A program made the position numbers and the translations under genes. DNA of 64,000 nucleotides. Origin: Granulibacter bethesdensis. GTDB lineage: Bacteria; Pseudomonadota; Alphaproteobacteria; Acetobacterales; Acetobacteraceae. Shown piece by piece: positions 1 through 64,000 of this stretch (the first letter of the stretch is position 1; every line of letters begins with the position of its first letter). The stretch lies in contig NZ_CP018192.1 of the NCBI RefSeq assembly GCF_001889525.1, forward strand, positions 2,508,501 to 2,572,500. The letters are read 5' to 3'. The notes beneath the pieces were generated by a model that was not told the origin of the DNA, made no database searches, and worked only from the letters and a program-made list of their open reading frames with translations.

Positions 1-695
1 CGACCCTGATTGGTCAGCACCTTCTCCACCGGGGTACGCAAGCGGATTTTACCTCCGCCTGCCTCTATGGCTTGCACAAGCCTTGCAATCAGCGTCTCGG
101 AGCCGCCCTCAATATAGCCAAGCTCCTCCTGCATGATGGAACGTCTTGAGGTGCCAACACGCTTGATCCGTGTCCATATCCATGCCGCTGAAACAGGATC
201 GGCGTATTGATAGAATTTCAGATCAAACAGGGAGCGCCACAGTTTTTGATAAACACTCTGCCCGCACCATGTCTCAATCCATTTCCTGGCAGAAATATTT
301 TCCAGTGACCCTGCCGCTTTCCGCTTGGTAGCGAAAAACATCATCAGGCCATAACGAAATTTTTCAATCAGCGTGAGGCCGGGAAATTTAAGCAGAGCGA
401 CAGGGGTACCCCATTCGCTCAGTTTTCCCTCAAAAAAATAGCCCATGCTGGTTTGCATCCACCGCATTTTATCGCCGATACCCAGCTCCTGCATCAGATC
501 GAAAGTCGGCTGATCGGATTTGCAGACAAAATGATAGTAGCGTTCCAGAGAAAGGCCGCCGAAATCGAAATGTGCCGCCATACCGCCTGGAACGGCATCT
601 GCCTCATAAACGGTGACATCATGACCGGCTTTCACCGCATGATAGGCAGCCGCCAATCCCATGGCACCTGCGCCAACAACCGCAACACGTGCCAT
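1..695 (-). CDS. FAD/NAD(P)-binding oxidoreductase, 3' end outside window
   Basis: The first 231 codons are visible and the frame runs off the left edge, so the C-terminus is missing. The protein opens with a Rossmann dinucleotide fold: a VAVVGAGAMG glycine motif at residues 4-13, then an acidic strand end (VYEAD) and a GG pair, as in amine oxidase, protoporphyrinogen oxidase and UDP-galactopyranose mutase-like flavoproteins. It therefore probably binds FAD; the substrate is unknown. The ATG lies 3 bases after the epimerase stop, so it is the last visible gene of the minus-strand cluster that starts with the HAD-UbiA gene. By context it may process a lipid-linked or nucleotide sugar, which is inference. 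A carotenoid/squalene-type desaturase relative is an alternative. Confidence 0.8.
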   Translation of the reverse strand, partial: MARVAVVGAGAMGLAAAYHAVKAGHDVTVYEADAVPGGMAAHFDFGGLSLERYYHFVCKSDQPTFDLMQELGIGDKMRWMQTSMGYFFEGKLSEWGTPVALLKFPGLTLIEKFRYGLMMFFATKRKAAGSLENISARKWIETWCGQSVYQKLWRSLFDLKFYQYADPVSAAWIWTRIKRVGTSRRSIMQEELGYIEGGSETLIARLVQAIEAGGGKIRLRTPVEKVLTNQG

Positions 696-698
696 CTC

Positions 699-1640
699 TC
701 AGAACTCCAGAGCAATCTGCGCATAGGTCGGGTCACGGAAAGTCACTTCCAGCGCCTTGCTCAACGGCGTGGACTGGACACCGAAAATACCGGGCCAGTC
801 GATGACTTCAAAAATATCCGGCGTCACCAGAGCCTTCAACTGACTGGCGGTAAAAGGTGGATTGCTGTTCACCAGCGCATAGATCTTAAGCAACAGCCAG
901 AACAGACCATAAGGAATGGTCACAATCCGCGCCTTTGCACCTGTGGCGGTCTTAACGGCCCGCATCAGGTCGATATAGTCGATACGCTCCAAACCGGTGA
1001 TGTTGAAGGCAGAGCCGTGATGCGGTTTTTTAAGACAGGCACTGATGATATCACAGAAATCACCGACAAATAGCGGCTGACGCAGGTAGCGCCCATTCCC
1101 CGGAATCGGGAAAACCGGCACTTTTTTCATGAAACGGGCCAGCCAGCCCAGATGCTTCCGGTCGAACCAGCCAAACATCAAGGTCGGGCGCAAAATGGTG
1201 ACGGGCAGGCCACTTTCAACGACCAGCTTTTCCTGCGCTTTTTTCGATTCCGTGTAAAAATCCCGCGCCGCAGAATTCACGACTGACGAAGAAATATGCA
1301 CGACATTGCCGATACCCGCTTTTCTGGCAGCAGCAATGACCTTCTCTGTCGCCGTGATATTATTGGCGATAAAAGGCTCCTCCGTCAGGGCACCGATTTG
1401 CGCGTGGTTCAGCACCAGCGCATCCGCACCTGCAAAAGCATCCTGCCATGGGCCATCTTTTGAAAGATCAGCCTCAATGACCTCGATCCCGGGATGGAGC
1501 TTACGCAACAACGCGGTGTTGGACGGATGCTTGTCGATCGCAATGATCCGGCCAGCCTGGCGGTCCACCAGACGCTGAATCAGATTTTGCCCCACCAGAC
1601 CAGCAGCGCCGGTGACGATAATCGTCCGTGTCGTATTCAA
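699..1640 (-). CDS. NAD-dependent epimerase/dehydratase (extended SDR)
   Basis: This 313-residue protein has the N-terminal NAD-binding motif TGAAGLVGQN (residues 11-20), an acidic residue ending the second strand (AIDKH), and YTESK around residue 130 as the Y-x3-K catalytic pair, which marks an extended short-chain dehydrogenase. Members act on nucleotide sugars or related substrates; this one cannot be assigned. The start is TTG, chosen because AAAGGGA lies just upstream at the right distance and the Rossmann strand begins at once. It sits 11 bases after the DprE2-like gene and 3 bases before the FAD oxidoreductase, so it is probably co-transcribed and part of the same envelope-sugar pathway (inference). 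Confidence 0.85.
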   Translation of the reverse strand: MNTTRTIIVTGAAGLVGQNLIQRLVDRQAGRIIAIDKHPSNTALLRKLHPGIEVIEADLSKDGPWQDAFAGADALVLNHAQIGALTEEPFIANNITATEKVIAAARKAGIGNVVHISSSVVNSAARDFYTESKKAQEKLVVESGLPVTILRPTLMFGWFDRKHLGWLARFMKKVPVFPIPGNGRYLRQPLFVGDFCDIISACLKKPHHGSAFNITGLERIDYIDLMRAVKTATGAKARIVTIPYGLFWLLLKIYALVNSNPPFTASQLKALVTPDIFEVIDWPGIFGVQSTPLSKALEVTFRDPTYAQIALEF

Positions 1641-1651
1641 GTGTCGTCCCT

Positions 1652-2395
1652 TTACAGGCGGGTCTTGTGGAAAATACGTGCGGGCACTGAACGGATAACC
1701 AACATGATCAAACGCCAGAATCCCGGTGCATAAACAATGGTTCTGCCGTTTTCTGCAGCGGCCACAATGATCTTTCCAAGCTGCTCTGCGCTGGCCCAGA
1801 GCGGTCCTTTGGTAAATCCTTCCGTCATTGGTGTATCGACAAAACCCGGTTTGATGAGAACAGCACGGGCACCGCTGCGGGCAAGCCGATGAGCAATACC
1901 CTGCACCAGTACACCAAGTCCTGCTTTTGCAGCACCATAGACATAGTTCGACTGCCGACCCCGATCCCCCGCCACAGAGCCGATCACGACCAGACTGCCG
2001 AATGTCTGTTTCTCAAGCAGATTGGCTGCGGCCTGACACCACAAAGCAGCGCTGACGAAATTCACCTGCAACAGATCGGCCAAAGCATTCGGGTTCTGCT
2101 CCAGCATTGTCTGATCGCCGAGCACTCCATAAGCGAGCAGCACGATATCCAACCCACCAAACCGGGCTGCAATGTCATTGAGCGCGGTGACGGAGTCCGC
2201 CTTTGCGCAGTCGCAGGGAACCGTCACGATCTCGGAGGCTCCCCGCGTGGCCAGATCATCGGCAATCACGGCGAGCCGCCCTGGATCACGCGCAAGCAGC
2301 GCAAGGCGGGCACCTTGCGCCGCCCAGAGACGCGCCGCCTCCTGTGCCATGGCAGAGGTTGCACCCAGAATCAGGATCCGTTCAGGCGCTCTCAT
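1652..2395 (-). CDS. DprE2-like SDR: decaprenylphosphoryl-2-keto-ribose reductase type
   Basis: This 247-residue short-chain dehydrogenase has a GATSAMA cofactor motif near residue 11, a catalytic Ser in VVIGSVAGDRG (about residue 140) and YVYGAAKAG as the Y-x3-K pair (about residue 153). In mycobacteria DprE2 reduces the 2-keto intermediate made by DprE1, giving polyprenylphosphoryl-arabinose. The C-terminal pattern (V-R-x-x-P-x-x-I-F-x-K) resembles DprE2 as I remember it. The strongest argument is context: its ATG overlaps the stop of the DprE1-like gene by four bases (ATGA), so the two should be translationally coupled. A generic SDR with another substrate remains possible, but adjacency to DprE1 makes that less likely. 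Confidence 0.85.
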   Translation of the reverse strand: MRAPERILILGATSAMAQEAARLWAAQGARLALLARDPGRLAVIADDLATRGASEIVTVPCDCAKADSVTALNDIAARFGGLDIVLLAYGVLGDQTMLEQNPNALADLLQVNFVSAALWCQAAANLLEKQTFGSLVVIGSVAGDRGRQSNYVYGAAKAGLGVLVQGIAHRLARSGARAVLIKPGFVDTPMTEGFTKGPLWASAEQLGKIIVAAAENGRTIVYAPGFWRLIMLVIRSVPARIFHKTRL

Positions 2396-3732
2396 TGCAA
2401 CACACGCTGCCAGAAACTGGAGGTCATGACCGGATCCTTATGAGGAAGAAATTGATCAAGCCGGGGAAAAGACTGTCTGAACATGCCGGCACTCATCCGC
2501 CCGTCTTTCGCGGGGTAAAGCGCCCCGCCCGCTTCCCGGACGATCTCATCCAGCCGCAGCAGCGTGGCCAAAGTCCCGGCTCCCCGGAAGGGAAAATCCA
2601 GCGCCAGAGTAGCACCGGGCCGGGGAAACGATAACAGCCCCGGTGAGGTTTTCGCACCGAACGTCTTGAGCACGGCCAGAAAGGAGGTCTCCCCGCTGCG
2701 TGCGATGGCATCCAGCAATACGGGCATGGCGGAACGCGCGGTCTCGAAGGGAAGGACGCATTGATATTGCAGCATGCCGCGCGCGCCATACAACCGGTTC
2801 CAGCTGCGGATGGCATCAAGCGGATAAAAATGCTGGCTGTAATGCTGGACCTGTTTTCCGGCTTTACGCTGATGGGCGCGGTAGTACAATTCGTTGAAGG
2901 CACGCACGCTGAAGCGATTCAGGGCGAAGCCGGGTGCATCGAGCGGAATGGATTTCCAGCTGCGATCATCATGCGGGTCAAGACGCCCATCCCGCCGCCA
3001 GTTGGCGCGCGTAAAGATGCCACGGCCTGCATGCGGGCCACGTGCCAGGCAGTCAATCCAGGCAACAGTGTGTTCGAAACCGCCTGCACTCTCGGCCGCC
3101 AGATCCCAGAAAGCATCGATATTCTCGTAAGGGATGGTTTCTACATCCAGCCATGCGCTGGCAATCGGAGAGAGCTGCAACTCCACCCATTCGATCACCC
3201 CTGTCAGCCCAAGCCCCCCGAGCGTCGCAGCAAACAGGCCATTGTCACTTCGGGCCTCAAGCACCCGCCGCTCTCCGTTACCTCGCAGCAGGCCGAGCGC
3301 ACGCACGGAGCAACCGAAAGAGCCGGCAGAATGGTGATTTTTGCCATGCACATCATTGGCAACCGCGCCACCAAGCGTCACGAACCGCGTACCGGGGCTG
3401 GTCGCGGTAAACCAGCCCTTCGGTACGGTAAAGCGCAGCAGATCGGACAGGCTCATGCCGGCATCAGCCCGCACGATCCCGTTTTGTGCATCGAAATGGA
3501 TAAAGCGGTTCAGCCCGGTCATCTCGATCAGGCGACCACCCGCATTCAACGGCGTATCACCGTAGGAACGGCGCAAACCAACCGCCAACAGACTGGCACT
3601 CTCACTCTCCGGCCCTGTCAGGCTGGACAACGCGGCAGGAAAGGCCGGTCGGGCGACATAATGCGGCTCACGGACCACGCGCCCCCAGGAGCAGATATCC
3701 GTCCGAAGCGTGAAAGGAGAAGCAGCCATCAT
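2392..3732 (-). CDS. DprE1-like FAD oxidase (decaprenylphosphoryl-ribose 2'-oxidase type)
   Basis: This protein of about 446 residues is a VAO-type FAD-dependent oxidase. Near its N-terminus it has GLRRSYGD and L-N-x-G-G; further on PGTRFVTLGGAVANDVHGKN and the block HGKNHHSAGSFG, which also occurs in mycobacterial DprE1. A conserved Lys lies in YPAKDGR near the C-terminus. DprE1 oxidises the ribose 2'-OH of polyprenylphosphoryl-ribose. At the position of the mycobacterial Cys387 I read alanine (ALDFP; codon at 2602-2604). Two ATGs (3732, 3729) and a TTG (3735) are in frame; 3732 is chosen because it forms a TGATG overlap with the upstream HAD-UbiA stop. The DprE2-like gene follows with an ATGA overlap. 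Family assignment is firm; the exact lipid substrate is inferred. Confidence 0.9.
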   Translation of the reverse strand: MMAASPFTLRTDICSWGRVVREPHYVARPAFPAALSSLTGPESESASLLAVGLRRSYGDTPLNAGGRLIEMTGLNRFIHFDAQNGIVRADAGMSLSDLLRFTVPKGWFTATSPGTRFVTLGGAVANDVHGKNHHSAGSFGCSVRALGLLRGNGERRVLEARSDNGLFAATLGGLGLTGVIEWVELQLSPIASAWLDVETIPYENIDAFWDLAAESAGGFEHTVAWIDCLARGPHAGRGIFTRANWRRDGRLDPHDDRSWKSIPLDAPGFALNRFSVRAFNELYYRAHQRKAGKQVQHYSQHFYPLDAIRSWNRLYGARGMLQYQCVLPFETARSAMPVLLDAIARSGETSFLAVLKTFGAKTSPGLLSFPRPGATLALDFPFRGAGTLATLLRLDEIVREAGGALYPAKDGRMSAGMFRQSFPRLDQFLPHKDPVMTSSFWQRVLQ

Positions 3733-5186
3733 CAAACCGGCATAATGGCAGCCAGAAACAAGGCTATTGCTGTCGCCCCATAGAATAGCGACACACGATC
3801 TTTCAGAGCAAAGGCAACAGGATCATCCTGCAGTTCCTGACGCTGGCATAACAGCCAGATGCGGCCCAGGAACAGAAAAATGATCATGGGAAAGCCCCAT
3901 AACAGGGCGGGGTGACGATAAAAACTCGCCTGAAACGCTTCGTCGATCAGATACAGTACCATGATGGCGACCGCCCCCATGCTGGAAGCCACCCCGAGCG
4001 CCAGAATCAGTGGCGCATCCGCAGCCAGGTAGCCACGTCCGAGCACTTTCTGGTGACCATGCTGCACCATGCGCATCACCTCGGTATGTCGCTTCACCAG
4101 CGACAGGGAGAGGAAAATAAACATGGAAAACACCAGCAGCCATGGTGCCAACGCAACACCGGTCACCACCTGCCCGAGCACAAGCCTCATTGTAAACATG
4201 CCCGCCAGCAACAGCACATCAACGATCGGCTCGCGCTTGAACTTATAGGAATAGGCGAGGCTCATGACCAGATAGATGGCAAGAGTGACGATGGCACCGA
4301 CACCATCGGCAGCGGCAAACAGCAGAGCAGCCAATCCGCAGACCATCAACAGAAACAGGCCGTCATCCAGTGGCAATTGCCCACTGGCAAGCGGGCGCTT
4401 TTTCTTCGACCAGTGGCGACGGTCCTCAGCCAGATCCCACATGTCATTGGCGATATAGGTGCCCGAAGCGAGCAGCCCCATCGCCATGAAGGCCAGTATG
4501 GCCGCCCCCCAGGCATGGGCCGAAAAAATTTGTCCCCCCAGCACCAGCGGCACAAAAACCAGAGCGTTTTTGGCCCATTGATGAAGCCGCGCCGCCCGGC
4601 GGAGAACATTGGCGCGTTGGCCGGAAGGGCGGATATGGGCCGCCACCGGGGTATCAGGCTGAACCTTGCTTCTCAGGCGCTTGCCGCGTTCAACGATGAC
4701 AGCAGCACGGGCAGAGCGCCACACATGAAGATCTGCTTCGGAATCACCCGCATAGATGAAGCCATCCGGGTAGCGGCTTGTCAGGGCGGCAGCCTTGGCC
4801 GCTCCCTTCAGGTTACCCCGATCATCAGAGGACAGAACCTCTGAAATAAAAGGAAACCGGGCGCTTATTTTCTCCGCAATAGCCCGATTGGCAGCCGTCG
4901 CCAGGACGATTTTACGCCCTTTTGCTGCCTCCCGCTCCGCCAGCGCAATGATACCGGGGGTCGCAGGAAGGGCATCGATATCCTCCTGGGTCAGTACCTC
5001 GGCAAAGCGCTGCTTGAACTGCGCACGACCGGCCATCACCCAGAGCGGAAGCCTGACAAGATCAGAAGGAGTATTTTTCAGATGTTGCAGCAGAGATTCA
5101 TGCAGTGAATCAGTGGCAATCAGTGTTCCGTCAAGATCAAGTACAAGAGGAATTGAAATATCCTGATCCAAGTAAGCCTCTTGCAT
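3732..5186 (-). CDS. HAD phosphatase-UbiA prenyltransferase fusion, phosphoribosyl-polyprenyl-phosphate synthase type
   Basis: The 484-residue product joins two domains. Residues about 12-190 are a HAD hydrolase: LDLDGTL nucleophile motif, TAANR as motif II, and YAGDSEADL as the acidic motif IV. From about 200 onward it is a multi-helix UbiA membrane enzyme with the aspartate motif NDMWDLAEDRRHW and KKRPLASGQLP after it. Related proteins (Rv3806c, rhizobial NoeC) transfer phosphoribose from PRPP to a polyprenyl phosphate. The HAD part could remove the 5'-phosphate (inference). The ATG at 5186 is preferred over a TTG at 5219; neither has a good ribosome site. It is the first gene of the cluster ending at the left edge and overlaps the DprE1-like start (TGATG). 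UbiA enzymes for quinones are an alternative, disfavoured by context. Confidence 0.88.
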   Translation of the reverse strand: MQEAYLDQDISIPLVLDLDGTLIATDSLHESLLQHLKNTPSDLVRLPLWVMAGRAQFKQRFAEVLTQEDIDALPATPGIIALAEREAAKGRKIVLATAANRAIAEKISARFPFISEVLSSDDRGNLKGAAKAAALTSRYPDGFIYAGDSEADLHVWRSARAAVIVERGKRLRSKVQPDTPVAAHIRPSGQRANVLRRAARLHQWAKNALVFVPLVLGGQIFSAHAWGAAILAFMAMGLLASGTYIANDMWDLAEDRRHWSKKKRPLASGQLPLDDGLFLLMVCGLAALLFAAADGVGAIVTLAIYLVMSLAYSYKFKREPIVDVLLLAGMFTMRLVLGQVVTGVALAPWLLVFSMFIFLSLSLVKRHTEVMRMVQHGHQKVLGRGYLAADAPLILALGVASSMGAVAIMVLYLIDEAFQASFYRHPALLWGFPMIIFLFLGRIWLLCQRQELQDDPVAFALKDRVSLFYGATAIALFLAAIMPV

Positions 5187-5304
5187 TGAAATGTAGAAAC
5201 CGTGGCATTGCACGGGCAAGCCCGTTAAAGAGTATCTTAAACTTGCCAGTTGTCAGGGGGAAGCGACACCGGTCGCATAAACCGCCCTCTGCCACGATTC
5301 ATAA

Positions 5305-5351
5305 GGCTGGCGGCAGGGTACCCCGCCTGCCAGCCTGGGGTTTTATTTTTT
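5305..5351 (+). terminator. GC-rich hairpin followed by T-run (plus-strand sense)
   Basis: GGCTGGC at 5305-5311 pairs with GCCAGCC at 5329-5335, with further inner pairs (GGC/GCC and GGG/CCC). The run TTTTATTTTTT follows at 5341-5351. The T-run lies on the plus strand, whereas both flanking genes are on the minus strand, so it would stop transcription antisense to the HAD-UbiA gene. The stem could still act at the 3' end of the small exported-protein gene, without a U-run. Confidence 0.5.
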
Positions 5352-5771
5352 CAGCCCGTTCATCTGACTGTTCATCTGGGCCATATTCTGTTTCAGCATC
5401 GTCTCCATCTGCTTACACAGTGCTGTTGGCGTGGTCTGCTGCCGCTTTGCCGCATCCTCTATCGAGATTGTCTGGCCGCCCATGGAGACAGTGCCGCCCT
5501 TGCCTGTCTGCTCAGCGGCAGCTTCGCCTGCATCTGCCGGGGGAGGCAGCATGGCGATGATTTTTCGCTGGATATCCAGTGTCTCTGCACTGATATCCCC
5601 GCGTGACTGGCAATATTCTAACACACCAAGCTGATTGGCCGCCGCCAGACGCACGGCTTTCATATCAGCGGTGGGAGCAGGGGTGGCGGAAGGTGCATCA
5701 GCAGCCTGTGCCACGCCGATGCTGAACAGGCCCGCGACAAAAGCAGGTAAAACATGACGGGTCAGAATCAT
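5343..5771 (-). CDS. small exported protein of unknown function
   Basis: The 142-residue product has a clear signal peptide (MILTRH, hydrophobic core, cleavage near VAQA-ADA at residue 23-24), so it is probably periplasmic or secreted. The mature part has a low-complexity Ala/Pro start, a short helix with YCQSRGDI, then GKGGTVSMGGQTISIEDA, and a C-terminal Met/Gln-rich helix with LCKQMETMLKQNM. Two cysteines (YCQ and LCKQ) could form a disulfide. It resembles small alphaproteobacterial proteins that databases label pore-forming ESAT-6-like, but I cannot verify that and assign no function. It stands alone between the GNAT gene and the sugar-lipid cluster. Confidence 0.75.
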   Translation of the reverse strand: MILTRHVLPAFVAGLFSIGVAQAADAPSATPAPTADMKAVRLAAANQLGVLEYCQSRGDISAETLDIQRKIIAMLPPPADAGEAAAEQTGKGGTVSMGGQTISIEDAAKRQQTTPTALCKQMETMLKQNMAQMNSQMNGLKK

Positions 5772-5830
5772 GGTCGGCGTCTCCCAATGTTATTTTTCAG
5801 TCCTGACGATAAAGTCTAACGTCCTATCGG

Positions 5831-6403
5831 TCAGCCCTGTTGCAGATGCTCCGGGATCACCATGCCCAATCGGACAGGAATATTCCAGCGCTCGACCATC
5901 TGGCGGTAGGGATGAAACCCGACCTGGCGATACAACGGCAGTGCCCGTGGATGATCAGCATTACAGGTATTCACCGTGACATACCGCACTGAACCGACTG
6001 CCCATGCCATATCCACCGCATGCCGCAGAAAAGCATGGCCCAGCCCGCGCCCGACCCAGCCCGGCATCAGGCCGAAATAGCTTAGATTGACGGCAGGCGC
6101 ATAGCGCGCATCCAGCTCATAAAATCCGGCTGTCTGCCCGTCTGCTTCCAGGACGAACACCCCAATTTGCGGATCAGATAACAAAGCCGCCAGATCCCGG
6201 TCCGGCATGACACGACGCAACCACCACAGATAGGGCGTCCCCACCGTCGCGTAGAGAAACCGGTAGAATGCAAGGTCAGGCGCAATGACCCGCACTACGC
6301 GCACCCCCTCAGGCAATGGAGGTGCCGGGACGGCAGGTGGGCGATCCATCCGCAGAAACGTCACCGTCACATGCGCGCGGATGACCGGTTCGGAACCGCT
6401 CAT
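5831..6403 (-). CDS. GNAT family N-acetyltransferase
   Basis: The 190-residue protein has the GNAT acetyl-CoA binding motif A, in GWVGRGLGHAFLRHAV (about residues 122-137), after a beta strand with NLSYFGLMP. The downstream segment N-x-x-N-x-D-H-P-x-A-L-x-L-Y-x-x-x-G-F is the usual C-terminal GNAT signature. It transfers acetyl from acetyl-CoA to an amine; the acceptor is unknown. It lies 37 bases after the rpoD stop, so it could be read through from the yqeY-dnaG-rpoD transcript, but its job is probably unrelated. Confidence 0.88.
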   Translation of the reverse strand: MSGSEPVIRAHVTVTFLRMDRPPAVPAPPLPEGVRVVRVIAPDLAFYRFLYATVGTPYLWWLRRVMPDRDLAALLSDPQIGVFVLEADGQTAGFYELDARYAPAVNLSYFGLMPGWVGRGLGHAFLRHAVDMAWAVGSVRYVTVNTCNADHPRALPLYRQVGFHPYRQMVERWNIPVRLGMVIPEHLQQG

Positions 6404-6440
6404 CCGGCCATGCCCGCGCCACAGGACACACGCCCGCCGA

Positions 6441-8405
6441 TCAATCGTCTAGGAAAGAGCGCAGCTTACGGCTGCGGCTGGGGTGTTTCAGCTTGCGGAG
6501 TGCCTTGGCCTCGATCTGACGGATGCGTTCACGCGTCACGTTGAACTGCTGGCCGACTTCTTCCAACGTGTGATCCGTATTCATGCCAATCCCGAAGCGC
6601 ATGCGCAACACACGTTCCTCACGCGGGGTCAGGCTGGACAGAACGCGGGTGGTCGCTTCACGCAGATTGGCCTGAATGGCGGCATCCAGCGGAATGATCG
6701 CCGCCTTGTCCTCGATGAAATCGCCCAGATGGCTGTCTTCCTCATCACCGATCGGGGTTTCGAGGCTGATGGGTTCCTTCGCAATTTTCAGAACTTTCCG
6801 CACTTTTTCCAGCGGCATGCCGAGCTTTTCGGCCAGTTCCTCGGGCTGCGGTTCACGCCCGATTTCATGCAGCATCTGACGGCTGGTGCGCACCAGCTTG
6901 TTGATCGTCTCGATCATATGCACCGGGATCCGGATAGTGCGGGCCTGATCGGCGATGGAACGTGTGATCGCCTGACGAATCCACCATGTCGCATAGGTGC
7001 TGAACTTGTAGCCACGGCGATATTCGAATTTGTCCACTGCCTTCATCAGGCCGATATTGCCTTCCTGAATCAGGTCAAGGAACTGCAAACCGCGATTGGT
7101 GTATTTCTTGGCAATAGAGATCACCAGACGCAGATTGGCCTCGATCATCTCCTTCTTGGCGCGGGCGCTATCGCGTTCGCCGCGATTGACGGTCTTGTAA
7201 ACACGCAGAAATTCGGAGATCGGCAGTCCGGCATCCGCCGCAACCTCTCCGATCCGGCCCCGGATCTGGCCGACTTCCTGCGGGTAGCGAGCCGAAAAAT
7301 TTTTCCATGCCTTGCCGGGCAAGGTGGAGACACGCTCCAGCCAGTTCGGCTCCAGCTCATGATTACGGTGCTGTTCCAGGAAGGAATCGCGCGGCACCTT
7401 ACAGCTTTCCGCCAGACGCAGAAGCTGCCCTTCCAGTCCGGTCAGACGCTGGTTGAGCTGCTTGAGCTGGAGAACCAGCTCCTCCACGCGTCCGTTATGC
7501 AGCCGCACCTCGCTGACCTTCGCGACCAGCTCATCACGCATCTTCTCATAGGTCTTTTCGGAGCGGGCGGTGACTTCCTCGCCGGATGTAAAGCTGTCGA
7601 GACGCTTTGACTGCATCTTGGACAGTTTTTTGTAGATCGCCTCGATTTCCTCGAACCGCTGCAGGGTCTCCGGTTTCAGCTTTTCCTCGAGCGCGGAGAG
7701 AGACATACCGATACCGTCGGCATCGTCTCCATCCTCGGATTCTTCAGGCGGGGGCGGCGGAGTGAAGGCTTCGGCATCTGCCTCGCCTTCCTCAACACCT
7801 TCTTCACCACCCTCCACCACACCGGGCGGCGGACCGCCCTGCGTGGCTTCCAGATCGATGATGTCACGCAGCAGCATCTCACCGGCCTTGAGACGTTCAT
7901 GCCAGGTGATGATGGCGCGGAATGTCAGCGGGCTTTCGCACAGCCCGCCGATCATCATGTCGCGACCGGCCTCGATACGCTTGGCGATGGCGATTTCGCC
8001 CTCGCGGGACAGCAGCTCCACGCTGCCCATCTCGCGCAGATACATGCGGACAGGATCATCCGTGCGGCCGAGGCTTTCCTCGTCCACATTGCCGGAGCGT
8101 TCCTCATCCTCGGTTTCTTCCGCCCGTTCGGCACGGGCAGCGGGTTCGCCGCTTTCCTCGGTCTCTTCACTCTCGACGACCTGAATGCCCATCTCACTGA
8201 GATTGGCCATCACGTCCTCGATCTGTTCGGAGCTGTTCTGCTCCGATGGCAGAACCGCGTTCAGCTCGTCAAAGGTGATGTACCCCCGCTCCTTGCCGCG
8301 TGCGATCAGGCGTTTCACCGATGCGGACTGCGTGTCGAGCAGGGTCGTTTCCACATCCTGTTCCGACGACGCGCTCTCCGCGGTAGCAGCCTGCTTCGTT
8401 GCCAT
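6441..8405 (-). CDS. rpoD: RNA polymerase primary sigma factor (sigma-70/RpoD)
   Basis: The 654-residue protein has all regions of a housekeeping sigma factor. Region 1.1 covers about residues 15-85, followed by an acidic linker. Region 1.2 holds [13 protein letters not shown] long non-conserved region contains an acidic, Pro-rich stretch. Regions 2.1-2.4 hold [30 protein letters not shown] and [15 protein letters not shown], which recognise the -10 element. Region 4 has [16 protein letters not shown] and a helix-turn-helix ending in [17 protein letters not shown] for the -35 element. Length is near the usual alphaproteobacterial 610-690. It follows dnaG by 54 bases, the conserved yqeY-dnaG-rpoD order. 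Confidence 0.98.
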
Positions 8406-8459
8406 CGATCAAACCACTCCTCAACACATCACAGGCGAGCCCGATACGGAAACCGGGGC

Positions 8460-10310
8460 TTATGCCTCGGGATCATCCGATTCGCCTCGCCTTATCTTAT
8501 CACGCGCCTGAACCAGTGCCGTCAGGCGCCGCTGGCTCTGCTCGTCCCCATGTTCATCCCACGCACGCTGCGCCGCCATGACTTCCTGATCCAGACGATC
8601 CCGATGCAGAAAGCCAAAAATGTGCCACCATGCCGCCTCGGCCTCCGCCGGCATCACCGCGCCGCCGCAAACCGCACAGTTTGGAAGCGGAAAAGGATGA
8701 GGCGCGAAAACGCGCTCCACCTCCCGACCAAGCCCCGCGCGTTGCAGGTGGTCTATCAGACCCTCCGAGTCAAGCGGGTCCGTATGATCCGGGATCGTAA
8801 GGATCGCCCGGCGCAGCCTGTCCAGCCAGTCCGGCAGGTCGAGTGTGGCGAACGCTTCCTCCACATCATGCAGCAGCGCCGGATGGCTGAGCAGAATGGC
8901 GGTCAGGATACGCAAGCGTTCGATCCCGGCCATTTCCGCAGCCAGAGCCGGGTCCAGACGGTTCGGCGCGGGCTGAGTGAACTGCCAGCCACCTCCCCGG
9001 CTTCCTCCGCCATAATGTCCCCCTCTGCGGGCGCCGGTGGCAGGGCGGCGCAGCGCGTAAAATTTTTCACGCAGGGCAGAGCGGTATTCAGCCGCCAATG
9101 TCTTGTCTGCAATGCGCGCAGCGGCATCGTTCAGGCGGCGTTGAAATACGGCCCGCTGCTCCGGCGTCTCCAGCGCCTGCCCTTCCCGCAGCATGGCGAA
9201 CAGCGCATCGGCAAAGCTGCGTCTCCGTGCATCCTCCAACACAGCGGAGAAAGTATCGGAGCCACGGGCACGGATCAGGCTGTCAGGATCTTCTCCGGCA
9301 GGCAGCCGCGCCACATGCAGGGTGCGTTCGGTCGTCAGGAAAGGCAGCGCCAGTTCCGCCACCCTCAACGCAGCCCGCGCACCGGCGGCATCCCCGTCAA
9401 AACACAGGATCGGAGCCGGGGAAAGCTGCCACAACGCATCAAGCTGCTCCTCCGTCAGTGCCGTGCCGAGCGGAGCCACCGCACCGCTGAACCCGACCTG
9501 ATGCAGGGCAATGACATCCATATAACCTTCGACGGCCAACAAGGCCGCACCGCCACGCACCGCCTCCCGCGCCAGATCCAGCGCATAAAGTGACCGTCGC
9601 TTGGAAAAGACAGCGGTTTCAGGGCCATTCACGTATTTAGGCTGTCCATCGCCCAGAATACGGCCTCCGAAGCTGATGATCCGGCCGCGCCGGTCGCGGA
9701 TCGGGAACATGACCCGCTCATGAAACTGGTCCCATGGACGACGACCAGGACCATCCTCATCAAGCCGGAGTAAACCGGCCTCGGCGAGCTGCTCCGGTGT
9801 GATCCCCTTTCCGGCCATAGCCGTGGCCAGACTGCCACGCGCAGGGGCCCAGCCCAGACCAAAGCGACGGATCGTAGCCTCACTCAAGCCCCGGTCCAGC
9901 AGATAGGTCAGGCCGCGCTGACCCTCCGGCTGTGATAACAGCATCGCATAATAGTCACCCGCCTGCGCCAGAACCTCATGCACCCCGGCACGGGCCTCGG
10001 CCTGCCGGGTTTCTTCCCGGCTCGGCTTCGGTATATCCAGCCCGGCCTCGGCGGCAAGCTGCTCCACCGCCTCCAGAAAACCGGCCCCCTGCGACTGCAT
10101 GACGAAACTGACGACATCCCCATGCACACCGCAGCCAAAGCAGTGAAAATGGTCGTCATATACGTAAAAAGAGGGCGTTTTCTCGCCATGGAAAGGACAA
10201 CAGCCTTTCCAGTTGCGTCCGGCTTTGCTCAGCCGGACGCGGCGACCGATCACCGAGGCAATCGGCGTCCGCGCCCGCAGCTCATCCAGAAAATCAGGCG
10301 ACAAAGCCAT
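8460..10310 (-). CDS. dnaG: DNA primase
   Basis: The 616-residue primase makes RNA primers for lagging-strand replication. The N-terminal CHC2 zinc finger is visible as CCPFHGEKTPSF and HCFGCGVHGD (about residues 36-65). The TOPRIM catalytic domain has LLAVEGYMDVIALHQ (about residues 258-272) and ILCFDGDAAG (about 305-315), giving the metal-binding Glu and Asp residues. The C-terminal part is the less conserved helicase-interaction region. The gene sits between yqeY (32-base gap) and rpoD, as in many bacteria where primase and primary sigma factor share an operon. Confidence 0.98.
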   Translation of the reverse strand: MALSPDFLDELRARTPIASVIGRRVRLSKAGRNWKGCCPFHGEKTPSFYVYDDHFHCFGCGVHGDVVSFVMQSQGAGFLEAVEQLAAEAGLDIPKPSREETRQAEARAGVHEVLAQAGDYYAMLLSQPEGQRGLTYLLDRGLSEATIRRFGLGWAPARGSLATAMAGKGITPEQLAEAGLLRLDEDGPGRRPWDQFHERVMFPIRDRRGRIISFGGRILGDGQPKYVNGPETAVFSKRRSLYALDLAREAVRGGAALLAVEGYMDVIALHQVGFSGAVAPLGTALTEEQLDALWQLSPAPILCFDGDAAGARAALRVAELALPFLTTERTLHVARLPAGEDPDSLIRARGSDTFSAVLEDARRRSFADALFAMLREGQALETPEQRAVFQRRLNDAAARIADKTLAAEYRSALREKFYALRRPATGARRGGHYGGGSRGGGWQFTQPAPNRLDPALAAEMAGIERLRILTAILLSHPALLHDVEEAFATLDLPDWLDRLRRAILTIPDHTDPLDSEGLIDHLQRAGLGREVERVFAPHPFPLPNCAVCGGAVMPAEAEAAWWHIFGFLHRDRLDQEVMAAQRAWDEHGDEQSQRRLTALVQARDKIRRGESDDPEA

Positions 10311-10342
10311 TCCGGCACGCCCCCCTGCAGGAGGTTCCGGCT

Positions 10343-10798
10343 TTAGCCGTTCAGGCGCGCTTTCACCAGCGCCCCGGCGGCTGCCATATCGATGGTCGCA
10401 GCATATTTCGCCCGCAGCACCGCCATGACTTTCCCCATATCCTTCACGCCGACAGCACCGCTTTCCGCGATCGCCGCATCAACCGCGGAGGCCGTTGCGG
10501 ACTCATCCATAGCCTGCGGCAAGAAGCTTTCAATTACCGTGATTTCCGCCTCTTCCTTTTCCGCCAGCTCCGGACGATTGCCTTGAAGATAGAGAGTTAC
10601 GCTCTCCCGCCGGGATTTGATCATGCCACGCATCATCACCTGAAGCGCGGTATCATCCACTGTTTCCCCTTTGGCCCGGGCCTCGATATCCTGCTCCTTC
10701 ATCCTGGCGATAATCAGCCGGATCGCCGCGACACGCGCCGTGTCACCGCTCTTCATCGCGGTTTTCATCTGGTCCATGAAATCATCGCGCAGGGCCAT
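10343..10798 (-). CDS. yqeY: GatB/YqeY domain protein
   Basis: The 151-residue protein is the stand-alone YqeY form of the tRNA-binding tail domain found in GatB, the aspartyl/glutamyl-tRNA amidotransferase subunit. Its all-helical sequence starts MALRDDFMDQMKTAMKSGD, then ends with VDAAIAESGAVGVKDMGKVM and a K-A-R-L-N-G tail, both typical of the family. Its role as a free protein is poorly defined. GAGGGAG lies upstream of the ATG. It is the first gene of yqeY-dnaG-rpoD and is transcribed away from carA, sharing a 110-base intergenic region that holds two palindromes. Confidence 0.93.
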   Translation of the reverse strand: MALRDDFMDQMKTAMKSGDTARVAAIRLIIARMKEQDIEARAKGETVDDTALQVMMRGMIKSRRESVTLYLQGNRPELAEKEEAEITVIESFLPQAMDESATASAVDAAIAESGAVGVKDMGKVMAVLRAKYAATIDMAAAGALVKARLNG

Positions 10799-10824
10799 GG
10801 CGGGTCTCCCTCTGGTATTTCACT

Positions 10825-10838
10825 TCCCGAAATCGGGA
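10825..10838. promoter_or_regulatory. palindrome 1 in the yqeY/carA divergent region
   Basis: TCCCGA (10825-10830) and TCGGGA (10833-10838) are perfect inverted arms with a two-base spacer. The element lies between the divergent yqeY and carA starts. It may be an operator half of a pair with the larger palindrome at 10862-10878. Its right arm also forms part of a Shine-Dalgarno-like GGGAGG. Confidence 0.45.
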
Positions 10839-10861
10839 GGCGAGAAAAATGATGTCGAAAG

Positions 10862-10878
10862 TGGGAAATTATTTCCCA
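10862..10878. promoter_or_regulatory. palindrome 2, overlapping the likely carA -35
   Basis: TGGGAAAT (10862-10869) and ATTTCCCA (10871-10878) form perfect 8-base arms around one central T. The segment TTCCCA at 10873-10878 is a fair -35 (4 of 6 matches to TTGACA). It stands 17 bases before TATATT (10896-10901), a good -10. A dimeric regulator bound here would block or alter RNA polymerase binding at carA. The HTH-like domain of CarA itself is a candidate ligand (inference). Confidence 0.5.
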
Positions 10879-10908
10879 AGCGCATCTGGGTGCCCTATAT
10901 TAGCACGC
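10873..10908 (+). promoter_or_regulatory. putative carA promoter, possibly leaderless transcript
   Basis: TTCCCA (10873-10878) and TATATT (10896-10901), 17 bases apart, make a sigma-70 type promoter. Initiation 7-8 bases after the -10 would fall at about 10908-10909, the A of the carA ATG at 10909. That start has no Shine-Dalgarno, which fits a leaderless mRNA. If the alternative start at 10849 is used, this element would be internal and irrelevant. Confidence 0.4.
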
Positions 10909-12255
10909 ATGACAACAAGTGTAGACGATATCATCGAACGCCTGGGCGGCGCGGACGGCGCTGCACGCAGGCTTGGCGTGGGCACGGAAGCCCTTCGCAA
11001 ATGGCGTCAGTCCCGCTCGATCCCCGCGCGCCACTGGCCCGCACTGATCGAGTCGCTGGGTATTACGCTGGAGGATATTCCCGGGGCGCCGGCCCGCACC
11101 GCGCTGACAGAAGCCCCGCCGGAAGGGGCCACCGCCGTTTTGGCGCTCAGCGATGGCACACTGTTCTGGGGACGCGGCTTCGGTGCGCCGACACAGGGGA
11201 CACAGCCTGCTGAAATCTGCTTCAGCACCGGGCTGACCGGATATCAGGAAACCCTGACCGACCCGTCTTTCGCCGGGCAGATCATCACCTTCACCTTTCC
11301 GCATATCGGCAATGTCGGCGCCAACAAGGACGATATGGAGGCCGCCACCATCGCCGCACGCGGGCTGGTGGTGAAGGAAGACATCACCGCCGCCTCCAAC
11401 TGGCGGGCGGAAACCAGCCTCGACGCATGGCTTCAGCATCGTGGCATCACCGGAATTTCAGGCGTGGATACGCGCGCGCTGACATTGCGCATCCGCGATC
11501 TTGGCGCACCGCATGGTATCATCTCCTTTCCTGCGGACGGGCATTTCGACATTGCGGCTCTGGTAGAAGCCGCCGCCGCATGGCCCGGACTGGAAGGGCT
11601 GGATCTGGCGAAGGATGTCTCCTGTACCCAGAGCTATGAATGGTCCGAAGGCACCTGGTCCTGGCCTGGAGCCTTCTCCGCACCCCCGCCGAAGCATCAT
11701 GTCGTCGCGGTGGATTACGGGGCAAAGCGCAACATCCTGCGCAGCCTTGCAAATGCCGGATGCCGGGTGACGGTCGTGCCGGCCACCACCTCCGCCGAGG
11801 ATATCCTGCGACACAATCCGGATGGCGTGTTCCTGTCCAACGGCCCCGGCGATCCGGCCGCAACAGCCACCTATGCCGTGCCTGCCATTCGCGGCGTGCT
11901 GGAGGCTGGCAAGCCGGTTTTCGGCATCTGTCTTGGGCACCAGCTGCTGTCTCTGGCGCTGGGGGCAAAAACCTACAAGCTCGATCTGGGGCATCGCGGG
12001 GCCAACCAGCCGGTCAAGGAACTGGCCACCGGTCGCGTGGAGATCACCAGCCAGAATCATGGTTTCGCCGTGGATGCATCCTCCCTGCCTGCCGGGGTGG
12101 AGGTCACACATGTCAGCCTGTTCGACGGCTCGAACGAGGGTATTGCCGCGCCGTCGAAGCGTTGTTTCAGCGTGCAGTATCATCCGGAAGCCAGTCCCGG
12201 CCCCAGTGACAGCCATCATCTGTTCCATCGTTTCGTGGACATGCTGGGGTCGTAA
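10909..12255 (+). CDS. carA: carbamoyl-phosphate synthase small subunit with N-terminal HTH-like domain
   Basis: The product releases ammonia from glutamine for carbamoyl phosphate synthesis with CarB, feeding arginine and pyrimidines. From about residue 75 it is an ordinary CarA: LSDGTLFWGRGFGA starts the N-terminal domain and GICLGHQLLSLALGA holds the class I glutaminase Cys. The C-terminal SVQYHPEASPGP supplies the catalytic His and Glu. Unusual is a leading segment of about 60 residues (DDIIERLGGADGAARRLGV, then TEALRKWRQSRSIPARHW), which looks like a small Cro/YdaS-type helix-turn-helix. ATG 10909 begins this domain directly and follows a -10-like TATATT. An in-frame ATG at 10849 has GGGAGG at good spacing and would add 20 residues, so the start is uncertain. 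carB follows after 93 bases. Confidence 0.93.
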   Translation: MTTSVDDIIERLGGADGAARRLGVGTEALRKWRQSRSIPARHWPALIESLGITLEDIPGAPARTALTEAPPEGATAVLALSDGTLFWGRGFGAPTQGTQPAEICFSTGLTGYQETLTDPSFAGQIITFTFPHIGNVGANKDDMEAATIAARGLVVKEDITAASNWRAETSLDAWLQHRGITGISGVDTRALTLRIRDLGAPHGIISFPADGHFDIAALVEAAAAWPGLEGLDLAKDVSCTQSYEWSEGTWSWPGAFSAPPPKHHVVAVDYGAKRNILRSLANAGCRVTVVPATTSAEDILRHNPDGVFLSNGPGDPAATATYAVPAIRGVLEAGKPVFGICLGHQLLSLALGAKTYKLDLGHRGANQPVKELATGRVEITSQNHGFAVDASSLPAGVEVTHVSLFDGSNEGIAAPSKRCFSVQYHPEASPGPSDSHHLFHRFVDMLGS

Positions 12256-12348
12256 GACCCGAGCCTCGCCCTTTTTTCAGGATAGCCCGGCGCTTCATGC
12301 CGGGTTCGCCGCCCGGGTCAGAAGCCGGCGGAAAGGAGAATTCCGGCC

Positions 12349-15300
12349 ATGCCGAAACGTACAGATATCCGCTCCATCCTGATCGTCGGCGCCGGGCCGA
12401 TCGTGATCGGTCAGGCCTGCGAGTTCGACTATTCCGGAGCCCAAGCCTGCAAGGCACTGCGCGAAGAAGGCTACCGGGTGATTCTGGTGAATTCGAATCC
12501 CGCCACGATCATGACCGACCCCGATCTGGCTGATGCCACCTATATCGAGCCGATCACCCCGGATGTGGTCGAGCGCATTATCGCCAAGGAAAAGCCGGAT
12601 GCGATCCTGCCCACCATGGGCGGACAGACCGCGCTAAACACCGCGATGCAGCTGCATGCCAGCGGCGCACTGGAACGCCACGGGGTAGAGCTGATCGGCG
12701 CAAAGGCCGATGTGATCGACCGCGCAGAGGACCGGCTGAAATTCCGCGATGCGATGGACGAAATCGGCATCGAAAGCCCGCGCAGCGTCATCGCCCACAC
12801 GCTGGAAGAAGCCCGTGAGGGGCTGACCCATGTCGGGCTGCCAGCGGTGATCCGCCCCAGCTTCACACTCGGCGGCACTGGCGGCGGCATCGCCTACAAC
12901 AAGGAGGAGTTCGAGCAGATCGTCACCTCCGGCCTCGATGCCTCCCCCACCACCGAGGTGCTGATTGAGGAAAGCGTGCTCGGCTGGAAAGAATATGAAA
13001 TGGAAGTGGTCCGCGACAGCGCGGATAATTGCATCATCATCTGCTCCATCGAGAATATCGACCCGATGGGCGTCCATACCGGCGACAGCGTGACTGTGGC
13101 CCCGGCCCTGACCCTGACCGACCGCGAATATCAGCGCATGCGCGATGCCTCCATCGCCTGTCTGCGCAAGATCGGCGTCGATACTGGCGGCTCCAACGTC
13201 CAGTTCGGCGTGAACCCGGCTGACGGACGCATGGTGGTCATCGAAATGAACCCCCGCGTGTCCCGTTCCTCCGCCCTTGCATCCAAGGCAACCGGCTTTC
13301 CCATCGCCAAGATCGCCGCGAAATTGGCCGTCGGCTATACGCTGGACGAGCTGGCGAACGACATCACGAAGATGGAAATCGATGGCCAGTTGCGCACAAC
13401 CCCGGCCAGTTTCGAGCCGACCATCGACTATGTGGTGGTGAAGATGCCGCGCTTCACCTTCGAGAAATTCCCCGGCACGCCGGCCCTGCTCTCCACCAGC
13501 ATGAAATCGGTGGGCGAGGCGATGGCCATTGGTCGCAATTTCTCCGAAGCATTGCAGAAAGCCTTCCGCAGCATGGAAACCGGCCTGAACGGGCTGGATG
13601 ACATCACGCTTGACGGCGAAGGCCCGGATGCATTCCGCGCCGCCCTGTCAACCCCGCGCCCCGACCGTATTCTGGTCGCCGCACAGGCGCTGCGCCACGG
13701 CCTGTCGGTCGAGGATGTCAACGCGGCCTGCAAATTCGATCCATGGTTCCTGCGTGAAATCCAGAAGCTCGTCACCACCGAGGCCCATATCCGCACCCAC
13801 GGCCTGCCGGAGAACACACGCTCCCTGCGCACGCTGAAAGCGCTCGGTTTTTCCGATGCGCGCCTCGCCATCCTGACCGGCAAGACCGAAGCGGACATTC
13901 TGGCGCATCGCGAGAAATTTGGCGTCATGCCGGTCTACAAGCGCATCGACACCTGCGCGGGCGAGTTCGCCTCCGCCACCTCCTACATGTATGGCACGTA
14001 TGAAGGCGGGTTCGGGGCTCCGTCCTGCGAATCTAATCCCACAGACCGCAAAAAAATCGTCATACTCGGTGGCGGTCCGAACCGGATCGGGCAGGGAATC
14101 GAATTCGATTACTGCTGCGTGCATGCCGCCTACGCCCTGCGCGAGGCCGGGTTCGAGACCATCATGGTCAACTGCAACCCGGAAACCGTCAGCACCGATT
14201 ACGACACCTCCGACCGGCTGTATTTCGAGCCGCTGACCGCCGAGGATGTCATCAACCTGATCCGCCGCGAACAGCAGAGCGGCACCGTGCTGGGCTGCAT
14301 CGTACAGTATGGCGGCCAGACTCCGCTCAAGCTGTCCCATGCCCTGTCGCGCGCCGGAATCCCGATTCTCGGCACCAGCGTGGACGCGATCGACGCGGCG
14401 GAGGACCGGGAGCGCTTCCAGGCTCTGCTCAACGGCCTCTCCCTGCTTCAGCCGGAAAACGGCATCGCCCGTTCAGCGCAGGAAGCGGAAGCCATCACCG
14501 CCCGCATCGGCTATCCGGTGGTGATCCGCCCCAGCTACGTGCTGGGCGGACGGGCCATGGAAATCGTCTATGACCATGCCGGGCTGAACCGCTACATGCG
14601 GGAAGCCGTGCGCGTCTCCGGCGACAATCCGGTTCTGATCGACCGCTATCTGAACGACGCCATCGAGGTCGACGTGGACTGCATCGCCGATGGCGAGCGC
14701 GTCTATGTCGCCGGGGTGATGGAGCATATCGAGGAAGCCGGGATCCATTCCGGCGACAGCGCCTGCTCCCTACCGCCCTACTCCCTCTCCCCCGCCCTGG
14801 TGGATGAGTTGCGGGCACAGACCGAGGCACTCGCGCGCGGCCTTCAGGTCGTCGGGTTGATGAACGTCCAGTTCGCGATCAAGCGGGAAGCCGATGGCAG
14901 TGACAGCATCTATGTGCTGGAGGTCAATCCACGTGCCAGCCGCACCGTGCCCTTCGTCGCCAAGGCGACCGGCGTTGCGGTGGCGAAAATCGGCGCCCGG
15001 GTCATGGCCGGGGCCAGACTGACGGAATTCGACCTCGGCCCCACCCCGCGTCTGCCGCATGTCGCGGTCAAGGAAGCGGTGTTCCCCTTCGCCCGATTGG
15101 CCAATGTCGACACCATTCTGGGGCCGGAGATGAAATCCACCGGCGAGGTCATGGGGCTGGATACCAGCTTTGAGCGCGCTTTCGCGAAAAGCCAGCTCGG
15201 GGCCGGGGTCAAACTGCCGGATTCCGGCAGGGTGTTCCTCTCCGTCCGCGATACCGACAAGACCGCGCTGCTGCCGGTCGCCCGCAAGCTGGTGGAGCTG

Positions 15301-15627
15301 GGCTTCCGTCTGGCCGCCACACGCGGTACCGCCGCCCGGCTGCAGGAAGCCGGGCTGGAGGTCAAAGTACTGAACAAGGTGCTGGAAGGCCGCCCACATT
15401 GCGTGGATGCGATCCGCTCCGGCGATATCCAACTGATCATCAACACCAATTCCGGTGCGCAGTCAGTCAGCGACAGTTTCGATATCCGGCGCAGCGCCCT
15501 GACGCACGGCGTTCCGAATTACACGACAATGGCCGGAGCACGGGCCGCCGTTCACGCCATAGCCGCCTTGCGTGAAGGAACACTTGAAGTCGCGCCGCTG
15601 CAATCATACTTTCATCGTTCGTTCTGA
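12349..15627 (+). CDS. carB: carbamoyl-phosphate synthase large subunit
   Basis: The 1092-residue protein makes carbamoyl phosphate from ammonia, bicarbonate and two ATP. It has the expected duplicated ATP-grasp design. The first half starts with [20 protein letters not shown] and holds MGGQTALN and [16 protein letters not shown]. The second half repeats these as [29 protein letters not shown] and [12 protein letters not shown]. The C-terminal 130 residues form the MGS-like allosteric domain. AAGGAG precedes the ATG. A hairpin terminator lies after the stop. Length matches the family (about 1070-1100). Confidence 0.99.
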
Positions 15628-15639
15628 TCGCCCGGTACT

Positions 15640-15712
15640 GCCGGATACCCCTGCTCAAGGCTGTGGTATCCGGCGGCACGGGCCGATCATGTTTGGACAT
15701 GATCCGTTTTTT
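15640..15712 (+). terminator. tandem hairpins after carB, second with T6
   Basis: The first stem pairs GCCGGATACC (15640-15649) with GGTATCCGGC (15665-15674), ten perfect base pairs. The second pairs GATCATGT (15685-15692) with ACATGATC (15697-15704) around TTGG and is followed by CG and six T (15707-15712), a standard intrinsic terminator. It ends 18 bases before the greA GTG, so it could also act as a leader element of greA if transcription passes through. Confidence 0.75.
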
Positions 15713-15730
15713 GCCGAGGACTGACCCAAA

Positions 15731-16204
15731 GTGCAGAAGTTTCCGATGACCGCCGGCGGCCTACAGCGCCTGGAGGACGAGCTTCGCCAACTGAAATCAG
15801 TGGAGCGTCCCGCCGTCATCCGCGCCATCGCCGAGGCCCGCAGCCATGGCGATCTCAGCGAAAACGCCGAATATCATGCAGCAAGGGAGCGTCAAAGCTT
15901 CATCGAAGGCCGCATCGAGGAGCTGGAGGTCATCGTCTCCGCCGCGGAAGTGATCGACCCTTCCACGCTGAGCGGCGATCAGGTGAAATTCGGTGCCCAT
16001 GTCCAGATCGTGGATGAGGAAACCGACAAGGAAGCCTCCTACCAGATCGTCGGACTGCATGAAGCCGATATCAAGCAGGGGCTGCTCTCCGTCTCCTCTC
16101 CGCTCGCCAAGGCGCTGATCGGGAAAAAGCCCGGTGACACCATCTCCGTGCCGGCGCCCGGTGGCGATCGGAGCTATGAAATCCTGAGCGTCCGTTTCTT
16201 CTGA
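15731..16204 (+). CDS. greA: transcript cleavage factor GreA
   Basis: The 157-residue protein rescues backtracked RNA polymerase by stimulating cleavage of the transcript 3' end. The N-terminal coiled coil carries the family start [18 protein letters not shown] and the acidic tip [14 protein letters not shown], whose Asp and Glu coordinate the catalytic Mg. The C-terminal domain has the expected [14 protein letters not shown]. The start is GTG, as in the conserved MQKFPMT beginning. It is followed after 8 bases by the threonine ammonia-lyase gene and preceded by an intrinsic terminator that ends 18 bases upstream. Confidence 0.97.
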
Positions 16205-16212
16205 GCCATTCC

Positions 16213-17409
16213 ATGATCGGTCTTGAAGATGTCCGGGCGGCTGCGGAGCGGATCGCCGGAAAGGTGGTGCGCACTCCAACCTTGCGTAATGGGACGCTCA
16301 GCCACCTTGCCGGTGCCGATATCTGGCTGAAGCTGGACGTTTTGCAGGCAACCGGTGCGTTCAAGGAGCGGGGCGCCGCCAACCGTCTGGCCATGCTCTC
16401 CGCCGGGGAGCGGGCCGCCGGTGTGGTCGCCATGTCGGCCGGCAACCATGCCCAGGCCGTCGCCCGCCACGCCCAGTTGCTGGGAATCGAGGCCACGATC
16501 GTGATGCCTCGGTTCACGCCGGCCACCAAGGTGACCCGCACGGCGCAATGGGGCGCGCATGTCGTGCTGCACGGCAAGACCCTCGCGGAAGCCGCCGAGC
16601 ACGCCTGGGCCCTCGCCGCCGAGCGGAGCCTGACCTTCATCCACCCCTATGATGATGAAGGGGTGATGGCCGGTCAGGGTACCCATGCGCTCGAAATGCT
16701 GGAGGATGCGCCGGATCTCGATACGCTGATCATCCCCATCGGCGGCGGCGGACTGATCGCGGGCTGTGCCGTGGCAGCCAAAGCCATCAACCCGGCCATC
16801 CGCATTTATGGTGTCGAGGCCGAGGGATATGACGCGATGGTGCAGGCCCTGCAGGGCCGCACGGTCGAGGTCGGTGGCTCGACCATCGCCGAGGGCATTG
16901 CCGTGCGCGATGTCGGGCAGCTTCCGCTCGACGTGGTGCGCACCCATGTGGACGATATTCTGGTCGTCACGGAAGTCGCGATCGAAAACGCCATCTCCCT
17001 GCTGGCCGAAAATGCCAAGATCGTCACGGAAGGAGCCGGTGCGACAGGTGTCGCCGGACTGCTGTCCTTCCCCGATTTGTTCAAGGGCCGCAAGGTCGGG
17101 ATTCCCCTCTGCGGGGCCAATATCGACAGCCGTATTCTGGCCCATGTGCTGCAACGCGTGATGCTGCGGGACGGACGCCTGATGCGTCTGGTACTCGATA
17201 TTCCGGACCGCCCCGGCGTGCTGGCTGAAATCTCCGCCCGTATCGGCGATTCCGGCGGCAATATCATCGAAGTGTCCCATCATCGCCTCTTCACTTCCCC
17301 CAGCGTCAAGTCCGCAAGGCTGGAAATCATGTTCGAGGCCCGCGACCCCGACCATGGCGCGGCAGTAGCGGCAGAGCTGGAGAAGCATTACACCGTCACC
17401 CGGTTGTAA
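16213..17409 (+). CDS. threonine ammonia-lyase (PLP, with C-terminal ACT domain)
   Basis: The 398-residue enzyme deaminates L-threonine to 2-oxobutanoate, the first step to isoleucine or a catabolic route. The PLP lysine lies in ATGAFKERGA (about residue 53), with SAGNHAQAVA after it and the phosphate-binding glycine loop IGGGGLIAG near residue 178. The last 75 residues form an ACT domain (LVLDIPDRPGVLAEISARIG), which suggests amino-acid allostery. Length and layout match the short IlvA/TdcB type rather than the 500-residue E. coli IlvA. It is 8 bases after greA, so it is probably co-transcribed with it. Serine dehydratase activity is also possible. Confidence 0.93.
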   Translation: MIGLEDVRAAAERIAGKVVRTPTLRNGTLSHLAGADIWLKLDVLQATGAFKERGAANRLAMLSAGERAAGVVAMSAGNHAQAVARHAQLLGIEATIVMPRFTPATKVTRTAQWGAHVVLHGKTLAEAAEHAWALAAERSLTFIHPYDDEGVMAGQGTHALEMLEDAPDLDTLIIPIGGGGLIAGCAVAAKAINPAIRIYGVEAEGYDAMVQALQGRTVEVGGSTIAEGIAVRDVGQLPLDVVRTHVDDILVVTEVAIENAISLLAENAKIVTEGAGATGVAGLLSFPDLFKGRKVGIPLCGANIDSRILAHVLQRVMLRDGRLMRLVLDIPDRPGVLAEISARIGDSGGNIIEVSHHRLFTSPSVKSARLEIMFEARDPDHGAAVAAELEKHYTVTRL

Positions 17410-17441
17410 GCCTTCACCACACGCTCAGGAGTTGCGTCACG

Positions 17442-18776
17442 ATGTCCAGCGCCGTATCTCATTTCGATCTGCTGGTCCGGAACGGTCGCTGCATTCTCCC
17501 CTGGGGTGAGGCACAGACCGATATCGGCATCCTGGATGGAGTGATCGTCACCCTCTCCGCCCCTGCCTCCGCGACTGCCGAGCACGTGCTGGATGCATCC
17601 GGCCTGCATGTGCTGCCGGGGCTGACTGATCCGCATGTCCATTTGCGCGACCCCGGCAATGCCAGCGTGGAGACCATCGAAACCGGCACACGCGGCGCGG
17701 TGCTGGGTGGTCTGACGGCAGTCTATGACATGCCGAACACCAGTCCTTCCATCATCGATTCGAAGACGGTGCAGTGGAAACAGGGGCATATCGGCCGTAC
17801 CGCCTGGTGCGACATGGGGTTTTATGTCGGAGCCACCAAAACCAACATTCAGGATCTGGCTACGCTGGAGCATCAGCCCGGTGTCTGCGCCGTCAAGGTG
17901 TTCGCGGGCAGTTCCACCGGCGATCTGCTGGTCGAGGATGATGCCAGCATCGAAGCCGTGATGCGCAGCGGCCATCGTCGCATCGCCTTCCACAGCGAGG
18001 ATGAATACCGGTTGCAGGAGCGCCGCCCGTCATTTTCCAGCGGCATGCCCTATGTAAACCACATGATCTGGCGGGATGAGGAATGTGCTTTCCTCGGCAC
18101 GCGCCGCATCATGGCGCTGGCACGCAAGACGGGGCGCCCGGCACATATCCTGCACACCTCCACGGCGGAAGAATTCGAGTATTTGAAAGATTTCCGCGAT
18201 GTCGCCACCAGCGAGGTGCTGGTGAACCATCTGACCCAGATTGCTCCCGAATGCTACGAGACGCTTGGCGGCTATGCGGTCATGAACCCCCCCTTGCGCG
18301 ACCGGCGGCATTACGAAGCGGCCTGGAAAGCGGTTAATAACGGTCTGGTCGATACCATCGGCAGCGACCATGCGCCGCATCTGCGGGACGCCAAGGAACG
18401 TCCCTGGCCCGACTGTGCTGCCGGTCTGACCGGGGTGCAAACCTTGCTGCCGGTCATGCTGGATCATGTGTCAGCTGGACGGCTCAGCCTGACCCGTCTG
18501 GTCGATCTGCTGGCGGCCGGTCCGGCGCGCGTGTATGGCGCGATTGGCAAGGGACGTCTGGCTGTCGGCTATGATGGCGACCTGACCCTTGTAGATATGG
18601 GGCGGCAGCAGCGGATCGAAGCGTCCTGGCTCGTTTCCCCCTGCGGCTGGAGTCCGTTCGAAGGCAAATTGTGTCAGGGCTGGCCGGTTGGCACCGTCCT
18701 GCGCGGGCAGGTCGTAATGCGCGATGGCGCATTGCAGGGTAAGGCCACAGGCCGGCTGATCTCCTTCCTGCCGTAA
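17442..18776 (+). CDS. pyrC: dihydroorotase
   Basis: The 444-residue zinc amidohydrolase closes carbamoyl-aspartate to dihydroorotate in UMP synthesis. The metal motif HVHLRDPG lies near residue 66, the lysine expected to be carboxylated is in CAVKVFAGSS (about residue 153), and GSDHAPH near residue 307 gives the catalytic Asp. The layout is that of the class I/PyrC-AllB amidohydrolase group. An allantoinase cannot be excluded from motifs alone, but linkage to carA and carB favours pyrimidine synthesis. AGGAG lies before the ATG, 32 bases after the lyase gene. Confidence 0.9.
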   Translation: MSSAVSHFDLLVRNGRCILPWGEAQTDIGILDGVIVTLSAPASATAEHVLDASGLHVLPGLTDPHVHLRDPGNASVETIETGTRGAVLGGLTAVYDMPNTSPSIIDSKTVQWKQGHIGRTAWCDMGFYVGATKTNIQDLATLEHQPGVCAVKVFAGSSTGDLLVEDDASIEAVMRSGHRRIAFHSEDEYRLQERRPSFSSGMPYVNHMIWRDEECAFLGTRRIMALARKTGRPAHILHTSTAEEFEYLKDFRDVATSEVLVNHLTQIAPECYETLGGYAVMNPPLRDRRHYEAAWKAVNNGLVDTIGSDHAPHLRDAKERPWPDCAAGLTGVQTLLPVMLDHVSAGRLSLTRLVDLLAAGPARVYGAIGKGRLAVGYDGDLTLVDMGRQQRIEASWLVSPCGWSPFEGKLCQGWPVGTVLRGQVVMRDGALQGKATGRLISFLP

Positions 18777-18804
18777 TCTCTCTGATTGGAGAGGGACGTG
18801 CCGG

Positions 18805-20130
18805 TCAGCGTTCAGGAGCGTCCTTCGTCTCCGGCATCAGTGCGACGGCGATCATGCTGATCAGAGCGGCCGCTGTCAGATAGTACCCAACCCAGTGCAG
18901 ACCACCCAAATCAGACAGGCGCTGTGCGATATACGGTGCCAGCGAGGCACCGACGATCCCCCCGAGGCTGAATGACAGCGACGCACCGGTATAGCGGAGC
19001 TTCACGGGAAACAGTTCCGGCAGCAGCGCGCCCATCGGCCCCAGCAGCATACCGGTGGTCATCAGCCCGGCGCAAAGAAACAGGAAAACCGCTTCCACCC
19101 TGCCACTGCCGAGGGCCGGACCGAGCAGACAGCCCAGCACCCCTGCCAGACCCATCACCGCCATCAGCACGGGCCGCCTGCCGTAACGGTCCGCAAGCAG
19201 GGCAGCGAGCGGTGCTCCCACCACCATGAAAGCAATGGCCACACATTGCAGGCCCAGAAATACCGGGCGGGAATAATGCAGCACCGTGGTACCATATCCG
19301 AGGATGAACACAGTGCAGAGATAAAACAGGGCGTAACAGCACACCATGGAGAGCATGCCGAGCACCGTCGCCCGCCCATGCCCGATCAGCACGGCGCGGA
19401 ACGGCACGGCAACCGGCTCCTTCCGCTCCAGCACGCGGCGAAAAGCCGGAGTTTCCGTCAGCTTCAGCCGCACATACAGCCCAAGGATCACCAGCAACAG
19501 CGACAGCAAGAACGGCACCCGCCAGCCCCAGCTGCGAAAGGCTTCGTCACTGAGCGTCAGGGCCAGAATCAGGAACAACCCGTTGGCGGCAATAAATCCA
19601 ATGGGAGCACCCAGTTGGGGGAACATGCCGTACCAGGCGCGTTTTCCCTCCGGCGCATTCTCCATGGCCAGCAGAGCAGCCCCGCCCCACTCCCCTCCCA
19701 GCCCGATTCCCTGCCCGAAACGCAGCAGGCACAGCAAAGCAGGCGCCAGAGCGCCGATCCTGTCATGGCCGGGCAATAATCCGACCAGAGCCGTCGAAAT
19801 GCCCATGATCAGAAGAGAGGCAACAAGAGTGGATTTACGCCCGATCCTGTCGCCGAAATGCCCGAACAGAGCAGCCCCTATGGGCCGGGCGATAAAGGCA
19901 ATGGCAAAGGTTGCAAAGGCATTCAGCAACTGCGCCGCGGGGGAGGCCGCCGGAAACATCAACGGTCCCAGCACCAGTGCCGTCGCCGTGGCGTAAATAT
20001 AGAAATCATAGAACTCAACCGCCGTGCCGATAAAACTGGCCACCACGATGCGGCGCAGCGGCACGGCCTCCATCGCTGCCTCTGCACTGATGTTGCCTGA
20101 TACTGTCACGGGATATGCCGACTGGGTCAT
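18805..20130 (-). CDS. MFS transporter, metabolite:H+ symporter type
   Basis: The 441-residue protein has about twelve hydrophobic segments. Its early part, FIGTAVEFYDFYIYATA and RPIGAALFGHFGDRIGRKST, is the signature of the metabolite:H+ symporter family (ProP, ShiA, KgtP relatives). The D-R-x-G-R-K loop between helices 2 and 3 is present, and a second copy ADRYGRRP lies in the C-terminal half. The substrate is probably an organic acid, betaine or similar solute but cannot be read from sequence. ATG 20130 is preferred over an in-frame GTG at 20178, which would add 16 residues before the first conserved segment. It converges on pyrC and diverges from the YfgM-like gene. Confidence 0.9.
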   Translation of the reverse strand: MTQSAYPVTVSGNISAEAAMEAVPLRRIVVASFIGTAVEFYDFYIYATATALVLGPLMFPAASPAAQLLNAFATFAIAFIARPIGAALFGHFGDRIGRKSTLVASLLIMGISTALVGLLPGHDRIGALAPALLCLLRFGQGIGLGGEWGGAALLAMENAPEGKRAWYGMFPQLGAPIGFIAANGLFLILALTLSDEAFRSWGWRVPFLLSLLLVILGLYVRLKLTETPAFRRVLERKEPVAVPFRAVLIGHGRATVLGMLSMVCCYALFYLCTVFILGYGTTVLHYSRPVFLGLQCVAIAFMVVGAPLAALLADRYGRRPVLMAVMGLAGVLGCLLGPALGSGRVEAVFLFLCAGLMTTGMLLGPMGALLPELFPVKLRYTGASLSFSLGGIVGASLAPYIAQRLSDLGGLHWVGYYLTAAALISMIAVALMPETKDAPER

Positions 20131-20325
20131 GAAAGCTGCATACCGTTGCAAAAGAAGCCTGTCGCCTGAAAATCTCACCGCTTCCCCAACATTGTTCCCG
20201 AAAAGACAGATTTTCCGGCTCGGCTGCCCTGTTCTGCGTCCTCGCCGTTTGCTCCGGAGGCGTGGCGCGGCTATGGTCCGCGGCCATTATTCAGGCAAGC
20301 GTTGCCAGATTTGCGAGGACACTGC

Positions 20326-20994
20326 GTGGCCGACATCTTTGATGAGGTCGAAGAAGATCTGCGTGCAGAACGCGCCAAAAAACTGCTGGTCCGCTATGGC
20401 GGTCCGGCGGTCGGGCTTGTGCTGCTGGTCATTCTCGGCGCCGCTGGCTGGCAGGGCTGGCTTTGGTACAAGCATCGTCAGGATGCGAGCGCCGCAGAAC
20501 GTTTCCTTGCCCTGACCCGTAATCCTGTCGACCCACTGGCGCCGCCGGTTCACATCGTACCCGATGCGAAAACCGAACAGGCGCTGATGGTCTTCGCCAA
20601 GGACAGCCCGGAAAGCTATGCGACGCTGGCACGACTGCGTGCTGCCGCCCTGCTGACGGCGGCCGGAGACAAAAAAGGGGCCGAGGCCATTTACGCGACG
20701 GTCAGCAATGATAACGCCGCGCTCCCGGCGCTGCGCGATCTGGCCACACTGCAATCGGTCTGGAACCGGATCGATGATGGTGATCCCGCGACCCTGCGCG
20801 GGCAGTTGGCCCCCCTGCTGGCCGATGGCAATCCATGGCAGCCTTTCGCACGGGAAGGCACTGCCCTGCTCGACATTCGGCAGGGCCGTATGGATGATGC
20901 CAGGCGGGGGCTTCAGACGCTTTCCCAAGACGAAAACGCTCCTCCAGGCGTGCGGAACCGGGCAACCGGACTGCTCGCGAAGTTCGGTGGTTGA
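20326..20994 (+). CDS. YfgM-like TPR membrane protein
   Basis: The 222-residue protein has one N-terminal transmembrane helix (PAVGLVLLVILGAAGWQGW, about residues 27-45) after a charged cytoplasmic start. An Ala-rich helical periplasmic domain of tetratricopeptide type follows. Sequence and position match YfgM, which in E. coli lies directly before bamB and der and works as an ancillary partner of the Sec translocon. The GTG at 20326 is chosen because GAGGA stands 6 bases before it and the protein then starts VADIFDEVEEDL. The bamB-like gene begins 3 bases after the stop. Confidence 0.85.
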   Translation: MADIFDEVEEDLRAERAKKLLVRYGGPAVGLVLLVILGAAGWQGWLWYKHRQDASAAERFLALTRNPVDPLAPPVHIVPDAKTEQALMVFAKDSPESYATLARLRAAALLTAAGDKKGAEAIYATVSNDNAALPALRDLATLQSVWNRIDDGDPATLRGQLAPLLADGNPWQPFAREGTALLDIRQGRMDDARRGLQTLSQDENAPPGVRNRATGLLAKFGG

Positions 20995-20997
20995 GAC

Positions 20998-22380
20998 ATG
21001 ACATTCCGTATTCGCCCGGCCTCTGCATCTGCTCAGAATAATCAGAATAAAACGCCCTCCGGCAAACGCTCCGCTATGGCGCTCCTGGCCCTGTCTACGG
21101 TCAGCCTGGGCGGATGCAGTATGTTGGACAGTTGGTTCGCGGCGGATAAACCGCCTTTGCCCGGTCGGCGTGAGACCGTGTTGCCGCTGAGCGATGTGCT
21201 GCCGGTGGCCTCCTCGCCCCCCGCTATCGCGTTTCCCTCGGATGCACCGCTGCAGAACTGGTCACAGCCGGGTGCCAATCCCACGCATCATGTCGATAAC
21301 GTCGCCATCAAAGGCATGACGGAAGTATGGACCGCACAGGTCGGCTCCGGCAGCGGTTATCGCCAGAAGATCACCAGCACGCCCATCGTCAAATACAATC
21401 TGGTCTATACCATCGACAGCAATGCGCTGGTACGGGCTTTTGACGTCAAGACCGGTGCCATGGCCTGGGAATTCGTGACCCAGCAGGAAGGCGATCGCAG
21501 CACCAATATCGGTGGCGGTCTGACCTCCGACGATACCGGTACGCTCTATGCCGTCACTGGACGTGGAGATCTGATTGCGCTGGATGCCGCGAAAGGGCGG
21601 CAGAAATGGCGCGTGAAGATCGGTGTACCATCCCGCTCCAGCCCGACCTATGCCGAAGGCAAGCTGTTCCTGACCACGCTGGAACAGCAGATCGTGGCCT
21701 TTGATGCCTCGAACGGCAAAAAACTCTGGTCGCATCAGGCCAGCGAGGCCGATACCAGCCTGCTCGGCGATCCTGCCCCCGCCTATGCGGACGGACTGGT
21801 CATTGGCGGGTTCGGCTCCGGCGACGTGATCGGCCTGCGCGCCGCCACCGGATCGGTGGTGTGGACCGACAGCATCGCCTCCGCCTCCGGCCGCACCAGC
21901 CTGTCCGATCTGTCAGCCGTCACCGGCCTGCCGGTGATCGACGGCAATCAGGTCTATGTCATCGGACTGGGTGGTCAGTTCGTTTCGCTGGATCTGCGCA
22001 CAGGCCGCCGTCTGTGGGAACGCCCGGCAGGCGGAGGACAGACCCCATGGCTGGCCGGAGACTGGCTGTTCGCCACCCTGACCAGCCAGCAGGTGATCGC
22101 CATATCCCGCAATGATGGGGTAGTGGCATGGGAAACGCAGCTGCCGCGCTGGAGCAAGGCCAATAATCGCGGCGAGCGCGCACAGTGGTTCGGCCCGATC
22201 ATGGCAGGCTACCGTCTGGTGCTGGTCAGCAATTACGGCAAAATGATCACGCTCAACCCGGTTTCCGGCAAGATCAGCAGCGTCCGTGATCTGTCCGATG
22301 CAGCCGCTGTCCCGCCCATCGTCGCGCAGGGCACGGTCTTCGTGATCACCGCCGACGGCCTGTTGCACGCATACCGTTGA
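20998..22380 (+). CDS. bamB: BamB-like outer-membrane assembly lipoprotein (PQQ/beta-propeller)
   Basis: The 460-residue protein has a lipobox LSTVSLGGC about 40 residues from the ATG, so it should be lipidated and placed in the outer membrane. The mature part contains repeated propeller blades of the PQQ-like type, for example ALVRAFDVKTGAMAWEF, DLIALDAAKGRQKW and QIVAFDASNGKKLW. BamB scaffolds the BAM complex that folds outer-membrane beta barrels. A later ATG at 21076 would give a more usual signal-peptide length; the start is therefore open. The order YfgM-like, bamB, der matches other proteobacteria and supports the call over a quinoprotein dehydrogenase. Confidence 0.92.
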   Translation: MTFRIRPASASAQNNQNKTPSGKRSAMALLALSTVSLGGCSMLDSWFAADKPPLPGRRETVLPLSDVLPVASSPPAIAFPSDAPLQNWSQPGANPTHHVDNVAIKGMTEVWTAQVGSGSGYRQKITSTPIVKYNLVYTIDSNALVRAFDVKTGAMAWEFVTQQEGDRSTNIGGGLTSDDTGTLYAVTGRGDLIALDAAKGRQKWRVKIGVPSRSSPTYAEGKLFLTTLEQQIVAFDASNGKKLWSHQASEADTSLLGDPAPAYADGLVIGGFGSGDVIGLRAATGSVVWTDSIASASGRTSLSDLSAVTGLPVIDGNQVYVIGLGGQFVSLDLRTGRRLWERPAGGGQTPWLAGDWLFATLTSQQVIAISRNDGVVAWETQLPRWSKANNRGERAQWFGPIMAGYRLVLVSNYGKMITLNPVSGKISSVRDLSDAAAVPPIVAQGTVFVITADGLLHAYR

Positions 22381-22381
22381 A

Positions 22382-23833
22382 ATGACCGATTTGCCCCCCA
22401 CCCCAGAAACAACCGACGAAACCCCCGCGGAACGCCTGCCCATCGTGGCGATCGCAGGGCGGCCCAATGTCGGAAAATCGACCCTGTTCAACCGTCTGGT
22501 CGGTCGTCGCATGGCGCTGGTTGCCGATACACCCGGTGTCACCCGCGATCGTAAAGAGGCGGAAGCGATGCTGCGCGGGCGCCTGGTCAAGCTGATCGAC
22601 ACCGCCGGGCTGGAAGAAGCTCCGCAGGACACGATTGCCGGACGGATGCGGCAATCCTCGGAAACGGCTGTCTCGCAGGCTGATCTGGTGGTGTTCGTGG
22701 TCGATGCCCGCAGCGGCATCACCCCAGCCGACACGCATTTCGCCAGCTGGCTGCGCCGCCAGAACCGTCCGGTGCTGCTGGTCACCAACAAGGCCGAGGC
22801 ACGTGGTGCAGGCGCAGAGGCGCTGGAAGCCTACCGGCTGGGTCTGGGCGATCCTCTGGCCGTCTCTGCCGAGCACGGGTTGGGCATTGCCGATCTGATG
22901 CGGGAAATCGCCGACCGGCTCTCCACCGATGCAGACCGGCCCTCCGACATGCCGAAACGCAGACGCCGGGGCCAGGCCGAGGAGTGGGAAGACGAGGAAA
23001 ACACCGTTGAGCAGGGCCCTCCCAAGCCCCTGAAACTGGCGATCGTCGGCCGTCCGAACGCGGGCAAATCCACCCTGCTGAATCGTCTGCTGGGTGAAGA
23101 CCGCGTCATTACCGGGCCGGAACCGGGGCTGACGCGCGATTCCATCAGTGTCACCCTGTCCGATGACATCGGCGAGATCGAACTGGTGGATACGGCAGGG
23201 CTGCGCCGCCGCGCACGCATCGACGAATCGCTGGAAAAAATGTCGGTCAGCGCCTCCATCGAGGCACTGAAAATGGCAGAAATCGTGGTGCTGGCGGTCG
23301 ATGCCACGGAAGGGCTGCATGAGCAGGATCTTCAGATTGCCCGACTGGTAGAACGCGAGGGACGCGGGGCGGTGCTCGCCCTGACCAAATGGGATGCGGT
23401 GGAAGATCGCGGCAAGGCGGCCCGCGCCATTTCCGACCGGCTGGAGACAAGCCTGACGCAGTGCCGCGGCATTCCGGTGGTAACCCTGTCCGGCCTGACC
23501 GGCTCAGGCGTACAGCGTCTGCTGCCTGCCGTGCGGGAGGCCCATGCGATCTGGAACAAGCGCGTGGCGACCGGAGAATTGAACCGCTGGTTCGAGGCGA
23601 TGCTGGAACGCCATCAGCCGCCACTGGTGGACGGGCGACGCCTGAAACTGCGCTATATGACGCAGGCCAAGGCACGGCCGCCGACCTTTGTGCTGTTTGG
23701 TACCCGAGCAGAACAATTGCCGGAAGATTATCAGCGTTATCTGGTCAATGGCCTGCGTGAAGCGTTCGGACTGAAAGGCACACCGATCCGCCTGCAACTA
23801 CGTGGCACTAAAAACCCGTACGCAGATAAATGA
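22382..23833 (+). CDS. der: ribosome-assembly GTPase Der (EngA)
   Basis: The 483-residue protein carries two tandem GTPase domains, the hallmark of Der, which matures the 50S subunit. Domain 1 has [16 protein letters not shown] (about residue 25) and DTAGLEEAP; domain 2 has GRPNAGKSTLLNRLLG (about residue 222) and DTAGLRRRARI, with TKWD as the second guanine-specificity motif. The C-terminal KH-like domain ends with FGLKGTPIRLQLRGTKNPY, the usual family tail. The ATG is one base after the bamB stop, so the genes are tightly coupled. Confidence 0.98.
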   Translation: MTDLPPTPETTDETPAERLPIVAIAGRPNVGKSTLFNRLVGRRMALVADTPGVTRDRKEAEAMLRGRLVKLIDTAGLEEAPQDTIAGRMRQSSETAVSQADLVVFVVDARSGITPADTHFASWLRRQNRPVLLVTNKAEARGAGAEALEAYRLGLGDPLAVSAEHGLGIADLMREIADRLSTDADRPSDMPKRRRRGQAEEWEDEENTVEQGPPKPLKLAIVGRPNAGKSTLLNRLLGEDRVITGPEPGLTRDSISVTLSDDIGEIELVDTAGLRRRARIDESLEKMSVSASIEALKMAEIVVLAVDATEGLHEQDLQIARLVEREGRGAVLALTKWDAVEDRGKAARAISDRLETSLTQCRGIPVVTLSGLTGSGVQRLLPAVREAHAIWNKRVATGELNRWFEAMLERHQPPLVDGRRLKLRYMTQAKARPPTFVLFGTRAEQLPEDYQRYLVNGLREAFGLKGTPIRLQLRGTKNPYADK

Positions 23834-23843
23834 ATTGGGCAGC

Positions 23844-25262
23844 ATGAACGGCGTCCCGCAGAACGAGCAGCACAGTGTCCGTGATTTTCATGGCCTGACG
23901 GCAGACCCGTTTGCCCCGGCACATGGTCCCTCCCTGACCACATCGCAGCAGGCGGCAGCGAACGAAATCGCCGCGGCAATACAATCCGGTCGTCCGCTGA
24001 TCATCATCGATGGAGAAGCCGGAACCGGGCGCCGGACTGTGCTGACTGCGGCGTTGTCCGCGTCTTCCGTCGGTGATGTGATCGAAATCGCCAACACCTT
24101 GCTACTGAGCGGAGACCAACTCCGGCAGCAGGCCCATACGGAAGAGGAACGCGCGGCCGGGACCGGGCAGAGCCCCCCTTTCATTCTGATTTTTCAGACC
24201 GCCGATACGTTGCAGGATGCTGCACAGGCTGCCCTCGTCGATCTGCTGCAGGAACGCAAGGGCGTGTTTCAGGCTATCCTGATTGGTGGACAGGGAGCTG
24301 GTAAGGCACTGTTGGACGGGCCGCTCGGTTCTCTGGCCGAAACGGAACGGCTGCATGTGACGCTGCCTGTGCCGACTGCCCTGGAAATGCGGGATATTCT
24401 GCGCCTTGCCATTGAGCAGGCCGGGCAGACCTTGTCCTCCGTCATGACGCCGGATGCTGTGGAACTGTTGCTGACTCAGGCCCGATTCAGCCCGGCACGG
24501 CTGGCCGGACTGACCCGGCAGGCGCTGGTGCTGGCACAGGAGCGAGGCATCAGGCCGGTCGATGCTTCCATCGTCACCATGGTGGCAGGCAGAAGCCTGA
24601 CGGCTGAAAAGACCAATGGCAAAACACGCGAGCCCGGCCTGATTTCGCCACCCATGATGCTGTCCATCGCTGTGGCGGTTCTCGCGCTGCTGAGCTGGTG
24701 GGCAGCCGCACGCTACCTGCCCGATCTTATCAGGTCGGGGACCCCCTCCTCCGTATCAGCCCCGCCCGTTCCGACGCAGCCGGAGAAAGTCCAACAAACC
24801 GGCATGGCTGCAACGCCGGAAGCACCTCCGCCGCCTCCGGACCGCCAGCCTGAATCGAAAGCCACCGCCGAAGCGCCCTCCATCACCCAGCCCGAGCCTC
24901 CGCCTTCATCCTCCGGCCCGGCTAACGAGTATGATGATCTGCCCCAGCCGCCGCATCCCTACCGGCTGACGCGTTCCGGCACGATCGGCGAGATTCTGCT
25001 GGGCACAATCGACCGTGATGATGATGCGGCGGTCGAGGCATTACTGGAAGTCAATCCCGGCCTGACCCGCAGCGCCCGTCTGCCGGCGGGGGTGATATTG
25101 CTGATGCCCTCGATCTGGCCAGACCCCCTGGATGCGGCCCCCGTGCCGAAATCACCGTCACGGCCAAAACGACCGCGTCATCCGCGCCCGTCCTGGTGCG
25201 ACCGGGCGCGTCCCACCACACCGGCTTCCATCGCCTATGTGCGCCAGCATTGCGGACGGTGA
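23844..25262 (+). CDS. GspA/ExeA-like membrane protein with degenerate P-loop domain
   Basis: The 472-residue product has an N-terminal AAA-like domain. The nucleotide loop reads GEAGTGRRT (about residue 57), where the usual Lys is Arg, and the Walker B-like strand FILIFQTAD lacks the acidic end, so ATPase activity is doubtful. A transmembrane helix follows (LSIAVAVLALLSWWAA, about residue 273). Then comes a Pro-rich linker and a C-terminal segment (GTIGEILLGTIDRDDDAAV, PAGVILLMP) that resembles a LysM/phage tail X fold. This cytoplasmic ATPase-helix-wall-binding layout recalls GspA/ExeA. The ATG at 23844 is chosen because the earlier ATG at 23802 lies inside der. It directly follows der. Confidence 0.7.
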   Translation: MNGVPQNEQHSVRDFHGLTADPFAPAHGPSLTTSQQAAANEIAAAIQSGRPLIIIDGEAGTGRRTVLTAALSASSVGDVIEIANTLLLSGDQLRQQAHTEEERAAGTGQSPPFILIFQTADTLQDAAQAALVDLLQERKGVFQAILIGGQGAGKALLDGPLGSLAETERLHVTLPVPTALEMRDILRLAIEQAGQTLSSVMTPDAVELLLTQARFSPARLAGLTRQALVLAQERGIRPVDASIVTMVAGRSLTAEKTNGKTREPGLISPPMMLSIAVAVLALLSWWAAARYLPDLIRSGTPSSVSAPPVPTQPEKVQQTGMAATPEAPPPPPDRQPESKATAEAPSITQPEPPPSSSGPANEYDDLPQPPHPYRLTRSGTIGEILLGTIDRDDDAAVEALLEVNPGLTRSARLPAGVILLMPSIWPDPLDAAPVPKSPSRPKRPRHPRPSWCDRARPTTPASIAYVRQHCGR

Positions 25263-25298
25263 GGCCGAAATAGAATGGTTCCGGCTTCATCACTCCGA

Positions 25299-26573
25299 TC
25301 AGGCTGAGCGCAAGGCGCGCCAACCAATATCCCGGCGGAAAAATCCTTCCGGCCAACGCAGCGCCGCCACAGCGCGATAAGCCACGTCACGGGCCGTCTG
25401 AATATCGGGACCGCGCCCCACCACCGTCAGCACACGACCACCGGCAGGATGGATTTCATCCCCCCGCAGGGTGGTTCCGGCATGGAACACCAATGCACCC
25501 GTCACGGCAGCCGCCTCATCCAGCCCTCCAATCGGTCCGGAGGGTCCCGGTGTACCGGGATAACCTTTTGCCGCCACCACGACAGCAACCGTCGCGTCCT
25601 CGCTCCAGCGCAGATCGAACGCGCCAAGCTCTCCGTCACAGGCTGCCAGCAGTGCCGCCAACAGGTCGGATTTCAAACGCGGCAGCAGGGCCTGACATTC
25701 CGGATCACCAAAACGGACATTGAATTCAATCAGTTGCGGACCATTCACCGTCAGCATCAGCCCAGCAAACAGCACGCCCCGGAACGGTGTGCCCCGACGG
25801 GCCATTTCCGCCAGAGCGGGCGTAACGATGCGTTTCATCGCCGCATCCGCCGCTTCCGGCGTCAGGAACGGGGTGGGGGTGTAGGCCCCCATACCGCCGG
25901 TATTCGGGCCGGTATCGCCCTCCCCCACCCGTTTGTGATCCTGCGCCCCGCCCAGCAGCAGCGCATGCTCCCCATCGCACAGGGCAAACAGCGAGACTTC
26001 CTCACCGATCAGACATTCCTCGATCACCACGGAAGCCCCCGCCGCACCGAGGCTGCCATCCTCCAGCATGGCGGTAATCGCGGCCTCGGCTTCCTCCACC
26101 GTGGCCGCCACCACAACGCCCTTGCCAGCGGCCAGACCATCGGCCTTCACGACGATCGGCGCACCACGGCGGCGCACGAAGGCATGGGCTTCTTCCGCAT
26201 CCTCAAACCGTTCCCAGCGGGCGGTCGGAATACCGGCGGCATCAGCCACTTCCTTGGTGAAGGTCTTGCTACCCTCCAACTGCGCCGCGGCTGCGCTCGG
26301 GCCGAAGCAGCGGATTCCCGCTTCTTTCAGCGCATCGGCCAGTCCCGCCACCAGCGGCGCTTCCGGGCCGGGAACCACCAGATCAACCGCATGATCGCGG
26401 GCAAAAGCGACCAGAGCAGTGATATCCGTCACTGGAACGGGGACCAGCTCCGCATGGGCGGCAATGCCCGGATTACCGGGGGCGCACCACAGTTTTTCCA
26501 GCATCGGGCTGGCGGCAAGCGCCCAGCACAAAGCATGTTCCCGGCCGCCCGATCCGATCACCAGAACCCGCAT
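25299..26573 (-). CDS. purD: phosphoribosylamine-glycine ligase
   Basis: The 424-residue ATP-grasp enzyme joins glycine to 5-phosphoribosylamine, the second step of purine synthesis. It starts with the family sequence MRVLVIGSGGREHALCWAL and continues with PGNPGI, APLVAGLADAL and the ATP-grasp block KADGLAAGKGVVVA near residue 143. The catalytic end is shown by GDTGPNTGGMGAYTP and RFGDPECQALLPRL. Length is normal (about 420-430). It is transcribed toward the GspA-like gene and diverges from xseA with only 61 bases between starts. Confidence 0.98.
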   Translation of the reverse strand: MRVLVIGSGGREHALCWALAASPMLEKLWCAPGNPGIAAHAELVPVPVTDITALVAFARDHAVDLVVPGPEAPLVAGLADALKEAGIRCFGPSAAAAQLEGSKTFTKEVADAAGIPTARWERFEDAEEAHAFVRRRGAPIVVKADGLAAGKGVVVAATVEEAEAAITAMLEDGSLGAAGASVVIEECLIGEEVSLFALCDGEHALLLGGAQDHKRVGEGDTGPNTGGMGAYTPTPFLTPEAADAAMKRIVTPALAEMARRGTPFRGVLFAGLMLTVNGPQLIEFNVRFGDPECQALLPRLKSDLLAALLAACDGELGAFDLRWSEDATVAVVVAAKGYPGTPGPSGPIGGLDEAAAVTGALVFHAGTTLRGDEIHPAGGRVLTVVGRGPDIQTARDVAYRAVAALRWPEGFFRRDIGWRALRSA

Positions 26574-26634
26574 TACGATTCCGCCTTCTGCCTGCGTTCT
26601 TCAAAGCTGGCCGCATGTAGCATAGGCTGCGGCC

Positions 26635-28266
26635 ATGGACGATTCATCCAATCCACATACGGCCCAAGAAACCCCTGCCGGCATATCCGGCAGCCGGGGG
26701 CTGGACAATATTCCCGAATATTCGGTCTCCGACCTGTCCGGCACCATCAAACGCACGCTGGAAGGCGCCTTTGGACGTGTGCGCGTGCGCGGCGAATTGA
26801 CTGAGGTCAAGCGCTACCCATCCGGCCATATCTATCTGTCGCTCAAGGATGAGGGCGGCAAAATTGCTGGTGTCGTGTGGAAATTCGCCGTTCCCCGTCT
26901 CGGCATGCTGCCGGAAAACGGGGTTGAGGTGGTCGCGACCGGCAAAATTTCCTCCTACGTGGATCGCTCATCCTACCAGCTCATCATCGACCGGATGGAG
27001 TATGCGGGGGCCGGAGCGCTGCTGGCGCGAATCGAGATGCTGCGTCAGCGTCTGGCGGAGGAAGGGCTGTTCGATGCCACCCGCAAACGCGCCCTGCCAC
27101 TGCTGCCGCGAGTCGTGGGGGTGGTCAGCTCTGAAAAAGGGGCCGTTCTTCAGGACATCCGTACCACCATCGCCCGTCGCTTTCCCCGCACCGTCCTGCT
27201 CTGGCCGGTGCCGGTGCAGGGCGAAGGAGCCGCCGCGAAAATCGCTGCCGCCATCGACGGATTCGGCAGGCTGCCGCCGGATGGGCCGGTGCCCCGTCCC
27301 GACGTACTGATCGTGGCGCGTGGTGGCGGCAGTCTGGAAGATCTGATGGCGTTCAATGAGGAAATCGTCATTCGCGCCGCCGCAACCTGCCCGATCCCTC
27401 TGATTTCCGCCGTCGGACATGAAACCGATACCACTCTGATCGACTATGCCTCCGACCGGCGTGCGCCCACCCCGACTGCCGCGGCCGAGTTGGCGGTGCC
27501 GATGCGGGCCGAACTCGCGGCTGATCTGGCTCACAAGACCGCGCGACTCGGCGGGGCGCTCAGCCGGATGAGTCAGGGTGCGCGGTTGGGGCTGGCTCAG
27601 GCCGAGCGTCTTCTGCCTGATCTGCCCACTCTGCTTGGTCATGCGCGACAGAGGCTGGATGACCGCTCACTGCGACTGGGCATGGCGCTGCCCGGCCTGC
27701 TGGCAGCAAGACGGGCCGCGTTAAGGAATGCGGTGCTACGGCTGCCTCGCCCCGCCCACATCATTGCTGAAACCCGCCAGCATCTGCGAGGAACCGAAAA
27801 CCGCCTGCGTGTCGCGATGCCCATGCTGCTGTCCCATAAAAGGAATGCCCTGCGGCTGCATGCGCTGCAACTGGGGGCCAGTCTGCGGCACAGCCTTCAT
27901 CTGCATCTGGGTGATGCCCGCCCACTGTTCGCCCGCATGAGGGCAGCCCCCATACCCGGACGGTTGCGGGAGGCACAGGTGCGGCTGGACGGGCTTGGTG
28001 CAAGGCTGGAGAGCGTTTCCTATCAAGCGGTGCTGGCGCGCGGCTATGCGCTGGTGCTGGATCATGATGGCCATGCCATCACCCAGGCAGCCCGGATCGC
28101 CAGCGGGCAGACACTGACCTTGCGCTTCAGCGATGGCGAGAAAACCGTACAGGAAACAGGCAATCCTGCGAAGAGCACGCCACCGTCTGGAAAGAGCGAT
28201 GTCTCTGTCAAACGCACTGCCAGAAAAAAATCAGGCCACCAGAAACAGGGGGATCTGCTTCTGTAA
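26635..28266 (+). CDS. xseA: exodeoxyribonuclease VII large subunit
   Basis: The 543-residue subunit degrades single-stranded DNA to oligonucleotides together with XseB, which is not in this window. An N-terminal OB fold covers about residues 24-125 (EYSVSDLSGTIKRTLEGAFG, VRVRGELTEVKRYPSGHIY). The catalytic domain has VVGVVSSEKGAVLQDI and then ARGGGSLEDLMAFNEE and SAVGHETDTTLIDYASD, all typical of XseA. A long helical region follows and the last 40 residues are Lys-rich. The length is somewhat above the usual 440-460 because of the extended C-terminal part. Confidence 0.97.
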   Translation: MDDSSNPHTAQETPAGISGSRGLDNIPEYSVSDLSGTIKRTLEGAFGRVRVRGELTEVKRYPSGHIYLSLKDEGGKIAGVVWKFAVPRLGMLPENGVEVVATGKISSYVDRSSYQLIIDRMEYAGAGALLARIEMLRQRLAEEGLFDATRKRALPLLPRVVGVVSSEKGAVLQDIRTTIARRFPRTVLLWPVPVQGEGAAAKIAAAIDGFGRLPPDGPVPRPDVLIVARGGGSLEDLMAFNEEIVIRAAATCPIPLISAVGHETDTTLIDYASDRRAPTPTAAAELAVPMRAELAADLAHKTARLGGALSRMSQGARLGLAQAERLLPDLPTLLGHARQRLDDRSLRLGMALPGLLAARRAALRNAVLRLPRPAHIIAETRQHLRGTENRLRVAMPMLLSHKRNALRLHALQLGASLRHSLHLHLGDARPLFARMRAAPIPGRLREAQVRLDGLGARLESVSYQAVLARGYALVLDHDGHAITQAARIASGQTLTLRFSDGEKTVQETGNPAKSTPPSGKSDVSVKRTARKKSGHQKQGDLLL

Positions 28267-28274
28267 ACTCTCCC

Positions 28275-29105
28275 TCAGCCGTGGGCACGCATCCGGTAGA
28301 GCAAACGCGCGATGGCATCGAGTAAAAATCCGAGCAGACCGATCACAAGCACGACCGCCGTCAACTCGCCATACGCCATGCGGTCTCTGGTATCGAGCAC
28401 GAGGTAACCAAGCCCTCCGGCCACGCCGAGCATTTCCGCCGGCACCAGCACGATCCACAAAATACCGATCGCCAGCCGCACGCCTGTCAGAATCGGCGCC
28501 AGTACCCCCGGCAGAACGATACGTGTCAGTGTTTCCCACCGTGTTGCCGCAAGGCTCTGCGCCAGTAACAACCAACGCCGGTCAAGCTGCTTCACACCAT
28601 CGGCGGTGCTGAGCAGGATGGGCCAGACCGCGGCGAAAGACAGCAGAAAATAGATCGGCGCATCTCCTACCCCCAACACCATGACGGCCACCGGCATCCA
28701 GGAAAGCGGAGAAATCATACGCAGAAACTGGAACACCGGCGATGTGGCTGCCTCCACCACCCGCAGACCGCCGACCGCCAGCCCCAGCGGCACACCCACC
28801 GCCAACGCCACGGCCAATCCCACCAGCACGCGTTTCAGGCTGAGCCAGACATGGGTCAGCAAATCACCATACCAACCCATCTCGATCAGGCTGGTCAGAG
28901 CAAGCCCGGGTGCGAAGCGACGACTGAAACTGCCTGCCGCGGCCAGTGGTCCAGTGAACAACCACCAGACAGCCAGCAATATCCCCAAGCCTCCCACGCC
29001 CAGCAGGAAGCGCCCTACACGGCCAGACAAGCCGAGGCTCCAGCGGCCACCACGCGAGCAGATACCAGGAAGAGAAACCGGCAGGGACACAGACAGATCG
29101 CTCAC
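28275..29105 (-). CDS. ABC transporter permease, sulfonate/nitrate/taurine type
   Basis: The 276-residue inner-membrane protein has about six hydrophobic segments. It carries the permease-ATPase contact loop of this family, in AQSLAATRWETLTRIVLPG (about residues 184-202), matching the E-A-A-x3-G-x9-I-x-L-P pattern in degenerate form. It belongs with SsuC, TauC and NrtB permeases. The start is GTG at 29105, overlapping the substrate-binding protein stop by four bases (GTGA). It ends the five-gene operon that begins at 32731. The imported compound is unknown. Confidence 0.9.
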   Translation of the reverse strand: MSDLSVSLPVSLPGICSRGGRWSLGLSGRVGRFLLGVGGLGILLAVWWLFTGPLAAAGSFSRRFAPGLALTSLIEMGWYGDLLTHVWLSLKRVLVGLAVALAVGVPLGLAVGGLRVVEAATSPVFQFLRMISPLSWMPVAVMVLGVGDAPIYFLLSFAAVWPILLSTADGVKQLDRRWLLLAQSLAATRWETLTRIVLPGVLAPILTGVRLAIGILWIVLVPAEMLGVAGGLGYLVLDTRDRMAYGELTAVVLVIGLLGFLLDAIARLLYRMRAHG

Positions 29106-30304
29106 GCCGCAATCGTCTCCGTGCGGGTGAAGCTGTCGGAGATTCCGAACACGCCCGGACCACCCGCCGCCGCAATGGCGTGACGCACGAAACGGTCATC
29201 CACCAGTTCACGCGTCGCAGCAACCGGATCCAGTGCCGTCAGGAAGCCACGATCACCCTCGACAAGGGTATCCTGCAACCTCCGCACCAGTTCCTCGGTA
29301 TAGGAAGGAAAGGGATAAGGCTGAAAATCGATCCGGCGATTGGTCCAGTCGGCATGGCGGATCGCGCCGGAGGCCACATAATCCGCGTGCGCCGTTTCCG
29401 ATGGCGCCAGCACCTTCGCCAGCACCGCAGCGGGATGCGGTGTATAATGATTGGGATTCTCGCGTGAGATCAATTGAGCCGTCTCGGCGCGATGATCGCG
29501 GATCCATGCCTGCGCCTTGACGACTGCCGTCACGGCCTTCTGGGACCATTCCGGTCGCCGTGTCAGGTCTTCCTCATGCATCGCCACGACGCAGCAGGCG
29601 TGATCGCGCCAGACATCCCCCGTAAAGCGCAGCACTTTGCCTATATTCTGCGCCTCTGCCGCCGCGTTGAAAGGCTCTGCCACGATATACCCGGCAATAC
29701 GCCGGGCGGCGAGCGCCGGAAGCATGTCTGAGGGAGCCATCACCACCAGCGCCACCTCTTCCGCAGCAGGGGCTTTGCCGTTGCGGGTAATGACGGGCTT
29801 CAATCCATTGGCCTTCAGCAGCGTACCCAGCACGACATTATGGATAGAATACCAGAACGGCACAGCGACCGTCTGACCCCCCAGCTCTTTCACACTGTTG
29901 ATGCCGGGCTGCACCGTCAGGCCGGAGCCATCAAGATGATTCCATGCCACCACCTTCAACGGTGCCCGGCTGCCGAAACGGGCCCAGATGGTCATGGGGG
30001 ACAGCAGATGCACCATATCGACCTGGCCCGAGAGAAACGCCTCGATCACCTGTGACCAGGAACGCAGCATGACCGGCTTTTCCGCGCGGATCCCTTCAGC
30101 TTCGAAAAAGCCCTGCCCATGCGCGACCAGCAATGGGGTCGAATCCGTGATCGGCAGATAGCCGATCCTCAATGGCGCATCCGGTCCCGGCTGCGCCATG
30201 GCCTTTCTGGCCCGCAGTAACGGCAATGCGCCCGCCGCCGTGAAAAGCCCGGCCAGTCTCAAGGCATCCCGTCGGGAAAAAAATTCATTGTCCATGGCGC
30301 TCAT
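29102..30304 (-). CDS. ABC transporter substrate-binding protein (SsuA/NrtA-like, Tat signal)
   Basis: The 400-residue protein has a twin-arginine signal (FFSRRDALRLAGLFTAAGAL) with a hydrophobic stretch and cleavage near KAMAQ. The mature part, LRIGYLPITDSTPLLVAHGQ, then a region around GQVDMVHLLSPM, is the periplasmic fold of the NMT1/SsuA/NrtA group, which binds sulfonates, nitrate, bicarbonate or pyrimidine precursors. ATG 30304 is chosen; an ATG at 30295 is equally possible. The gene begins 4 bases after the ATPase stop. The ligand cannot be read from sequence, but the flavoprotein upstream suggests an organosulfur compound (inference). Confidence 0.9.
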   Translation of the reverse strand: MSAMDNEFFSRRDALRLAGLFTAAGALPLLRARKAMAQPGPDAPLRIGYLPITDSTPLLVAHGQGFFEAEGIRAEKPVMLRSWSQVIEAFLSGQVDMVHLLSPMTIWARFGSRAPLKVVAWNHLDGSGLTVQPGINSVKELGGQTVAVPFWYSIHNVVLGTLLKANGLKPVITRNGKAPAAEEVALVVMAPSDMLPALAARRIAGYIVAEPFNAAAEAQNIGKVLRFTGDVWRDHACCVVAMHEEDLTRRPEWSQKAVTAVVKAQAWIRDHRAETAQLISRENPNHYTPHPAAVLAKVLAPSETAHADYVASGAIRHADWTNRRIDFQPYPFPSYTEELVRRLQDTLVEGDRGFLTALDPVAATRELVDDRFVRHAIAAAGGPGVFGISDSFTRTETIAA

Positions 30305-30308
30305 TCCA

Positions 30309-31073
30309 TCAATGGCTCCGCAGAGCCGTGCGCAAAGTTTGGAGAATGTCGATACGCAGCCTGCCCAGCTCATCCAGCAGGGCCTCCCGCGGTTGAGGAA
30401 GGTCTATGTCCCAATCCCCGACCACACCTGCCGGAGTGCCTCCCAGCAGCAGAACACGATCCGCCAACAGCAGAGCTTCATCGATATCGTGGGTAATCAG
30501 CAGCGTAGCCGGGCGGCGCTCTGCCACGATGCGCAGCAGAAGCTGCTGCATTTCGGCCCGCGTCACCTCATCCAGCGCACCGAACGGCTCATCCAGCAGC
30601 AACACGGCGGGATGACGGGCCAGACAGCGCGCCAGCGCCGCGCGGCTGGCCATGCCACCGGAGAGCTGCGAGGCATGAAGATGCTGCGCCGCCTGCAATC
30701 CGACGGCCGCAATTGCCTCCTGCACCCGCGCCTTACGCTCCGATGTCGTCAGGGCGGCCTGATGTTTGAAATCAAGGCCGAATCCGACATTCTTCTCCAG
30801 CGTCAACCAGGGCAGCAAAGCCGGGTTCTGGAAAGCCAGCGCCACAGCGGGATGAGCCCCCTCAATGGAGGTTCCTCCCACCATAATCCGGCCAAAGCTG
30901 GCTTTTTCCAGCCCGGCCAGAGTCCGTAACAGGCTGGATTTGCCGATGCCGCTCGGTCCCAGCAGAGCCACGATCCGGCCCGGATGAAGATCGAGATCCA
31001 ACCCCGCCAGCACAGGATGGGGGGAGCCGGGATAATGCAGGGCTATGTCGCGGGCCGAAAGGGCAGCATTCAT
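30309..31073 (-). CDS. ABC transporter ATP-binding protein (SsuB/TauB type)
   Basis: The 254-residue ATPase powers the importer. It has Walker A in LLGPSGIGKSSLLRTLAG (about residue 38), the signature LSGGMASRAALARCL (about 130; canonical LSGGQ reads LSGGM), Walker B in VLLLDEPFGALD, and the switch histidine in LLITHDIDEAL. The ATG at 31073 overlaps the acyl-CoA-dehydrogenase stop (ATGA), which decides against the longer upstream frame. It is followed closely by the binding protein and permease genes, a complete importer. Confidence 0.93.
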   Translation of the reverse strand: MNAALSARDIALHYPGSPHPVLAGLDLDLHPGRIVALLGPSGIGKSSLLRTLAGLEKASFGRIMVGGTSIEGAHPAVALAFQNPALLPWLTLEKNVGFGLDFKHQAALTTSERKARVQEAIAAVGLQAAQHLHASQLSGGMASRAALARCLARHPAVLLLDEPFGALDEVTRAEMQQLLLRIVAERRPATLLITHDIDEALLLADRVLLLGGTPAGVVGDWDIDLPQPREALLDELGRLRIDILQTLRTALRSH

Positions 31074-32152
31074 GCCGCGCACTCCCGGTTGCGTGTGTGC
31101 CTGGCCAGCGCATCCTGCAACTGCACCAGGCTGGGGGTGATCACCGGGATGAAAGCAGCCTCCCGCCACCGCCGGGCGAAGGCAGAGCCATGCGGCTGGA
31201 GATACGCCTTGCCCCCCGATGCCTGTAATTCCAGCCCCACTGCCTCGGCCACAATGGCGGCCAGACGAATGCGGATTTCAAACAGCGCCTCCGGCACGGC
31301 CAGAAACCGTTCCGTCCTCAATCCGGCATACAGGGCGCGCTCCTCATCCCGAAGACGCGCGGTCAGGGTCTCCAGCGGTTCATGCAGGACATCCCGGGCC
31401 GCCCCTTCGTGCCGCAGCGCTTCAGCCAGAGAGCGACGGGCCAGACCGATCGACAGACCACATTGCAGACCCAGAAAAGCAGGCCGTACCTGTGGCAGCC
31501 AGACGGAAGCATCGGGATGAATAATCTGATCCGCGTCGATCCATGTCTCCTGCAGGGTAATCGCCGCCGTATTCGCCCCGCGCAGGCCGAGCAGGTCGAG
31601 ATCCCCACTGCGTGTCAAACCCGGCGCGTCATGCGACAGAGCGGCGATGAACGCCCCGCTTCCATCCGCATGGCCGATCGCAGCGGCCACCTGAAATCCT
31701 TCCACGCGCAGATTGGTCACCCACGGCATCCGCCCGGACAGCCTGTATCCCTGCCCTTCCGGCTGCGCGGTAATCTGAAGCGGCTCCAGCCCCGACAGGA
31801 ACTTCATCGCATTGGACAGGCCAGTCGCCCCTGCTTCCTCTCCCCGCAGCAAAGCGGGCAGCAGACGATTGCGGAGCCTTTCATTCGGACTTTGCAGCAG
31901 ATATTCGATGAAGGAACGATGGCTCCAGAACACGAATCCGGCCGCCAGGGAATGCGATGAAACCGAGGCAATGGCCTCCACAGCCTCGGGGAGAGTGCTG
32001 CTTGCGCTGCCCTCCGTGCCGGCAAGACCGACGGCGAACAGGCCTGCCTGTGCCAGTCTGGGCAGCAGCAGGGCCGGATCGATATGGCCTTCATCCAGCG
32101 CCAGAGCGTTTTGCTCCAGCCATTCGGACAGGGCAGCGGGGAGAGCAGACAT
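31070..32152 (-). CDS. acyl-CoA dehydrogenase-family flavoprotein
   Basis: The 360-residue protein belongs to the acyl-CoA dehydrogenase superfamily, which includes flavin-dependent monooxygenases such as DszC and SfnB. Visible elements are the central barrel region with TGLSNAMKFLSGLEPL and GYRLSGRMPWVTNLRVEG, then the C-terminal helical domain. The usual catalytic Glu of true dehydrogenases cannot be placed with confidence. Because it is coupled to a sulfonate-type ABC importer (ATGA overlap with the ATPase), a role in oxidising the imported compound is more likely than beta-oxidation (inference). ATG 32152 is used; a GTG at 32158 is also in frame. Confidence 0.82.
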   Translation of the reverse strand: MSALPAALSEWLEQNALALDEGHIDPALLLPRLAQAGLFAVGLAGTEGSASSTLPEAVEAIASVSSHSLAAGFVFWSHRSFIEYLLQSPNERLRNRLLPALLRGEEAGATGLSNAMKFLSGLEPLQITAQPEGQGYRLSGRMPWVTNLRVEGFQVAAAIGHADGSGAFIAALSHDAPGLTRSGDLDLLGLRGANTAAITLQETWIDADQIIHPDASVWLPQVRPAFLGLQCGLSIGLARRSLAEALRHEGAARDVLHEPLETLTARLRDEERALYAGLRTERFLAVPEALFEIRIRLAAIVAEAVGLELQASGGKAYLQPHGSAFARRWREAAFIPVITPSLVQLQDALARHTRNRECAA

Positions 32153-32158
32153 CAGCAC

Positions 32159-32731
32159 TTACCCGGCCGAGTCAGCGTTGAGGCCATTCCAGCGGAACGG
32201 CTCAAGCTGTTCATTCAGCGGGGGCTGACCCAGATTATTGGCGAAATTGCACAAGGTCGCCAGGCTGACGCCCAGTACTACTTCCAACGCCTGTTGATCC
32301 GTGAAACCGGCCGCCTTGAAAGTGGCCAGCGCCTCATCCGATACGGCCCCGCGCGATGCAATGACAGCCCGCGTGAAATCGGCCAACGCCGCCAGTCTGG
32401 CATCGGTCACTTGATCGAGCTGACGCAGAGCCTCCACCGTGGCGGCATCCAGACCGGCTTTTTTGGTTGCCAATGCGGTATGACCCGCCACACAGAAACC
32501 GCATCCATGGGTGGCTGCGGCGGTGATCTGCACAACTTCCCTTTCCTGCAAGGTCAGGCTGGCGCGTGCGTTGATTCCGGAAACGGTCAGATAGGTCTCC
32601 AGCGCGACCGGAGCATTGGCCAGCACACGCAGCAGATTGGGCAGGAAACCGTTATTCTTCTCTGCCGCTGCCAAAGCGGGTTGCGCCTCGGTTGGTGCAT
32701 TTTCCAGGGTACGAAGAGGGAAACGAGACAT
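32159..32731 (-). CDS. AhpD-like / carboxymuconolactone decarboxylase-family protein
   Basis: The 190-residue protein has the AhpD-type redox site CGFCVAGHTALATKKAG (about residue 92), a C-x2-C pair with a nearby His, as in alkylhydroperoxidase-like enzymes. The family reduces peroxides or acts as a thiol-dependent oxidoreductase. It is the first gene of the operon with the flavoprotein and ABC importer. It may detoxify peroxide produced by the flavoprotein next to it (inference). The ATG is preceded by an in-frame GTG at 32734. Confidence 0.85.
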   Translation of the reverse strand: MSRFPLRTLENAPTEAQPALAAAEKNNGFLPNLLRVLANAPVALETYLTVSGINARASLTLQEREVVQITAAATHGCGFCVAGHTALATKKAGLDAATVEALRQLDQVTDARLAALADFTRAVIASRGAVSDEALATFKAAGFTDQQALEVVLGVSLATLCNFANNLGQPPLNEQLEPFRWNGLNADSAG

Positions 32732-33100
32732 CACTTCGACTCACATGTTATACGTGAATCATTAGTGCTTATTTATTTAAACTTCAATAATATGTTTTTA
32801 AAAATAGGTTGAAAATGCCATTCAAAAAAGTGATTATTTTACATAAACAATTGATTTATAATGATAAAATAAATTTTGTAGATTTATAATACACTCTTAC
32901 AAAATCACAAAAATTTACACTTATTCATTATAATTTTACGTTTAAAAAGGATTATTTATGGATGAACCTGTCATGATGAGACCGACAATTCTCCGTCTCA
33001 CACCGGAGAAGCGGATCCCGTATCAGTCAGCAATCAGAGCGGGAAAAAATGTCACGACCGTGACGAAGCAGACAGGCAACAGGCAAACTGGCCCATTCCT
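32732..33100. other. gene-free stretch with a strongly AT-rich core
   Basis: Between the AhpD-like start and the queD stop lie 369 bases without a convincing gene. About 32740-32960 is almost entirely A and T, in contrast to the G+C-rich genes on both sides. It probably holds the promoter and upstream control region of the ABC operon. A plus-strand frame starts at 32958 after AAAAAGGA, but it runs into queD antisense and shows no protein-like character. No hairpin terminator was recognised. Confidence 0.6.
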
Positions 33101-33493
33101 TTATGCACCCCGACACGTGCAACGTTCGCCCAGCGTGTCACGGAACACGCTGACTTCCGCCAGAGCAGGAAGATCAGGGGCAAGATGCCGCCATATGAAC
33201 AGAGCGATGTTCTCCATCGTCGCGGGCGCAAGACCCGGCACTTCGTCCAGCAGGCGGTGATCCAGAGCGTCGCGGACCGCATCCATCTTCCGTTGCAACA
33301 GGCCGAGATCCATCAGCATGCCGCTATCTGGATCGACCCCTCCACGCAGCACCACTTCCACCCGGTAGGAATGGCCGTGAATACGCAGGCTGGAATCGGT
33401 CTCGATCTCCCGATGCAGCGTATGGGCTGCTTCAAAAGTAAACTGCTTGCCGATTTCGAGCACACGCGGGGTAGAGGAAGAAACGATCGTCAT
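33101..33493 (-). CDS. queD: 6-carboxytetrahydropterin synthase
   Basis: The 130-residue enzyme turns dihydroneopterin triphosphate into 6-carboxytetrahydropterin in the queuosine pathway. Zinc ligands are visible as His in FEAAHTL and the pair in HGHSYRVEV. The later catalytic elements are DLGLLQRKM, LDHRLLDEV and TMENIALFIW. Length is typical (about 120-130). The ATG overlaps the queE stop by one base (TGATG), so both are co-translated and work in sequence. Confidence 0.95.
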   Translation of the reverse strand: MTIVSSSTPRVLEIGKQFTFEAAHTLHREIETDSSLRIHGHSYRVEVVLRGGVDPDSGMLMDLGLLQRKMDAVRDALDHRLLDEVPGLAPATMENIALFIWRHLAPDLPALAEVSVFRDTLGERCTCRGA

Positions 33494-34140
33494 CAGGGTA
33501 TGCCCAGCGTCTTATGGGTCTGCACCGACAGGCGCCAGCGCGGATGATGGAGGCAGTATTCAATCGCAGCCCTTGTGTGATCCACGCGCCGCGAATCGTC
33601 CAGCGGCTGTAGCAGGAAATACTGGAAATCCAGAGCCTCAAACCGCTCCGGCAGCGCATCCGGCTGGGGGAATACCAATTTCAACTCGTCCCCGCCCGTC
33701 AGGACCAGCGGATTATCGGCCTTGGGGCTGACACAGATCCAGTCCAGCCCCGCCGGAGCCGGTTGCGTCCCGTTGGTCTCGACCGCGATCTGGAAACAGG
33801 CCTCATGCAATGCGTCGATCAGGGCGGCATCCACCTGTAACAGCGGCTCACCTCCGGTCAGCACGACGAAACGATGCTCGGCCCCACCCTGCCAGCATGC
33901 AGCAATGGCCCGCGCCAGACTGGCCGCATCGGGATAACGACCACCGTTTTCACCATCCATGCCGATAAAATCGGTGTCGCAGAAGGTGCAACGTGCCGTC
34001 TGCCGATCTTCTTCCCGACCACTCCAGAGATTGCAGCCCGCAAAACGGCAGAACACCGCCGGACGGCCGGCATGGATGCCCTCCCCCTGTAAGGTCAGGA
34101 AAATTTCCTTCACAGTGTAAATACGGCCGGGCTGCGTCAT
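33493..34140 (-). CDS. queE: 7-carboxy-7-deazaguanine synthase (radical SAM)
   Basis: The 215-residue radical SAM enzyme contracts 6-carboxytetrahydropterin to 7-carboxy-7-deazaguanine, the step after QueD. The iron-sulfur cluster cysteines follow the long form of the motif: CRFAGCNLWSGREEDRQ and then CTFCDTDF. Glycine-rich SAM contacts appear in VVLTGGEPLLQ. This C-x14-C-x2-C type is common in proteobacteria. ATG 34140 gives the family-like start MTQPGRIYTVKEIFLTLQGE; an ATG at 34155 would add five residues. Confidence 0.95.
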   Translation of the reverse strand: MTQPGRIYTVKEIFLTLQGEGIHAGRPAVFCRFAGCNLWSGREEDRQTARCTFCDTDFIGMDGENGGRYPDAASLARAIAACWQGGAEHRFVVLTGGEPLLQVDAALIDALHEACFQIAVETNGTQPAPAGLDWICVSPKADNPLVLTGGDELKLVFPQPDALPERFEALDFQYFLLQPLDDSRRVDHTRAAIEYCLHHPRWRLSVQTHKTLGIP

Positions 34141-34254
34141 GACAGCGCCGCACATAGGGGGTCCGGGGCCTTATGTCATGCGCCGGATCGCCATGGCTCC
34201 GCTTCGTCCCTTGCAGGGGCGGGGGGAAGACAGCCCATAGGAAGATGGGAGGGT

Positions 34255-34929
34255 TTAAGCGGGGGGTGGTGGGTCATCCGGTGGAACGGCGACACGTTGC
34301 TCCGGGGCTGCATGCACCCCGGCATCCTCGTCATCAGCCTCCGATCCGACCGGCTGAACGGAAGGAAGCAAGGCGGCAAACTGCTCCGCCCGTTCCAGCG
34401 CCACATCCAGCGCCGCCAGAGTAGGGCCGAGTTCTTCAGTCTCGTCGCGGCTCCATGCCCGGATGGTCCACAGCCAGACGGTCAGCAATCCCTTGATCCG
34501 CAGCCCGCCCAGAATCCCGCCGGAGGGAATGCCGGCCCCTTCCAGCAGCCAGCCCATACTGGCGCGATCACGTCGGGCCAGAAACAGCGCCAGCACCGGA
34601 TCGAACGGTACCGCTGTCAACAGTGCCAGCACGCCCTGACGATGAAGCTGTAATACGTCGATACGGCGCATCAGAATATCCAGCAGGCGATCCCTGATCT
34701 CTCCTCCCGGCAGAGGTCTGGCCAAGGCGGCTTGATCCGCCTGCCGCCCGAACACCGACAGGATCGCAAACCGGTCAGGAAAGCGCTGGCGCGCCTGATC
34801 GAGCGGCAGACCAGCCCGACGTGCCGCCTCCGCCACGGTCAGGCCTCGCCAACCACGCTCGGCAATCACGGAGAATGCCGCAGCGGTCAGGGCATGATCG
34901 AAAGCGGTATCGTCGCGTCCATACGTCAT
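34255..34929 (-). CDS. TetR-like / COQ9-like helical protein
   Basis: The 224-residue protein begins with a TetR-type helix-turn-helix: AAFSVIAERGWRGLTVAEAA, then RRAGLPLDQARQRFPDRFAI, the usual position of the recognition helix. The rest is helical, with a W-x-L-E-G turn. Alphaproteobacterial proteins of this look are either TetR repressors or relatives of the ubiquinone factor COQ9, which shares the fold; the two cannot be separated here. The C-terminal 40 residues are Pro/Asp-rich. It is 45 bases downstream of proC on the same strand. Confidence 0.75.
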   Translation of the reverse strand: MTYGRDDTAFDHALTAAAFSVIAERGWRGLTVAEAARRAGLPLDQARQRFPDRFAILSVFGRQADQAALARPLPGGEIRDRLLDILMRRIDVLQLHRQGVLALLTAVPFDPVLALFLARRDRASMGWLLEGAGIPSGGILGGLRIKGLLTVWLWTIRAWSRDETEELGPTLAALDVALERAEQFAALLPSVQPVGSEADDEDAGVHAAPEQRVAVPPDDPPPPA

Positions 34930-34974
34930 TGGCCCTGCTCCCTGACAGACCGGTTCGGGGGATTCATCGCACTC

Positions 34975-35802
34975 CTACCGCACAGGTTCCACGACCGGCG
35001 CGCCAGACAACTCTCCTGCCCGCCTGATCGCCGCCTTGACGGCACGGGAAAAAGCGGAAGGCAGGGCGTCTTCGGCCATCAGTATTTTCAGCGCCTGTTC
35101 CGTGGTCCCGCCGGGGCTGGTCACAGCGCGGCGCAATACCGCCGCATCCGCTTCCTCCCGCTCCAGCAGCGAGGCCGCGCCAATCACGGTCTGGCGGGCC
35201 ATGCTGCGTGCCAGATCAGGCTCCAGCCCCTGCTCCAGAGCACAGCGCTCCAGCAATTCGGCCATGAGAAACACATAGGCCGGCCCGCCACCGGAAATAG
35301 CCGTGGCAGCCAGAAGCTCCGTCTCCTGCTCCGCCCATGCCACGGTACCGACGGCTTCCAGCAGGGTGTGACACAGGCTGCGCTGTGCGGCATCCACATG
35401 CGGACCGGCATGCGCCATGGTAAACCCTTTACCGATCGCGGAAGGGGTATTGGGCATGGAGCGGACGATTGCCGCTTGCTCACCCAATATTCCGGCCAAA
35501 CCAGCCTGTGTCAGCCCGGCCATGACGGACAGAAACACCGAATGCCCGGCAAAACGGGCATAATCCGGCAAAATCGACGGCGCGACCTGGGGCTTCACCG
35601 CCAGAATCACGGCAGCAGGACGGAAATCGGCGGGAATTTTCGTTACATCCGGCACGACGGTCACGCTCTCTCCCAAGGCACGGGGGGAGGGTGAGACGAC
35701 AAAGGAGCGGGATAGCCCCCGCTCCTGCCATGATCGCAACATAGCGCCGCCCATCTTGCCGCAACCGACCAGCAGGATGGGCGGGATCTGAGGAAGGCTC
35801 AT
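34975..35802 (-). CDS. proC: pyrroline-5-carboxylate reductase
   Basis: The 275-residue enzyme reduces pyrroline-5-carboxylate to proline with NAD(P)H. The Rossmann motif is LLVGCGKMGGAML near residue 10. The family block VRSMPNTPSAIGKG lies near residue 113, and the C-terminal dimer domain has ISGGGPAYVFLMAELLE and then SPGGTTEQALKIL. ATG 35802 overlaps the YbjN gene stop (ATGA), deciding it over longer upstream frames. Length is normal (about 265-280). Confidence 0.96.
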   Translation of the reverse strand: MSLPQIPPILLVGCGKMGGAMLRSWQERGLSRSFVVSPSPRALGESVTVVPDVTKIPADFRPAAVILAVKPQVAPSILPDYARFAGHSVFLSVMAGLTQAGLAGILGEQAAIVRSMPNTPSAIGKGFTMAHAGPHVDAAQRSLCHTLLEAVGTVAWAEQETELLAATAISGGGPAYVFLMAELLERCALEQGLEPDLARSMARQTVIGAASLLEREEADAAVLRRAVTSPGGTTEQALKILMAEDALPSAFSRAVKAAIRRAGELSGAPVVEPVR

Positions 35803-36302
35803 GCCTCCCCCACACATTCCAGCATCGCCGCGGCCATGGCCTCGGCCGGGGCCTTGCCGCCCCACAGCACGAACTGGAAGGCCGGGAAAAACCGCTCGCA
35901 TTCCGTAATGGCGATATCCATCATGTCCTCCAGACTTTCCGCCGACGCACCCGGCGCGCCACGCAGCAGAACGGAATGCCTGAACAACGGCATGCCATCC
36001 TCACTATCCATTCCGAAATGGCCGATCCAGAGTTTGTCATTGGCCAGTGCCAACAGCTCATAAAGGGCGGCGCGCCGCTTTTCCGGTACTTTCAGATCGA
36101 ATGTACAGGTGAAATGCATGGCGCTGATTTCAGACGACCAACTGAAATACAGCCCGTAATCACACCATTTTCCAGGGGCCTCAGCGGCCATTTCGTGATC
36201 GCTGCGGCGATCGAAAATCCAGTCATTTGCGGTGACGATCTGCTCCAGCATATCCAGCGGATTGGAGGAACGGTCCTGCACGGAGAAGGACAGGGCAGTC
36301 AT
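35799..36302 (-). CDS. YbjN domain-containing protein
   Basis: The 167-residue protein matches the YbjN family, related by fold to type III secretion chaperones; no activity is known. Characteristic parts are NDWIFDRRSDHEMAAE, LYFSWSSEISAMHFTC and the helix KVPEKRRAALYELLALAND followed by WIGHFGMD. It is often found in alphaproteobacteria beside proC. GGGAG lies 9 bases before the ATG at 36302. It is translationally coupled to proC (ATGA). Confidence 0.88.
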   Translation of the reverse strand: MTALSFSVQDRSSNPLDMLEQIVTANDWIFDRRSDHEMAAEAPGKWCDYGLYFSWSSEISAMHFTCTFDLKVPEKRRAALYELLALANDKLWIGHFGMDSEDGMPLFRHSVLLRGAPGASAESLEDMMDIAITECERFFPAFQFVLWGGKAPAEAMAAAMLECVGEA

Positions 36303-36452
36303 GATGGGTCTCCCACCTGGAGGAAGGCCAAATGTGGCCAGGGGGACGCAACGGCACCGGTGCGGTTCCGGTCGTACCCTGGATACCACTCTGGCAGCCT
36401 AACGATGTGTCGGGCCGTGCCGCAAGGGCTGCTGAATCATCAGGCGGCCCGT

Positions 36453-36752
36453 TCAGGCACCGGAAGGCTTGTCCTGTTGCGCAACAGAGACAGGATTGGC
36501 TTCCAGCGCGGCCACACGCTGCTCCAGCGCATCGACCCGGGCCTGAAGGGCTTCCTGCGTATCACGGGCGGTAGCAGCCAGTTCGAGCGCAACATCCAGA
36601 TCCTCACGCCGGGCGACATCCAGACGGCGCAGCGTTTCCTCGACCCGCGCCCGCACCAGTGCCTCCACCTCCTCCCTCAGCCCGGAGACCGCGGAGAGGG
36701 CGCCACCAGCCAGACCAGCCAGATCGTCAAAAAAACGGGGGCGGGATGTCAT
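36453..36752 (-). CDS. ubiK: UbiK-family accessory factor (BMFP)
   Basis: The 99-residue protein is a small coiled coil of the BMFP/UbiK family, which helps aerobic ubiquinone synthesis, perhaps by lipid contacts. The N-terminal part is FFDDLAGLAGGALSAVSGL, an amphipathic segment, then a long helix VEALVRARVEETLRRLDVA, and the C-terminal coil ARVDALEQRVAALEAN. AAGGAG precedes the ATG at 36752 and decides the start. It diverges from lgt over 216 bases. Confidence 0.9.
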   Translation of the reverse strand: MTSRPRFFDDLAGLAGGALSAVSGLREEVEALVRARVEETLRRLDVARREDLDVALELAATARDTQEALQARVDALEQRVAALEANPVSVAQQDKPSGA

Positions 36753-36968
36753 TGCGAACGCTCCTTGCACGTCGGGCCTTGCACGCCGGGATGGGTCGAT
36801 ATCCCTTTTTGCAAAGGCACCCATCCTCGGTGGTCGATACAGCATTGAACGGGCAGTCAGGTAAAGAGACCATCCACCATATCAGATTCAGCCCATTTGA
36901 CCGTCCGTGAAGCACTGCCTATTCACCCTCAGGACAGCCCCATCAGGCGTGACGCCGCGAGGAGTAAC

Positions 36969-37805
36969 ATGCTGCCCGTGATGATGTTTCCCGGCTTCGA
37001 CCCCGTTCTGGTGCAGGTCGGCCCCTTTGCGATCCGCTGGTACGCGTTGGCCTATATTGTCGGGCTGGTGCTGGGTTGGCGGCTGATGCGACGGCTGGTA
37101 CGGCTCGACCCCGCCGTCGCCAGTGTCGAACAGGTGGACGATTTCCTGACCTGGGCCACGCTGGGTGTCGTGCTGGGGGGGCGGCTGGGATACGTGCTCT
37201 TCTACCAGCCATCCTTCTTTCTGGCGCATCCCGGAGCCATCATTCAGGTCTGGCATGGAGGCATGAGCTTTCATGGCGGCATGTTGGGGGTGGTCGTGGC
37301 CACCATCCTGTTCTGCCACCGCAATCGCATTTCTTTTCTGGGCTTTGCCGACCGGCTGGTCGTCTGCGTGCCGCTTGGTCTGATGCTGGGGCGCATTGCC
37401 AATTTCATCAATGGCGAGCTGTGGGGCCGCGCCGCGCCGGACTGGTTGCCCTGGGCGATGATTTTCCCCTCCGGAGGCCCTGTGCCCCGTCATCCCAGCC
37501 AGCTTTACGAGGCGGGGCTGGAAGGCGCGCTGCTGTTCATCGTCATGCTGCTGCTGGTCAGTCGGTCTGGAGTGCGGGCGCGGTTCGGACAGCTCGGCGG
37601 CTCGTTTCTGATCGGATACAGCATGGCCCGCATCATCTCCGAGCATTTCAGAGAGCCGGATTCGTTCCTCGGCTTTCTGACATTCGGCCTGACGATGGGA
37701 CAAATTCTCTGCCTGCCCATGGCCATGGCGGGACTATGGCTGGTCCTGCGTGCCCGCACCAGTGCCCCTGCCACAGGGCGGACGGATATCCGGTCCATCC
37801 AATGA
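36969..37805 (+). CDS. lgt: prolipoprotein diacylglyceryl transferase
   Basis: The 278-residue inner-membrane enzyme attaches diacylglycerol to the lipobox cysteine of prolipoproteins, the first lipidation step. Conserved motifs are IRWYALAYIVGLVLGW, HGGMSFHGGMLG and the Lgt signature GRIANFINGELWGR (about residue 139). RHPSQLYE lies after it. About seven hydrophobic segments are present. GAGGAG is placed well before the ATG at 36969. The midA start overlaps the stop (ATGA). Several predicted lipoproteins in this window (BamB, MltA, the 39701 protein) would be its substrates. Confidence 0.97.
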   Translation: MLPVMMFPGFDPVLVQVGPFAIRWYALAYIVGLVLGWRLMRRLVRLDPAVASVEQVDDFLTWATLGVVLGGRLGYVLFYQPSFFLAHPGAIIQVWHGGMSFHGGMLGVVVATILFCHRNRISFLGFADRLVVCVPLGLMLGRIANFINGELWGRAAPDWLPWAMIFPSGGPVPRHPSQLYEAGLEGALLFIVMLLLVSRSGVRARFGQLGGSFLIGYSMARIISEHFREPDSFLGFLTFGLTMGQILCLPMAMAGLWLVLRARTSAPATGRTDIRSIQ

Positions 37806-38836
37806 CCGCACGCCCGGAGCGGCTGGACCGTTTCATGGCCCGGGCTAACGCGGCCTATTACGCCACACATGACCCGTTTGCGGATTTCACCACCGCGCCG
37901 GAAGTCAGTCAGGCGTTCGGCGAAGTGCTGGGTCTGTGGGCCGCCATGGGGTGGGAGCAGATGGGCGCACCCGCTCAGATCGTGCTGGCCGAAGCCGGAC
38001 CCGGGCGCGGGACGCTGATGGCGGATGCCCTGTCCGCGATCCGCCGGGCCATACCTGCTTTTGCCGACGCGGCCACGATCATTTTCATCGAAACTTCTCC
38101 AAGGCTGCGCGCCATTCAGGCGCAGCGCGTGCCGGAAGCCCGCTTTGCCGCCGATCTCGATGAAATTCCGGATGCGCCTCTGATTCTGCTGGGCAATGAG
38201 TTTCTGGATGCCCTGCCTATTCGCCGCTTCGTTCGACAGAAGGCGGAATGGTCGGAACAGTTTGTAGAGGTGCGGCCCGATGGGAGTGCCGCCCTCACAA
38301 CAGGCCCCATGGAGCCTCCCTTCCCCTGCCTGCCGGAGACGGTCGCGGAAGGCACAATCCGGGAATGGTCGGAAACGTCGCATGACATCATCACCCGTCT
38401 CGCCGGACGGCTGACATGCCAGAGTGGGATGGCGCTGTTTCTGGATTATGGTCCGGCTCAAAGTGGTTTCGGCGATAGTTTGCAGGCTCTGTCGCAAGGT
38501 GTTCCGGTCGATCCGTTCAGCCTGCCCGCCGGAGCAGCCGATCTGACCGCCCATGTCGATTTCTCCGCCCTGCTGGACACCGCCCGCAACGCGGGTGCCC
38601 ACGGATACGGGCCGGTGGCGCAGGGCCGGTTCCTGCTGTCGCTCGGTCTGATGCAGCGTTGCCAGCGTCTGGCATCCGGCAAGCCCACCGCCATGGCGCG
38701 CCAGATCATGAATGCGGGGCAGAGGCTGACACAGGCGGAATATATGGGCACCCTGTTCAAGGCGATGGCCCTGACCTCGCCCGGCCTGCCGGTTCCGGCA
38801 GGCTTCGAACCTCTCCCGATGCGGGATATGACCTGA
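37802..38836 (+). CDS. MidA/NDUFAF7-like SAM-dependent methyltransferase
   Basis: The 344-residue protein belongs to the MidA family (COG1565); the mitochondrial member NDUFAF7 methylates an arginine of complex I subunit NDUFS2. Seen are PFADFTTAPEVSQAFGEVLG near residue 22, the SAM-binding loop AEAGPGRGTLMADAL (about residue 62), LLGNEFLDALPIRR (about 132) and LFLDYGPAQ. A similar role in respiratory complex I assembly is likely but not proven here. It overlaps lgt (ATGA) and pgeF (TGATG), a conserved alphaproteobacterial trio. Confidence 0.92.
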   Translation: MTARPERLDRFMARANAAYYATHDPFADFTTAPEVSQAFGEVLGLWAAMGWEQMGAPAQIVLAEAGPGRGTLMADALSAIRRAIPAFADAATIIFIETSPRLRAIQAQRVPEARFAADLDEIPDAPLILLGNEFLDALPIRRFVRQKAEWSEQFVEVRPDGSAALTTGPMEPPFPCLPETVAEGTIREWSETSHDIITRLAGRLTCQSGMALFLDYGPAQSGFGDSLQALSQGVPVDPFSLPAGAADLTAHVDFSALLDTARNAGAHGYGPVAQGRFLLSLGLMQRCQRLASGKPTAMARQIMNAGQRLTQAEYMGTLFKAMALTSPGLPVPAGFEPLPMRDMT

Positions 38837-39633
38837 TGACCGATCTTGCCCTAGCTGCCTCCTCCCTGCCGGAGCGGATCACGGGGTCACTGGCAGCCCC
38901 GCATGGTTTTTTCACCCGGCGCGGCGGCGTTTCATCCGGGCCTTATGCCAGTCTGAACGGATCGCTTTCAGGCGGAGATGATCCTGTTGCCGTCCATGAA
39001 AACCGCGCCCGGATCGCGCATTGTCTGGGGGCAGACACGCTGCTGGGACTGCGGCAGGTGCACAGCACCACGGTTATCAGGGTCGAAACACCCTGGGCTG
39101 CCGGTTCCGGCCCGGATGCAGATGCGATGATCACCGACCGGCCCGGTATCGCTCTGGGCGTCATCACAGCCGATTGCGGCCCGGTGCTGTTCGAGGGCAG
39201 ACGCGATGACGGCTCCCTGATCGTCGGCGCGGCCCATGCCGGATGGCGCGGAGCGGTGGCGGGGATTCTGGAAGCCACGGCAGACTCCATGCGGGCCTGG
39301 GGAGCAGTCTCCTTACGCGCTTGTGTCGGCCCCTGCATCGCCCGGAACAGCTATGAGGTCGGGGCGGATCTGCGGGCTGCCCTGCTGGCAGCCGATCCGG
39401 ACGGCAATCTCTACCTGCATGACGGACGGGATGCGGAACACTGGCAATTCGATCTGCCAGGCTACTGCCTGCATCGTCTGACCCGGAACGGAATCGAGGC
39501 CGAGGCTCTTTTTATCGATACTCTGACGGATGCCGAACGCTTCTATAGTCATCGCCGCCGCACCCTCGCCGGTGGCGGTGCCATCGGCCATCAGGTCTCC
39601 GCCATTCTCTGCCCGAAACCCGGTGCAGTCTGA
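38836..39633 (+). CDS. pgeF: peptidoglycan editing factor PgeF (laccase-like, YfiH)
   Basis: The 265-residue protein is of the YfiH/PgeF family, which removes wrongly built L-Ser containing muropeptide precursors and also shows purine nucleoside activities in homologues. The zinc/copper-type ligands sit in RQVHSTTV, ADCGPVLF and AAHAGWRGAVAGIL, and the end has VGPCIARNSYEVG and HRRRTLAGG. The ATG overlaps the midA stop (TGATG). Confidence 0.93.
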   Translation: MTDLALAASSLPERITGSLAAPHGFFTRRGGVSSGPYASLNGSLSGGDDPVAVHENRARIAHCLGADTLLGLRQVHSTTVIRVETPWAAGSGPDADAMITDRPGIALGVITADCGPVLFEGRRDDGSLIVGAAHAGWRGAVAGILEATADSMRAWGAVSLRACVGPCIARNSYEVGADLRAALLAADPDGNLYLHDGRDAEHWQFDLPGYCLHRLTRNGIEAEALFIDTLTDAERFYSHRRRTLAGGGAIGHQVSAILCPKPGAV

Positions 39634-39700
39634 CCAGCCAGCGACGCCCGTCAGGAACGCCCGTCAGGGACGCCTGCCAGCGACAATCGGGAAAGCATTC

Positions 39701-40720
39701 ATGATCCGCCTGCCCTTCCGCCTGAGCCGCTTCACTCTCATGCTCGTCTGCCTGACCGGTCTGTTCGGTTGCGGCGATCTGCCACGTCCCTTCATGGGTC
39801 ATCCCGGCCAGACCGCTATGAAGCTGGCCGCGCCGCCGCCGGCGCGTCTGGCAGTACCAACGCCCGGCAATGCCTTGCTGGATGACGATTCAAGCAAATT
39901 GTTCGCGACCTCCATTGCCCATGCTCTGGATGAACACACTGTGCCTGCCGTGGCCGGCCCGGTGAAAAAAGGCGACTGGTGGCTGGGAATCACCGCCACC
40001 ACACAGGGCGACACTGTCGTGCCTCATTACGAAGTCTTTGACCCGACCGGAAAATCACACGGCAAGGCTGATGGTCAGTCCATGCCCGCCTCAGTCTGGG
40101 CCGCCGGAGACCGCCCGATGCTGAAACAGGAGGCCCTGACCTCCGCCGACAAAATTTCCGACCTGCTGAACGACGTCGATGCGGCCATGAAACAGAGCGA
40201 TCCGAACAGCCTGTTCAACCGTCCGGCCCGGGTCGCCGTGCTGGATGGAATCGGCGCACCGGGCGATGGCAATATGGCGCTCTCCATGCAGATGAAGCTG
40301 GCGCTGCCCAAAATCGGGATCACCATCGCCAGTGACGAATCGGCCCAGACCGCGCCCGCCGATTTTACCGTGCAGCCACGCGTCAGAACCGCACCGGGGG
40401 CCAATGGATCGGAGCGGATTGAAATTCAGTGGATCGTCACCGATGGCAGCGGCCAGGAAAGCGGTCGCACCATCCAGATCAACGAAATTCCCCCCGGCAC
40501 GCTGGACCTGCACTGGGGCGACGTCGCCTATGTCGCCTCCACCGAGGCCGCAGGCGGTATCAAGCAGGTGATCCAGAATGCCACCGGCCTCAACCGGGCC
40601 AAGACCAAGGCCGGAAAAACCACAGACAAACCGGCCGGGACCGCAACCTCTGCCGCCTTGTCCGCCCCCCCGGATGCCTTACACAAGACCCCTGTTTCGC
40701 CATTATCCCCTTTGCCATGA
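39701..40720 (+). CDS. predicted lipoprotein, function unknown
   Basis: The 339-residue product has a signal with lipobox LTGLFGC, so the mature protein should start at that Cys and be membrane anchored. The body is soluble and mixed alpha/beta, with no motif I recognise; a stretch VAVLDGIGAPGDGNMALSMQ suggests a folded domain, and the C-terminus is Ala/Pro/Lys-rich and probably disordered. ATG 39701 is chosen because it places the signal at the N-terminus; GGGAAAG lies upstream. It follows pgeF by 67 bases and precedes prs. Confidence 0.82.
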   Translation: MIRLPFRLSRFTLMLVCLTGLFGCGDLPRPFMGHPGQTAMKLAAPPPARLAVPTPGNALLDDDSSKLFATSIAHALDEHTVPAVAGPVKKGDWWLGITATTQGDTVVPHYEVFDPTGKSHGKADGQSMPASVWAAGDRPMLKQEALTSADKISDLLNDVDAAMKQSDPNSLFNRPARVAVLDGIGAPGDGNMALSMQMKLALPKIGITIASDESAQTAPADFTVQPRVRTAPGANGSERIEIQWIVTDGSGQESGRTIQINEIPPGTLDLHWGDVAYVASTEAAGGIKQVIQNATGLNRAKTKAGKTTDKPAGTATSAALSAPPDALHKTPVSPLSPLP

Positions 40721-40741
40721 TGGTGAAAACATCACCGAAAC

Positions 40742-40758
40742 AACCCGCATGGCGGGTT
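40742..40758 (+). terminator. short hairpin after the lipoprotein gene
   Basis: AACCCGC (40742-40748) pairs with GCGGGTT (40752-40758) around ATG. Only TTTG follows, so it is at best a weak intrinsic terminator between the lipoprotein gene and prs. Confidence 0.35.
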
Positions 40759-40861
40759 TGCTGCACAGGATGGTTGGACACGGTTCCGACACATTGGTAG
40801 AAGGCGCGCGCCGTCGGGCATCCGGGCCGCAACGACGGTTAAGACGCGGGATCTGAAAATC

Positions 40862-41794
40862 ATGAAGATTGTGGCTTGCAACAGCAACCGTCCACTGGCC
40901 GAGGCGGTCGCGGCAGCCCTCAACCTGCCCCTGACGAAAGCCTCCGTCAGGCGCTTCGCGGATATGGAAGTGTTCGTGGAAATCCACGAAAACGTCCGCG
41001 GTGAGGATGTGTTCGTCATTCAGTCGACCTCCTATCCCGCCAATGACAATCTGATGGAGCTGCTGATCACACTGGATGCGCTGCGGCGTGGGTCCGCGCG
41101 GCGTGTCACGGCGGTGATCCCGTATTTCGGCTATGCCCGGCAGGATCGTAAATCCGGCCCGCGCACCCCGATCAGCGCCAAACTGGTCGCCAACCTGATT
41201 ACCGAGGCCGGCGCCAACCGTGTGCTGACCATGGATCTGCATGCCGGCCAGATTCAGGGTTTCTTCGATATTCCGGTGGATAATCTCTATGCCGCTCCGC
41301 TTTTCGCCCGCGACATTGCGGAGCGTTTCCACGGGCGTGACATTATGATCGTCTCCCCCGATGTCGGCGGCGTGCTGCGCGCCCGCGCCATCGCCACGCG
41401 CCTGAACACCGACCTCGCCATTATCGACAAGCGCCGTGAACGGGCGGGCGTGTCCGAAGTGATGAACGTGATCGGCGATGTCGAAGGACGCGACTGCATC
41501 CTGATCGACGATATCTGCGACTCCGGCGGAACACTCTGCAATGCCGCCGCCGCCCTGATCGCCAATGGCGCGGCCTCTGCCAGTGTCTATACTACGCATG
41601 GCGTGCTGTCCGGCGGTGCGGTCGCCCGTATCGCCTCCAGCCCGATCAGCATGATGACCATCACCGACAGCATTCTGGCCACCGAAGCGGTCAGACTGGC
41701 CCAGAATGTCCGTCAGCTGACCATTGCCCCACTTCTGGCCGAAGCGATGCGCCGCATCAGTGACGAAAGCTCTGTCAGCTCTCTCTTCGATTGA
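40862..41794 (+). CDS. prs: ribose-phosphate pyrophosphokinase (PRPP synthase)
   Basis: The 310-residue enzyme makes PRPP from ribose 5-phosphate and ATP for nucleotide, histidine and tryptophan synthesis. Motifs are [26 protein letters not shown], the divalent-ion histidine loop [15 protein letters not shown] and the PRPP loop [12 protein letters not shown]. Length is normal. PRPP would also be the ribose donor for the UbiA-type enzyme at 3732-5186 (inference). The gene is followed by a phosphatase after 13 bases. Confidence 0.98.
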
Positions 41795-41807
41795 GGCCAG
41801 GAGTATC

Positions 41808-42416
41808 ATGGGCCTTCCCCCTGCCTCCGCCAGCCGCATGCCACCCCCGCAGGGTCCGGAACTGGCCCCTGTGCCGTTCTGGTTCCTGCGCCATGGCGAA
41901 ACGGACTGGAACACGCTCAATCTGGCGCAGGGTGCCACGGACGTGAAACTCAACGCCGCCGGACTGGCTCAGGCGCGCCTTGCGGCGGAGCGTCTGCGCG
42001 GGCGCGGCATTCGGACACTGGTCAGCTCTCCGTTGTCCCGGGCACGCGACACGGCGGAACTGGTCAGTCAGCATATCGGGGTACCGGTGCAGATTGATCC
42101 CAAGCTGCGTGAATGCGCTTTCGGAGAACGCGAAGGCCAACCGATGAGCGAATGGTTCGATGCCTGGGTACGGGGCGAATCAACCCCGGCCGGCGCGGAA
42201 AGCTTCAGTGATCTGAAGCGCCGGGCGGCCGTGGCAGTGGGCAATGCGCTGCAACTGCCGGGACCCGTGCTGATCATCGGGCATGGCGCGCTGTTTCGTG
42301 CGGTGCGGGCGCTGATGGGCATGCCGCCCAATGTCCGCACCCCCAATGCCCTGCCTTATCTGTGCCGCCCCCCCACCGGCAGCGACCGCCCCTGGACCCT
42401 GATGCCGGCCACCTGA
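41808..42416 (+). CDS. histidine phosphatase family protein
   Basis: The 202-residue protein has the phosphoglycerate mutase/histidine phosphatase motif FLRHGETDWN (about residue 26), the acidic partner in LRECAFGEREG and the second His in IIGHGALFRAV. The substrate may be a sugar phosphate, alpha-ribazole phosphate or a nucleotide. It is probably co-transcribed with prs (13-base gap, CAGGAG before the ATG). Confidence 0.88.
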   Translation: MGLPPASASRMPPPQGPELAPVPFWFLRHGETDWNTLNLAQGATDVKLNAAGLAQARLAAERLRGRGIRTLVSSPLSRARDTAELVSQHIGVPVQIDPKLRECAFGEREGQPMSEWFDAWVRGESTPAGAESFSDLKRRAAVAVGNALQLPGPVLIIGHGALFRAVRALMGMPPNVRTPNALPYLCRPPTGSDRPWTLMPAT

Positions 42417-42500
42417 GCAACGGTGAACCCGTTTCTTGCAGAACAGGCAGGAAACAGAAGCGTGTTGCCGGAACGGATACGATTCGCTAAACCGCGCCCC

Positions 42501-42537
42501 ACGCCGGCACCCCTGGAGGCCGGCGTTTAACGTTTTT
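42501..42537 (+). terminator. hairpin with T-run just upstream of rplY
   Basis: ACGCCGGC (42501-42508) pairs with GCCGGCGT (42519-42526) around a 10-base loop, followed by TTTAACGTTTTT. It is an intrinsic terminator for the prs-phosphatase unit and ends about 17 bases before the rplY ATG. It may alternatively act as an attenuator in the rplY leader. Confidence 0.7.
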
Positions 42538-42553
42538 GCTTAGGAGCATTTCC

Positions 42554-43195
42554 ATGGCCACTTTCACACAGATCGAGGCCGAGGCACGCTCGCGAGCCGG
42601 TAAGGGGGCGGCGCGGGCGACTCGGCGTGAGGGTAAGGTTCCGGCCGTTATCTACGGTGCGCGCCAGACCCCGGACCTGATCAAGCTGGACCCCCGTATC
42701 ATTCATCGCGAACTCAATCGCGGTGGCTGGCGGTCCCGCCTCTACGAAATCAACGTCGATGGCGCCTCCACCCGCGCCCTGATCCGCGACGTGCAGTTCC
42801 ACCCGGTCACCGATGCGCCGGAGCATGTGGACTTCCAGCGCCTTGCCGCCGGTGAGCCGGTACGCGTGGCCGTGGCCGTGCAGTTCCAGAACGAAGCCAC
42901 CAGCCCGGGCCTGAAGCGCGGCGGCGTGCTGAACATCGTTCGTCACACTGTGGAAGTGCTGTGCGACCCTGATCACGTGCCGGAGCATTTCGAAGCCGAT
43001 CTCGGCACGCTGGATATTGGCGACAACATCCGCTGGTCCGATCTGAAGGGGACCGGCGAAGCGAAGCCGACCATTCTGGACCGCGACTTCGTGGTTGCCA
43101 CCGTCGCACCGCCGACCACCATCGCCGAAGCGGCCGCCCCGGCCGCCGAAGCAGCGGCACCCGCCAAGGCTCCGGCCAAAGGTGCCAAGAAGTAA
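42554..43195 (+). CDS. rplY: 50S ribosomal protein L25 / general stress protein Ctc
   Basis: The 213-residue protein is the long CTC form of L25, which binds 5S rRNA. It starts [20 protein letters not shown] and has [18 protein letters not shown], then a C-terminal beta domain with [20 protein letters not shown], typical of the TL5/CTC domain. The last 25 residues are Ala/Pro/Lys-rich. TAGGAG precedes the ATG at 42554. pth follows after 12 bases, the common rplY-pth-ychF order. Confidence 0.96.
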
Positions 43196-43207
43196 CGAGG
43201 CCGTATC

Positions 43208-43792
43208 GTGCCGTCCTTGCTGCTCTGGACCGGGTTGGGTAATCCCGAACCCGGTATGGCGCTTCAGCGGCACAATATCGGCTTCATGGCCGTCGATGCC
43301 ATCGCGCAGCGCCATGGGTTCACCCCATGGCGTAACCGATTCAAGGGTCTGACGGCGGAAGGAACCCTGGCCGGGCGCAAGATCATCCTGCTGAAGCCGA
43401 TGACCTACATGAACGCATCCGGCGAAAGCGTTCAGCCTGCCACTGCGTTTTTCAAATTGCCTCCCGAAGCGGTCAGCGCCTTTCATGACGAGCTTGATCT
43501 TGCCCCCGGCAAGGTGCGGGTCAAACGGGGCGGGGGTGCCGCCGGGCATAACGGTCTGCGCAGCATGGACCGGATGCTTGGGACACCGGAATACTGGCGG
43601 GTTCGCCTCGGGATCGGCCATCCGGGCAGCAAGGAGCGGGTGCACGGCCATGTGTTGGGCAATTTCGCCAAAAGCGATCAGGAATGGCTCGGTCCCCTGC
43701 TGGATGCCGTCGCCGATGCCGCCCCGCTTCTGGCAGAAGGCCGCGCCGAGGATTTCATGACGCGCATTGCCCTGCTGACCCATCGCCAATGA
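43208..43792 (+). CDS. pth: peptidyl-tRNA hydrolase
   Basis: The 194-residue enzyme frees tRNA from peptidyl-tRNA dropped by ribosomes. Its N-terminal [18 protein letters not shown] includes the catalytic His, followed by [14 protein letters not shown] with the conserved Asn and [18 protein letters not shown] with Asp. GHNGLRSM is also present. The start is GTG with GAGG upstream. Length is typical (about 190). Confidence 0.97.
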
Positions 43793-43837
43793 GTTTCCCG
43801 CCTGCATGCAGGCGCCTTATCCGAAGGTTAAGACCCC

Positions 43838-44932
43838 ATGGGATTTAATTGCGGCATCGTTGGCCTGCCCAATGTCGGTAAATCCACCCTGTTCAATGCG
43901 CTGACCGCTACCGTTGCGGCGCAGGCGGCGAACTATCCATTCTGCACCATCGAGCCGAATGTAGGCCGGGTCGCCGTGCCCGATCCGCGCATGGAAAAGC
44001 TGGCAACCGCGGCGAAATCCCAGAAAGTCGTGCCGACCAGCCTGGAATTCGTGGACATTGCCGGTCTGGTGCGCGGTGCCTCGCGCGGTGAAGGTCTGGG
44101 CAACCAGTTCCTGGGCAATATCCGCGAAGTGGATGCCATCATCCATGTGCTGCGCTGCTTCGAAGATGACGACATCACGCATGTCGAAGGCAGTGTCGAT
44201 CCGGTGCGCGATGCGGAAACCGTCGAGACCGAGCTGATGCTCGCTGATCTGGAAAGCCTGGAGAAGCGCGTGCCATTGCTTCAGAAAAAAGCCCGCGGCA
44301 ACGACAAGGAAGCCGCAGCCCAGCTGGAACTGATCGAGCCGATCATCACCGCGCTGCAAGCCGGTCAGCCTGCCCGCACCGCCATCCCTGCGGATCAGCG
44401 TGTCGCCGCATCCCGCCTGCAACTGATGACGTCAAAGCCCGTGCTGTATGTCGCCAATGTCGAGGAGGCCTCCGCCGCCACCGGCAATGCGATTTCCGCC
44501 CGGGTCGCGGACCTCGCCGCCCGGCAGGGAACCCGTTCCGTGGTCATCTCCGCCGCGATCGAGGCCGAAGTCAGCCAGCTGGGCGATGAGGACCGCACCG
44601 AATTTCTCGCCGGTCTCGGTCTGGTGGATAGCGGGCTGGATCGCGTCATCCGCGCCGGATACGATCTGCTGGGTCTGCTGACCTATTTCACCTGCGGCCC
44701 GAAAGAAACCCGTGCCTGGACTATCGAACAGGGCACCCGCGCCCCACAGGCCGCCGGGGTCATCCATGGCGATTTCGAACGCGGATTCATCGCCGCCGAA
44801 GTGATCGGCTACGATGATTACATCACGCTGGGTGGCGAAGCCGGTGCCAAGGAAGCCGGCAAAGCCCGCGTCGAAGGCAAGGAATATGTCGTCAAGGATG
44901 GCGACGTTATTCTGTTCCGCTTCAACGTATGA
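43838..44932 (+). CDS. ychF: redox-regulated ATPase/GTPase YchF (OLA1)
   Basis: The 364-residue protein is a P-loop ATPase that binds ribosomes and catalase and represses antioxidant responses in other bacteria. It begins [20 protein letters not shown] (Walker A near residue 10), has [18 protein letters not shown] as G3, and ends with the TGS domain ([18 protein letters not shown]). The ATP rather than GTP preference of this family follows from a non-standard G4. It ends the rplY-pth-ychF run. Confidence 0.97.
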
Positions 44933-44982
44933 GCAGGACCCTCTGATCCTGCCCTGACAACGGCCCGGATGCGCGCCCGTGG

Positions 44983-45021
44983 ATTCCCACTTGGGATTTC
45001 CACTTGGGATTTCCACTTGGG
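44983..45021. repeat. three tandem 13-base repeats upstream of the SoxYZ-like gene
   Basis: The unit ATTTCCACTTGGG occurs at 44996-45008 and 45009-45021, and a one-base variant (ATTCCCACTTGGG) at 44983-44995. Each unit has CCA-CT-TGG as a small inverted repeat. The array lies 65 bases before the next ATG, so it could bind a regulator several times. It could also be a slippage product without function. Confidence 0.7.
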
Positions 45022-45086
45022 AAAATACGGGCCGTCGCCATATCCTTCCCGGATAATGATAACAATGACGGCCGGGAAACGATTCA

Positions 45087-45953
45087 ATGCGCGCCAGAGA
45101 CCTGCTGATGGGCATGCTGCTGCTGACAGCTGTCCATCTCCCCTCCATGACACAGGCAGCAGAGGATGAGGACGATCCGGCCCGGCAGCATCGCTGGGCC
45201 GATCTGAAACAGGCGGTGTTTGCGCAGCGCCCTGTCGCGGTCGAGCCTGCCTCCGAGCATCTGATCGGGCTTGAAGCGCCCGCCCGCGCCCTGGATGCGG
45301 CACTGGTTCCCGTCACGGTCACGGTGTCTGATCCCTCGGCGAAGGGGATTTATCTGCTGATTGATGACAATCCCTCTCCTTTGGCCGCGCATGTCGTGTT
45401 CGGCCCCGCCATCGATCCACGGAGCCTGAGCTTCCGGGTGCGGGTGAACACCTACACCTTTATCCATGCGGTGCTGGAACGGGCCGACGGCTCCCTGATC
45501 GAAACCGCGCGCTTCGTCAAAGCCTCGGGCGGCTGCTCTGCCCCGGCAGGCAGCGACGTCGAGGAAGCATTACAGAATATCGGCAAGATGAAGCTGAAAC
45601 TGGCCGGAAAGGACTCCCCTCTGGCCTCCCCTCTGGCCGCCACGCTGATGATCCGGCATCCGAATTTCAACGGTATGCAGATGGACCCGCTCACACAGGC
45701 CTACACACCCGCGCATTACGTCCAGAAAATCAAGACGACCTATGATGGCAAGCTGGTTTTCAGCCTCGATACGGATATCTCCATGGCGTCCGACCCGGTG
45801 CTTGGCTTCTTCCTGCGCACTGAATCCGGAAATGACCACACCCTGACTGTCAGCGTTCGCGACAATCAGGATGAGCATTGGGAAAAAACCTTCCCTGTTA
45901 TCGCCCCCGGCCCCGCACCGGATGCGAAACTGCCAGCCAAACCCGGTGGTTAA
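45087..45953 (+). CDS. quinoprotein dehydrogenase-associated SoxYZ-like carrier
   Basis: The 288-residue exported protein has a signal peptide (MRARDLLMGMLLLTAVHLPS, cleavage near TQA-AED). It then joins a SoxY-like and a SoxZ-like domain: residues 95-170 end in KASGGCSAPAGS, which resembles the carrier cysteine arm, and the last 110 residues (TLMIRHPNFNGMQMD, LVFSLDTDISMASDP) match SoxZ. Such fused proteins occur beside PQQ methanol or alcohol dehydrogenase genes in other bacteria. No such dehydrogenase is present in this window. Promoter repeats lie upstream. Confidence 0.85.
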   Translation: MRARDLLMGMLLLTAVHLPSMTQAAEDEDDPARQHRWADLKQAVFAQRPVAVEPASEHLIGLEAPARALDAALVPVTVTVSDPSAKGIYLLIDDNPSPLAAHVVFGPAIDPRSLSFRVRVNTYTFIHAVLERADGSLIETARFVKASGGCSAPAGSDVEEALQNIGKMKLKLAGKDSPLASPLAATLMIRHPNFNGMQMDPLTQAYTPAHYVQKIKTTYDGKLVFSLDTDISMASDPVLGFFLRTESGNDHTLTVSVRDNQDEHWEKTFPVIAPGPAPDAKLPAKPGG

Positions 45954-46000
45954 TGATCCGGGCTGTTGAAAAACGGCCCTGCTACGTTCCGGTCCGTCTG

Positions 46001-46399
46001 TCACGCAAACGATGCTGATATGGGGCGGACTGGAGTGACTGTCGTCACCTCAATGAAGTATCCGCCTGTGGCGCGGAAATAGAAGCACCAGGCGCCATGC
46101 GCATCATGCGGCATCTGGGTTTCCCAGCCATCATCACGCAGGCGCTCATAGAGTGCATCCACGGCTTCACGCGTTTCCTGAATGAAGCCGATATGCAGGA
46201 TATCGAGCTGTCTGGGATAATCGAACCCATCAAGCTTCGTCTCGAAGTGATTGACGATCAGCACCAGCCCGTCATCGTCCTGCATGATCGCCATCTTGTT
46301 GCCACGCACGACAAGCGTGCGCAGCCCGAAATACCGCTCGAACATCACCCGATCGGCTTCAGTGTCGTGACTATAGAGATTGATATGATTCAGCTTCAT
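46001..46399 (-). CDS. VOC (glyoxalase/bleomycin-resistance) family protein
   Basis: The 132-residue protein is a single vicinal-oxygen-chelate domain pair. It starts MKLNHINLYSHDTEADRVMF, with the first metal-type His, then LDILHIGFI holding the second and a Glu in GGYFIEVTTV as third. The reaction is unknown; family members include glyoxalase I and antibiotic-binding proteins. ATG 46399 is chosen as the start of the first strand. A strongly structured non-coding stretch lies upstream and may be its leader. Confidence 0.85.
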   Translation of the reverse strand: MKLNHINLYSHDTEADRVMFERYFGLRTLVVRGNKMAIMQDDDGLVLIVNHFETKLDGFDYPRQLDILHIGFIQETREAVDALYERLRDDGWETQMPHDAHGAWCFYFRATGGYFIEVTTVTPVRPISASFA

Positions 46400-46444
46400 G
46401 GTTGTGCCTTTCCGTTTGAAAAACGGACACCGATCAACCAAAGC

Positions 46445-46573
46445 CTTGAGCGACCCTGACCGATCACTTGCATGGAGCGCGCCTCCATGCAGTGTCCGGC
46501 CAAGGCCAAGAGCGGTGTCACCCGCTCAAGCGTGACTGTCTCCGGAGAGACCGCAGGTTGTCACCATACCTGC
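46445..46573. ncRNA. candidate structured RNA or leader between 46399 and 46668
   Basis: Several perfect stems cluster here: TGCATGGAG (46469-46477)/CTCCATGCA (46483-46491); GAGCGG (46510-46515)/CCGCTC (46522-46527); GTCTC (46538-46542)/GAGAC (46547-46551); GCAGGT (46553-46558)/ACCTGC (46568-46573). CTTGAGCG (46445-46452) can pair with CGCTCAAG (46523-46530) as an alternative to the GAGCGG stem. On the minus strand it would be the 5' leader of the VOC gene; on the plus strand a small RNA ending near TTTTT at 46583-46587. I recognise no known riboswitch class. Confidence 0.4.
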
Positions 46574-46667
46574 ATCGCTGTCTTTTTAGGCGATCCGATA
46601 TTTAGATAAGGGGTGGATCGCGTCAAGCTGCCCCTGCCACATCTGGCTGTTGACGGGGGAACCGTTC

Positions 46668-47294
46668 TTATTCCGTGTATGCACAACGGACAGCACCAGT
46701 CTGATGAACGGTCGCATCCGCATAACGAAAACTGGTTTCCGCCTCGATCACGGCTCCGCCACCCTGAGCCTTGAACTGCTTCAGATCAGGGCAGTTGGCC
46801 TGCGTGACAGGGCGGTCCGTGACCACCCATAAAGTCACGTCCGTTTTGCCGTATCGCGGCTGATCCTGCGTCGCCCCATGATACAGACGCTTTCGGGTGG
46901 CCATGTCATAGATGCTGAAGCCTCGCATCGCCGCAGTTCCGCTGTCGATGAACAAATAGGGTTCGATCACCTTCTGAACGTAATCCGCATCATCCCGCCC
47001 GCTGACGATCCAGTCCCCCGTTTTTTTATCAAACCGGCAAGGCCCCGTTATCCGGCCGCGCACCACAATATCCTGTCCGACCTCTGCCGTCCGGTCCCGC
47101 GCAATGACCCTGTGCCGATTCGTATCGAAACAGACCGGCTTTGCCACCGGATCGGGGTTGTTATCCGAGGCTGAAGCAGAAACGGGATGCAGCACACCGG
47201 CCGCAACCATCAAAACTGCCGCCTGAAAGACACAGTGAAACAAGGTTCTCCTTGTTAGGATGCAACACCACCCAGAAAAGAGATTTTCGTTCAT
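46668..47294 (-). CDS. exported protein of unknown function
   Basis: The 208-residue product has a long N-terminal signal region (hydrophobic FQAAVLMVAAGVLH, cleavage near ASASD). The mature part contains paired cysteines (VCFDTN, GPCRFD, NCPDL, VRCAYTE), suggesting two disulfides, and a beta-rich body with GQDIVVRGRITGPC, which recalls OB-fold periplasmic proteins. No family is recognised. It stands alone, divergent from the small exported protein gene at 47428. Confidence 0.7.
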   Translation of the reverse strand: MNENLFSGWCCILTRRTLFHCVFQAAVLMVAAGVLHPVSASASDNNPDPVAKPVCFDTNRHRVIARDRTAEVGQDIVVRGRITGPCRFDKKTGDWIVSGRDDADYVQKVIEPYLFIDSGTAAMRGFSIYDMATRKRLYHGATQDQPRYGKTDVTLWVVTDRPVTQANCPDLKQFKAQGGGAVIEAETSFRYADATVHQTGAVRCAYTE

Positions 47295-47427
47295 CCTACA
47301 GGTCCACACACAGAGTATAGTCGGTCAGAATACATCCCCGGAACATTCCGGCCTGATCTGCATGCTCGAAACCAGAGCCATCAGCACGGGCGGAGAATGA
47401 GGCCGCAAGACTGCTCAAGGCAACAGA

Positions 47428-47913
47428 ATGACGCTCACGACGCCACGCCTCATGACGGCCTTGATATGCGCCTTCGCTCTCAGTCTTGCATCCTATCCTG
47501 CCCATGCAGTGCCACAGAACCCGGATGACTGGGCCAAAAATATGGAAGTGGCTTTTCGCAACGGCAAGCTGATAACCATCGGCAAGCTGATGGATCAGGC
47601 TGTCGATGACCATGATCCGGGGGAAGCCAAACGAGCCCACCAGATCATCGCTGATAATATCCGCATGATGGTGGAAAGCTTCGGCAAGGAGGGGCCAAGC
47701 TGCGCCGAATTATTCGATACCCGTCGCATCGGCAGTTTTTTCCGCCGCTATGATTTCGCAGTGTGCAACGGTGCCGAGCGTATCTTCTTCCGTTTCGATC
47801 TGGTGCGGCGGGAGAAGCTGGGCTGGCTGTTACGTTCATGGCAGGCCAGCGAGAATCTCGATAAAATCGTCAATGCGCCTCTGCCCGGTAATGCCAATTA
47901 CGACAGGGAATAA
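47428..47913 (+). CDS. small exported protein of unknown function
   Basis: The 161-residue product has a signal peptide ending AHA-VPQ. The mature helical part holds MEVAFRNGKLITIGKLMDQA and RFDLVRREKLGWLLRSWQAS, with two Cys (SCAEL, VCNGA). No known domain is seen. It diverges from the 46668-47294 gene across 133 bases and converges with the YceI gene. Confidence 0.7.
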   Translation: MTLTTPRLMTALICAFALSLASYPAHAVPQNPDDWAKNMEVAFRNGKLITIGKLMDQAVDDHDPGEAKRAHQIIADNIRMMVESFGKEGPSCAELFDTRRIGSFFRRYDFAVCNGAERIFFRFDLVRREKLGWLLRSWQASENLDKIVNAPLPGNANYDRE

Positions 47914-47929
47914 GCCTCCCCGTCCCGTA

Positions 47930-48571
47930 TTACGGCTTCTCGAAAGGAGCGCTGATGATCAACTGCACGTCATCGCCCACCATATCCAGATAGCGTGATA
48001 TCCCGAATGCAGAACGACGGATATTGCCCCGTGCCTCGAAGCCGATCGTATAGCGGCCTGACAGCGGATTGATCCCGCCGCCATTGAAGTGCACCGTCAG
48101 CGTCACGGGATGTGTGATGCCATGCAGGGTCAGGTCGCCGGTGATTTCCCCGCTATCCGGCCCGGTCGCACGGGCCGAGGAGGAACGGAACGTTGCCACC
48201 GGCCAGCGCTGCCCATCGAACCACTCCGCACCGACCAGCTGCTGGTTCAGAACCGGGCTGGTCGTGGACAGGCCGGAGACTGGCACTATTATCTCCAGAT
48301 GACTGGCCTCCGGATGGGCGGGCACGAAATCCAGCCAGCCGGATGCCTCACCGAACCGCCCATAATAGGTGCTGAACCCCATATGCGAGAGCGCAAATTC
48401 AATCTGCGTATGGGAGGGTTCCAACATATAACGCGCAGCCGGCACCTGAGCCGGATTCCTTGTGGCCATCATCTGGGCCTGCGCCCCCATCGGTGCTGCG
48501 ACAGAAAGCCAGCACGCGGCCCCCACCAGCACTATCCCGCATCGCCACCATGGAGTCCTGTATTCTTTCAC
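47930..48571 (-). CDS. YceI-family periplasmic protein
   Basis: The 213-residue protein has a signal peptide (cleavage near AQA-QMM) and a YceI lipocalin-like barrel: YMLEPSHTQIEFALSHMGFS begins it, LDFVPAHPEASHLEIIVPVS continues, and the pattern GDLTLHGITHPVTLTVHFN is typical. Family members bind polyprenyl quinone-like lipids and respond to base or osmotic stress. The start is GTG, supported by GAGGAG at proper spacing. Confidence 0.92.
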   Translation of the reverse strand: MKEYRTPWWRCGIVLVGAACWLSVAAPMGAQAQMMATRNPAQVPAARYMLEPSHTQIEFALSHMGFSTYYGRFGEASGWLDFVPAHPEASHLEIIVPVSGLSTTSPVLNQQLVGAEWFDGQRWPVATFRSSSARATGPDSGEITGDLTLHGITHPVTLTVHFNGGGINPLSGRYTIGFEARGNIRRSAFGISRYLDMVGDDVQLIISAPFEKP

Positions 48572-48637
48572 CTCTTTCTCCTCTCTGCATCACGGCACGG
48601 CTTGCATCCCGACCACTCAGGCCGCACATGAGATGCC

Positions 48638-49075
48638 ATGCTGCATCTCATGAAGCTGGCGGTCGGTGTCGAGTCTCCTGCGCATCTTGCCGCTCTACAG
48701 GCTGAACGCGCCAGAGAACGGACGGGATCACAGGGCGGAGAATTATGGCATCTGACCCGCCAGACTCCGCGTCAGGGGGAGGCCCTGCTGAAGGGCGGCT
48801 CGCTTTACTGGGTGATTGGCCGATTACTGTCCGTGCGCCAGCCTATTACCGGACTCAGTGAGCAGCATAAGCCGGATGGCACGCCGTGCTGTGCCATTCA
48901 TCTGGCACCCGACCTGATTCCTGTCTCGGCTCGTGTGATGAAACCCTTTCAGGGCTGGCGCTACCTCAAGCCTGAAGATGCCCCACATGATCTGACCCAT
49001 GCCGTCAACCATGATGATATTGCCCGCCTGCCTGAGCCCTTGCGGCGGGAATTGCAGGCGTTGAGCCTGATCTGA
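48638..49075 (+). CDS. DUF1489 family protein
   Basis: The 145-residue protein matches DUF1489, found mainly in alphaproteobacteria and without known function. Recognisable parts are HLMKLAVGVESPAHL, ELWHLTRQTPRQ and GSLYWVIGRLLSVRQPI, with PFQGWRYLKPEDAPHDL near the end. It is probably cytoplasmic. The ATG at 48638 is the first in frame. Confidence 0.88.
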   Translation: MLHLMKLAVGVESPAHLAALQAERARERTGSQGGELWHLTRQTPRQGEALLKGGSLYWVIGRLLSVRQPITGLSEQHKPDGTPCCAIHLAPDLIPVSARVMKPFQGWRYLKPEDAPHDLTHAVNHDDIARLPEPLRRELQALSLI

Positions 49076-49426
49076 ACCAGACAGGTTACCCGCTGTCGGC
49101 ACTGCCCGCCCGACGGCCATATTATCCGGCAGCCGCAAGGGGGCAGCCTTTTGGGTGGGACAATTTGTCCATGCCAGACAGCAAAACGGGCGCTCATTGT
49201 CCTGAATTAAGGACTTGCGCGCCCGCTTGGCAGCTTTTATGTTGCAGTGCAGCAGCCGTTGGGTGGCTGTCTATTGGATGTTTCTTCCCCAAACTTGGCA
49301 GTGTCATAGGTATGTCCTATTGGCGCTGCCGAATTTTCTTTAGACCTGTGTGCCCTGCCATGCAACAGGCAATTTTTCCATTGTTTGCCCTTGCACCATC
49401 CGCCTTGGTCTGATTCATCTGATACC
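49076..49426. other. gene-free stretch before the methyltransferase, with two palindromes
   Basis: No convincing gene is present in these 351 bases. GGACAA (49158-49163)/TTGTCC (49165-49170) and GTCCT (49199-49203)/AGGAC (49210-49214) form two inverted repeats with related half-sites, 35 bases apart. They could be regulator sites for the methyltransferase gene; no terminator with a T-run was seen. Confidence 0.45.
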
Positions 49427-50365
49427 ATGAAACAGCAGGCGATCACGCCGCCCGCGCCTTGCACGGATGACTCTGCCAGCCCCACACCTTCTGGCGGACC
49501 TGCCCGTGCCAAAGCGGGAAGGCCATCGAAAAAAAAAACCTCCTCACCATCGCTCCGGCCGATCTGGCCTAGTCCTGCTTCTGGCGAAGATCGGCATCGG
49601 CTGTATTGTGGGGATTGCCTGACCGTTCTGCCTTCCCTGGCAGAGGGCAGCGTGGATGTGATTGTCACATCACCCCCCTATAATCTCGATCTCGGCTATG
49701 CCAGCTATCTCGATAGCAGGGGGGAAGAAGAGTATCTTGACTGGATGACGCAGGTTGCTACCGCGCTCAAAAGGGTGCTGGCACCGGGCGGTTCGTTTTT
49801 CCTCAATGTCTCCGGCTCGCCTTCCCGCCCATGGCTGCCGTTCGAGCTGATCGTGCGGCTGCGCACCTTGTTCGTGTTGCAGAACCACATTGTCTGGATC
49901 AAATCCGTGGCCACGCCCGCGGTCTCAGTCGGGCATTACAAGCCGGTAAACGGCAAGCGTTTCCTCAACCATGCCCAGGAGCACATCTTCCATCTCACCC
50001 ATAAAGGAGATGTGAAGCTGGACAGGCTGGCCGTCGGGGTACCTTATAAAGACAAGTCAAATATTGTCCGCCGCGGCCATGCCCAGGATCTGCGATGCCG
50101 CGGCAATACCTGGTTCATTCCGTATGAGACCGTACGCAGCAAAAGCCAGAAATTCCTGCATCCCGGCACGTTTCCGGTGACATTGCCGCGCTGGTGCATA
50201 CGGCTGCATGGTGTGGCCGATGCGCTGGTACTGGATCCGTTCATGGGCACCGGCACCACCGGCGTTGCCGCACAGGCTGAAGGAGCGCGCAGCATCGGCA
50301 TTGAGCTTGACCAAGGCTATATCAGCATTGCCGCAAACCGCATGATGGAAGCAGAAAGCAGCTGA
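49427..50365 (+). CDS. orphan site-specific DNA methyltransferase (beta class)
   Basis: The 312-residue protein methylates DNA. The catalytic motif TSPPYN lies near residue 84 and the SAM-binding motif DPFMGTGTTG near residue 270, so motif IV precedes motif I as in the beta class. SPPY favours N4-cytosine, but N6-adenine is possible. The Lys/Pro-rich leader contains an A10 tract at 49529-49538 (KKK, codons 35-37). One base more or less would hit a stop at 49570-49572 or 49620-49622. No restriction endonuclease gene adjoins it, so it is an orphan. ATG 49427 is the start nearest the domain. Confidence 0.88.
   Translation: MKQQAITPPAPCTDDSASPTPSGGPARAKAGRPSKKKTSSPSLRPIWPSPASGEDRHRLYCGDCLTVLPSLAEGSVDVIVTSPPYNLDLGYASYLDSRGEEEYLDWMTQVATALKRVLAPGGSFFLNVSGSPSRPWLPFELIVRLRTLFVLQNHIVWIKSVATPAVSVGHYKPVNGKRFLNHAQEHIFHLTHKGDVKLDRLAVGVPYKDKSNIVRRGHAQDLRCRGNTWFIPYETVRSKSQKFLHPGTFPVTLPRWCIRLHGVADALVLDPFMGTGTTGVAAQAEGARSIGIELDQGYISIAANRMMEAESS
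49529..49538 (+). repeat. A10 homopolymer tract inside the methyltransferase
   Basis: Ten consecutive A bases sit in frame at codons 35-38 of the methyltransferase. In a G+C-rich genome such a tract within a coding region is a candidate slipped-strand hotspot. Gain of one base leads to TAG at 49570-49572, loss of one to TGA at 49620-49622, both before the catalytic domain. Confidence 0.75.
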
Positions 50366-50416
50366 CAGCCTCTCTTTTCTCATGATCCGTCCCTCCCCAA
50401 GGCAGGAAGCGAGACC

Positions 50417-51202
50417 ATGCCTCAACACTCGACCGCCCGCCTGAAGACAGAACCGCGCGTCGCCCTGTTCGTCACCTGTCTGGTCGATCTCTATCGGCCC
50501 AGCGTCGCTTTTTCCGCGATCAGGCTGCTGGAGCAGGCCGGATGCAAGGTTTCCGTTCCGCGTGGACAGACCTGCTGCGGCCAGCCCGCTTTCAATAGCG
50601 GAGACCGTGTGACGGCCAAAGCACTGGCGCGCGATATTCTGGCCAGCTTTCAGGGATATGATTACGTCGTCATTCCATCAGGCTCCTGCGGGGGGATGCT
50701 GCGTCATCAATTGCCCGACCTCCTGGCAGATGACCCTGCTCTGGCGCCTCAGGCTGCTGATCTGGCCAGAAGCTGTCATGAACTCGTCAGCTTCCTGACC
50801 GACATACGCGGGGTGACGACAACCCACGCCCCTTCACCGGGCCGGGTCACCTATCATGACAGCTGCGCCGGATTGCGGGAGCTGGGGATCAAGCAACAAC
50901 CCCGCGATCTGCTGCGCGCCATGGATGCGGAGATCGTCGAAATGGAGGCCCCGGAAACATGCTGCGGCTTCGGCGGTACGTTCTGCGTCAAATATCCGGA
51001 GATCTCGACCCGCATGGCCCGCGACAAGGTGGCGGACATCGTGGCTACAGGGGCAGACATGATTGTGGCCGGAGATATGGGCTGCCTGCTGAACATGGCC
51101 GGCACGCTGCTGCGCGAAGGATCAACGGTGCAGGTCCGCCACATAGCAGAGGTTTTGGCCGGCCCCACTGGCCCCGCAATCGGTCAGCCCACCGACCGAT
51201 AA
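50417..51202 (+). CDS. lutA: L-lactate oxidation Fe-S protein LutA
   Basis: The 261-residue protein has the two CCG repeats of the heterodisulfide reductase/GlpC group: TCCGQPAFNSGDRV near residue 53 and TCCGFGGTFCVKYPE near residue 179, which bind iron-sulfur clusters. It matches LutA/YkgE, the subunit that with LutB and LutC oxidises L-lactate to pyruvate. It starts with ATG 50417. A MaoC-like gene separates it from lutB, an unusual insertion. Confidence 0.93.
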   Translation: MPQHSTARLKTEPRVALFVTCLVDLYRPSVAFSAIRLLEQAGCKVSVPRGQTCCGQPAFNSGDRVTAKALARDILASFQGYDYVVIPSGSCGGMLRHQLPDLLADDPALAPQAADLARSCHELVSFLTDIRGVTTTHAPSPGRVTYHDSCAGLRELGIKQQPRDLLRAMDAEIVEMEAPETCCGFGGTFCVKYPEISTRMARDKVADIVATGADMIVAGDMGCLLNMAGTLLREGSTVQVRHIAEVLAGPTGPAIGQPTDR

Positions 51203-51378
51203 CCGTCACAGCCAGCCCAACGCGAGTTTCAAGGGATCCATAACCCGCGGCAAAATGATGACAGGGCTACCGCTGACACCTATTGCGAACGAGCGACCTT
51301 TACATTAGTTTCATCTTAACCTCTGGATACGCAATTTTTATTATGCCCATGCCAGCTGCACGGATGGAGACCTTCAAC

Positions 51379-51894
51379 ATGGACGGACATGCCGCCTCTT
51401 TCCGGCTCAGCCATGAGAGAGCAGACCTCCATGCGCGTTACTTTGACGATTTCCGGCTGGGGGAGCGTTTTATCCTGCCTCCGATTGCGCTGACCCATTC
51501 CCTTGTTGATTCTTTTTGCCTCATCAGTGGCGAGACTCATCCCCTGCATCATGATCCGGTCTGGTGTCGGGAGAACGGGCATCCCGGCGTGCTGGTGCAT
51601 GGATTTCAGATCCTGGCAGTCACCACGGCAGGCGCATCGCCGTTTCATGCCATGGTGGAAAACAGCCTGCTGGGTCTGGTCGAACAGAACAGCCGCTTCA
51701 TCCGTCCCGTCTATGCCGGGGATACACTCCATCCGGTGCTGCAGATCGTGGAGCTGACCCCTAATACGTCTACCGGGATACTTGTCTTGCGCAGCACCGT
51801 ACATAACCAGCGCCGGGAACTGGTTTTGGAAGGCTCCCAGCGCTATCTTCTGCGCATGCGTGACCGTTTGCAGCCGGACGATAATCAGGCATAA
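51379..51894 (+). CDS. MaoC-like hot-dog fold protein
   Basis: The 171-residue protein looks like a MaoC-type dehydratase/thioesterase-like fold: YFDDFRLGERFILPPIALTH, then the hydratase-type segment SGETHPLHHDPVWCRENGHP, where the His and Asp match the usual D-x4-H-x-D position loosely. The C-terminus has NSRFIRPVYAGDTLH. The acceptor may be an acyl-CoA. ATG 51379 is chosen since GGAGA lies 9 bases before it; earlier ATGs at 51343 and 51364 are possible. It lies between lutA and lutB. Confidence 0.8.
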   Translation: MDGHAASFRLSHERADLHARYFDDFRLGERFILPPIALTHSLVDSFCLISGETHPLHHDPVWCRENGHPGVLVHGFQILAVTTAGASPFHAMVENSLLGLVEQNSRFIRPVYAGDTLHPVLQIVELTPNTSTGILVLRSTVHNQRRELVLEGSQRYLLRMRDRLQPDDNQA

Positions 51895-51980
51895 CGCCAG
51901 CATCCCCAGGCTGCTCCGGTTGTTTCGCGTGACAATCTTCCGCCGGGAAAGACGCGAAGGCAGCGCAGGAGGACAGCCAG

Positions 51981-53420
51981 ATGCAGGCCCGCTCGGCCAT
52001 CTTCAAGGATAATGCGGCCTCTGCCCTTGCTGATCAGCGGTTGCAACAGGCGCTGAAACAGGTACGCCCGCGCTTTACCGGTGGGCGCGCCCGGGCCAGG
52101 GAAGCGCTGCCCGAATTCGAAACGCTGCGCAACACGGCGCGCGATATCCGCAATCATACGCTGACGAATCTGGATTTTTATCTGGAACGCTATGCCGCAC
52201 AGCTCGAGGCATCGGGCGGCCATGTGCATTGGGCACCCACCGCCGAGGATGCCTGCCAGACCATTCTGGATATCTGCCGCCGTGTGGGTGCCCGGCGCGT
52301 GGTCAAGGGCAAGTCGATGGTCAGTGAGGAAATCGGCCTGAACGATTTTCTTCAACAGGATGGGCTGTCGGTCGTAGAAACCGATCTGGGCGAATATGTT
52401 CTGCAACTGGCAGATGAAGCCCCCAGCCATATCGTTGCCCCCGCCTTTCACCTGAACCGTGATGACTGGGAAAACCGGTTCCGTGAAGCCCATCAGCATC
52501 TCCCCGCCGATCGGGCCTTTGAGAGCCGGCAGGACATCATGCGCGAAGCCCGCACCGTGCTGCGGCGCCGGTTTCTGGAGGCGGATGTCGGCATCACCGG
52601 GGCCAATTTTCTGATTGCCGAGACCGGCAGTTCCGTCATCGTCACCAATGAAGGAAATGGCGATCTCAGCCAGACGCTGCCGCGTGTCCATATCGTGCTG
52701 ACCGGCATCGAGAAAGTCGTGCCGACGCTGGAGGACACGATGACGCTGCTGCGGCTGCTTGGCCGTTCCGCCACCGGTCAGGATCTGACAGCCTACACCA
52801 GTTTCTCTACCGGCGCGCGCCGACCCGGCGATCTGGACGGGCCGGAAGAATATCATGTCGTGCTGCTGGATAACGGCCGTGGCGCCATGATCGGAACCGA
52901 ATTTCAGGACATGCTGCGCTGCATACGCTGTGCCGCCTGTATGAATCACTGTCCGGTGTTCGGGGCAGTTGGCGGCCATGCTTATGGCTGGGTCTATCCC
53001 GGACCGATGGGCAGCGTTCTGACACCCGGGCTGATCGGCATCGAACAGGCCGCCCTGCTGCCGAATGCCAGTACGTTCTGCGGCGCCTGCGAATCCGTCT
53101 GCCCCGTTAAAATCCCTCTGCCGGGCCTGATGCGGCACTGGCGTGAAAGAGAATTCGAGCGCCATCTGACCCCTTCAGCGGCACGTCGCGGTCTGGCCAT
53201 CTGGGCTTTTCTGGTCCGTCATCCCACCCTGTATCGCCTGACGACCGGTCTGGCTGCCCGGCTGCTGTCCCTGGCTGGAAGACGCAGCGGGCGGTTCCGG
53301 CGTCTGCCGCTTGCCTCCGGCTGGACCGGCGGCCGTGATATGCCTGCCCCGGAAGGGACCAGCTTTTTTACCCAATGGGCTGCCTACCAGAGAAAGACCC
53401 GGAAAAGGGCGGTGTCATGA
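51981..53420 (+). CDS. lutB: L-lactate oxidation Fe-S protein LutB
   Basis: The 479-residue protein combines an N-terminal LUD-type domain (GARRVVKGKSMVSEEIGLND, then LNRDDWENRFREAH) with two ferredoxin-type clusters near residues 310-380: CIRCAACMNHCPVFG and CGACESVCPVKIPLPG. It matches LutB/YkgF, which passes electrons from lactate oxidation. The start ATG is 86 bases after the MaoC-like stop. Its stop overlaps the lutC ATG (ATGA), so the two are coupled. Confidence 0.95.
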   Translation: MQARSAIFKDNAASALADQRLQQALKQVRPRFTGGRARAREALPEFETLRNTARDIRNHTLTNLDFYLERYAAQLEASGGHVHWAPTAEDACQTILDICRRVGARRVVKGKSMVSEEIGLNDFLQQDGLSVVETDLGEYVLQLADEAPSHIVAPAFHLNRDDWENRFREAHQHLPADRAFESRQDIMREARTVLRRRFLEADVGITGANFLIAETGSSVIVTNEGNGDLSQTLPRVHIVLTGIEKVVPTLEDTMTLLRLLGRSATGQDLTAYTSFSTGARRPGDLDGPEEYHVVLLDNGRGAMIGTEFQDMLRCIRCAACMNHCPVFGAVGGHAYGWVYPGPMGSVLTPGLIGIEQAALLPNASTFCGACESVCPVKIPLPGLMRHWREREFERHLTPSAARRGLAIWAFLVRHPTLYRLTTGLAARLLSLAGRRSGRFRRLPLASGWTGGRDMPAPEGTSFFTQWAAYQRKTRKRAVS

Positions 53421-54130
53421 GCGGGGGCGCATCAGGAAATCTCGCTGGAAAGGAGATCATCCTTGCCACGATCCGGCGCGGTCTGCGGCGCGGGGTACTG
53501 CCACCGGATCAGGGTGCCATGCTGAGCTCCCGGCTGGCGACGCATCCACGCCACACCATCCCCGAACGCGCACGGCAACCAGCCGCAGAGCGCAGGACCG
53601 ATTTCATCGCGCGGGTACGGAAAGAATTCGGCACTCTCGAGGAAGTCGCCTCCTGCGGAGACATCCCTGCCGCCATCGCCCGTTATCTGGCCTCACGCGG
53701 CCTTCCCGCTACCGTGACGGTCGCGCCGCATCCTGCCCTTCACAGCCTCGACTGGTCAGCAGCAGGCCTTGAGACGGAATGGGGCCGCGTCCATGGAACG
53801 GAAACTGTCTCGGTCCAGTATGCCTTTGCCGGGATATCCGAAACCGGTACCCTGATGATGCCCTCCGGGCCGGAGCGCCCGGTCACGCTCAACGTGCTGA
53901 CGGAAACAGCCATTGCCGTCCTGCCGGTGGAACGCATCGTAGGCGCTTACGAGGATGCGTGGGATCTGCTGCGTACGGAGATCGGAGCCCTGCCACGCTC
54001 CGTCATGCTGATCACAGGCCCATCCCGCTCCGCCGATATAGAACAGCAACTGGAGCTGGGCGCCCACGGCCCCCGTGACATCCATATCATCCTGTTCAGC
54101 CAGCACACCCCATCCGCGCCGCATGGCTAA
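53417..54130 (+). CDS. lutC: L-lactate oxidation LUD-domain protein LutC
   Basis: The 237-residue protein is the LutC/YkgG subunit, with the LUD domain that likely binds the lactate or a cofactor. Seen are the Arg-rich N-terminus, VRKEFGTLEEVASCGDIPAA, the sequence GISETGTLMMPSGPERPVTL and LITGPSRSADIEQQLELGAH near the end, all typical. The start overlaps the lutB stop. The Smr gene starts inside its last eight bases. Confidence 0.93.
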   Translation: MSGGASGNLAGKEIILATIRRGLRRGVLPPDQGAMLSSRLATHPRHTIPERARQPAAERRTDFIARVRKEFGTLEEVASCGDIPAAIARYLASRGLPATVTVAPHPALHSLDWSAAGLETEWGRVHGTETVSVQYAFAGISETGTLMMPSGPERPVTLNVLTETAIAVLPVERIVGAYEDAWDLLRTEIGALPRSVMLITGPSRSADIEQQLELGAHGPRDIHIILFSQHTPSAPHG

Positions 54131-54773
54131 ACGGCCTTACAACGTTCCTCCAGTCACGCCCGGCAAGGCGCTGACCAGGCCCGGACCTCCTTCCCGTCGC
54201 TCCGCACGGAAACTGAGTGAGGCCGAGCGCACGGAATGGACACGCTATACCGTGGCCGTGATTCCGCTGCACGGCAAAGCCGGACATGGGGAGAATGTGA
54301 TTCCTCCTGCGGCAGCCATCACAGACTCTCCGATCCACAGCGCCAGGCACGGCCCCGTTGCCGCTCCATCCTTCCGCCAGACTGAATCCGGGGCCGGGGC
54401 ACCCACCTTCGCCCAGCTTTTTCCTCTGCCAGCCGGGGCGCAGCCTCCGGGGGTGGACACCGGCACATGGAACCGGTTCCGCAACGGGCGACTGGGCGCA
54501 ACCCGGACGCTGGATCTGCACGGGCATACCCTGCAACGCGCCTATCATACGTTCGAGGCGATGCTGTTGCGCGCCCATGCGGACGGGCTGCGCTGCATTG
54601 AGGTTATTACCGGGCGTGGCCGGACCGGATCAGGTGAAACCGTCGGTGCAATCCGAAGGGAGCTTCCCCTCTGGATCAATCTTCCGCATCTGCGTCCTCT
54701 GGTGCTGGGCATCACCTATCCCCACGCCGCCAATACCGGATCAGTGCGCATCCTGCTTCGTAAGCAGAAGTGA
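54123..54773 (+). CDS. Smr-domain protein
   Basis: The 216-residue protein has a C-terminal Smr domain like that in MutS2, a nicking or RNA-cleaving domain: TLDLHGHTLQRAYHTFEAML with the D-L-H-G motif near residue 131, then VITGRGRTGSGETVG and GSVRILLRKQK. The N-terminal 125 residues are Pro/Arg-rich and probably disordered. Its ATG lies inside the lutC end, so it is co-expressed. Such Smr proteins stand near mltA in alphaproteobacteria, as here. Confidence 0.9.
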   Translation: MAKRPYNVPPVTPGKALTRPGPPSRRSARKLSEAERTEWTRYTVAVIPLHGKAGHGENVIPPAAAITDSPIHSARHGPVAAPSFRQTESGAGAPTFAQLFPLPAGAQPPGVDTGTWNRFRNGRLGATRTLDLHGHTLQRAYHTFEAMLLRAHADGLRCIEVITGRGRTGSGETVGAIRRELPLWINLPHLRPLVLGITYPHAANTGSVRILLRKQK

Positions 54774-54915
54774 TCAACCGATTTATTGTGCTGCCCTGAT
54801 CGAGACGTTTTAAATTGACCATCGTCATGATACCCGCGTGAATGCATTATCCAGCCATGGACAGCGCTGATCCTGGGCATAAGTGCATGTGTGGTTTTGC
54901 TTTTTCCGCCGGCCA

Positions 54916-54936
54916 GGCCTGAATTTCATTCAGGCC
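54916..54936. promoter_or_regulatory. 9-base perfect inverted repeat before the hybrid kinase gene
   Basis: GGCCTGAAT (54916-54924) and ATTCAGGCC (54928-54936) are perfect arms around TTC, 25 bases before the kinase ATG. No T-run follows, so it is more likely an operator or mRNA hairpin than a terminator. Confidence 0.5.
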
Positions 54937-54961
54937 CGGTCATCGTATTTGAAAAGAGTGG

Positions 54962-57691
54962 ATGCCCATGTGCCCGCCTGAATCTCTCTCCGGCTGCGAC
55001 GATTCAGCACCGGTCCTTTTTCCGGATGCGGCTCCCGGAGAAATCATTACTTATCTGCGCGCCATGGACTGGGGCGCATCCCTGATCGGTCCACCCGAAA
55101 ACTGGTCCGAACCGTTTCGTAATGCGGTTGCGCTGATGCTCAATGCCAAAGCACAGATCGCCATGTTCTGCGGACCGAGGCTGATCGCGCTGTACAACGA
55201 TGCCTACGCCCCTGCCATCGGCAGCCACCATCCGGGTGCGCTTGGCCGCCCGGCACAGGAAAACTGGCAGGAAGTGTGGGATGTGCTGGAACCGCTGCTA
55301 CGTTCGGTTATGGAGACCGGCCAGACGGTGCATGGCCAGAACTATCCGTTCAGGGTCAACCGGCACGGGTACATGGAAGAAGTTTTCTTCGATATTTCCT
55401 ACAGCCCCGTTCATGGGCCGGATGGAAAGGTGGAAGCCGTTTTCTGCATTGTCGCCGACCGTACCCAACGGGTCATTGATGATCGTCGTCTGCGCACCCT
55501 GCAGGCGATCAGCCTGAATATTCTCAGCAACACGGTTGAAAGCTGTGCGACCTCGGCACTGGATATTCTGGCGCGTGAAAGCACACAGGATATGCCGCAC
55601 GCCGCCCTCTATATCCGCAGGGAAGCCCCAGAGTGCCTGGAATGCATCGGCTGGTACGGTGCACAGCCTGCAACGCTGAGCATTCCCCTCGTACAGCATA
55701 CCCTCCTGGCAGCAGAGGATGTTGCCGCTTCAGAGTCCTGGAAAAACCTGATCAGGGCGGCTCTGGACAGCGGGAATGCCGTCTATGGTCCGTCAGGGGC
55801 ACTGTTTCCCACTCTGCCGGCTTTGAGTGCGGAACGGATGGCCATTCTTCCGCTTCAGGTAACGCACCATATCGCCGGTGTGCTGATTGCGGGCAAAAGC
55901 AGGCTCTATCCACCGGATGCAGAGTATTATCGCTTTTTCCAGCTCGTGGCCAATCTGGTCTCCACCGGCCTGACCACAGCCATTGCCCTGCGCGAGCAGC
56001 GGCATCGAGCAAAGATCCTGGAACAGAAAGTCGCCGCCGCTATCGCCGAGCGGGAAATTTCCGAAACCAGACTGCGTCAGGCCCAGAAAATGGAAATGAT
56101 CGGCCGTCTGGCGGGGGGCGTTGCCCATGATTTCAACAATCTGCTTCAGGTGATCGGCAGCAATCTGGAACTGACCATCCTGCAACTGCCAGAAACATCA
56201 GCTGAACGCAGACGCCTGACCTCCGCGTTGGAGGCGATGCAGCGCGGCTCCCGTCTGGCTTCCCAGATGCTGGCCTTCGGGCGGCGGCAGCCCCTGTCTC
56301 CCCAAGCGGTCAGCCCGCCGCGGCTGTTACAGACAGTGCAGGATATCCTGCTCCGCACTTTGGGGGCCGGGATTACGCTCAGAATCCACACGGCTCCCGA
56401 CTCATGGAATATTCGCGTTGATCGGGGGCAAATCGAGGCAGCCATCCTGAACCTGACCCTGAATGCACGAGATGCAATGAAAGGCCATGGCAGCCTGACC
56501 ATCACCACGGCCAACACTGTTGTGAAGCCCTGCCAGAACGGCTCGATTCTGGAAATACAGCCAGGGGATTATGTCACGCTGACTGTCACCGATACGGGGT
56601 GCGGCATGGCCCCCGATGTCATCACCCATGTGTTTGAGCCATTCTTTACCACCAAATCCGAAGGTCAGGGCACGGGACTTGGTATGTCGATGGTATACGG
56701 CTTCGTCAAACAAAGCGGGGGCGATATCAGGATCGATTCCGCCCCAGGTCGTGGTACATCCATCAGCCTGATCCTGCCACGCGCCCATGAAGAAGACAGC
56801 CTGCCGGATACGCCCCTTCTGGCGCTGGATAATACCACGCTGGAAGGACACGAAACGATTCTTGTGGTCGAGGACGAAGACGCCGTACGGCAAAGCGTGC
56901 AGGAAACCCTCAGTCAGCTGGGTTACAACGTTCTCACCGCCCGCGATGCCGACGAAGCCCTTACAATTCTTGACAGCGTGATCCGGATTGATCTGGTGTT
57001 CACAGACATCATCATGCCGGGAAGGATGCGAGGCACCGATCTTGCCATCAGGATCAGACAGCTTCGCCCCGAAACCGCCATCCTGTTCACATCAGGATAT
57101 ACGGATAGCTCGGTTCATCGTGATGATGACAACCCGATTCATTTACTGAACAAACCCTATTCACGCGATAAGCTGGCCCACAGCATCCGTGCCGCACTGA
57201 TAACCGCACGCTCCACGCCGCCTCTTCCGCGCACAGCTTTCCTCCAGACAGCCGGTGATGTCTTGTCCTCCAGCCATTCCCTTTCCTCAGCCTCCCCGAA
57301 GCAACAATGGACCATTCTGGTGACCGAGGATGATCCGCTGATCCGCATGAACCTGATCGACCTGCTGGAGGAAGCGGGACATAGCCCGATTGAGGCGGAA
57401 GATGCCGAGGAGGCGCTGAGCTATCTAAAAACCCATTCGCCCGACATCCTGTTCACTGATATAAGCCTGCCGGGCCTGTCCGGTGTTGAGCTGGCCTGTC
57501 TGGCACGTGAACAATATCCTTCTATCGGGATCATTTTTTCCAGCGGATACGCGGATGTTCCCAGCCTGCCCGCGGAGATGAAGCAAAACAGCTGCCTGTT
57601 GGGCAAACCCTTCACCTCCCATGAACTGGTTAAAACACTGCTACAGGCCTGGGAAAACCGCCCGGCCCAGGGGACTGATCATGGAGGCTGA
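54962..57691 (+). CDS. hybrid sensor histidine kinase with two receiver domains
   Basis: The 909-residue protein has no obvious transmembrane helix, so it should be cytoplasmic. Residues 40-185 are PAS-like, 190-350 GAF-like, then a coiled coil. The dimerisation helix has GGVAHDFNNLLQ with His389 as phosphorylation site. The ATPase domain has NLTLNARDA, DTGCGMAPDV and GQGTGLGMSMVYG. Receiver 1 (about 635-750) has DEDAV, the phosphoacceptor Asp682 in VFTDIIMPG and NKPYS; receiver 2 (about 785-900) has EDDPL, Asp833 in LFTDISLPG and GKPFT. No DNA-binding output is present, and no partner regulator adjoins it. An alternative ATG lies at 54968. Confidence 0.92.
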   Translation: MPMCPPESLSGCDDSAPVLFPDAAPGEIITYLRAMDWGASLIGPPENWSEPFRNAVALMLNAKAQIAMFCGPRLIALYNDAYAPAIGSHHPGALGRPAQENWQEVWDVLEPLLRSVMETGQTVHGQNYPFRVNRHGYMEEVFFDISYSPVHGPDGKVEAVFCIVADRTQRVIDDRRLRTLQAISLNILSNTVESCATSALDILARESTQDMPHAALYIRREAPECLECIGWYGAQPATLSIPLVQHTLLAAEDVAASESWKNLIRAALDSGNAVYGPSGALFPTLPALSAERMAILPLQVTHHIAGVLIAGKSRLYPPDAEYYRFFQLVANLVSTGLTTAIALREQRHRAKILEQKVAAAIAEREISETRLRQAQKMEMIGRLAGGVAHDFNNLLQVIGSNLELTILQLPETSAERRRLTSALEAMQRGSRLASQMLAFGRRQPLSPQAVSPPRLLQTVQDILLRTLGAGITLRIHTAPDSWNIRVDRGQIEAAILNLTLNARDAMKGHGSLTITTANTVVKPCQNGSILEIQPGDYVTLTVTDTGCGMAPDVITHVFEPFFTTKSEGQGTGLGMSMVYGFVKQSGGDIRIDSAPGRGTSISLILPRAHEEDSLPDTPLLALDNTTLEGHETILVVEDEDAVRQSVQETLSQLGYNVLTARDADEALTILDSVIRIDLVFTDIIMPGRMRGTDLAIRIRQLRPETAILFTSGYTDSSVHRDDDNPIHLLNKPYSRDKLAHSIRAALITARSTPPLPRTAFLQTAGDVLSSSHSLSSASPKQQWTILVTEDDPLIRMNLIDLLEEAGHSPIEAEDAEEALSYLKTHSPDILFTDISLPGLSGVELACLAREQYPSIGIIFSSGYADVPSLPAEMKQNSCLLGKPFTSHELVKTLLQAWENRPAQGTDHGG

Positions 57692-57711
57692 TTACGGATG
57701 ACGCGGCCGCT

Positions 57712-58866
57712 CTATTCGGTCGCCTTTGGCAGCAGCACATACAGCCGTCCTTGCTGGTTCATCTGCCCTGCCACCGCCTTTGCCTGCGGGCCATAGCCAA
57801 AATAAATATCCGCCCGCGTCATCCCACTAATGGCTGAACCGGTATCCTGCGCCACCATCAGACGCTGAAGGGCGCTTTGGCCGCCGGGATCCGTGGTATC
57901 CACCCAGACCGGCGCGCCCAGCGGAACGATACGGCGATCCACCGCCACCGACCGTCCTGCGCTAAGCGGCACCCCCAGCGTTCCCGGTGCCCCTTCATTG
58001 CCAGGCATGCCCGTCAGTTCACGAAAGAACACAAAGGACGGATTGGCGTTCATGATCTCTTGCGCCTGATCGGGATGGGTGCGCAACCAGTCACGGATGG
58101 AGGCTTCCGAGACCTGATCCGCCGTCATCTCACCCCGTTCGATCAGCACTTTCCCGATCGGCACATAAGGACGGCCGTTTTTACCGGCATAGGTCACGCG
58201 TACCACATGTCCATCGGGCAGGCGCACCCTGCCTGATCCCTGAATCTGCAGAAAAAAAGCGTCAATCGGATCAGCCAGCCATACAAGACCCAGACGCTGC
58301 TTTTTCAGGGCACCGGCCTCGATCTCCGCCCGTGTATAATAAGGTTCCAGCTGCCCACCGACCATACGGCCGCTCAGATACTTCCCGCCAGGATCCGCCG
58401 GGTCCGGCATCGACACCAGATCATCAGGGCGGCGCAGCAAGGGTGTCCGGTAACGCCCGATCGGAGAACGGGAGCCTTCTACCTCCGGCTCATAATATCC
58501 CGTGAAAAGCGTGGGGGCGGAAGAAATGGCATAAGCCTGAAAATAACGCTGCACAAAGGCCCTTGCCGCTTCCTCATCTCCTTCGGGAATGGCTTGAACC
58601 GCCTTGCAGGCCGGGCGCCACTGATCGGGCTGTCCACCCAGCCTCGCTGCCTGATCGGCGGCTCCCCCCAATGTCTGATCGTTCGGCAGCGTTAGAAGCC
58701 GGTCGCATTCCCGGGCGAAAACAGCAACGCCACGCGCCACATGGTCTGTTTGCCAACCCGGCAAATCATCCAGTGCCACAGGCTGAAGCTGGCCCACACG
58801 CCCTGTTTGAGCACAGGAAGCCAGCACCACCATCAGAAACAACGCATAGAGAGATTTTATCTGCAT
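57712..58866 (-). CDS. mltA: membrane-bound lytic murein transglycosylase A
   Basis: The 384-residue lipoprotein cuts peptidoglycan with formation of anhydro-muropeptides. The lipobox LMVVLASC follows an N-terminal MQIKSLYAL. The MltA domain has FTGYYEPEVEGSRSP and the 3D domain near the end has AQDTGSAISGMTRADIYFGY, giving the catalytic Asp. FLQIQGSGRVRLPDG lies between. ATG 58866 places the signal at the start. It follows the Tim44-like gene by 84 bases, a conserved alphaproteobacterial pair. Confidence 0.95.
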   Translation of the reverse strand: MQIKSLYALFLMVVLASCAQTGRVGQLQPVALDDLPGWQTDHVARGVAVFARECDRLLTLPNDQTLGGAADQAARLGGQPDQWRPACKAVQAIPEGDEEAARAFVQRYFQAYAISSAPTLFTGYYEPEVEGSRSPIGRYRTPLLRRPDDLVSMPDPADPGGKYLSGRMVGGQLEPYYTRAEIEAGALKKQRLGLVWLADPIDAFFLQIQGSGRVRLPDGHVVRVTYAGKNGRPYVPIGKVLIERGEMTADQVSEASIRDWLRTHPDQAQEIMNANPSFVFFRELTGMPGNEGAPGTLGVPLSAGRSVAVDRRIVPLGAPVWVDTTDPGGQSALQRLMVAQDTGSAISGMTRADIYFGYGPQAKAVAGQMNQQGRLYVLLPKATE

Positions 58867-58950
58867 GCTGCATAGCATGCATGATGTTGTGTTCGAAAAA
58901 AACCCCTTAACCTTCTGAAAGGTCACATATTATATTGTTATTAACCTGTC

Positions 58951-59646
58951 TCAGGCATTGCCTGTGCCGGACAGACGCCAGGTCGGATCACGGCTGGCGA
59001 GATCCCGCTCAAACGTCCAGACATCGACAATTTCGGTCAGCCCTTCGACACCTTCGACCGGCTCCCCGGTGTGGTTGAGCATGACATTATGCTGATCACT
59101 GACAAAACGAACGGTCAAAGCGGCCTGCGTCTGCTCCAGCCGGGCATTTTCAATCCGGATATCCCTGATGGACTGGATCTCCGTCTGCTGCCGGGCACCT
59201 TCCTGTTCACGCGCATCAATGGCCTGACAGAAAATCGTAAACGTCGCCTCTGTCAGCAGGGGACGCAACGCCTCACGCTCACCCTGGGCGTAGGCCGTCA
59301 CGATGACCCGGAAGGCCTGCTCCGCATTATTCAGAAAGCGCGCCGCATCAAAGCTGCGATCAACCTCCCTCATACGCGCAAGAGCCTGCCCGGTCGGGCT
59401 GGAAGCATCAGGCAGGACATGAATCCGCGCTTCGGCCGCCGCAGCATCGGGCCGACGCAGACGAACCGGCAGGCCGGGTATCCGGTTGCCGGTCCGGCCT
59501 TGATTCGCCGGCACCTCCGGGCGTTCAAACCCGACACGTCGCCCCAGCACACTGCGAAGACGCAGAACCAGAAAAACCGCTATCATCCCCAGCAACACCA
59601 GATCGACGGGAATATCGCCGTTCCTGATAGCCTCCATACCTGCCAT
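58951..59646 (-). CDS. Tim44-like (TimA-type) membrane adaptor
   Basis: The 231-residue protein has one N-terminal transmembrane helix (LVLLGMIAVFLVLRLRSVLG) and a Tim44-like C-terminal domain: the FDAARFLNNAEQAFRVIVTA start, LRPLLTEATFTIFCQAIDA, and the end EIVDVWTFERDLASRDPTW. The mitochondrial Tim44 anchors the import motor; bacterial members are adaptors with unclear partners. It pairs with mltA. An ATG at 59637 is possible as start. Confidence 0.9.
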   Translation of the reverse strand: MAGMEAIRNGDIPVDLVLLGMIAVFLVLRLRSVLGRRVGFERPEVPANQGRTGNRIPGLPVRLRRPDAAAAEARIHVLPDASSPTGQALARMREVDRSFDAARFLNNAEQAFRVIVTAYAQGEREALRPLLTEATFTIFCQAIDAREQEGARQQTEIQSIRDIRIENARLEQTQAALTVRFVSDQHNVMLNHTGEPVEGVEGLTEIVDVWTFERDLASRDPTWRLSGTGNA

Positions 59647-59884
59647 CCAATCGCGCCATTAAAATACATAAAGACGGTTTCTGCTCATTCAGATAAGGGG
59701 GCAGGCCGCTCCACACAACCTTTGTATGTTTTGACTTCATCCTTCCAGGCTTTCTTACCTGATCAGAAAACAGACTCTGGAGAGTCCATCGCCTGACCGG
59801 AAACACAAGGTCCGTCAAAAAGAATTCTTCGTGTCAGCACGATCCCCGATTGCCGAGGATGGCCGCGCAGGCCATACAGGACGC

Positions 59885-60439
59885 ATGATTTTGCTGCGCC
59901 ATGGACAGAGCGAGTTCAACCTTCACTTCACGGCCACACGCCAGGATCCGGGCATTCATGACCCTGTCCTGACCGAAGACGGTCTGGCACAGGCTGAGGC
60001 CGCCGCCATGGCTCTTGCCGGGGAAGGGATCCAGCGCATCTTTGCGTCCCCCTATACCCGGACCCTGCAAACGGCACGGCCCATTGCGCAGAAGCTTGGA
60101 CTGCCTTTGATCATCACACCGCTGATCCGGGAACGCTATGCCTTTGCCTGTGATATCGGCACCCCTGCCAGCCATCTGGCGAAAGAATGGCCCGAACATG
60201 ATTTCTCCCAGCTTGATGAAATCTGGTGGCCCTCATTAACAGAAAGCGAGGCGTCAATCCTCGCTCGGGCCGGACGTTTTCGGGCAGAAATGGCTGCCAT
60301 CAAAGGGTGGGAAAATACTCTCGTTGTGACCCATTGGGGTTTTATTCTGTCGATGACAGGACAATCATTAACAAATGGTGAATGGATACGCTGCGATCCA
60401 CATCAGGCAGGACCAGATACAATTATCTGGTCGGCCTGA
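59885..60439 (+). CDS. histidine phosphatase family protein
   Basis: The 184-residue protein begins MILLRHGQSEFN, the catalytic RHG motif of the phosphoglycerate mutase superfamily. The second half shows SPYTRTLQTARPI and the later VVTHWGFILSM, where the histidine pair is in THW. The target phosphate is unknown. A GTG at 59831 is in frame and would add 18 residues; ATG 59885 is preferred because the fold starts there. It lies between tim44-like and secB. Confidence 0.85.
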   Translation: MILLRHGQSEFNLHFTATRQDPGIHDPVLTEDGLAQAEAAAMALAGEGIQRIFASPYTRTLQTARPIAQKLGLPLIITPLIRERYAFACDIGTPASHLAKEWPEHDFSQLDEIWWPSLTESEASILARAGRFRAEMAAIKGWENTLVVTHWGFILSMTGQSLTNGEWIRCDPHQAGPDTIIWSA

Positions 60440-60533
60440 ACATGACTTTTGTTTAAGGCCGTCTTATGCTGGCGCCTGCTTTTCGAATATGATATTGCTC
60501 TATTAAATCATTTAAGAGCCTTGGAGATACCAG

Positions 60534-61082
60534 ATGGCTGACATTGACGATACGACTGACGAGGACGTGCAGGACGAGGCCGTAACCGAAAACACCGCCA
60601 GCACTGGCCCGCAGGCTGGTCCGCCGCTCGTGGTCAATGTCCAGTATGTAAAAGATCTTTCTTTTGAAGTTCCGGGCGCACCACAGGTTTTTGCAGCCCT
60701 GCGCACGCAGCCGCAGGTTGATCTGAATCTGGACGTTCAGGTTCGCCGTCTGGAAGAACAGGCTCACATCTACGAAGTCGTCCTGGCCATCCGTGCAGAG
60801 GCCGTCGAGCGGATCGAAGGCGAGGAAAAGGCCAATACTGTCTTCATCGCCGAGCTGTCCTATGGTGGCGTGTTCACGCTGACCGGCATCCCGGATGAAA
60901 GCATCGAACCGGTGCTGCTGGTTGAATGCCCCCGTCTGTTGTTCCCCTTCGCCCGCACGATCCTCGCGACCGTCACACGCGAAGGTGGTTTCCCGCCGGT
61001 CCAGCTTCAGCCGATCGACTTTGTCGCACTGTGGCAGGCACGTCGTGCCCAGCAGCAGCAGGAAACAGTCGGGAACGCCTGA
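60534..61082 (+). CDS. secB: protein-export chaperone SecB
   Basis: The 182-residue chaperone keeps preproteins unfolded for SecA. The start of the fold is VNVQYVKDLSFEVPGAP, then VQVRRLEEQAHIYEVVLAIR, TVFIAELSYGGVFTLTGIP and ECPRLLFPFARTILATVTRE, followed by QLQPIDFVALW, all family marks. The acidic N-terminal 30 residues are longer than in E. coli. GGAGA precedes the ATG and a strong terminator follows the stop. Confidence 0.97.
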   Translation: MADIDDTTDEDVQDEAVTENTASTGPQAGPPLVVNVQYVKDLSFEVPGAPQVFAALRTQPQVDLNLDVQVRRLEEQAHIYEVVLAIRAEAVERIEGEEKANTVFIAELSYGGVFTLTGIPDESIEPVLLVECPRLLFPFARTILATVTREGGFPPVQLQPIDFVALWQARRAQQQQETVGNA

Positions 61083-61111
61083 TCTCAGGCTTCTGCAGGA
61101 TGTTGAACAGG

Positions 61112-61139
61112 AAACGGGCCTCTCACGAGGCCCGTTTTT
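61112..61139 (+). terminator. secB intrinsic terminator
   Basis: AAACGGGCCTC (61112-61122) pairs perfectly with GAGGCCCGTTT (61127-61137) around TCAC, and T's run to 61139. It lies 30 bases after the secB stop and is a strong rho-independent terminator. The flanking A's on the other side may let it act for minus-strand transcripts too. Confidence 0.9.
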
Positions 61140-61156
61140 GTTATGGGTTGATCTGG

Positions 61157-61318
61157 TCAGAGCGTGCAGGCAACCGCTTCGGTCCTCACCCCGCAGGCTG
61201 CGTCATGCGCATGATTGGCGGAAGCGATCATGATCAGGGCTGCCAGAACCAGACCGGACAGCATCAGGGCAGCGGCCCGGATTGGGGTGGGACAACGCAT
61301 CAGAATGGATGTTTTCAT
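61157..61318 (-). CDS. 53-residue predicted exported small protein
   Basis: This short minus-strand frame encodes a basic N-terminus (MKTSILMRC), a hydrophobic stretch (AAALMLSGLVLAALIMIA), a cleavage-like ASA and a mature tail of about 20 residues with two cysteines (AACGVRTEAVACTL). That pattern is typical of small secreted or membrane proteins, and GAGAAGG stands about 10 bases before the ATG. It ends just beyond the secB terminator and is divergent from the LysR gene, a normal arrangement for a regulator and its target. No homologue can be named; chance cannot be excluded. Confidence 0.5.
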   Translation of the reverse strand: MKTSILMRCPTPIRAAALMLSGLVLAALIMIASANHAHDAACGVRTEAVACTL

Positions 61319-61416
61319 GGAACGAGGACCTTCTCAGCGAGAAGCCGGCCCCGTGCCGGCCTTGCAAAGAGAATGTGATCTTTCCTACAGTATTAATCCA
61401 ATCGATCCTTATCATA

Positions 61417-62343
61417 ATGTCCATCGTTCATCGTAATCTGTCCCGCCTTGATCTGAACCTCCTGACCGCCTTCGATGCGATCTATACCGAGCGCAGCGTG
61501 ACCAAAGCCGCCGAATGCATCGGGGTCGGGCAATCGGCGATGAGTCATAATCTCGCCCGGCTGCGCGAAGCCTTGCAGGATGAATTATTTGTCCGCACCC
61601 CCTCCGGCATGGAGCCAACGCCCCGCGCACGTGCGATTGCCGAGACAGTCCGCAATCTGCTCTGGACTGTGCAGGACAAGCTGCTGACCACACGCAGCTT
61701 CAACCCCGCCACAGCAGAGCGCATCTGGCGGATCGGACTGGCCGATAATATCGAGAGCCTGCTGATGCCGCCTTTGCTGGACATGATGCTGAAAGAGGCC
61801 CCCGGCATGCGTATCCAGGCGATCTTCACCGATGGTCTGCGCGTGCTGGAAGCGCTGGATCGTGATGAGCTGGATATGGGCATTGGCGTTTTCCGCCATG
61901 GTGGCAACGTTCATAAACGGCGCAATTTCACACCGGATTCCTATCTGTGCCTGTATGATCCAAAGCAGATTACGCTAGAGGGACCGATCACGCTGGACCA
62001 ATATGCATCCCTGCCGCATGTACTGGTCAGCCTGCGCGGCATCTTCCATGGGGTGGCGGATGATGCGCTGTCCCTGCTGGGGCGGACGCGGACCATCGTG
62101 ATGACCACACCGCATTTTCTCTCCGTGCCTTATGTGTTGCGGGGGGCGCCGATTATTACGACCCTGCCGGGAACGCTGGCACGCTCGGCCGCCTCGGCGC
62201 ATGGGCTATGCGTCAGCCCGTTGCCTTTTGAACTGGCGCCATTCCGCCTCTCGATGCTGTGGCACAGCTCCTATGACAATGATCCGGCCCATCGCTGGCT
62301 GCGCAATACGGTCGCCAGCCTGATGGACCAGATGCACAAATAA
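61417..62343 (+). CDS. LysR-family transcriptional regulator
   Basis: The 308-residue protein has the LysR helix-turn-helix: LSRLDLNLLTAFDAIYTERS, VTKAAECIGVGQSAMSHNLA, then LFVRTPSGMEPTPRA. The remaining part is a periplasmic-binding-like effector domain with WRIGLADNIESLLMPPLLDM, close in pattern to the NodD/SyrM-like subgroup. Its inducer is unknown. ATG 61417 is chosen because it directly precedes the DNA-binding domain. The divergent small gene at 61157-61318 is a possible target. Confidence 0.93.
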   Translation: MSIVHRNLSRLDLNLLTAFDAIYTERSVTKAAECIGVGQSAMSHNLARLREALQDELFVRTPSGMEPTPRARAIAETVRNLLWTVQDKLLTTRSFNPATAERIWRIGLADNIESLLMPPLLDMMLKEAPGMRIQAIFTDGLRVLEALDRDELDMGIGVFRHGGNVHKRRNFTPDSYLCLYDPKQITLEGPITLDQYASLPHVLVSLRGIFHGVADDALSLLGRTRTIVMTTPHFLSVPYVLRGAPIITTLPGTLARSAASAHGLCVSPLPFELAPFRLSMLWHSSYDNDPAHRWLRNTVASLMDQMHK

Positions 62344-62350
62344 GCCTCCG

Positions 62351-64000
62351 TCAGGACATCTCCTGCACCAGCCCCATGGCCTGTCGTTCGAACAGCCTGC
62401 GATACAGCCCGCCCTCTCTCTGGATCAGACTGTCATGGGTGCCTTCCTCGACAATCCGGCCATGATCGAACACCAGAATCCGGTCCATCGACCGAACAGT
62501 GGAAAGCCGATGCGCAATCACGATCGAGGTTCGGCCGGCCATCAGCCGCTCCATCGCTTGCTGAATCAACGCCTCCGACTCGGAATCGAGGCTGGCCGTT
62601 GCCTCATCCAGAATCAACACCGGAGCATCGGCCAGAAAGGCGCGGGCAATCGCAACACGTTGGCGCTCGCCTCCTGACAGCTTGACACCGCGCTCTCCCA
62701 CCATGGTGCGGTACCCTTGGGGCAGGGCACGAATGAACGCATCCGCATTCGCGAGGCGGGCCGCCTGCATGATCTCCTCCATGGAGGCACCGGCACGGGC
62801 ATAGGCAATGTTTTCAGCCAGAGACCGATGAAACAGCACAGCCTCCTGCGGGACCAGCGCCATCTGACCGCGCAAGGATGACTGAGTCACAGTGGCAATA
62901 TCCTGACCATCTACCAGGATGCGGCCATCGGTAACGTCATACAGACGCTGCAGCAGCTTGACGAAGCTGCTTTTGCCGGATCCGGAATGTCCGACCAACC
63001 CCACCCGCTCCCCCGCTGCGATGCGCAGGGAAAAATCTTCAAACAGGGGCGTGGTGTGACTGCCATAGCGGAACGTCACGTGATCGAACGTGATTTCTCC
63101 CTGGCTGGCCCGCAAGAGTACAGCTCCGGGACGGTCCTCCACACCGAGCGGATGGGATTGCATTTCCACCAGTTCCTCCATCTCGTTCACGCAGCGCTGG
63201 AGATTGGCGACATGCTGCCCGATATCCCGCAGATAGCCATGCACCACGAAATAGGCCGTCATCACGAAGGTCACATCGCCCGGTGTCGCCTGTCCCCATG
63301 ACCACAGCACAATCGCGTAACCGATAATCACCGTCCGTAAGGCCAGCAGCACCAGCATCTGCGCCGAGCCGCTATTGGTCCCGTATATCCAGGTGCGTCG
63401 GGTGCGCTGCCGCCATTTGGTGAGGATCCTGCCCAGCACCCTGTCCTCCCGCGCTTCCGCACCAAAGGCTTTGACGACAGCATTGCAGGTCACAGCATCT
63501 GCCATGGCGCCTCCCATCCTTGTATCCTGACGGTTGGACAGGCGGGCCGCCGGGGCCACACAAAGCAAAGACAAAGTAACCGACAGCCCGATATAGAAAA
63601 TGGCACCGATCCCGACTGCCAGCCCCATCCCCGGCCAGTACCAGCCCAGCAGCAGCGCGGAGCCGACCAGAATTGTCAGAGCCGGCAACAGCGAGGTCAG
63701 CAAGGTATCGTTCAGCAGATCGACCGCCCAGATTCCACGCGTGACTTTACGGACAATCGAACCTGCGAAATTATTGGCGTGCCAGTCCGTGGAAAAACGC
63801 TGCACGCGATAAAATGCATCGGCTGCAATCTGCTCCATCAGGCGCAGGGTCAGAGCCGTGATCGCGACGAACGAAACATGGCGGGCACCGACGACCAGAG
63901 CCCCCAGCAATCCCATCATGACCAGAATCGTCCACGGATCCCAAGGTCGCAGCCCTGCATCAGGGACGGCCGATATGGCATCCACCAGCCAGCCGGACAA
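62351..64000 (-). CDS. ABC exporter, fused membrane and ATPase domains, 5' end outside window
   Basis: At least 549 codons are visible and the frame is open at the right edge, so the N-terminus is missing. The first part contains membrane helices of an exporter core (for example LTSLLPALTILVGSALLLGW). The ATPase domain has Walker A in GLVGHSGSGKSSFVKLLQRL, the signature KLSGGERQRVAIARAFLA, Walker B in PVLILDEATASLD and VIAHRLSTV. It is of the MsbA/multidrug type; the cargo is unknown. It converges on the LysR gene with a 7-base gap. Confidence 0.92.
   Translation of the reverse strand: MSGWLVDAISAVPDAGLRPWDPWTILVMMGLLGALVVGARHVSFVAITALTLRLMEQIAADAFYRVQRFSTDWHANNFAGSIVRKVTRGIWAVDLLNDTLLTSLLPALTILVGSALLLGWYWPGMGLAVGIGAIFYIGLSVTLSLLCVAPAARLSNRQDTRMGGAMADAVTCNAVVKAFGAEAREDRVLGRILTKWRQRTRRTWIYGTNSGSAQMLVLLALRTVIIGYAIVLWSWGQATPGDVTFVMTAYFVVHGYLRDIGQHVANLQRCVNEMEELVEMQSHPLGVEDRPGAVLLRASQGEITFDHVTFRYGSHTTPLFEDFSLRIAAGERVGLVGHSGSGKSSFVKLLQRLYDVTDGRILVDGQDIATVTQSSLRGQMALVPQEAVLFHRSLAENIAYARAGASMEEIMQAARLANADAFIRALPQGYRTMVGERGVKLSGGERQRVAIARAFLADAPVLILDEATASLDSESEALIQQAMERLMAGRTSIVIAHRLSTVRSMDRILVFDHGRIVEEGTHDSLIQREGGLYRRLFERQAMGLVQEMS

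Follow-up and report, generated by a model that had tools for sequence, protein, structure and literature searches.

A three-gene SDR, FAD oxidoreductase and GtrA unit as an optional part of a predicted DprE1-type lipid-linked pentose operon in Granulibacter bethesdensis

At the left edge of the window, the 64,000-nucleotide stretch of Granulibacter bethesdensis DNA that we analyzed (contig NZ_CP018192.1, positions 2,508,501 to 2,572,500), lies a minus-strand operon that is longer than first described. It consists of six genes, which in minus-strand order encode a HAD phosphatase-UbiA fusion, a DprE1-like protein, a DprE2-like protein, an extended SDR, an FAD oxidoreductase and a GtrA-type protein, the last encoded outside the window (Table 1). 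The initial annotation had described an operon with two further enzymes; both are present, but the fifth gene runs past position 1 and GtrA has to be added as a sixth. The overlap it reported of the DprE1-like gene with its DprE2-like and UbiA neighbors is seen in the junctions, TGATG between UbiA and DprE1 and ATGA between DprE1 and DprE2, and the FAD oxidoreductase and GtrA genes also overlap by ATGA. GtrA is followed by a RecX-type gene in opposite orientation, so the operon probably ends after GtrA.

Table 1. Coordinates of the operon genes, given in the window or, with the prefix L002, in the sequence to its left.
Feature	Coordinates	Strand	Matches and motifs
HAD phosphatase-UbiA fusion, 484 aa	3732-5186, ATG at 5186	-	PF01040, PF12710, NF006088
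DprE1-like FAD oxidase	2392-3732, ATG; TTG at 3735 = possible alternative start	-	PF01565, 4aut
DprE2-like short-chain reductase	1652-2395	-	PF00106, YGAAK at 153
Extended SDR, epimerase type (module gene 1)	699-1640	-	PF01370, TGAAGLVG, YTESK
FAD oxidoreductase, N-terminal part (module gene 2), 695 bases	1-695	-	PF01593, NF005560
FAD oxidoreductase, remainder left of window	L002:17891-18500; whole gene L002:17891-19195, 434 aa
GtrA (module gene 3), wholly outside window	L002:17484-17894		PF04138

In the first gene product, a HAD phosphatase domain at the N terminus (PF12710, E = 1.4e-11) precedes a UbiA domain (PF01040, E = 1.2e-17); the protein scores 603.7 bits against the NCBIfam model NF006088 (cutoff 351). 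The NDxxDxxxD motif previously ascribed to the UbiA enzyme is found as NDMWDLAED, beginning at residue 247, and the match to the decaprenyl-phosphate phosphoribosyltransferase 8j8j (E = 1.7e-19) is far above chance. The closest published architecture is ORF15 of Citrobacter youngae, in which a phosphatase domain is joined to the N terminus of UbiA (PMC11127046). The G. bethesdensis protein has the ORF15-type arrangement, with HAD N-terminal and UbiA C-terminal with NDxxDxxxD and RxxE, and keeps the ORF15 residues N247, D248, D251, D255, R366 and E369. From these features, the fusion is predicted to be a polyprenyl-phosphate phosphoribosyltransferase and 5′-phosphatase.

The DprE1-like protein (PF01565, E = 1e-14) matches the DprE1 chain 4aut far above chance (E = 4.5e-78) and, as originally noted, has HGKNHHSAGSFG at residue 129 and a downstream Lys segment (AKDGRM, residue 408), which lines up with that of mycobacterial DprE1. 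It has an FAD_binding_4 domain, an HGKNHH segment and the substrate-side Lys. Because its NCBIfam equivalog score (NF053785) is 359.9 bits, under the cutoff of 500, we call it DprE1-like rather than a certified equivalog. The Cys of mycobacterial DprE1 with which benzothiazinone drugs react, Cys387, is absent: the position is Ala378 here and Ala in all 16 aligned sequences. The DprE2-like protein (PF00106, E = 2.2e-34) has an SDR fold with a YxxxK motif, and its NF053786 equivalog score of 192.2 bits is likewise under the NCBIfam cutoff (250).

In Azorhizobium, noeCHOP is a DprE1/DprE2-type set whose acceptor is the Nod factor; the pilin cluster PSPA7_6245-6251 of Pseudomonas paraeruginosa presumably holds DprE1/DprE2 homologues as well; and Rv3789 of mycobacteria is a GtrA protein. 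Compared with the mycobacterial decaprenylphosphoryl-arabinose pathway (Rv3806c, Rv3807c, DprE1, DprE2, Rv3789), the phosphatase here is a fused HAD domain, Ala stands at the DprE1 Cys387 position, an SDR and FAD module is present, and no Emb/Aft enzyme is linked. Common to both are a UbiA transferase, DprE1, DprE2 and a small exporter (PMC11127046). The Pseudomonas cluster, with TfpW, similarly concerns a UbiA-based arabinofuranose glycan in a Gram-negative organism (PMC12369383), but its UbiA has no fused phosphatase (PMC11127046).

Judged from sequence, the operon would be the donor half of a "three-component" pentofuranosylation pathway as in Citrobacter, where the HAD-UbiA fusion yields polyprenyl-phosphate-ribofuranose in vitro and adding an SDR epimerase alters the pentose (PMC11127046). 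Citrobacter youngae O1/O2 ORF12-ORF15 resembles the operon in HAD-UbiA domain order and catalytic residues, in an SDR epimerase that can be added, and in a lipid-linked donor flipped to the periplasm, as predicted for the operon here (PMC11127046). The operon here adds the DprE1-like, DprE2-like and FAD enzymes, and whereas Citrobacter has a MATE flippase and a linked GT-C (GT136), the flippase candidate encoded with the synthase here is GtrA, not MATE, and no GT-C is linked. The earlier reading of a lipid-linked pentose pathway named the three protein families correctly; it did not include the phosphatase domain of the fusion, GtrA as a candidate flippase, or the grouping of the two further enzymes with GtrA in an optional module. 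The general route itself is known; what is new is the trio of SDR, FAD oxidoreductase and this GtrA type.

The extended SDR (PF01370, E = 3.5e-23) carries TGAAGLVG at residue 10 and YTESK at 129, both conserved in relatives, which fit TGxxGxxG and YxxxK, the two motifs of the Citrobacter ORF13-type pentose epimerase. The FAD oxidoreductase (PF01593, E = 4.3e-30) scores 531.5 bits against NF005560 (cutoff 252), a model named 'hypothetical protein'. GtrA was recognized by PF04138 (E = 6.1e-16), while its score with the NCBIfam GtrA model NF037976 was just 24 bits, below the cutoff of 50.

Across 108 DprE1 loci, the SDR, FAD enzyme and GtrA occur together in 33 and are all missing from 74, with GtrA alone in one; none of the 108 has just one of the SDR and the FAD enzyme, and the loci with the module keep DprE1 and DprE2 homologues beside it. 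The best DprE1 tree, counting its weak forks, requires a minimum of 14 gains or losses of the trio; its supported branches give seven independent pairs, and in each of them the SDR and the FAD enzyme change jointly. Within the order, 25 of 299 genomes carry the core pathway genes, as do 3/3 of the genus and 53 of 398 genomes sampled across the phylum; the FAD enzyme occurs in nine of those 398. DprE1 is present in all eight genomes, the source genome included, with an FAD enzyme of at least 47% identity (hypergeometric P = 6e-8, kinship ignored), and in six of the other seven the two lie on one contig within ∼5 kb. DprE1 is missing from genome G452, whose FAD enzyme is 33% identical. Among plasmids, seven of the eight FAD-enzyme records are the seven best DprE1 records. 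Given the all-or-none distribution, the repeated gain and loss and the co-occurrence with DprE1, the SDR, FAD enzyme and their own GtrA belong to the DprE1 pathway as an optional unit, in the sense of linkage, which is not activity. One family of large membrane proteins accompanies 15 of the 33 module loci, adjoining GtrA in 10 of the 15. Genes for dTDP-rhamnose and rhamnan adjoin one cluster.

Taken together, we consider it probable that the products of the six genes build a lipid-linked pentose and carry out its export, with remodelling by the SDR and FAD enzyme, flipping by GtrA and transfer by an unlinked GT-C enzyme. The donor half would run from PRPP to polyprenyl-phosphate-ribofuranose, through C2 inversion towards D-arabinofuranose, to flipping. 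By homology to characterized enzymes, the fused HAD domain would take off the 5′-phosphate, and the DprE1-like and DprE2-like enzymes would invert C2 by oxidation and reduction to give undP-D-arabinofuranose. The SDR and FAD oxidoreductase would then most likely remodel the lipid-linked sugar a second time, and GtrA would flip it to the periplasm.

On the simplest reading, this optional unit would convert lipid-linked arabinose to a different sugar, and the end product may differ from arabinose if the SDR and FAD enzyme change it. D-lyxofuranose and L-xylose are unproven candidates, and we know of no bacterial donor route described for either. Our tentative proposal, less likely than not, is that the trio is a swappable remodelling-and-export unit that would convert undP-D-arabinofuranose to one of these. 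D-lyxofuranose would arise by C3 inversion on polyprenyl-phosphate-D-arabinofuranose; for L-xylose, the FAD enzyme would act like UDP-galactopyranose mutase to give D-arabinopyranose, on which the SDR would invert C4. D-lyxofuranose occurs in no solved carbohydrate structure according to PMC11127046, and L-xylose is reported as a side chain of the minor repeat in the Ralstonia solanacearum O-polysaccharide (PMC10450222). Several points count against L-xylose. UDP-galactopyranose mutase comes only 28th among the 120 PDB matches of the FAD-enzyme profile (E = 1.1e-8), the Xylella minor O-antigen contains D-xylopyranose (PMC5786101), and Ralstonia is absent from the eight plasmid records with the FAD enzyme. 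Among the papers listed for L-xylose, Xanthomonas and lipopolysaccharide, none concerns Xanthomonas structures by its title.

The FAD enzyme also admits a different reading. Its profile matches phytoene desaturase best among PDB sequences (E = 4.6e-18, profile positions 3-399), and because its nearest solved relatives are phytoene desaturase, amine oxidases and protoporphyrinogen oxidases, it may act on a lipid rather than a sugar; the model of the hopanoid enzyme HpnE also matches it, at 88.6 bits. It is possible, though on balance unlikely, that the product is plain undP-D-arabinofuranose and that the SDR and FAD oxidoreductase alter the polyprenyl carrier, for example by reduction, desaturation or isomerisation, or otherwise aid export by this GtrA type, in keeping with the joint inheritance of all three genes. 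However, the 74 loci without the trio imply that the core pathway needs no altered carrier, and an epimerase-type SDR with TGxxGxxG and YxxxK fits a sugar better than an isoprenoid. We regard it as improbable that the SDR is a C3 epimerase acting on undP-ribose, so that xylofuranose is made as well as arabinofuranose with the FAD enzyme as an accessory: in Citrobacter O1/O2 an added SDR epimerase does settle whether Ribf or Xylf is made (PMC11127046), and the SDR shares both ORF13 motifs, but neither its constant pairing with the FAD enzyme nor the retention of DprE1/DprE2 would be explained. Slightly less credible again is a duplicate of, or aid to, C2 inversion with ordinary arabinofuranose as the product, which one flavin enzyme plus one SDR would recall, since DprE1/DprE2 homologues persist beside the trio, so that nothing is replaced, and the flavin folds differ (PF01565 versus PF01593).

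For a sugar remodelled by the trio, the transferase would be a GT-C enzyme encoded outside the operon, and the acceptor, an extracytoplasmic glycan, would by analogy most likely be the LPS O-polysaccharide. The initial remark that no arabinosyltransferase was in view still holds, as no GT-C transferase lies in the operon or in the 18.5 kb left of the window, where the sole ORF of at least 350 aa with at least six predicted membrane segments resembles a cytochrome oxidase subunit. Neither one linked membrane protein each of the relatives L029 and L028 nor the profiles of two linked families (A4, A5) matched the source genome, in searches run without a positive-control genome, and the linked families were also unmatched in five more 20-kb stretches around sugar-nucleotide genes. 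PF14264 gave no match in the source genome and was above cutoff in 0/14 control genomes. PF13231 placed two genes above cutoff in the source genome, neither tied to the operon: one (L050:9142-10683) adjoins an apparent GT2-GtrA fusion gene and could have its own donor, the other lies near secretion-type genes within L051:8701-10836, and both may act on other substrates, lipid A for instance. A GT-C is firmly identified nowhere in the genome, and the PF13231 genes are unlinked candidates only.

A UDP-xylose synthase, which would be a simple source of LPS xylose, is likely, if not proven, to be absent, none being named among the matches listed. The genome has 13 PF01370 matches at E = 1e-8. An NCBIfam scan of ten of them at E = 1e-40 gave names to six (RmlB, Gmd, GalE, HpnA, heptose epimerase, RmlD), and three of the four unnamed proteins, all but L161, were compared with PDB chains; L157 and L160 stayed unclassified, and L159 is the operon's SDR.

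A fixed three-gene unit is thus present in some lipid-linked pentose pathways outside mycobacteria and absent from others, and the trio is a marker for choosing genomes to assay. PMC11127046 notes Xanthomonas systems in which there are several candidates for the epimerase or the GT-C, and in its words their significance "warrants investigation". As all eight Lysobacterales loci (Xanthomonas and kin) among the 108 carry the trio, both Xanthomonas loci included, the trio may be part of the answer. Should its product be a second pentose, the unit would offer a route to a rare O-antigen sugar and a new donor for glycoengineering.

The genes studied here form a minus-strand operon at the window's left end, with its start ATG at 5186 and adjacent genes overlapping or at most 11 bases apart, and it continues past the window edge into a GtrA gene, beyond which lies a RecX-type gene in convergent orientation; the genome is a single contig of 2.69 Mb. 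The initial annotation had seen a DprE1-DprE2-UbiA type gene set making a lipid-linked pentose, and such a set is present: the UbiA fusion resembles the solved structure of decaprenyl-phosphate phosphoribosyltransferase 8j8j (E 1.7e-19) and scores 603.7 bits against NCBIfam NF006088, above the cutoff of 351, while the DprE1-like protein resembles 4aut at E 4.5e-78. This reading of the pathway is sound in outline. The NCBIfam scores of the DprE1 and DprE2 proteins (359.9 and 192.2) lie below the curated cutoffs of 500 and 250, and for this reason we name both "-like". All 16 aligned sequences, including the window's, have Ala at the position of the drug-reactive Cys of mycobacterial DprE1. N247, D248, D251, D255, R366 and E369 of the fusion carry the same numbers as the residues discussed for Citrobacter ORF15 (PMC11127046), and the first Asp of the HAD motif is at position 17 here and is D18 in ORF15. 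Elsewhere in the window, a CarA-like ORF opens with a segment similar to a helix-turn-helix domain; provided that its start is correctly placed, such an N-terminal extension is unusual.

Features of the operon, the window and other loci (L-numbers; L050 lies in the genome containing the window)
Feature	Location	Strand	Length or remark
HAD phosphatase-UbiA transferase fusion	operon gene 1	minus	484 aa
DprE1-like FAD oxidase	operon gene 2	minus	
DprE2-like reductase	operon gene 3	minus	
Extended SDR	operon gene 4	minus	
FAD oxidoreductase (FAD enzyme)	operon gene 5	minus	
GtrA protein	operon gene 6, beyond window		136 aa
CarA-like ORF	window:10849-12255		
Large membrane protein, example	L029:3742-5478		
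Large membrane protein, example	L056:16786-18522		plus 13 further loci
GT2-GtrA-fusion-like gene adjoining PMT_2 GT-C gene	L050:9142-11792		
Methyltransferase gene	L102:14917-15585		Stenotrophomonas
Acyltransferase gene	L132:15762-16868		Pseudomonas
Acyltransferase gene	L137:15762-17033		Xanthomonas

Among 299 genomes from the order, 25 (in 13 of 65 genera) gave a DprE1 match at E 1e-30 or better, and all three genomes of the window's own genus carry it; at E 1e-50 it was matched in 53 of 398 genomes of a phylum sample. We read 108 DprE1 neighbourhoods: 22 from the order (the 25 matches minus the three of the own genus), six from 64 plasmid records, chosen among annotated matches and in four cases also having the FAD enzyme, and the best 80 of at least 581 matches in named genomes, a make-up that biases the sample towards proteins resembling the window's. 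With the SDR and FAD enzyme each scored present above 300 bits to its profile (A2 and A3), the two occurred together in 33 of the 108 loci, always with a GtrA resembling the window's; none of this trio, hereafter the module, was found in 74, and GtrA stood alone in one. Neither SDR without FAD enzyme nor the reverse was seen in the 108 loci, where weak SDR matches of 43-73 bits in L034, L036 and L124 were left uncounted and the matches listed included no weak ones to the FAD enzyme. Gene order around the UbiA, DprE1 and DprE2 core varies, the module lying after DprE2, before UbiA, or interrupted by a membrane-protein gene, and other GtrA types were also matched in four module loci and in 10 of the 75 non-module loci.

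In 27 of these 75, the sequence flanking DprE1 was shorter than 5 kb on one side; their module status was treated as unknown and they were left out. The comparison on the tree covered 34 module rows (window added) and 48 clear non-module rows. On the best DprE1 tree, in which only 37 of 106 inner branches are well supported, module presence must have changed 14 times or more; supported branches alone force nine if the short-flank loci are scored as lacking the module. Supported branches yield seven independent pairs in which one member has the module and the other lacks it; the SDR and FAD enzyme change together in every one, in the same direction because their labels are identical.

In samples not chosen by DprE1, the FAD enzyme was found in nine of the 398 phylum-sample genomes. 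DprE1 is present in all eight with at least 47% identity (own genome counted), and in six of the seven others both genes share a contig within ~5 kb; in genome G443 they are on two separate contigs, and the ninth genome, G452 (33% identity), gave no DprE1 match. Eight plasmid records have the FAD enzyme, seven being the seven best DprE1 records and the eighth an Embleya plasmid (31.6% identity). On the conjugative Agrobacterium salinitolerans plasmid pDG3-1a (L054), the six genes have as neighbours an IS3 transposase and genes for the synthesis of dTDP-rhamnose and rhamnan. The full gene set is also found on L063, a contig titled Streptomyces sp. AcH 505; the DprE1 there is 54% identical to the window's and groups within alphaproteobacterial rows on the tree, which reflects either gene transfer or assembly contamination. 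Methyltransferase and acyltransferase genes in or beside some module clusters suggest further decoration.

A natural contrast is provided by L028, whose genome belongs to the same family as the window's, and L061, from an uncultured Acetobacter, which are 77% identical in UbiA and 82% in DprE1. Both encode a membrane protein downstream, the two being 25% identical. The L061 protein matches PF14264 (GtrII), that of L028 has no match at E 0.01, and the trio lies between DprE2 and the membrane-protein gene in L028 only. This recalls the Citrobacter O1/O2 difference, in which the presence of ribose or xylose depends on a single epimerase gene (PMC11127046).

By homology to characterised enzymes, UbiA would convert PRPP to undP-ribose-5-P, the HAD domain would dephosphorylate it, and the DprE1-like and DprE2-like proteins would invert C2. 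Linkage and chemical reasoning suggest a second remodelling step by the SDR and FAD enzyme, and by analogy GtrA may serve in flipping and an unlinked GT-C in transfer. We consider a pathway that includes the module probable, and the chance that the module changes the sugar about even. On chemical reasoning, C3 inversion of D-arabinofuranose would give D-lyxofuranose, a candidate product present in no solved carbohydrate according to PMC11127046. C4 inversion of D-arabinose would give L-xylose, the other candidate; it requires the pyranose ring, and therefore a mutase-like FAD enzyme. Phytoene desaturase ranks first among the FAD enzyme's 120 matched distant PDB relatives, and UDP-galactopyranose mutase 1i8t is 28th (E 1.1e-8). 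In the O-polysaccharide of Ralstonia solanacearum, the minor, branched repeat carries L-xylopyranose as a terminal residue (PMC10450222), which is the placement that post-polymerisation modification would give.

As to the transferase, 15 of the 33 module loci encode a large membrane protein of 578-756 aa, adjoining GtrA in 10 of the 15, and these proteins have in common an early Asp, an HNEH motif, EN/GFQxQF and an RY pair. Six of the 15 were scanned, five at E 0.01 and one at 0.001, and gave no Pfam match; we class the proteins as GT-C-like from their predicted membrane segments, and they are a candidate new GT-C family. In the window's own genome, neither this family nor a second linked one was matched, nor was PF14264. 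That genome does contain the GT2-GtrA-fusion-like and PMT_2 genes, a separate lipid-linked sugar transfer pair that possibly acts on lipid A.

The general lipid-linked pentose system is already published; among the papers listed for DprE1 with Azorhizobium and arabinose, or with GtrA and D-arabinofuranose, no title or displayed abstract dealt with the trio. What is new here is the optional three-gene unit of SDR, FAD enzyme and GtrA, and with it the question of which sugar results.
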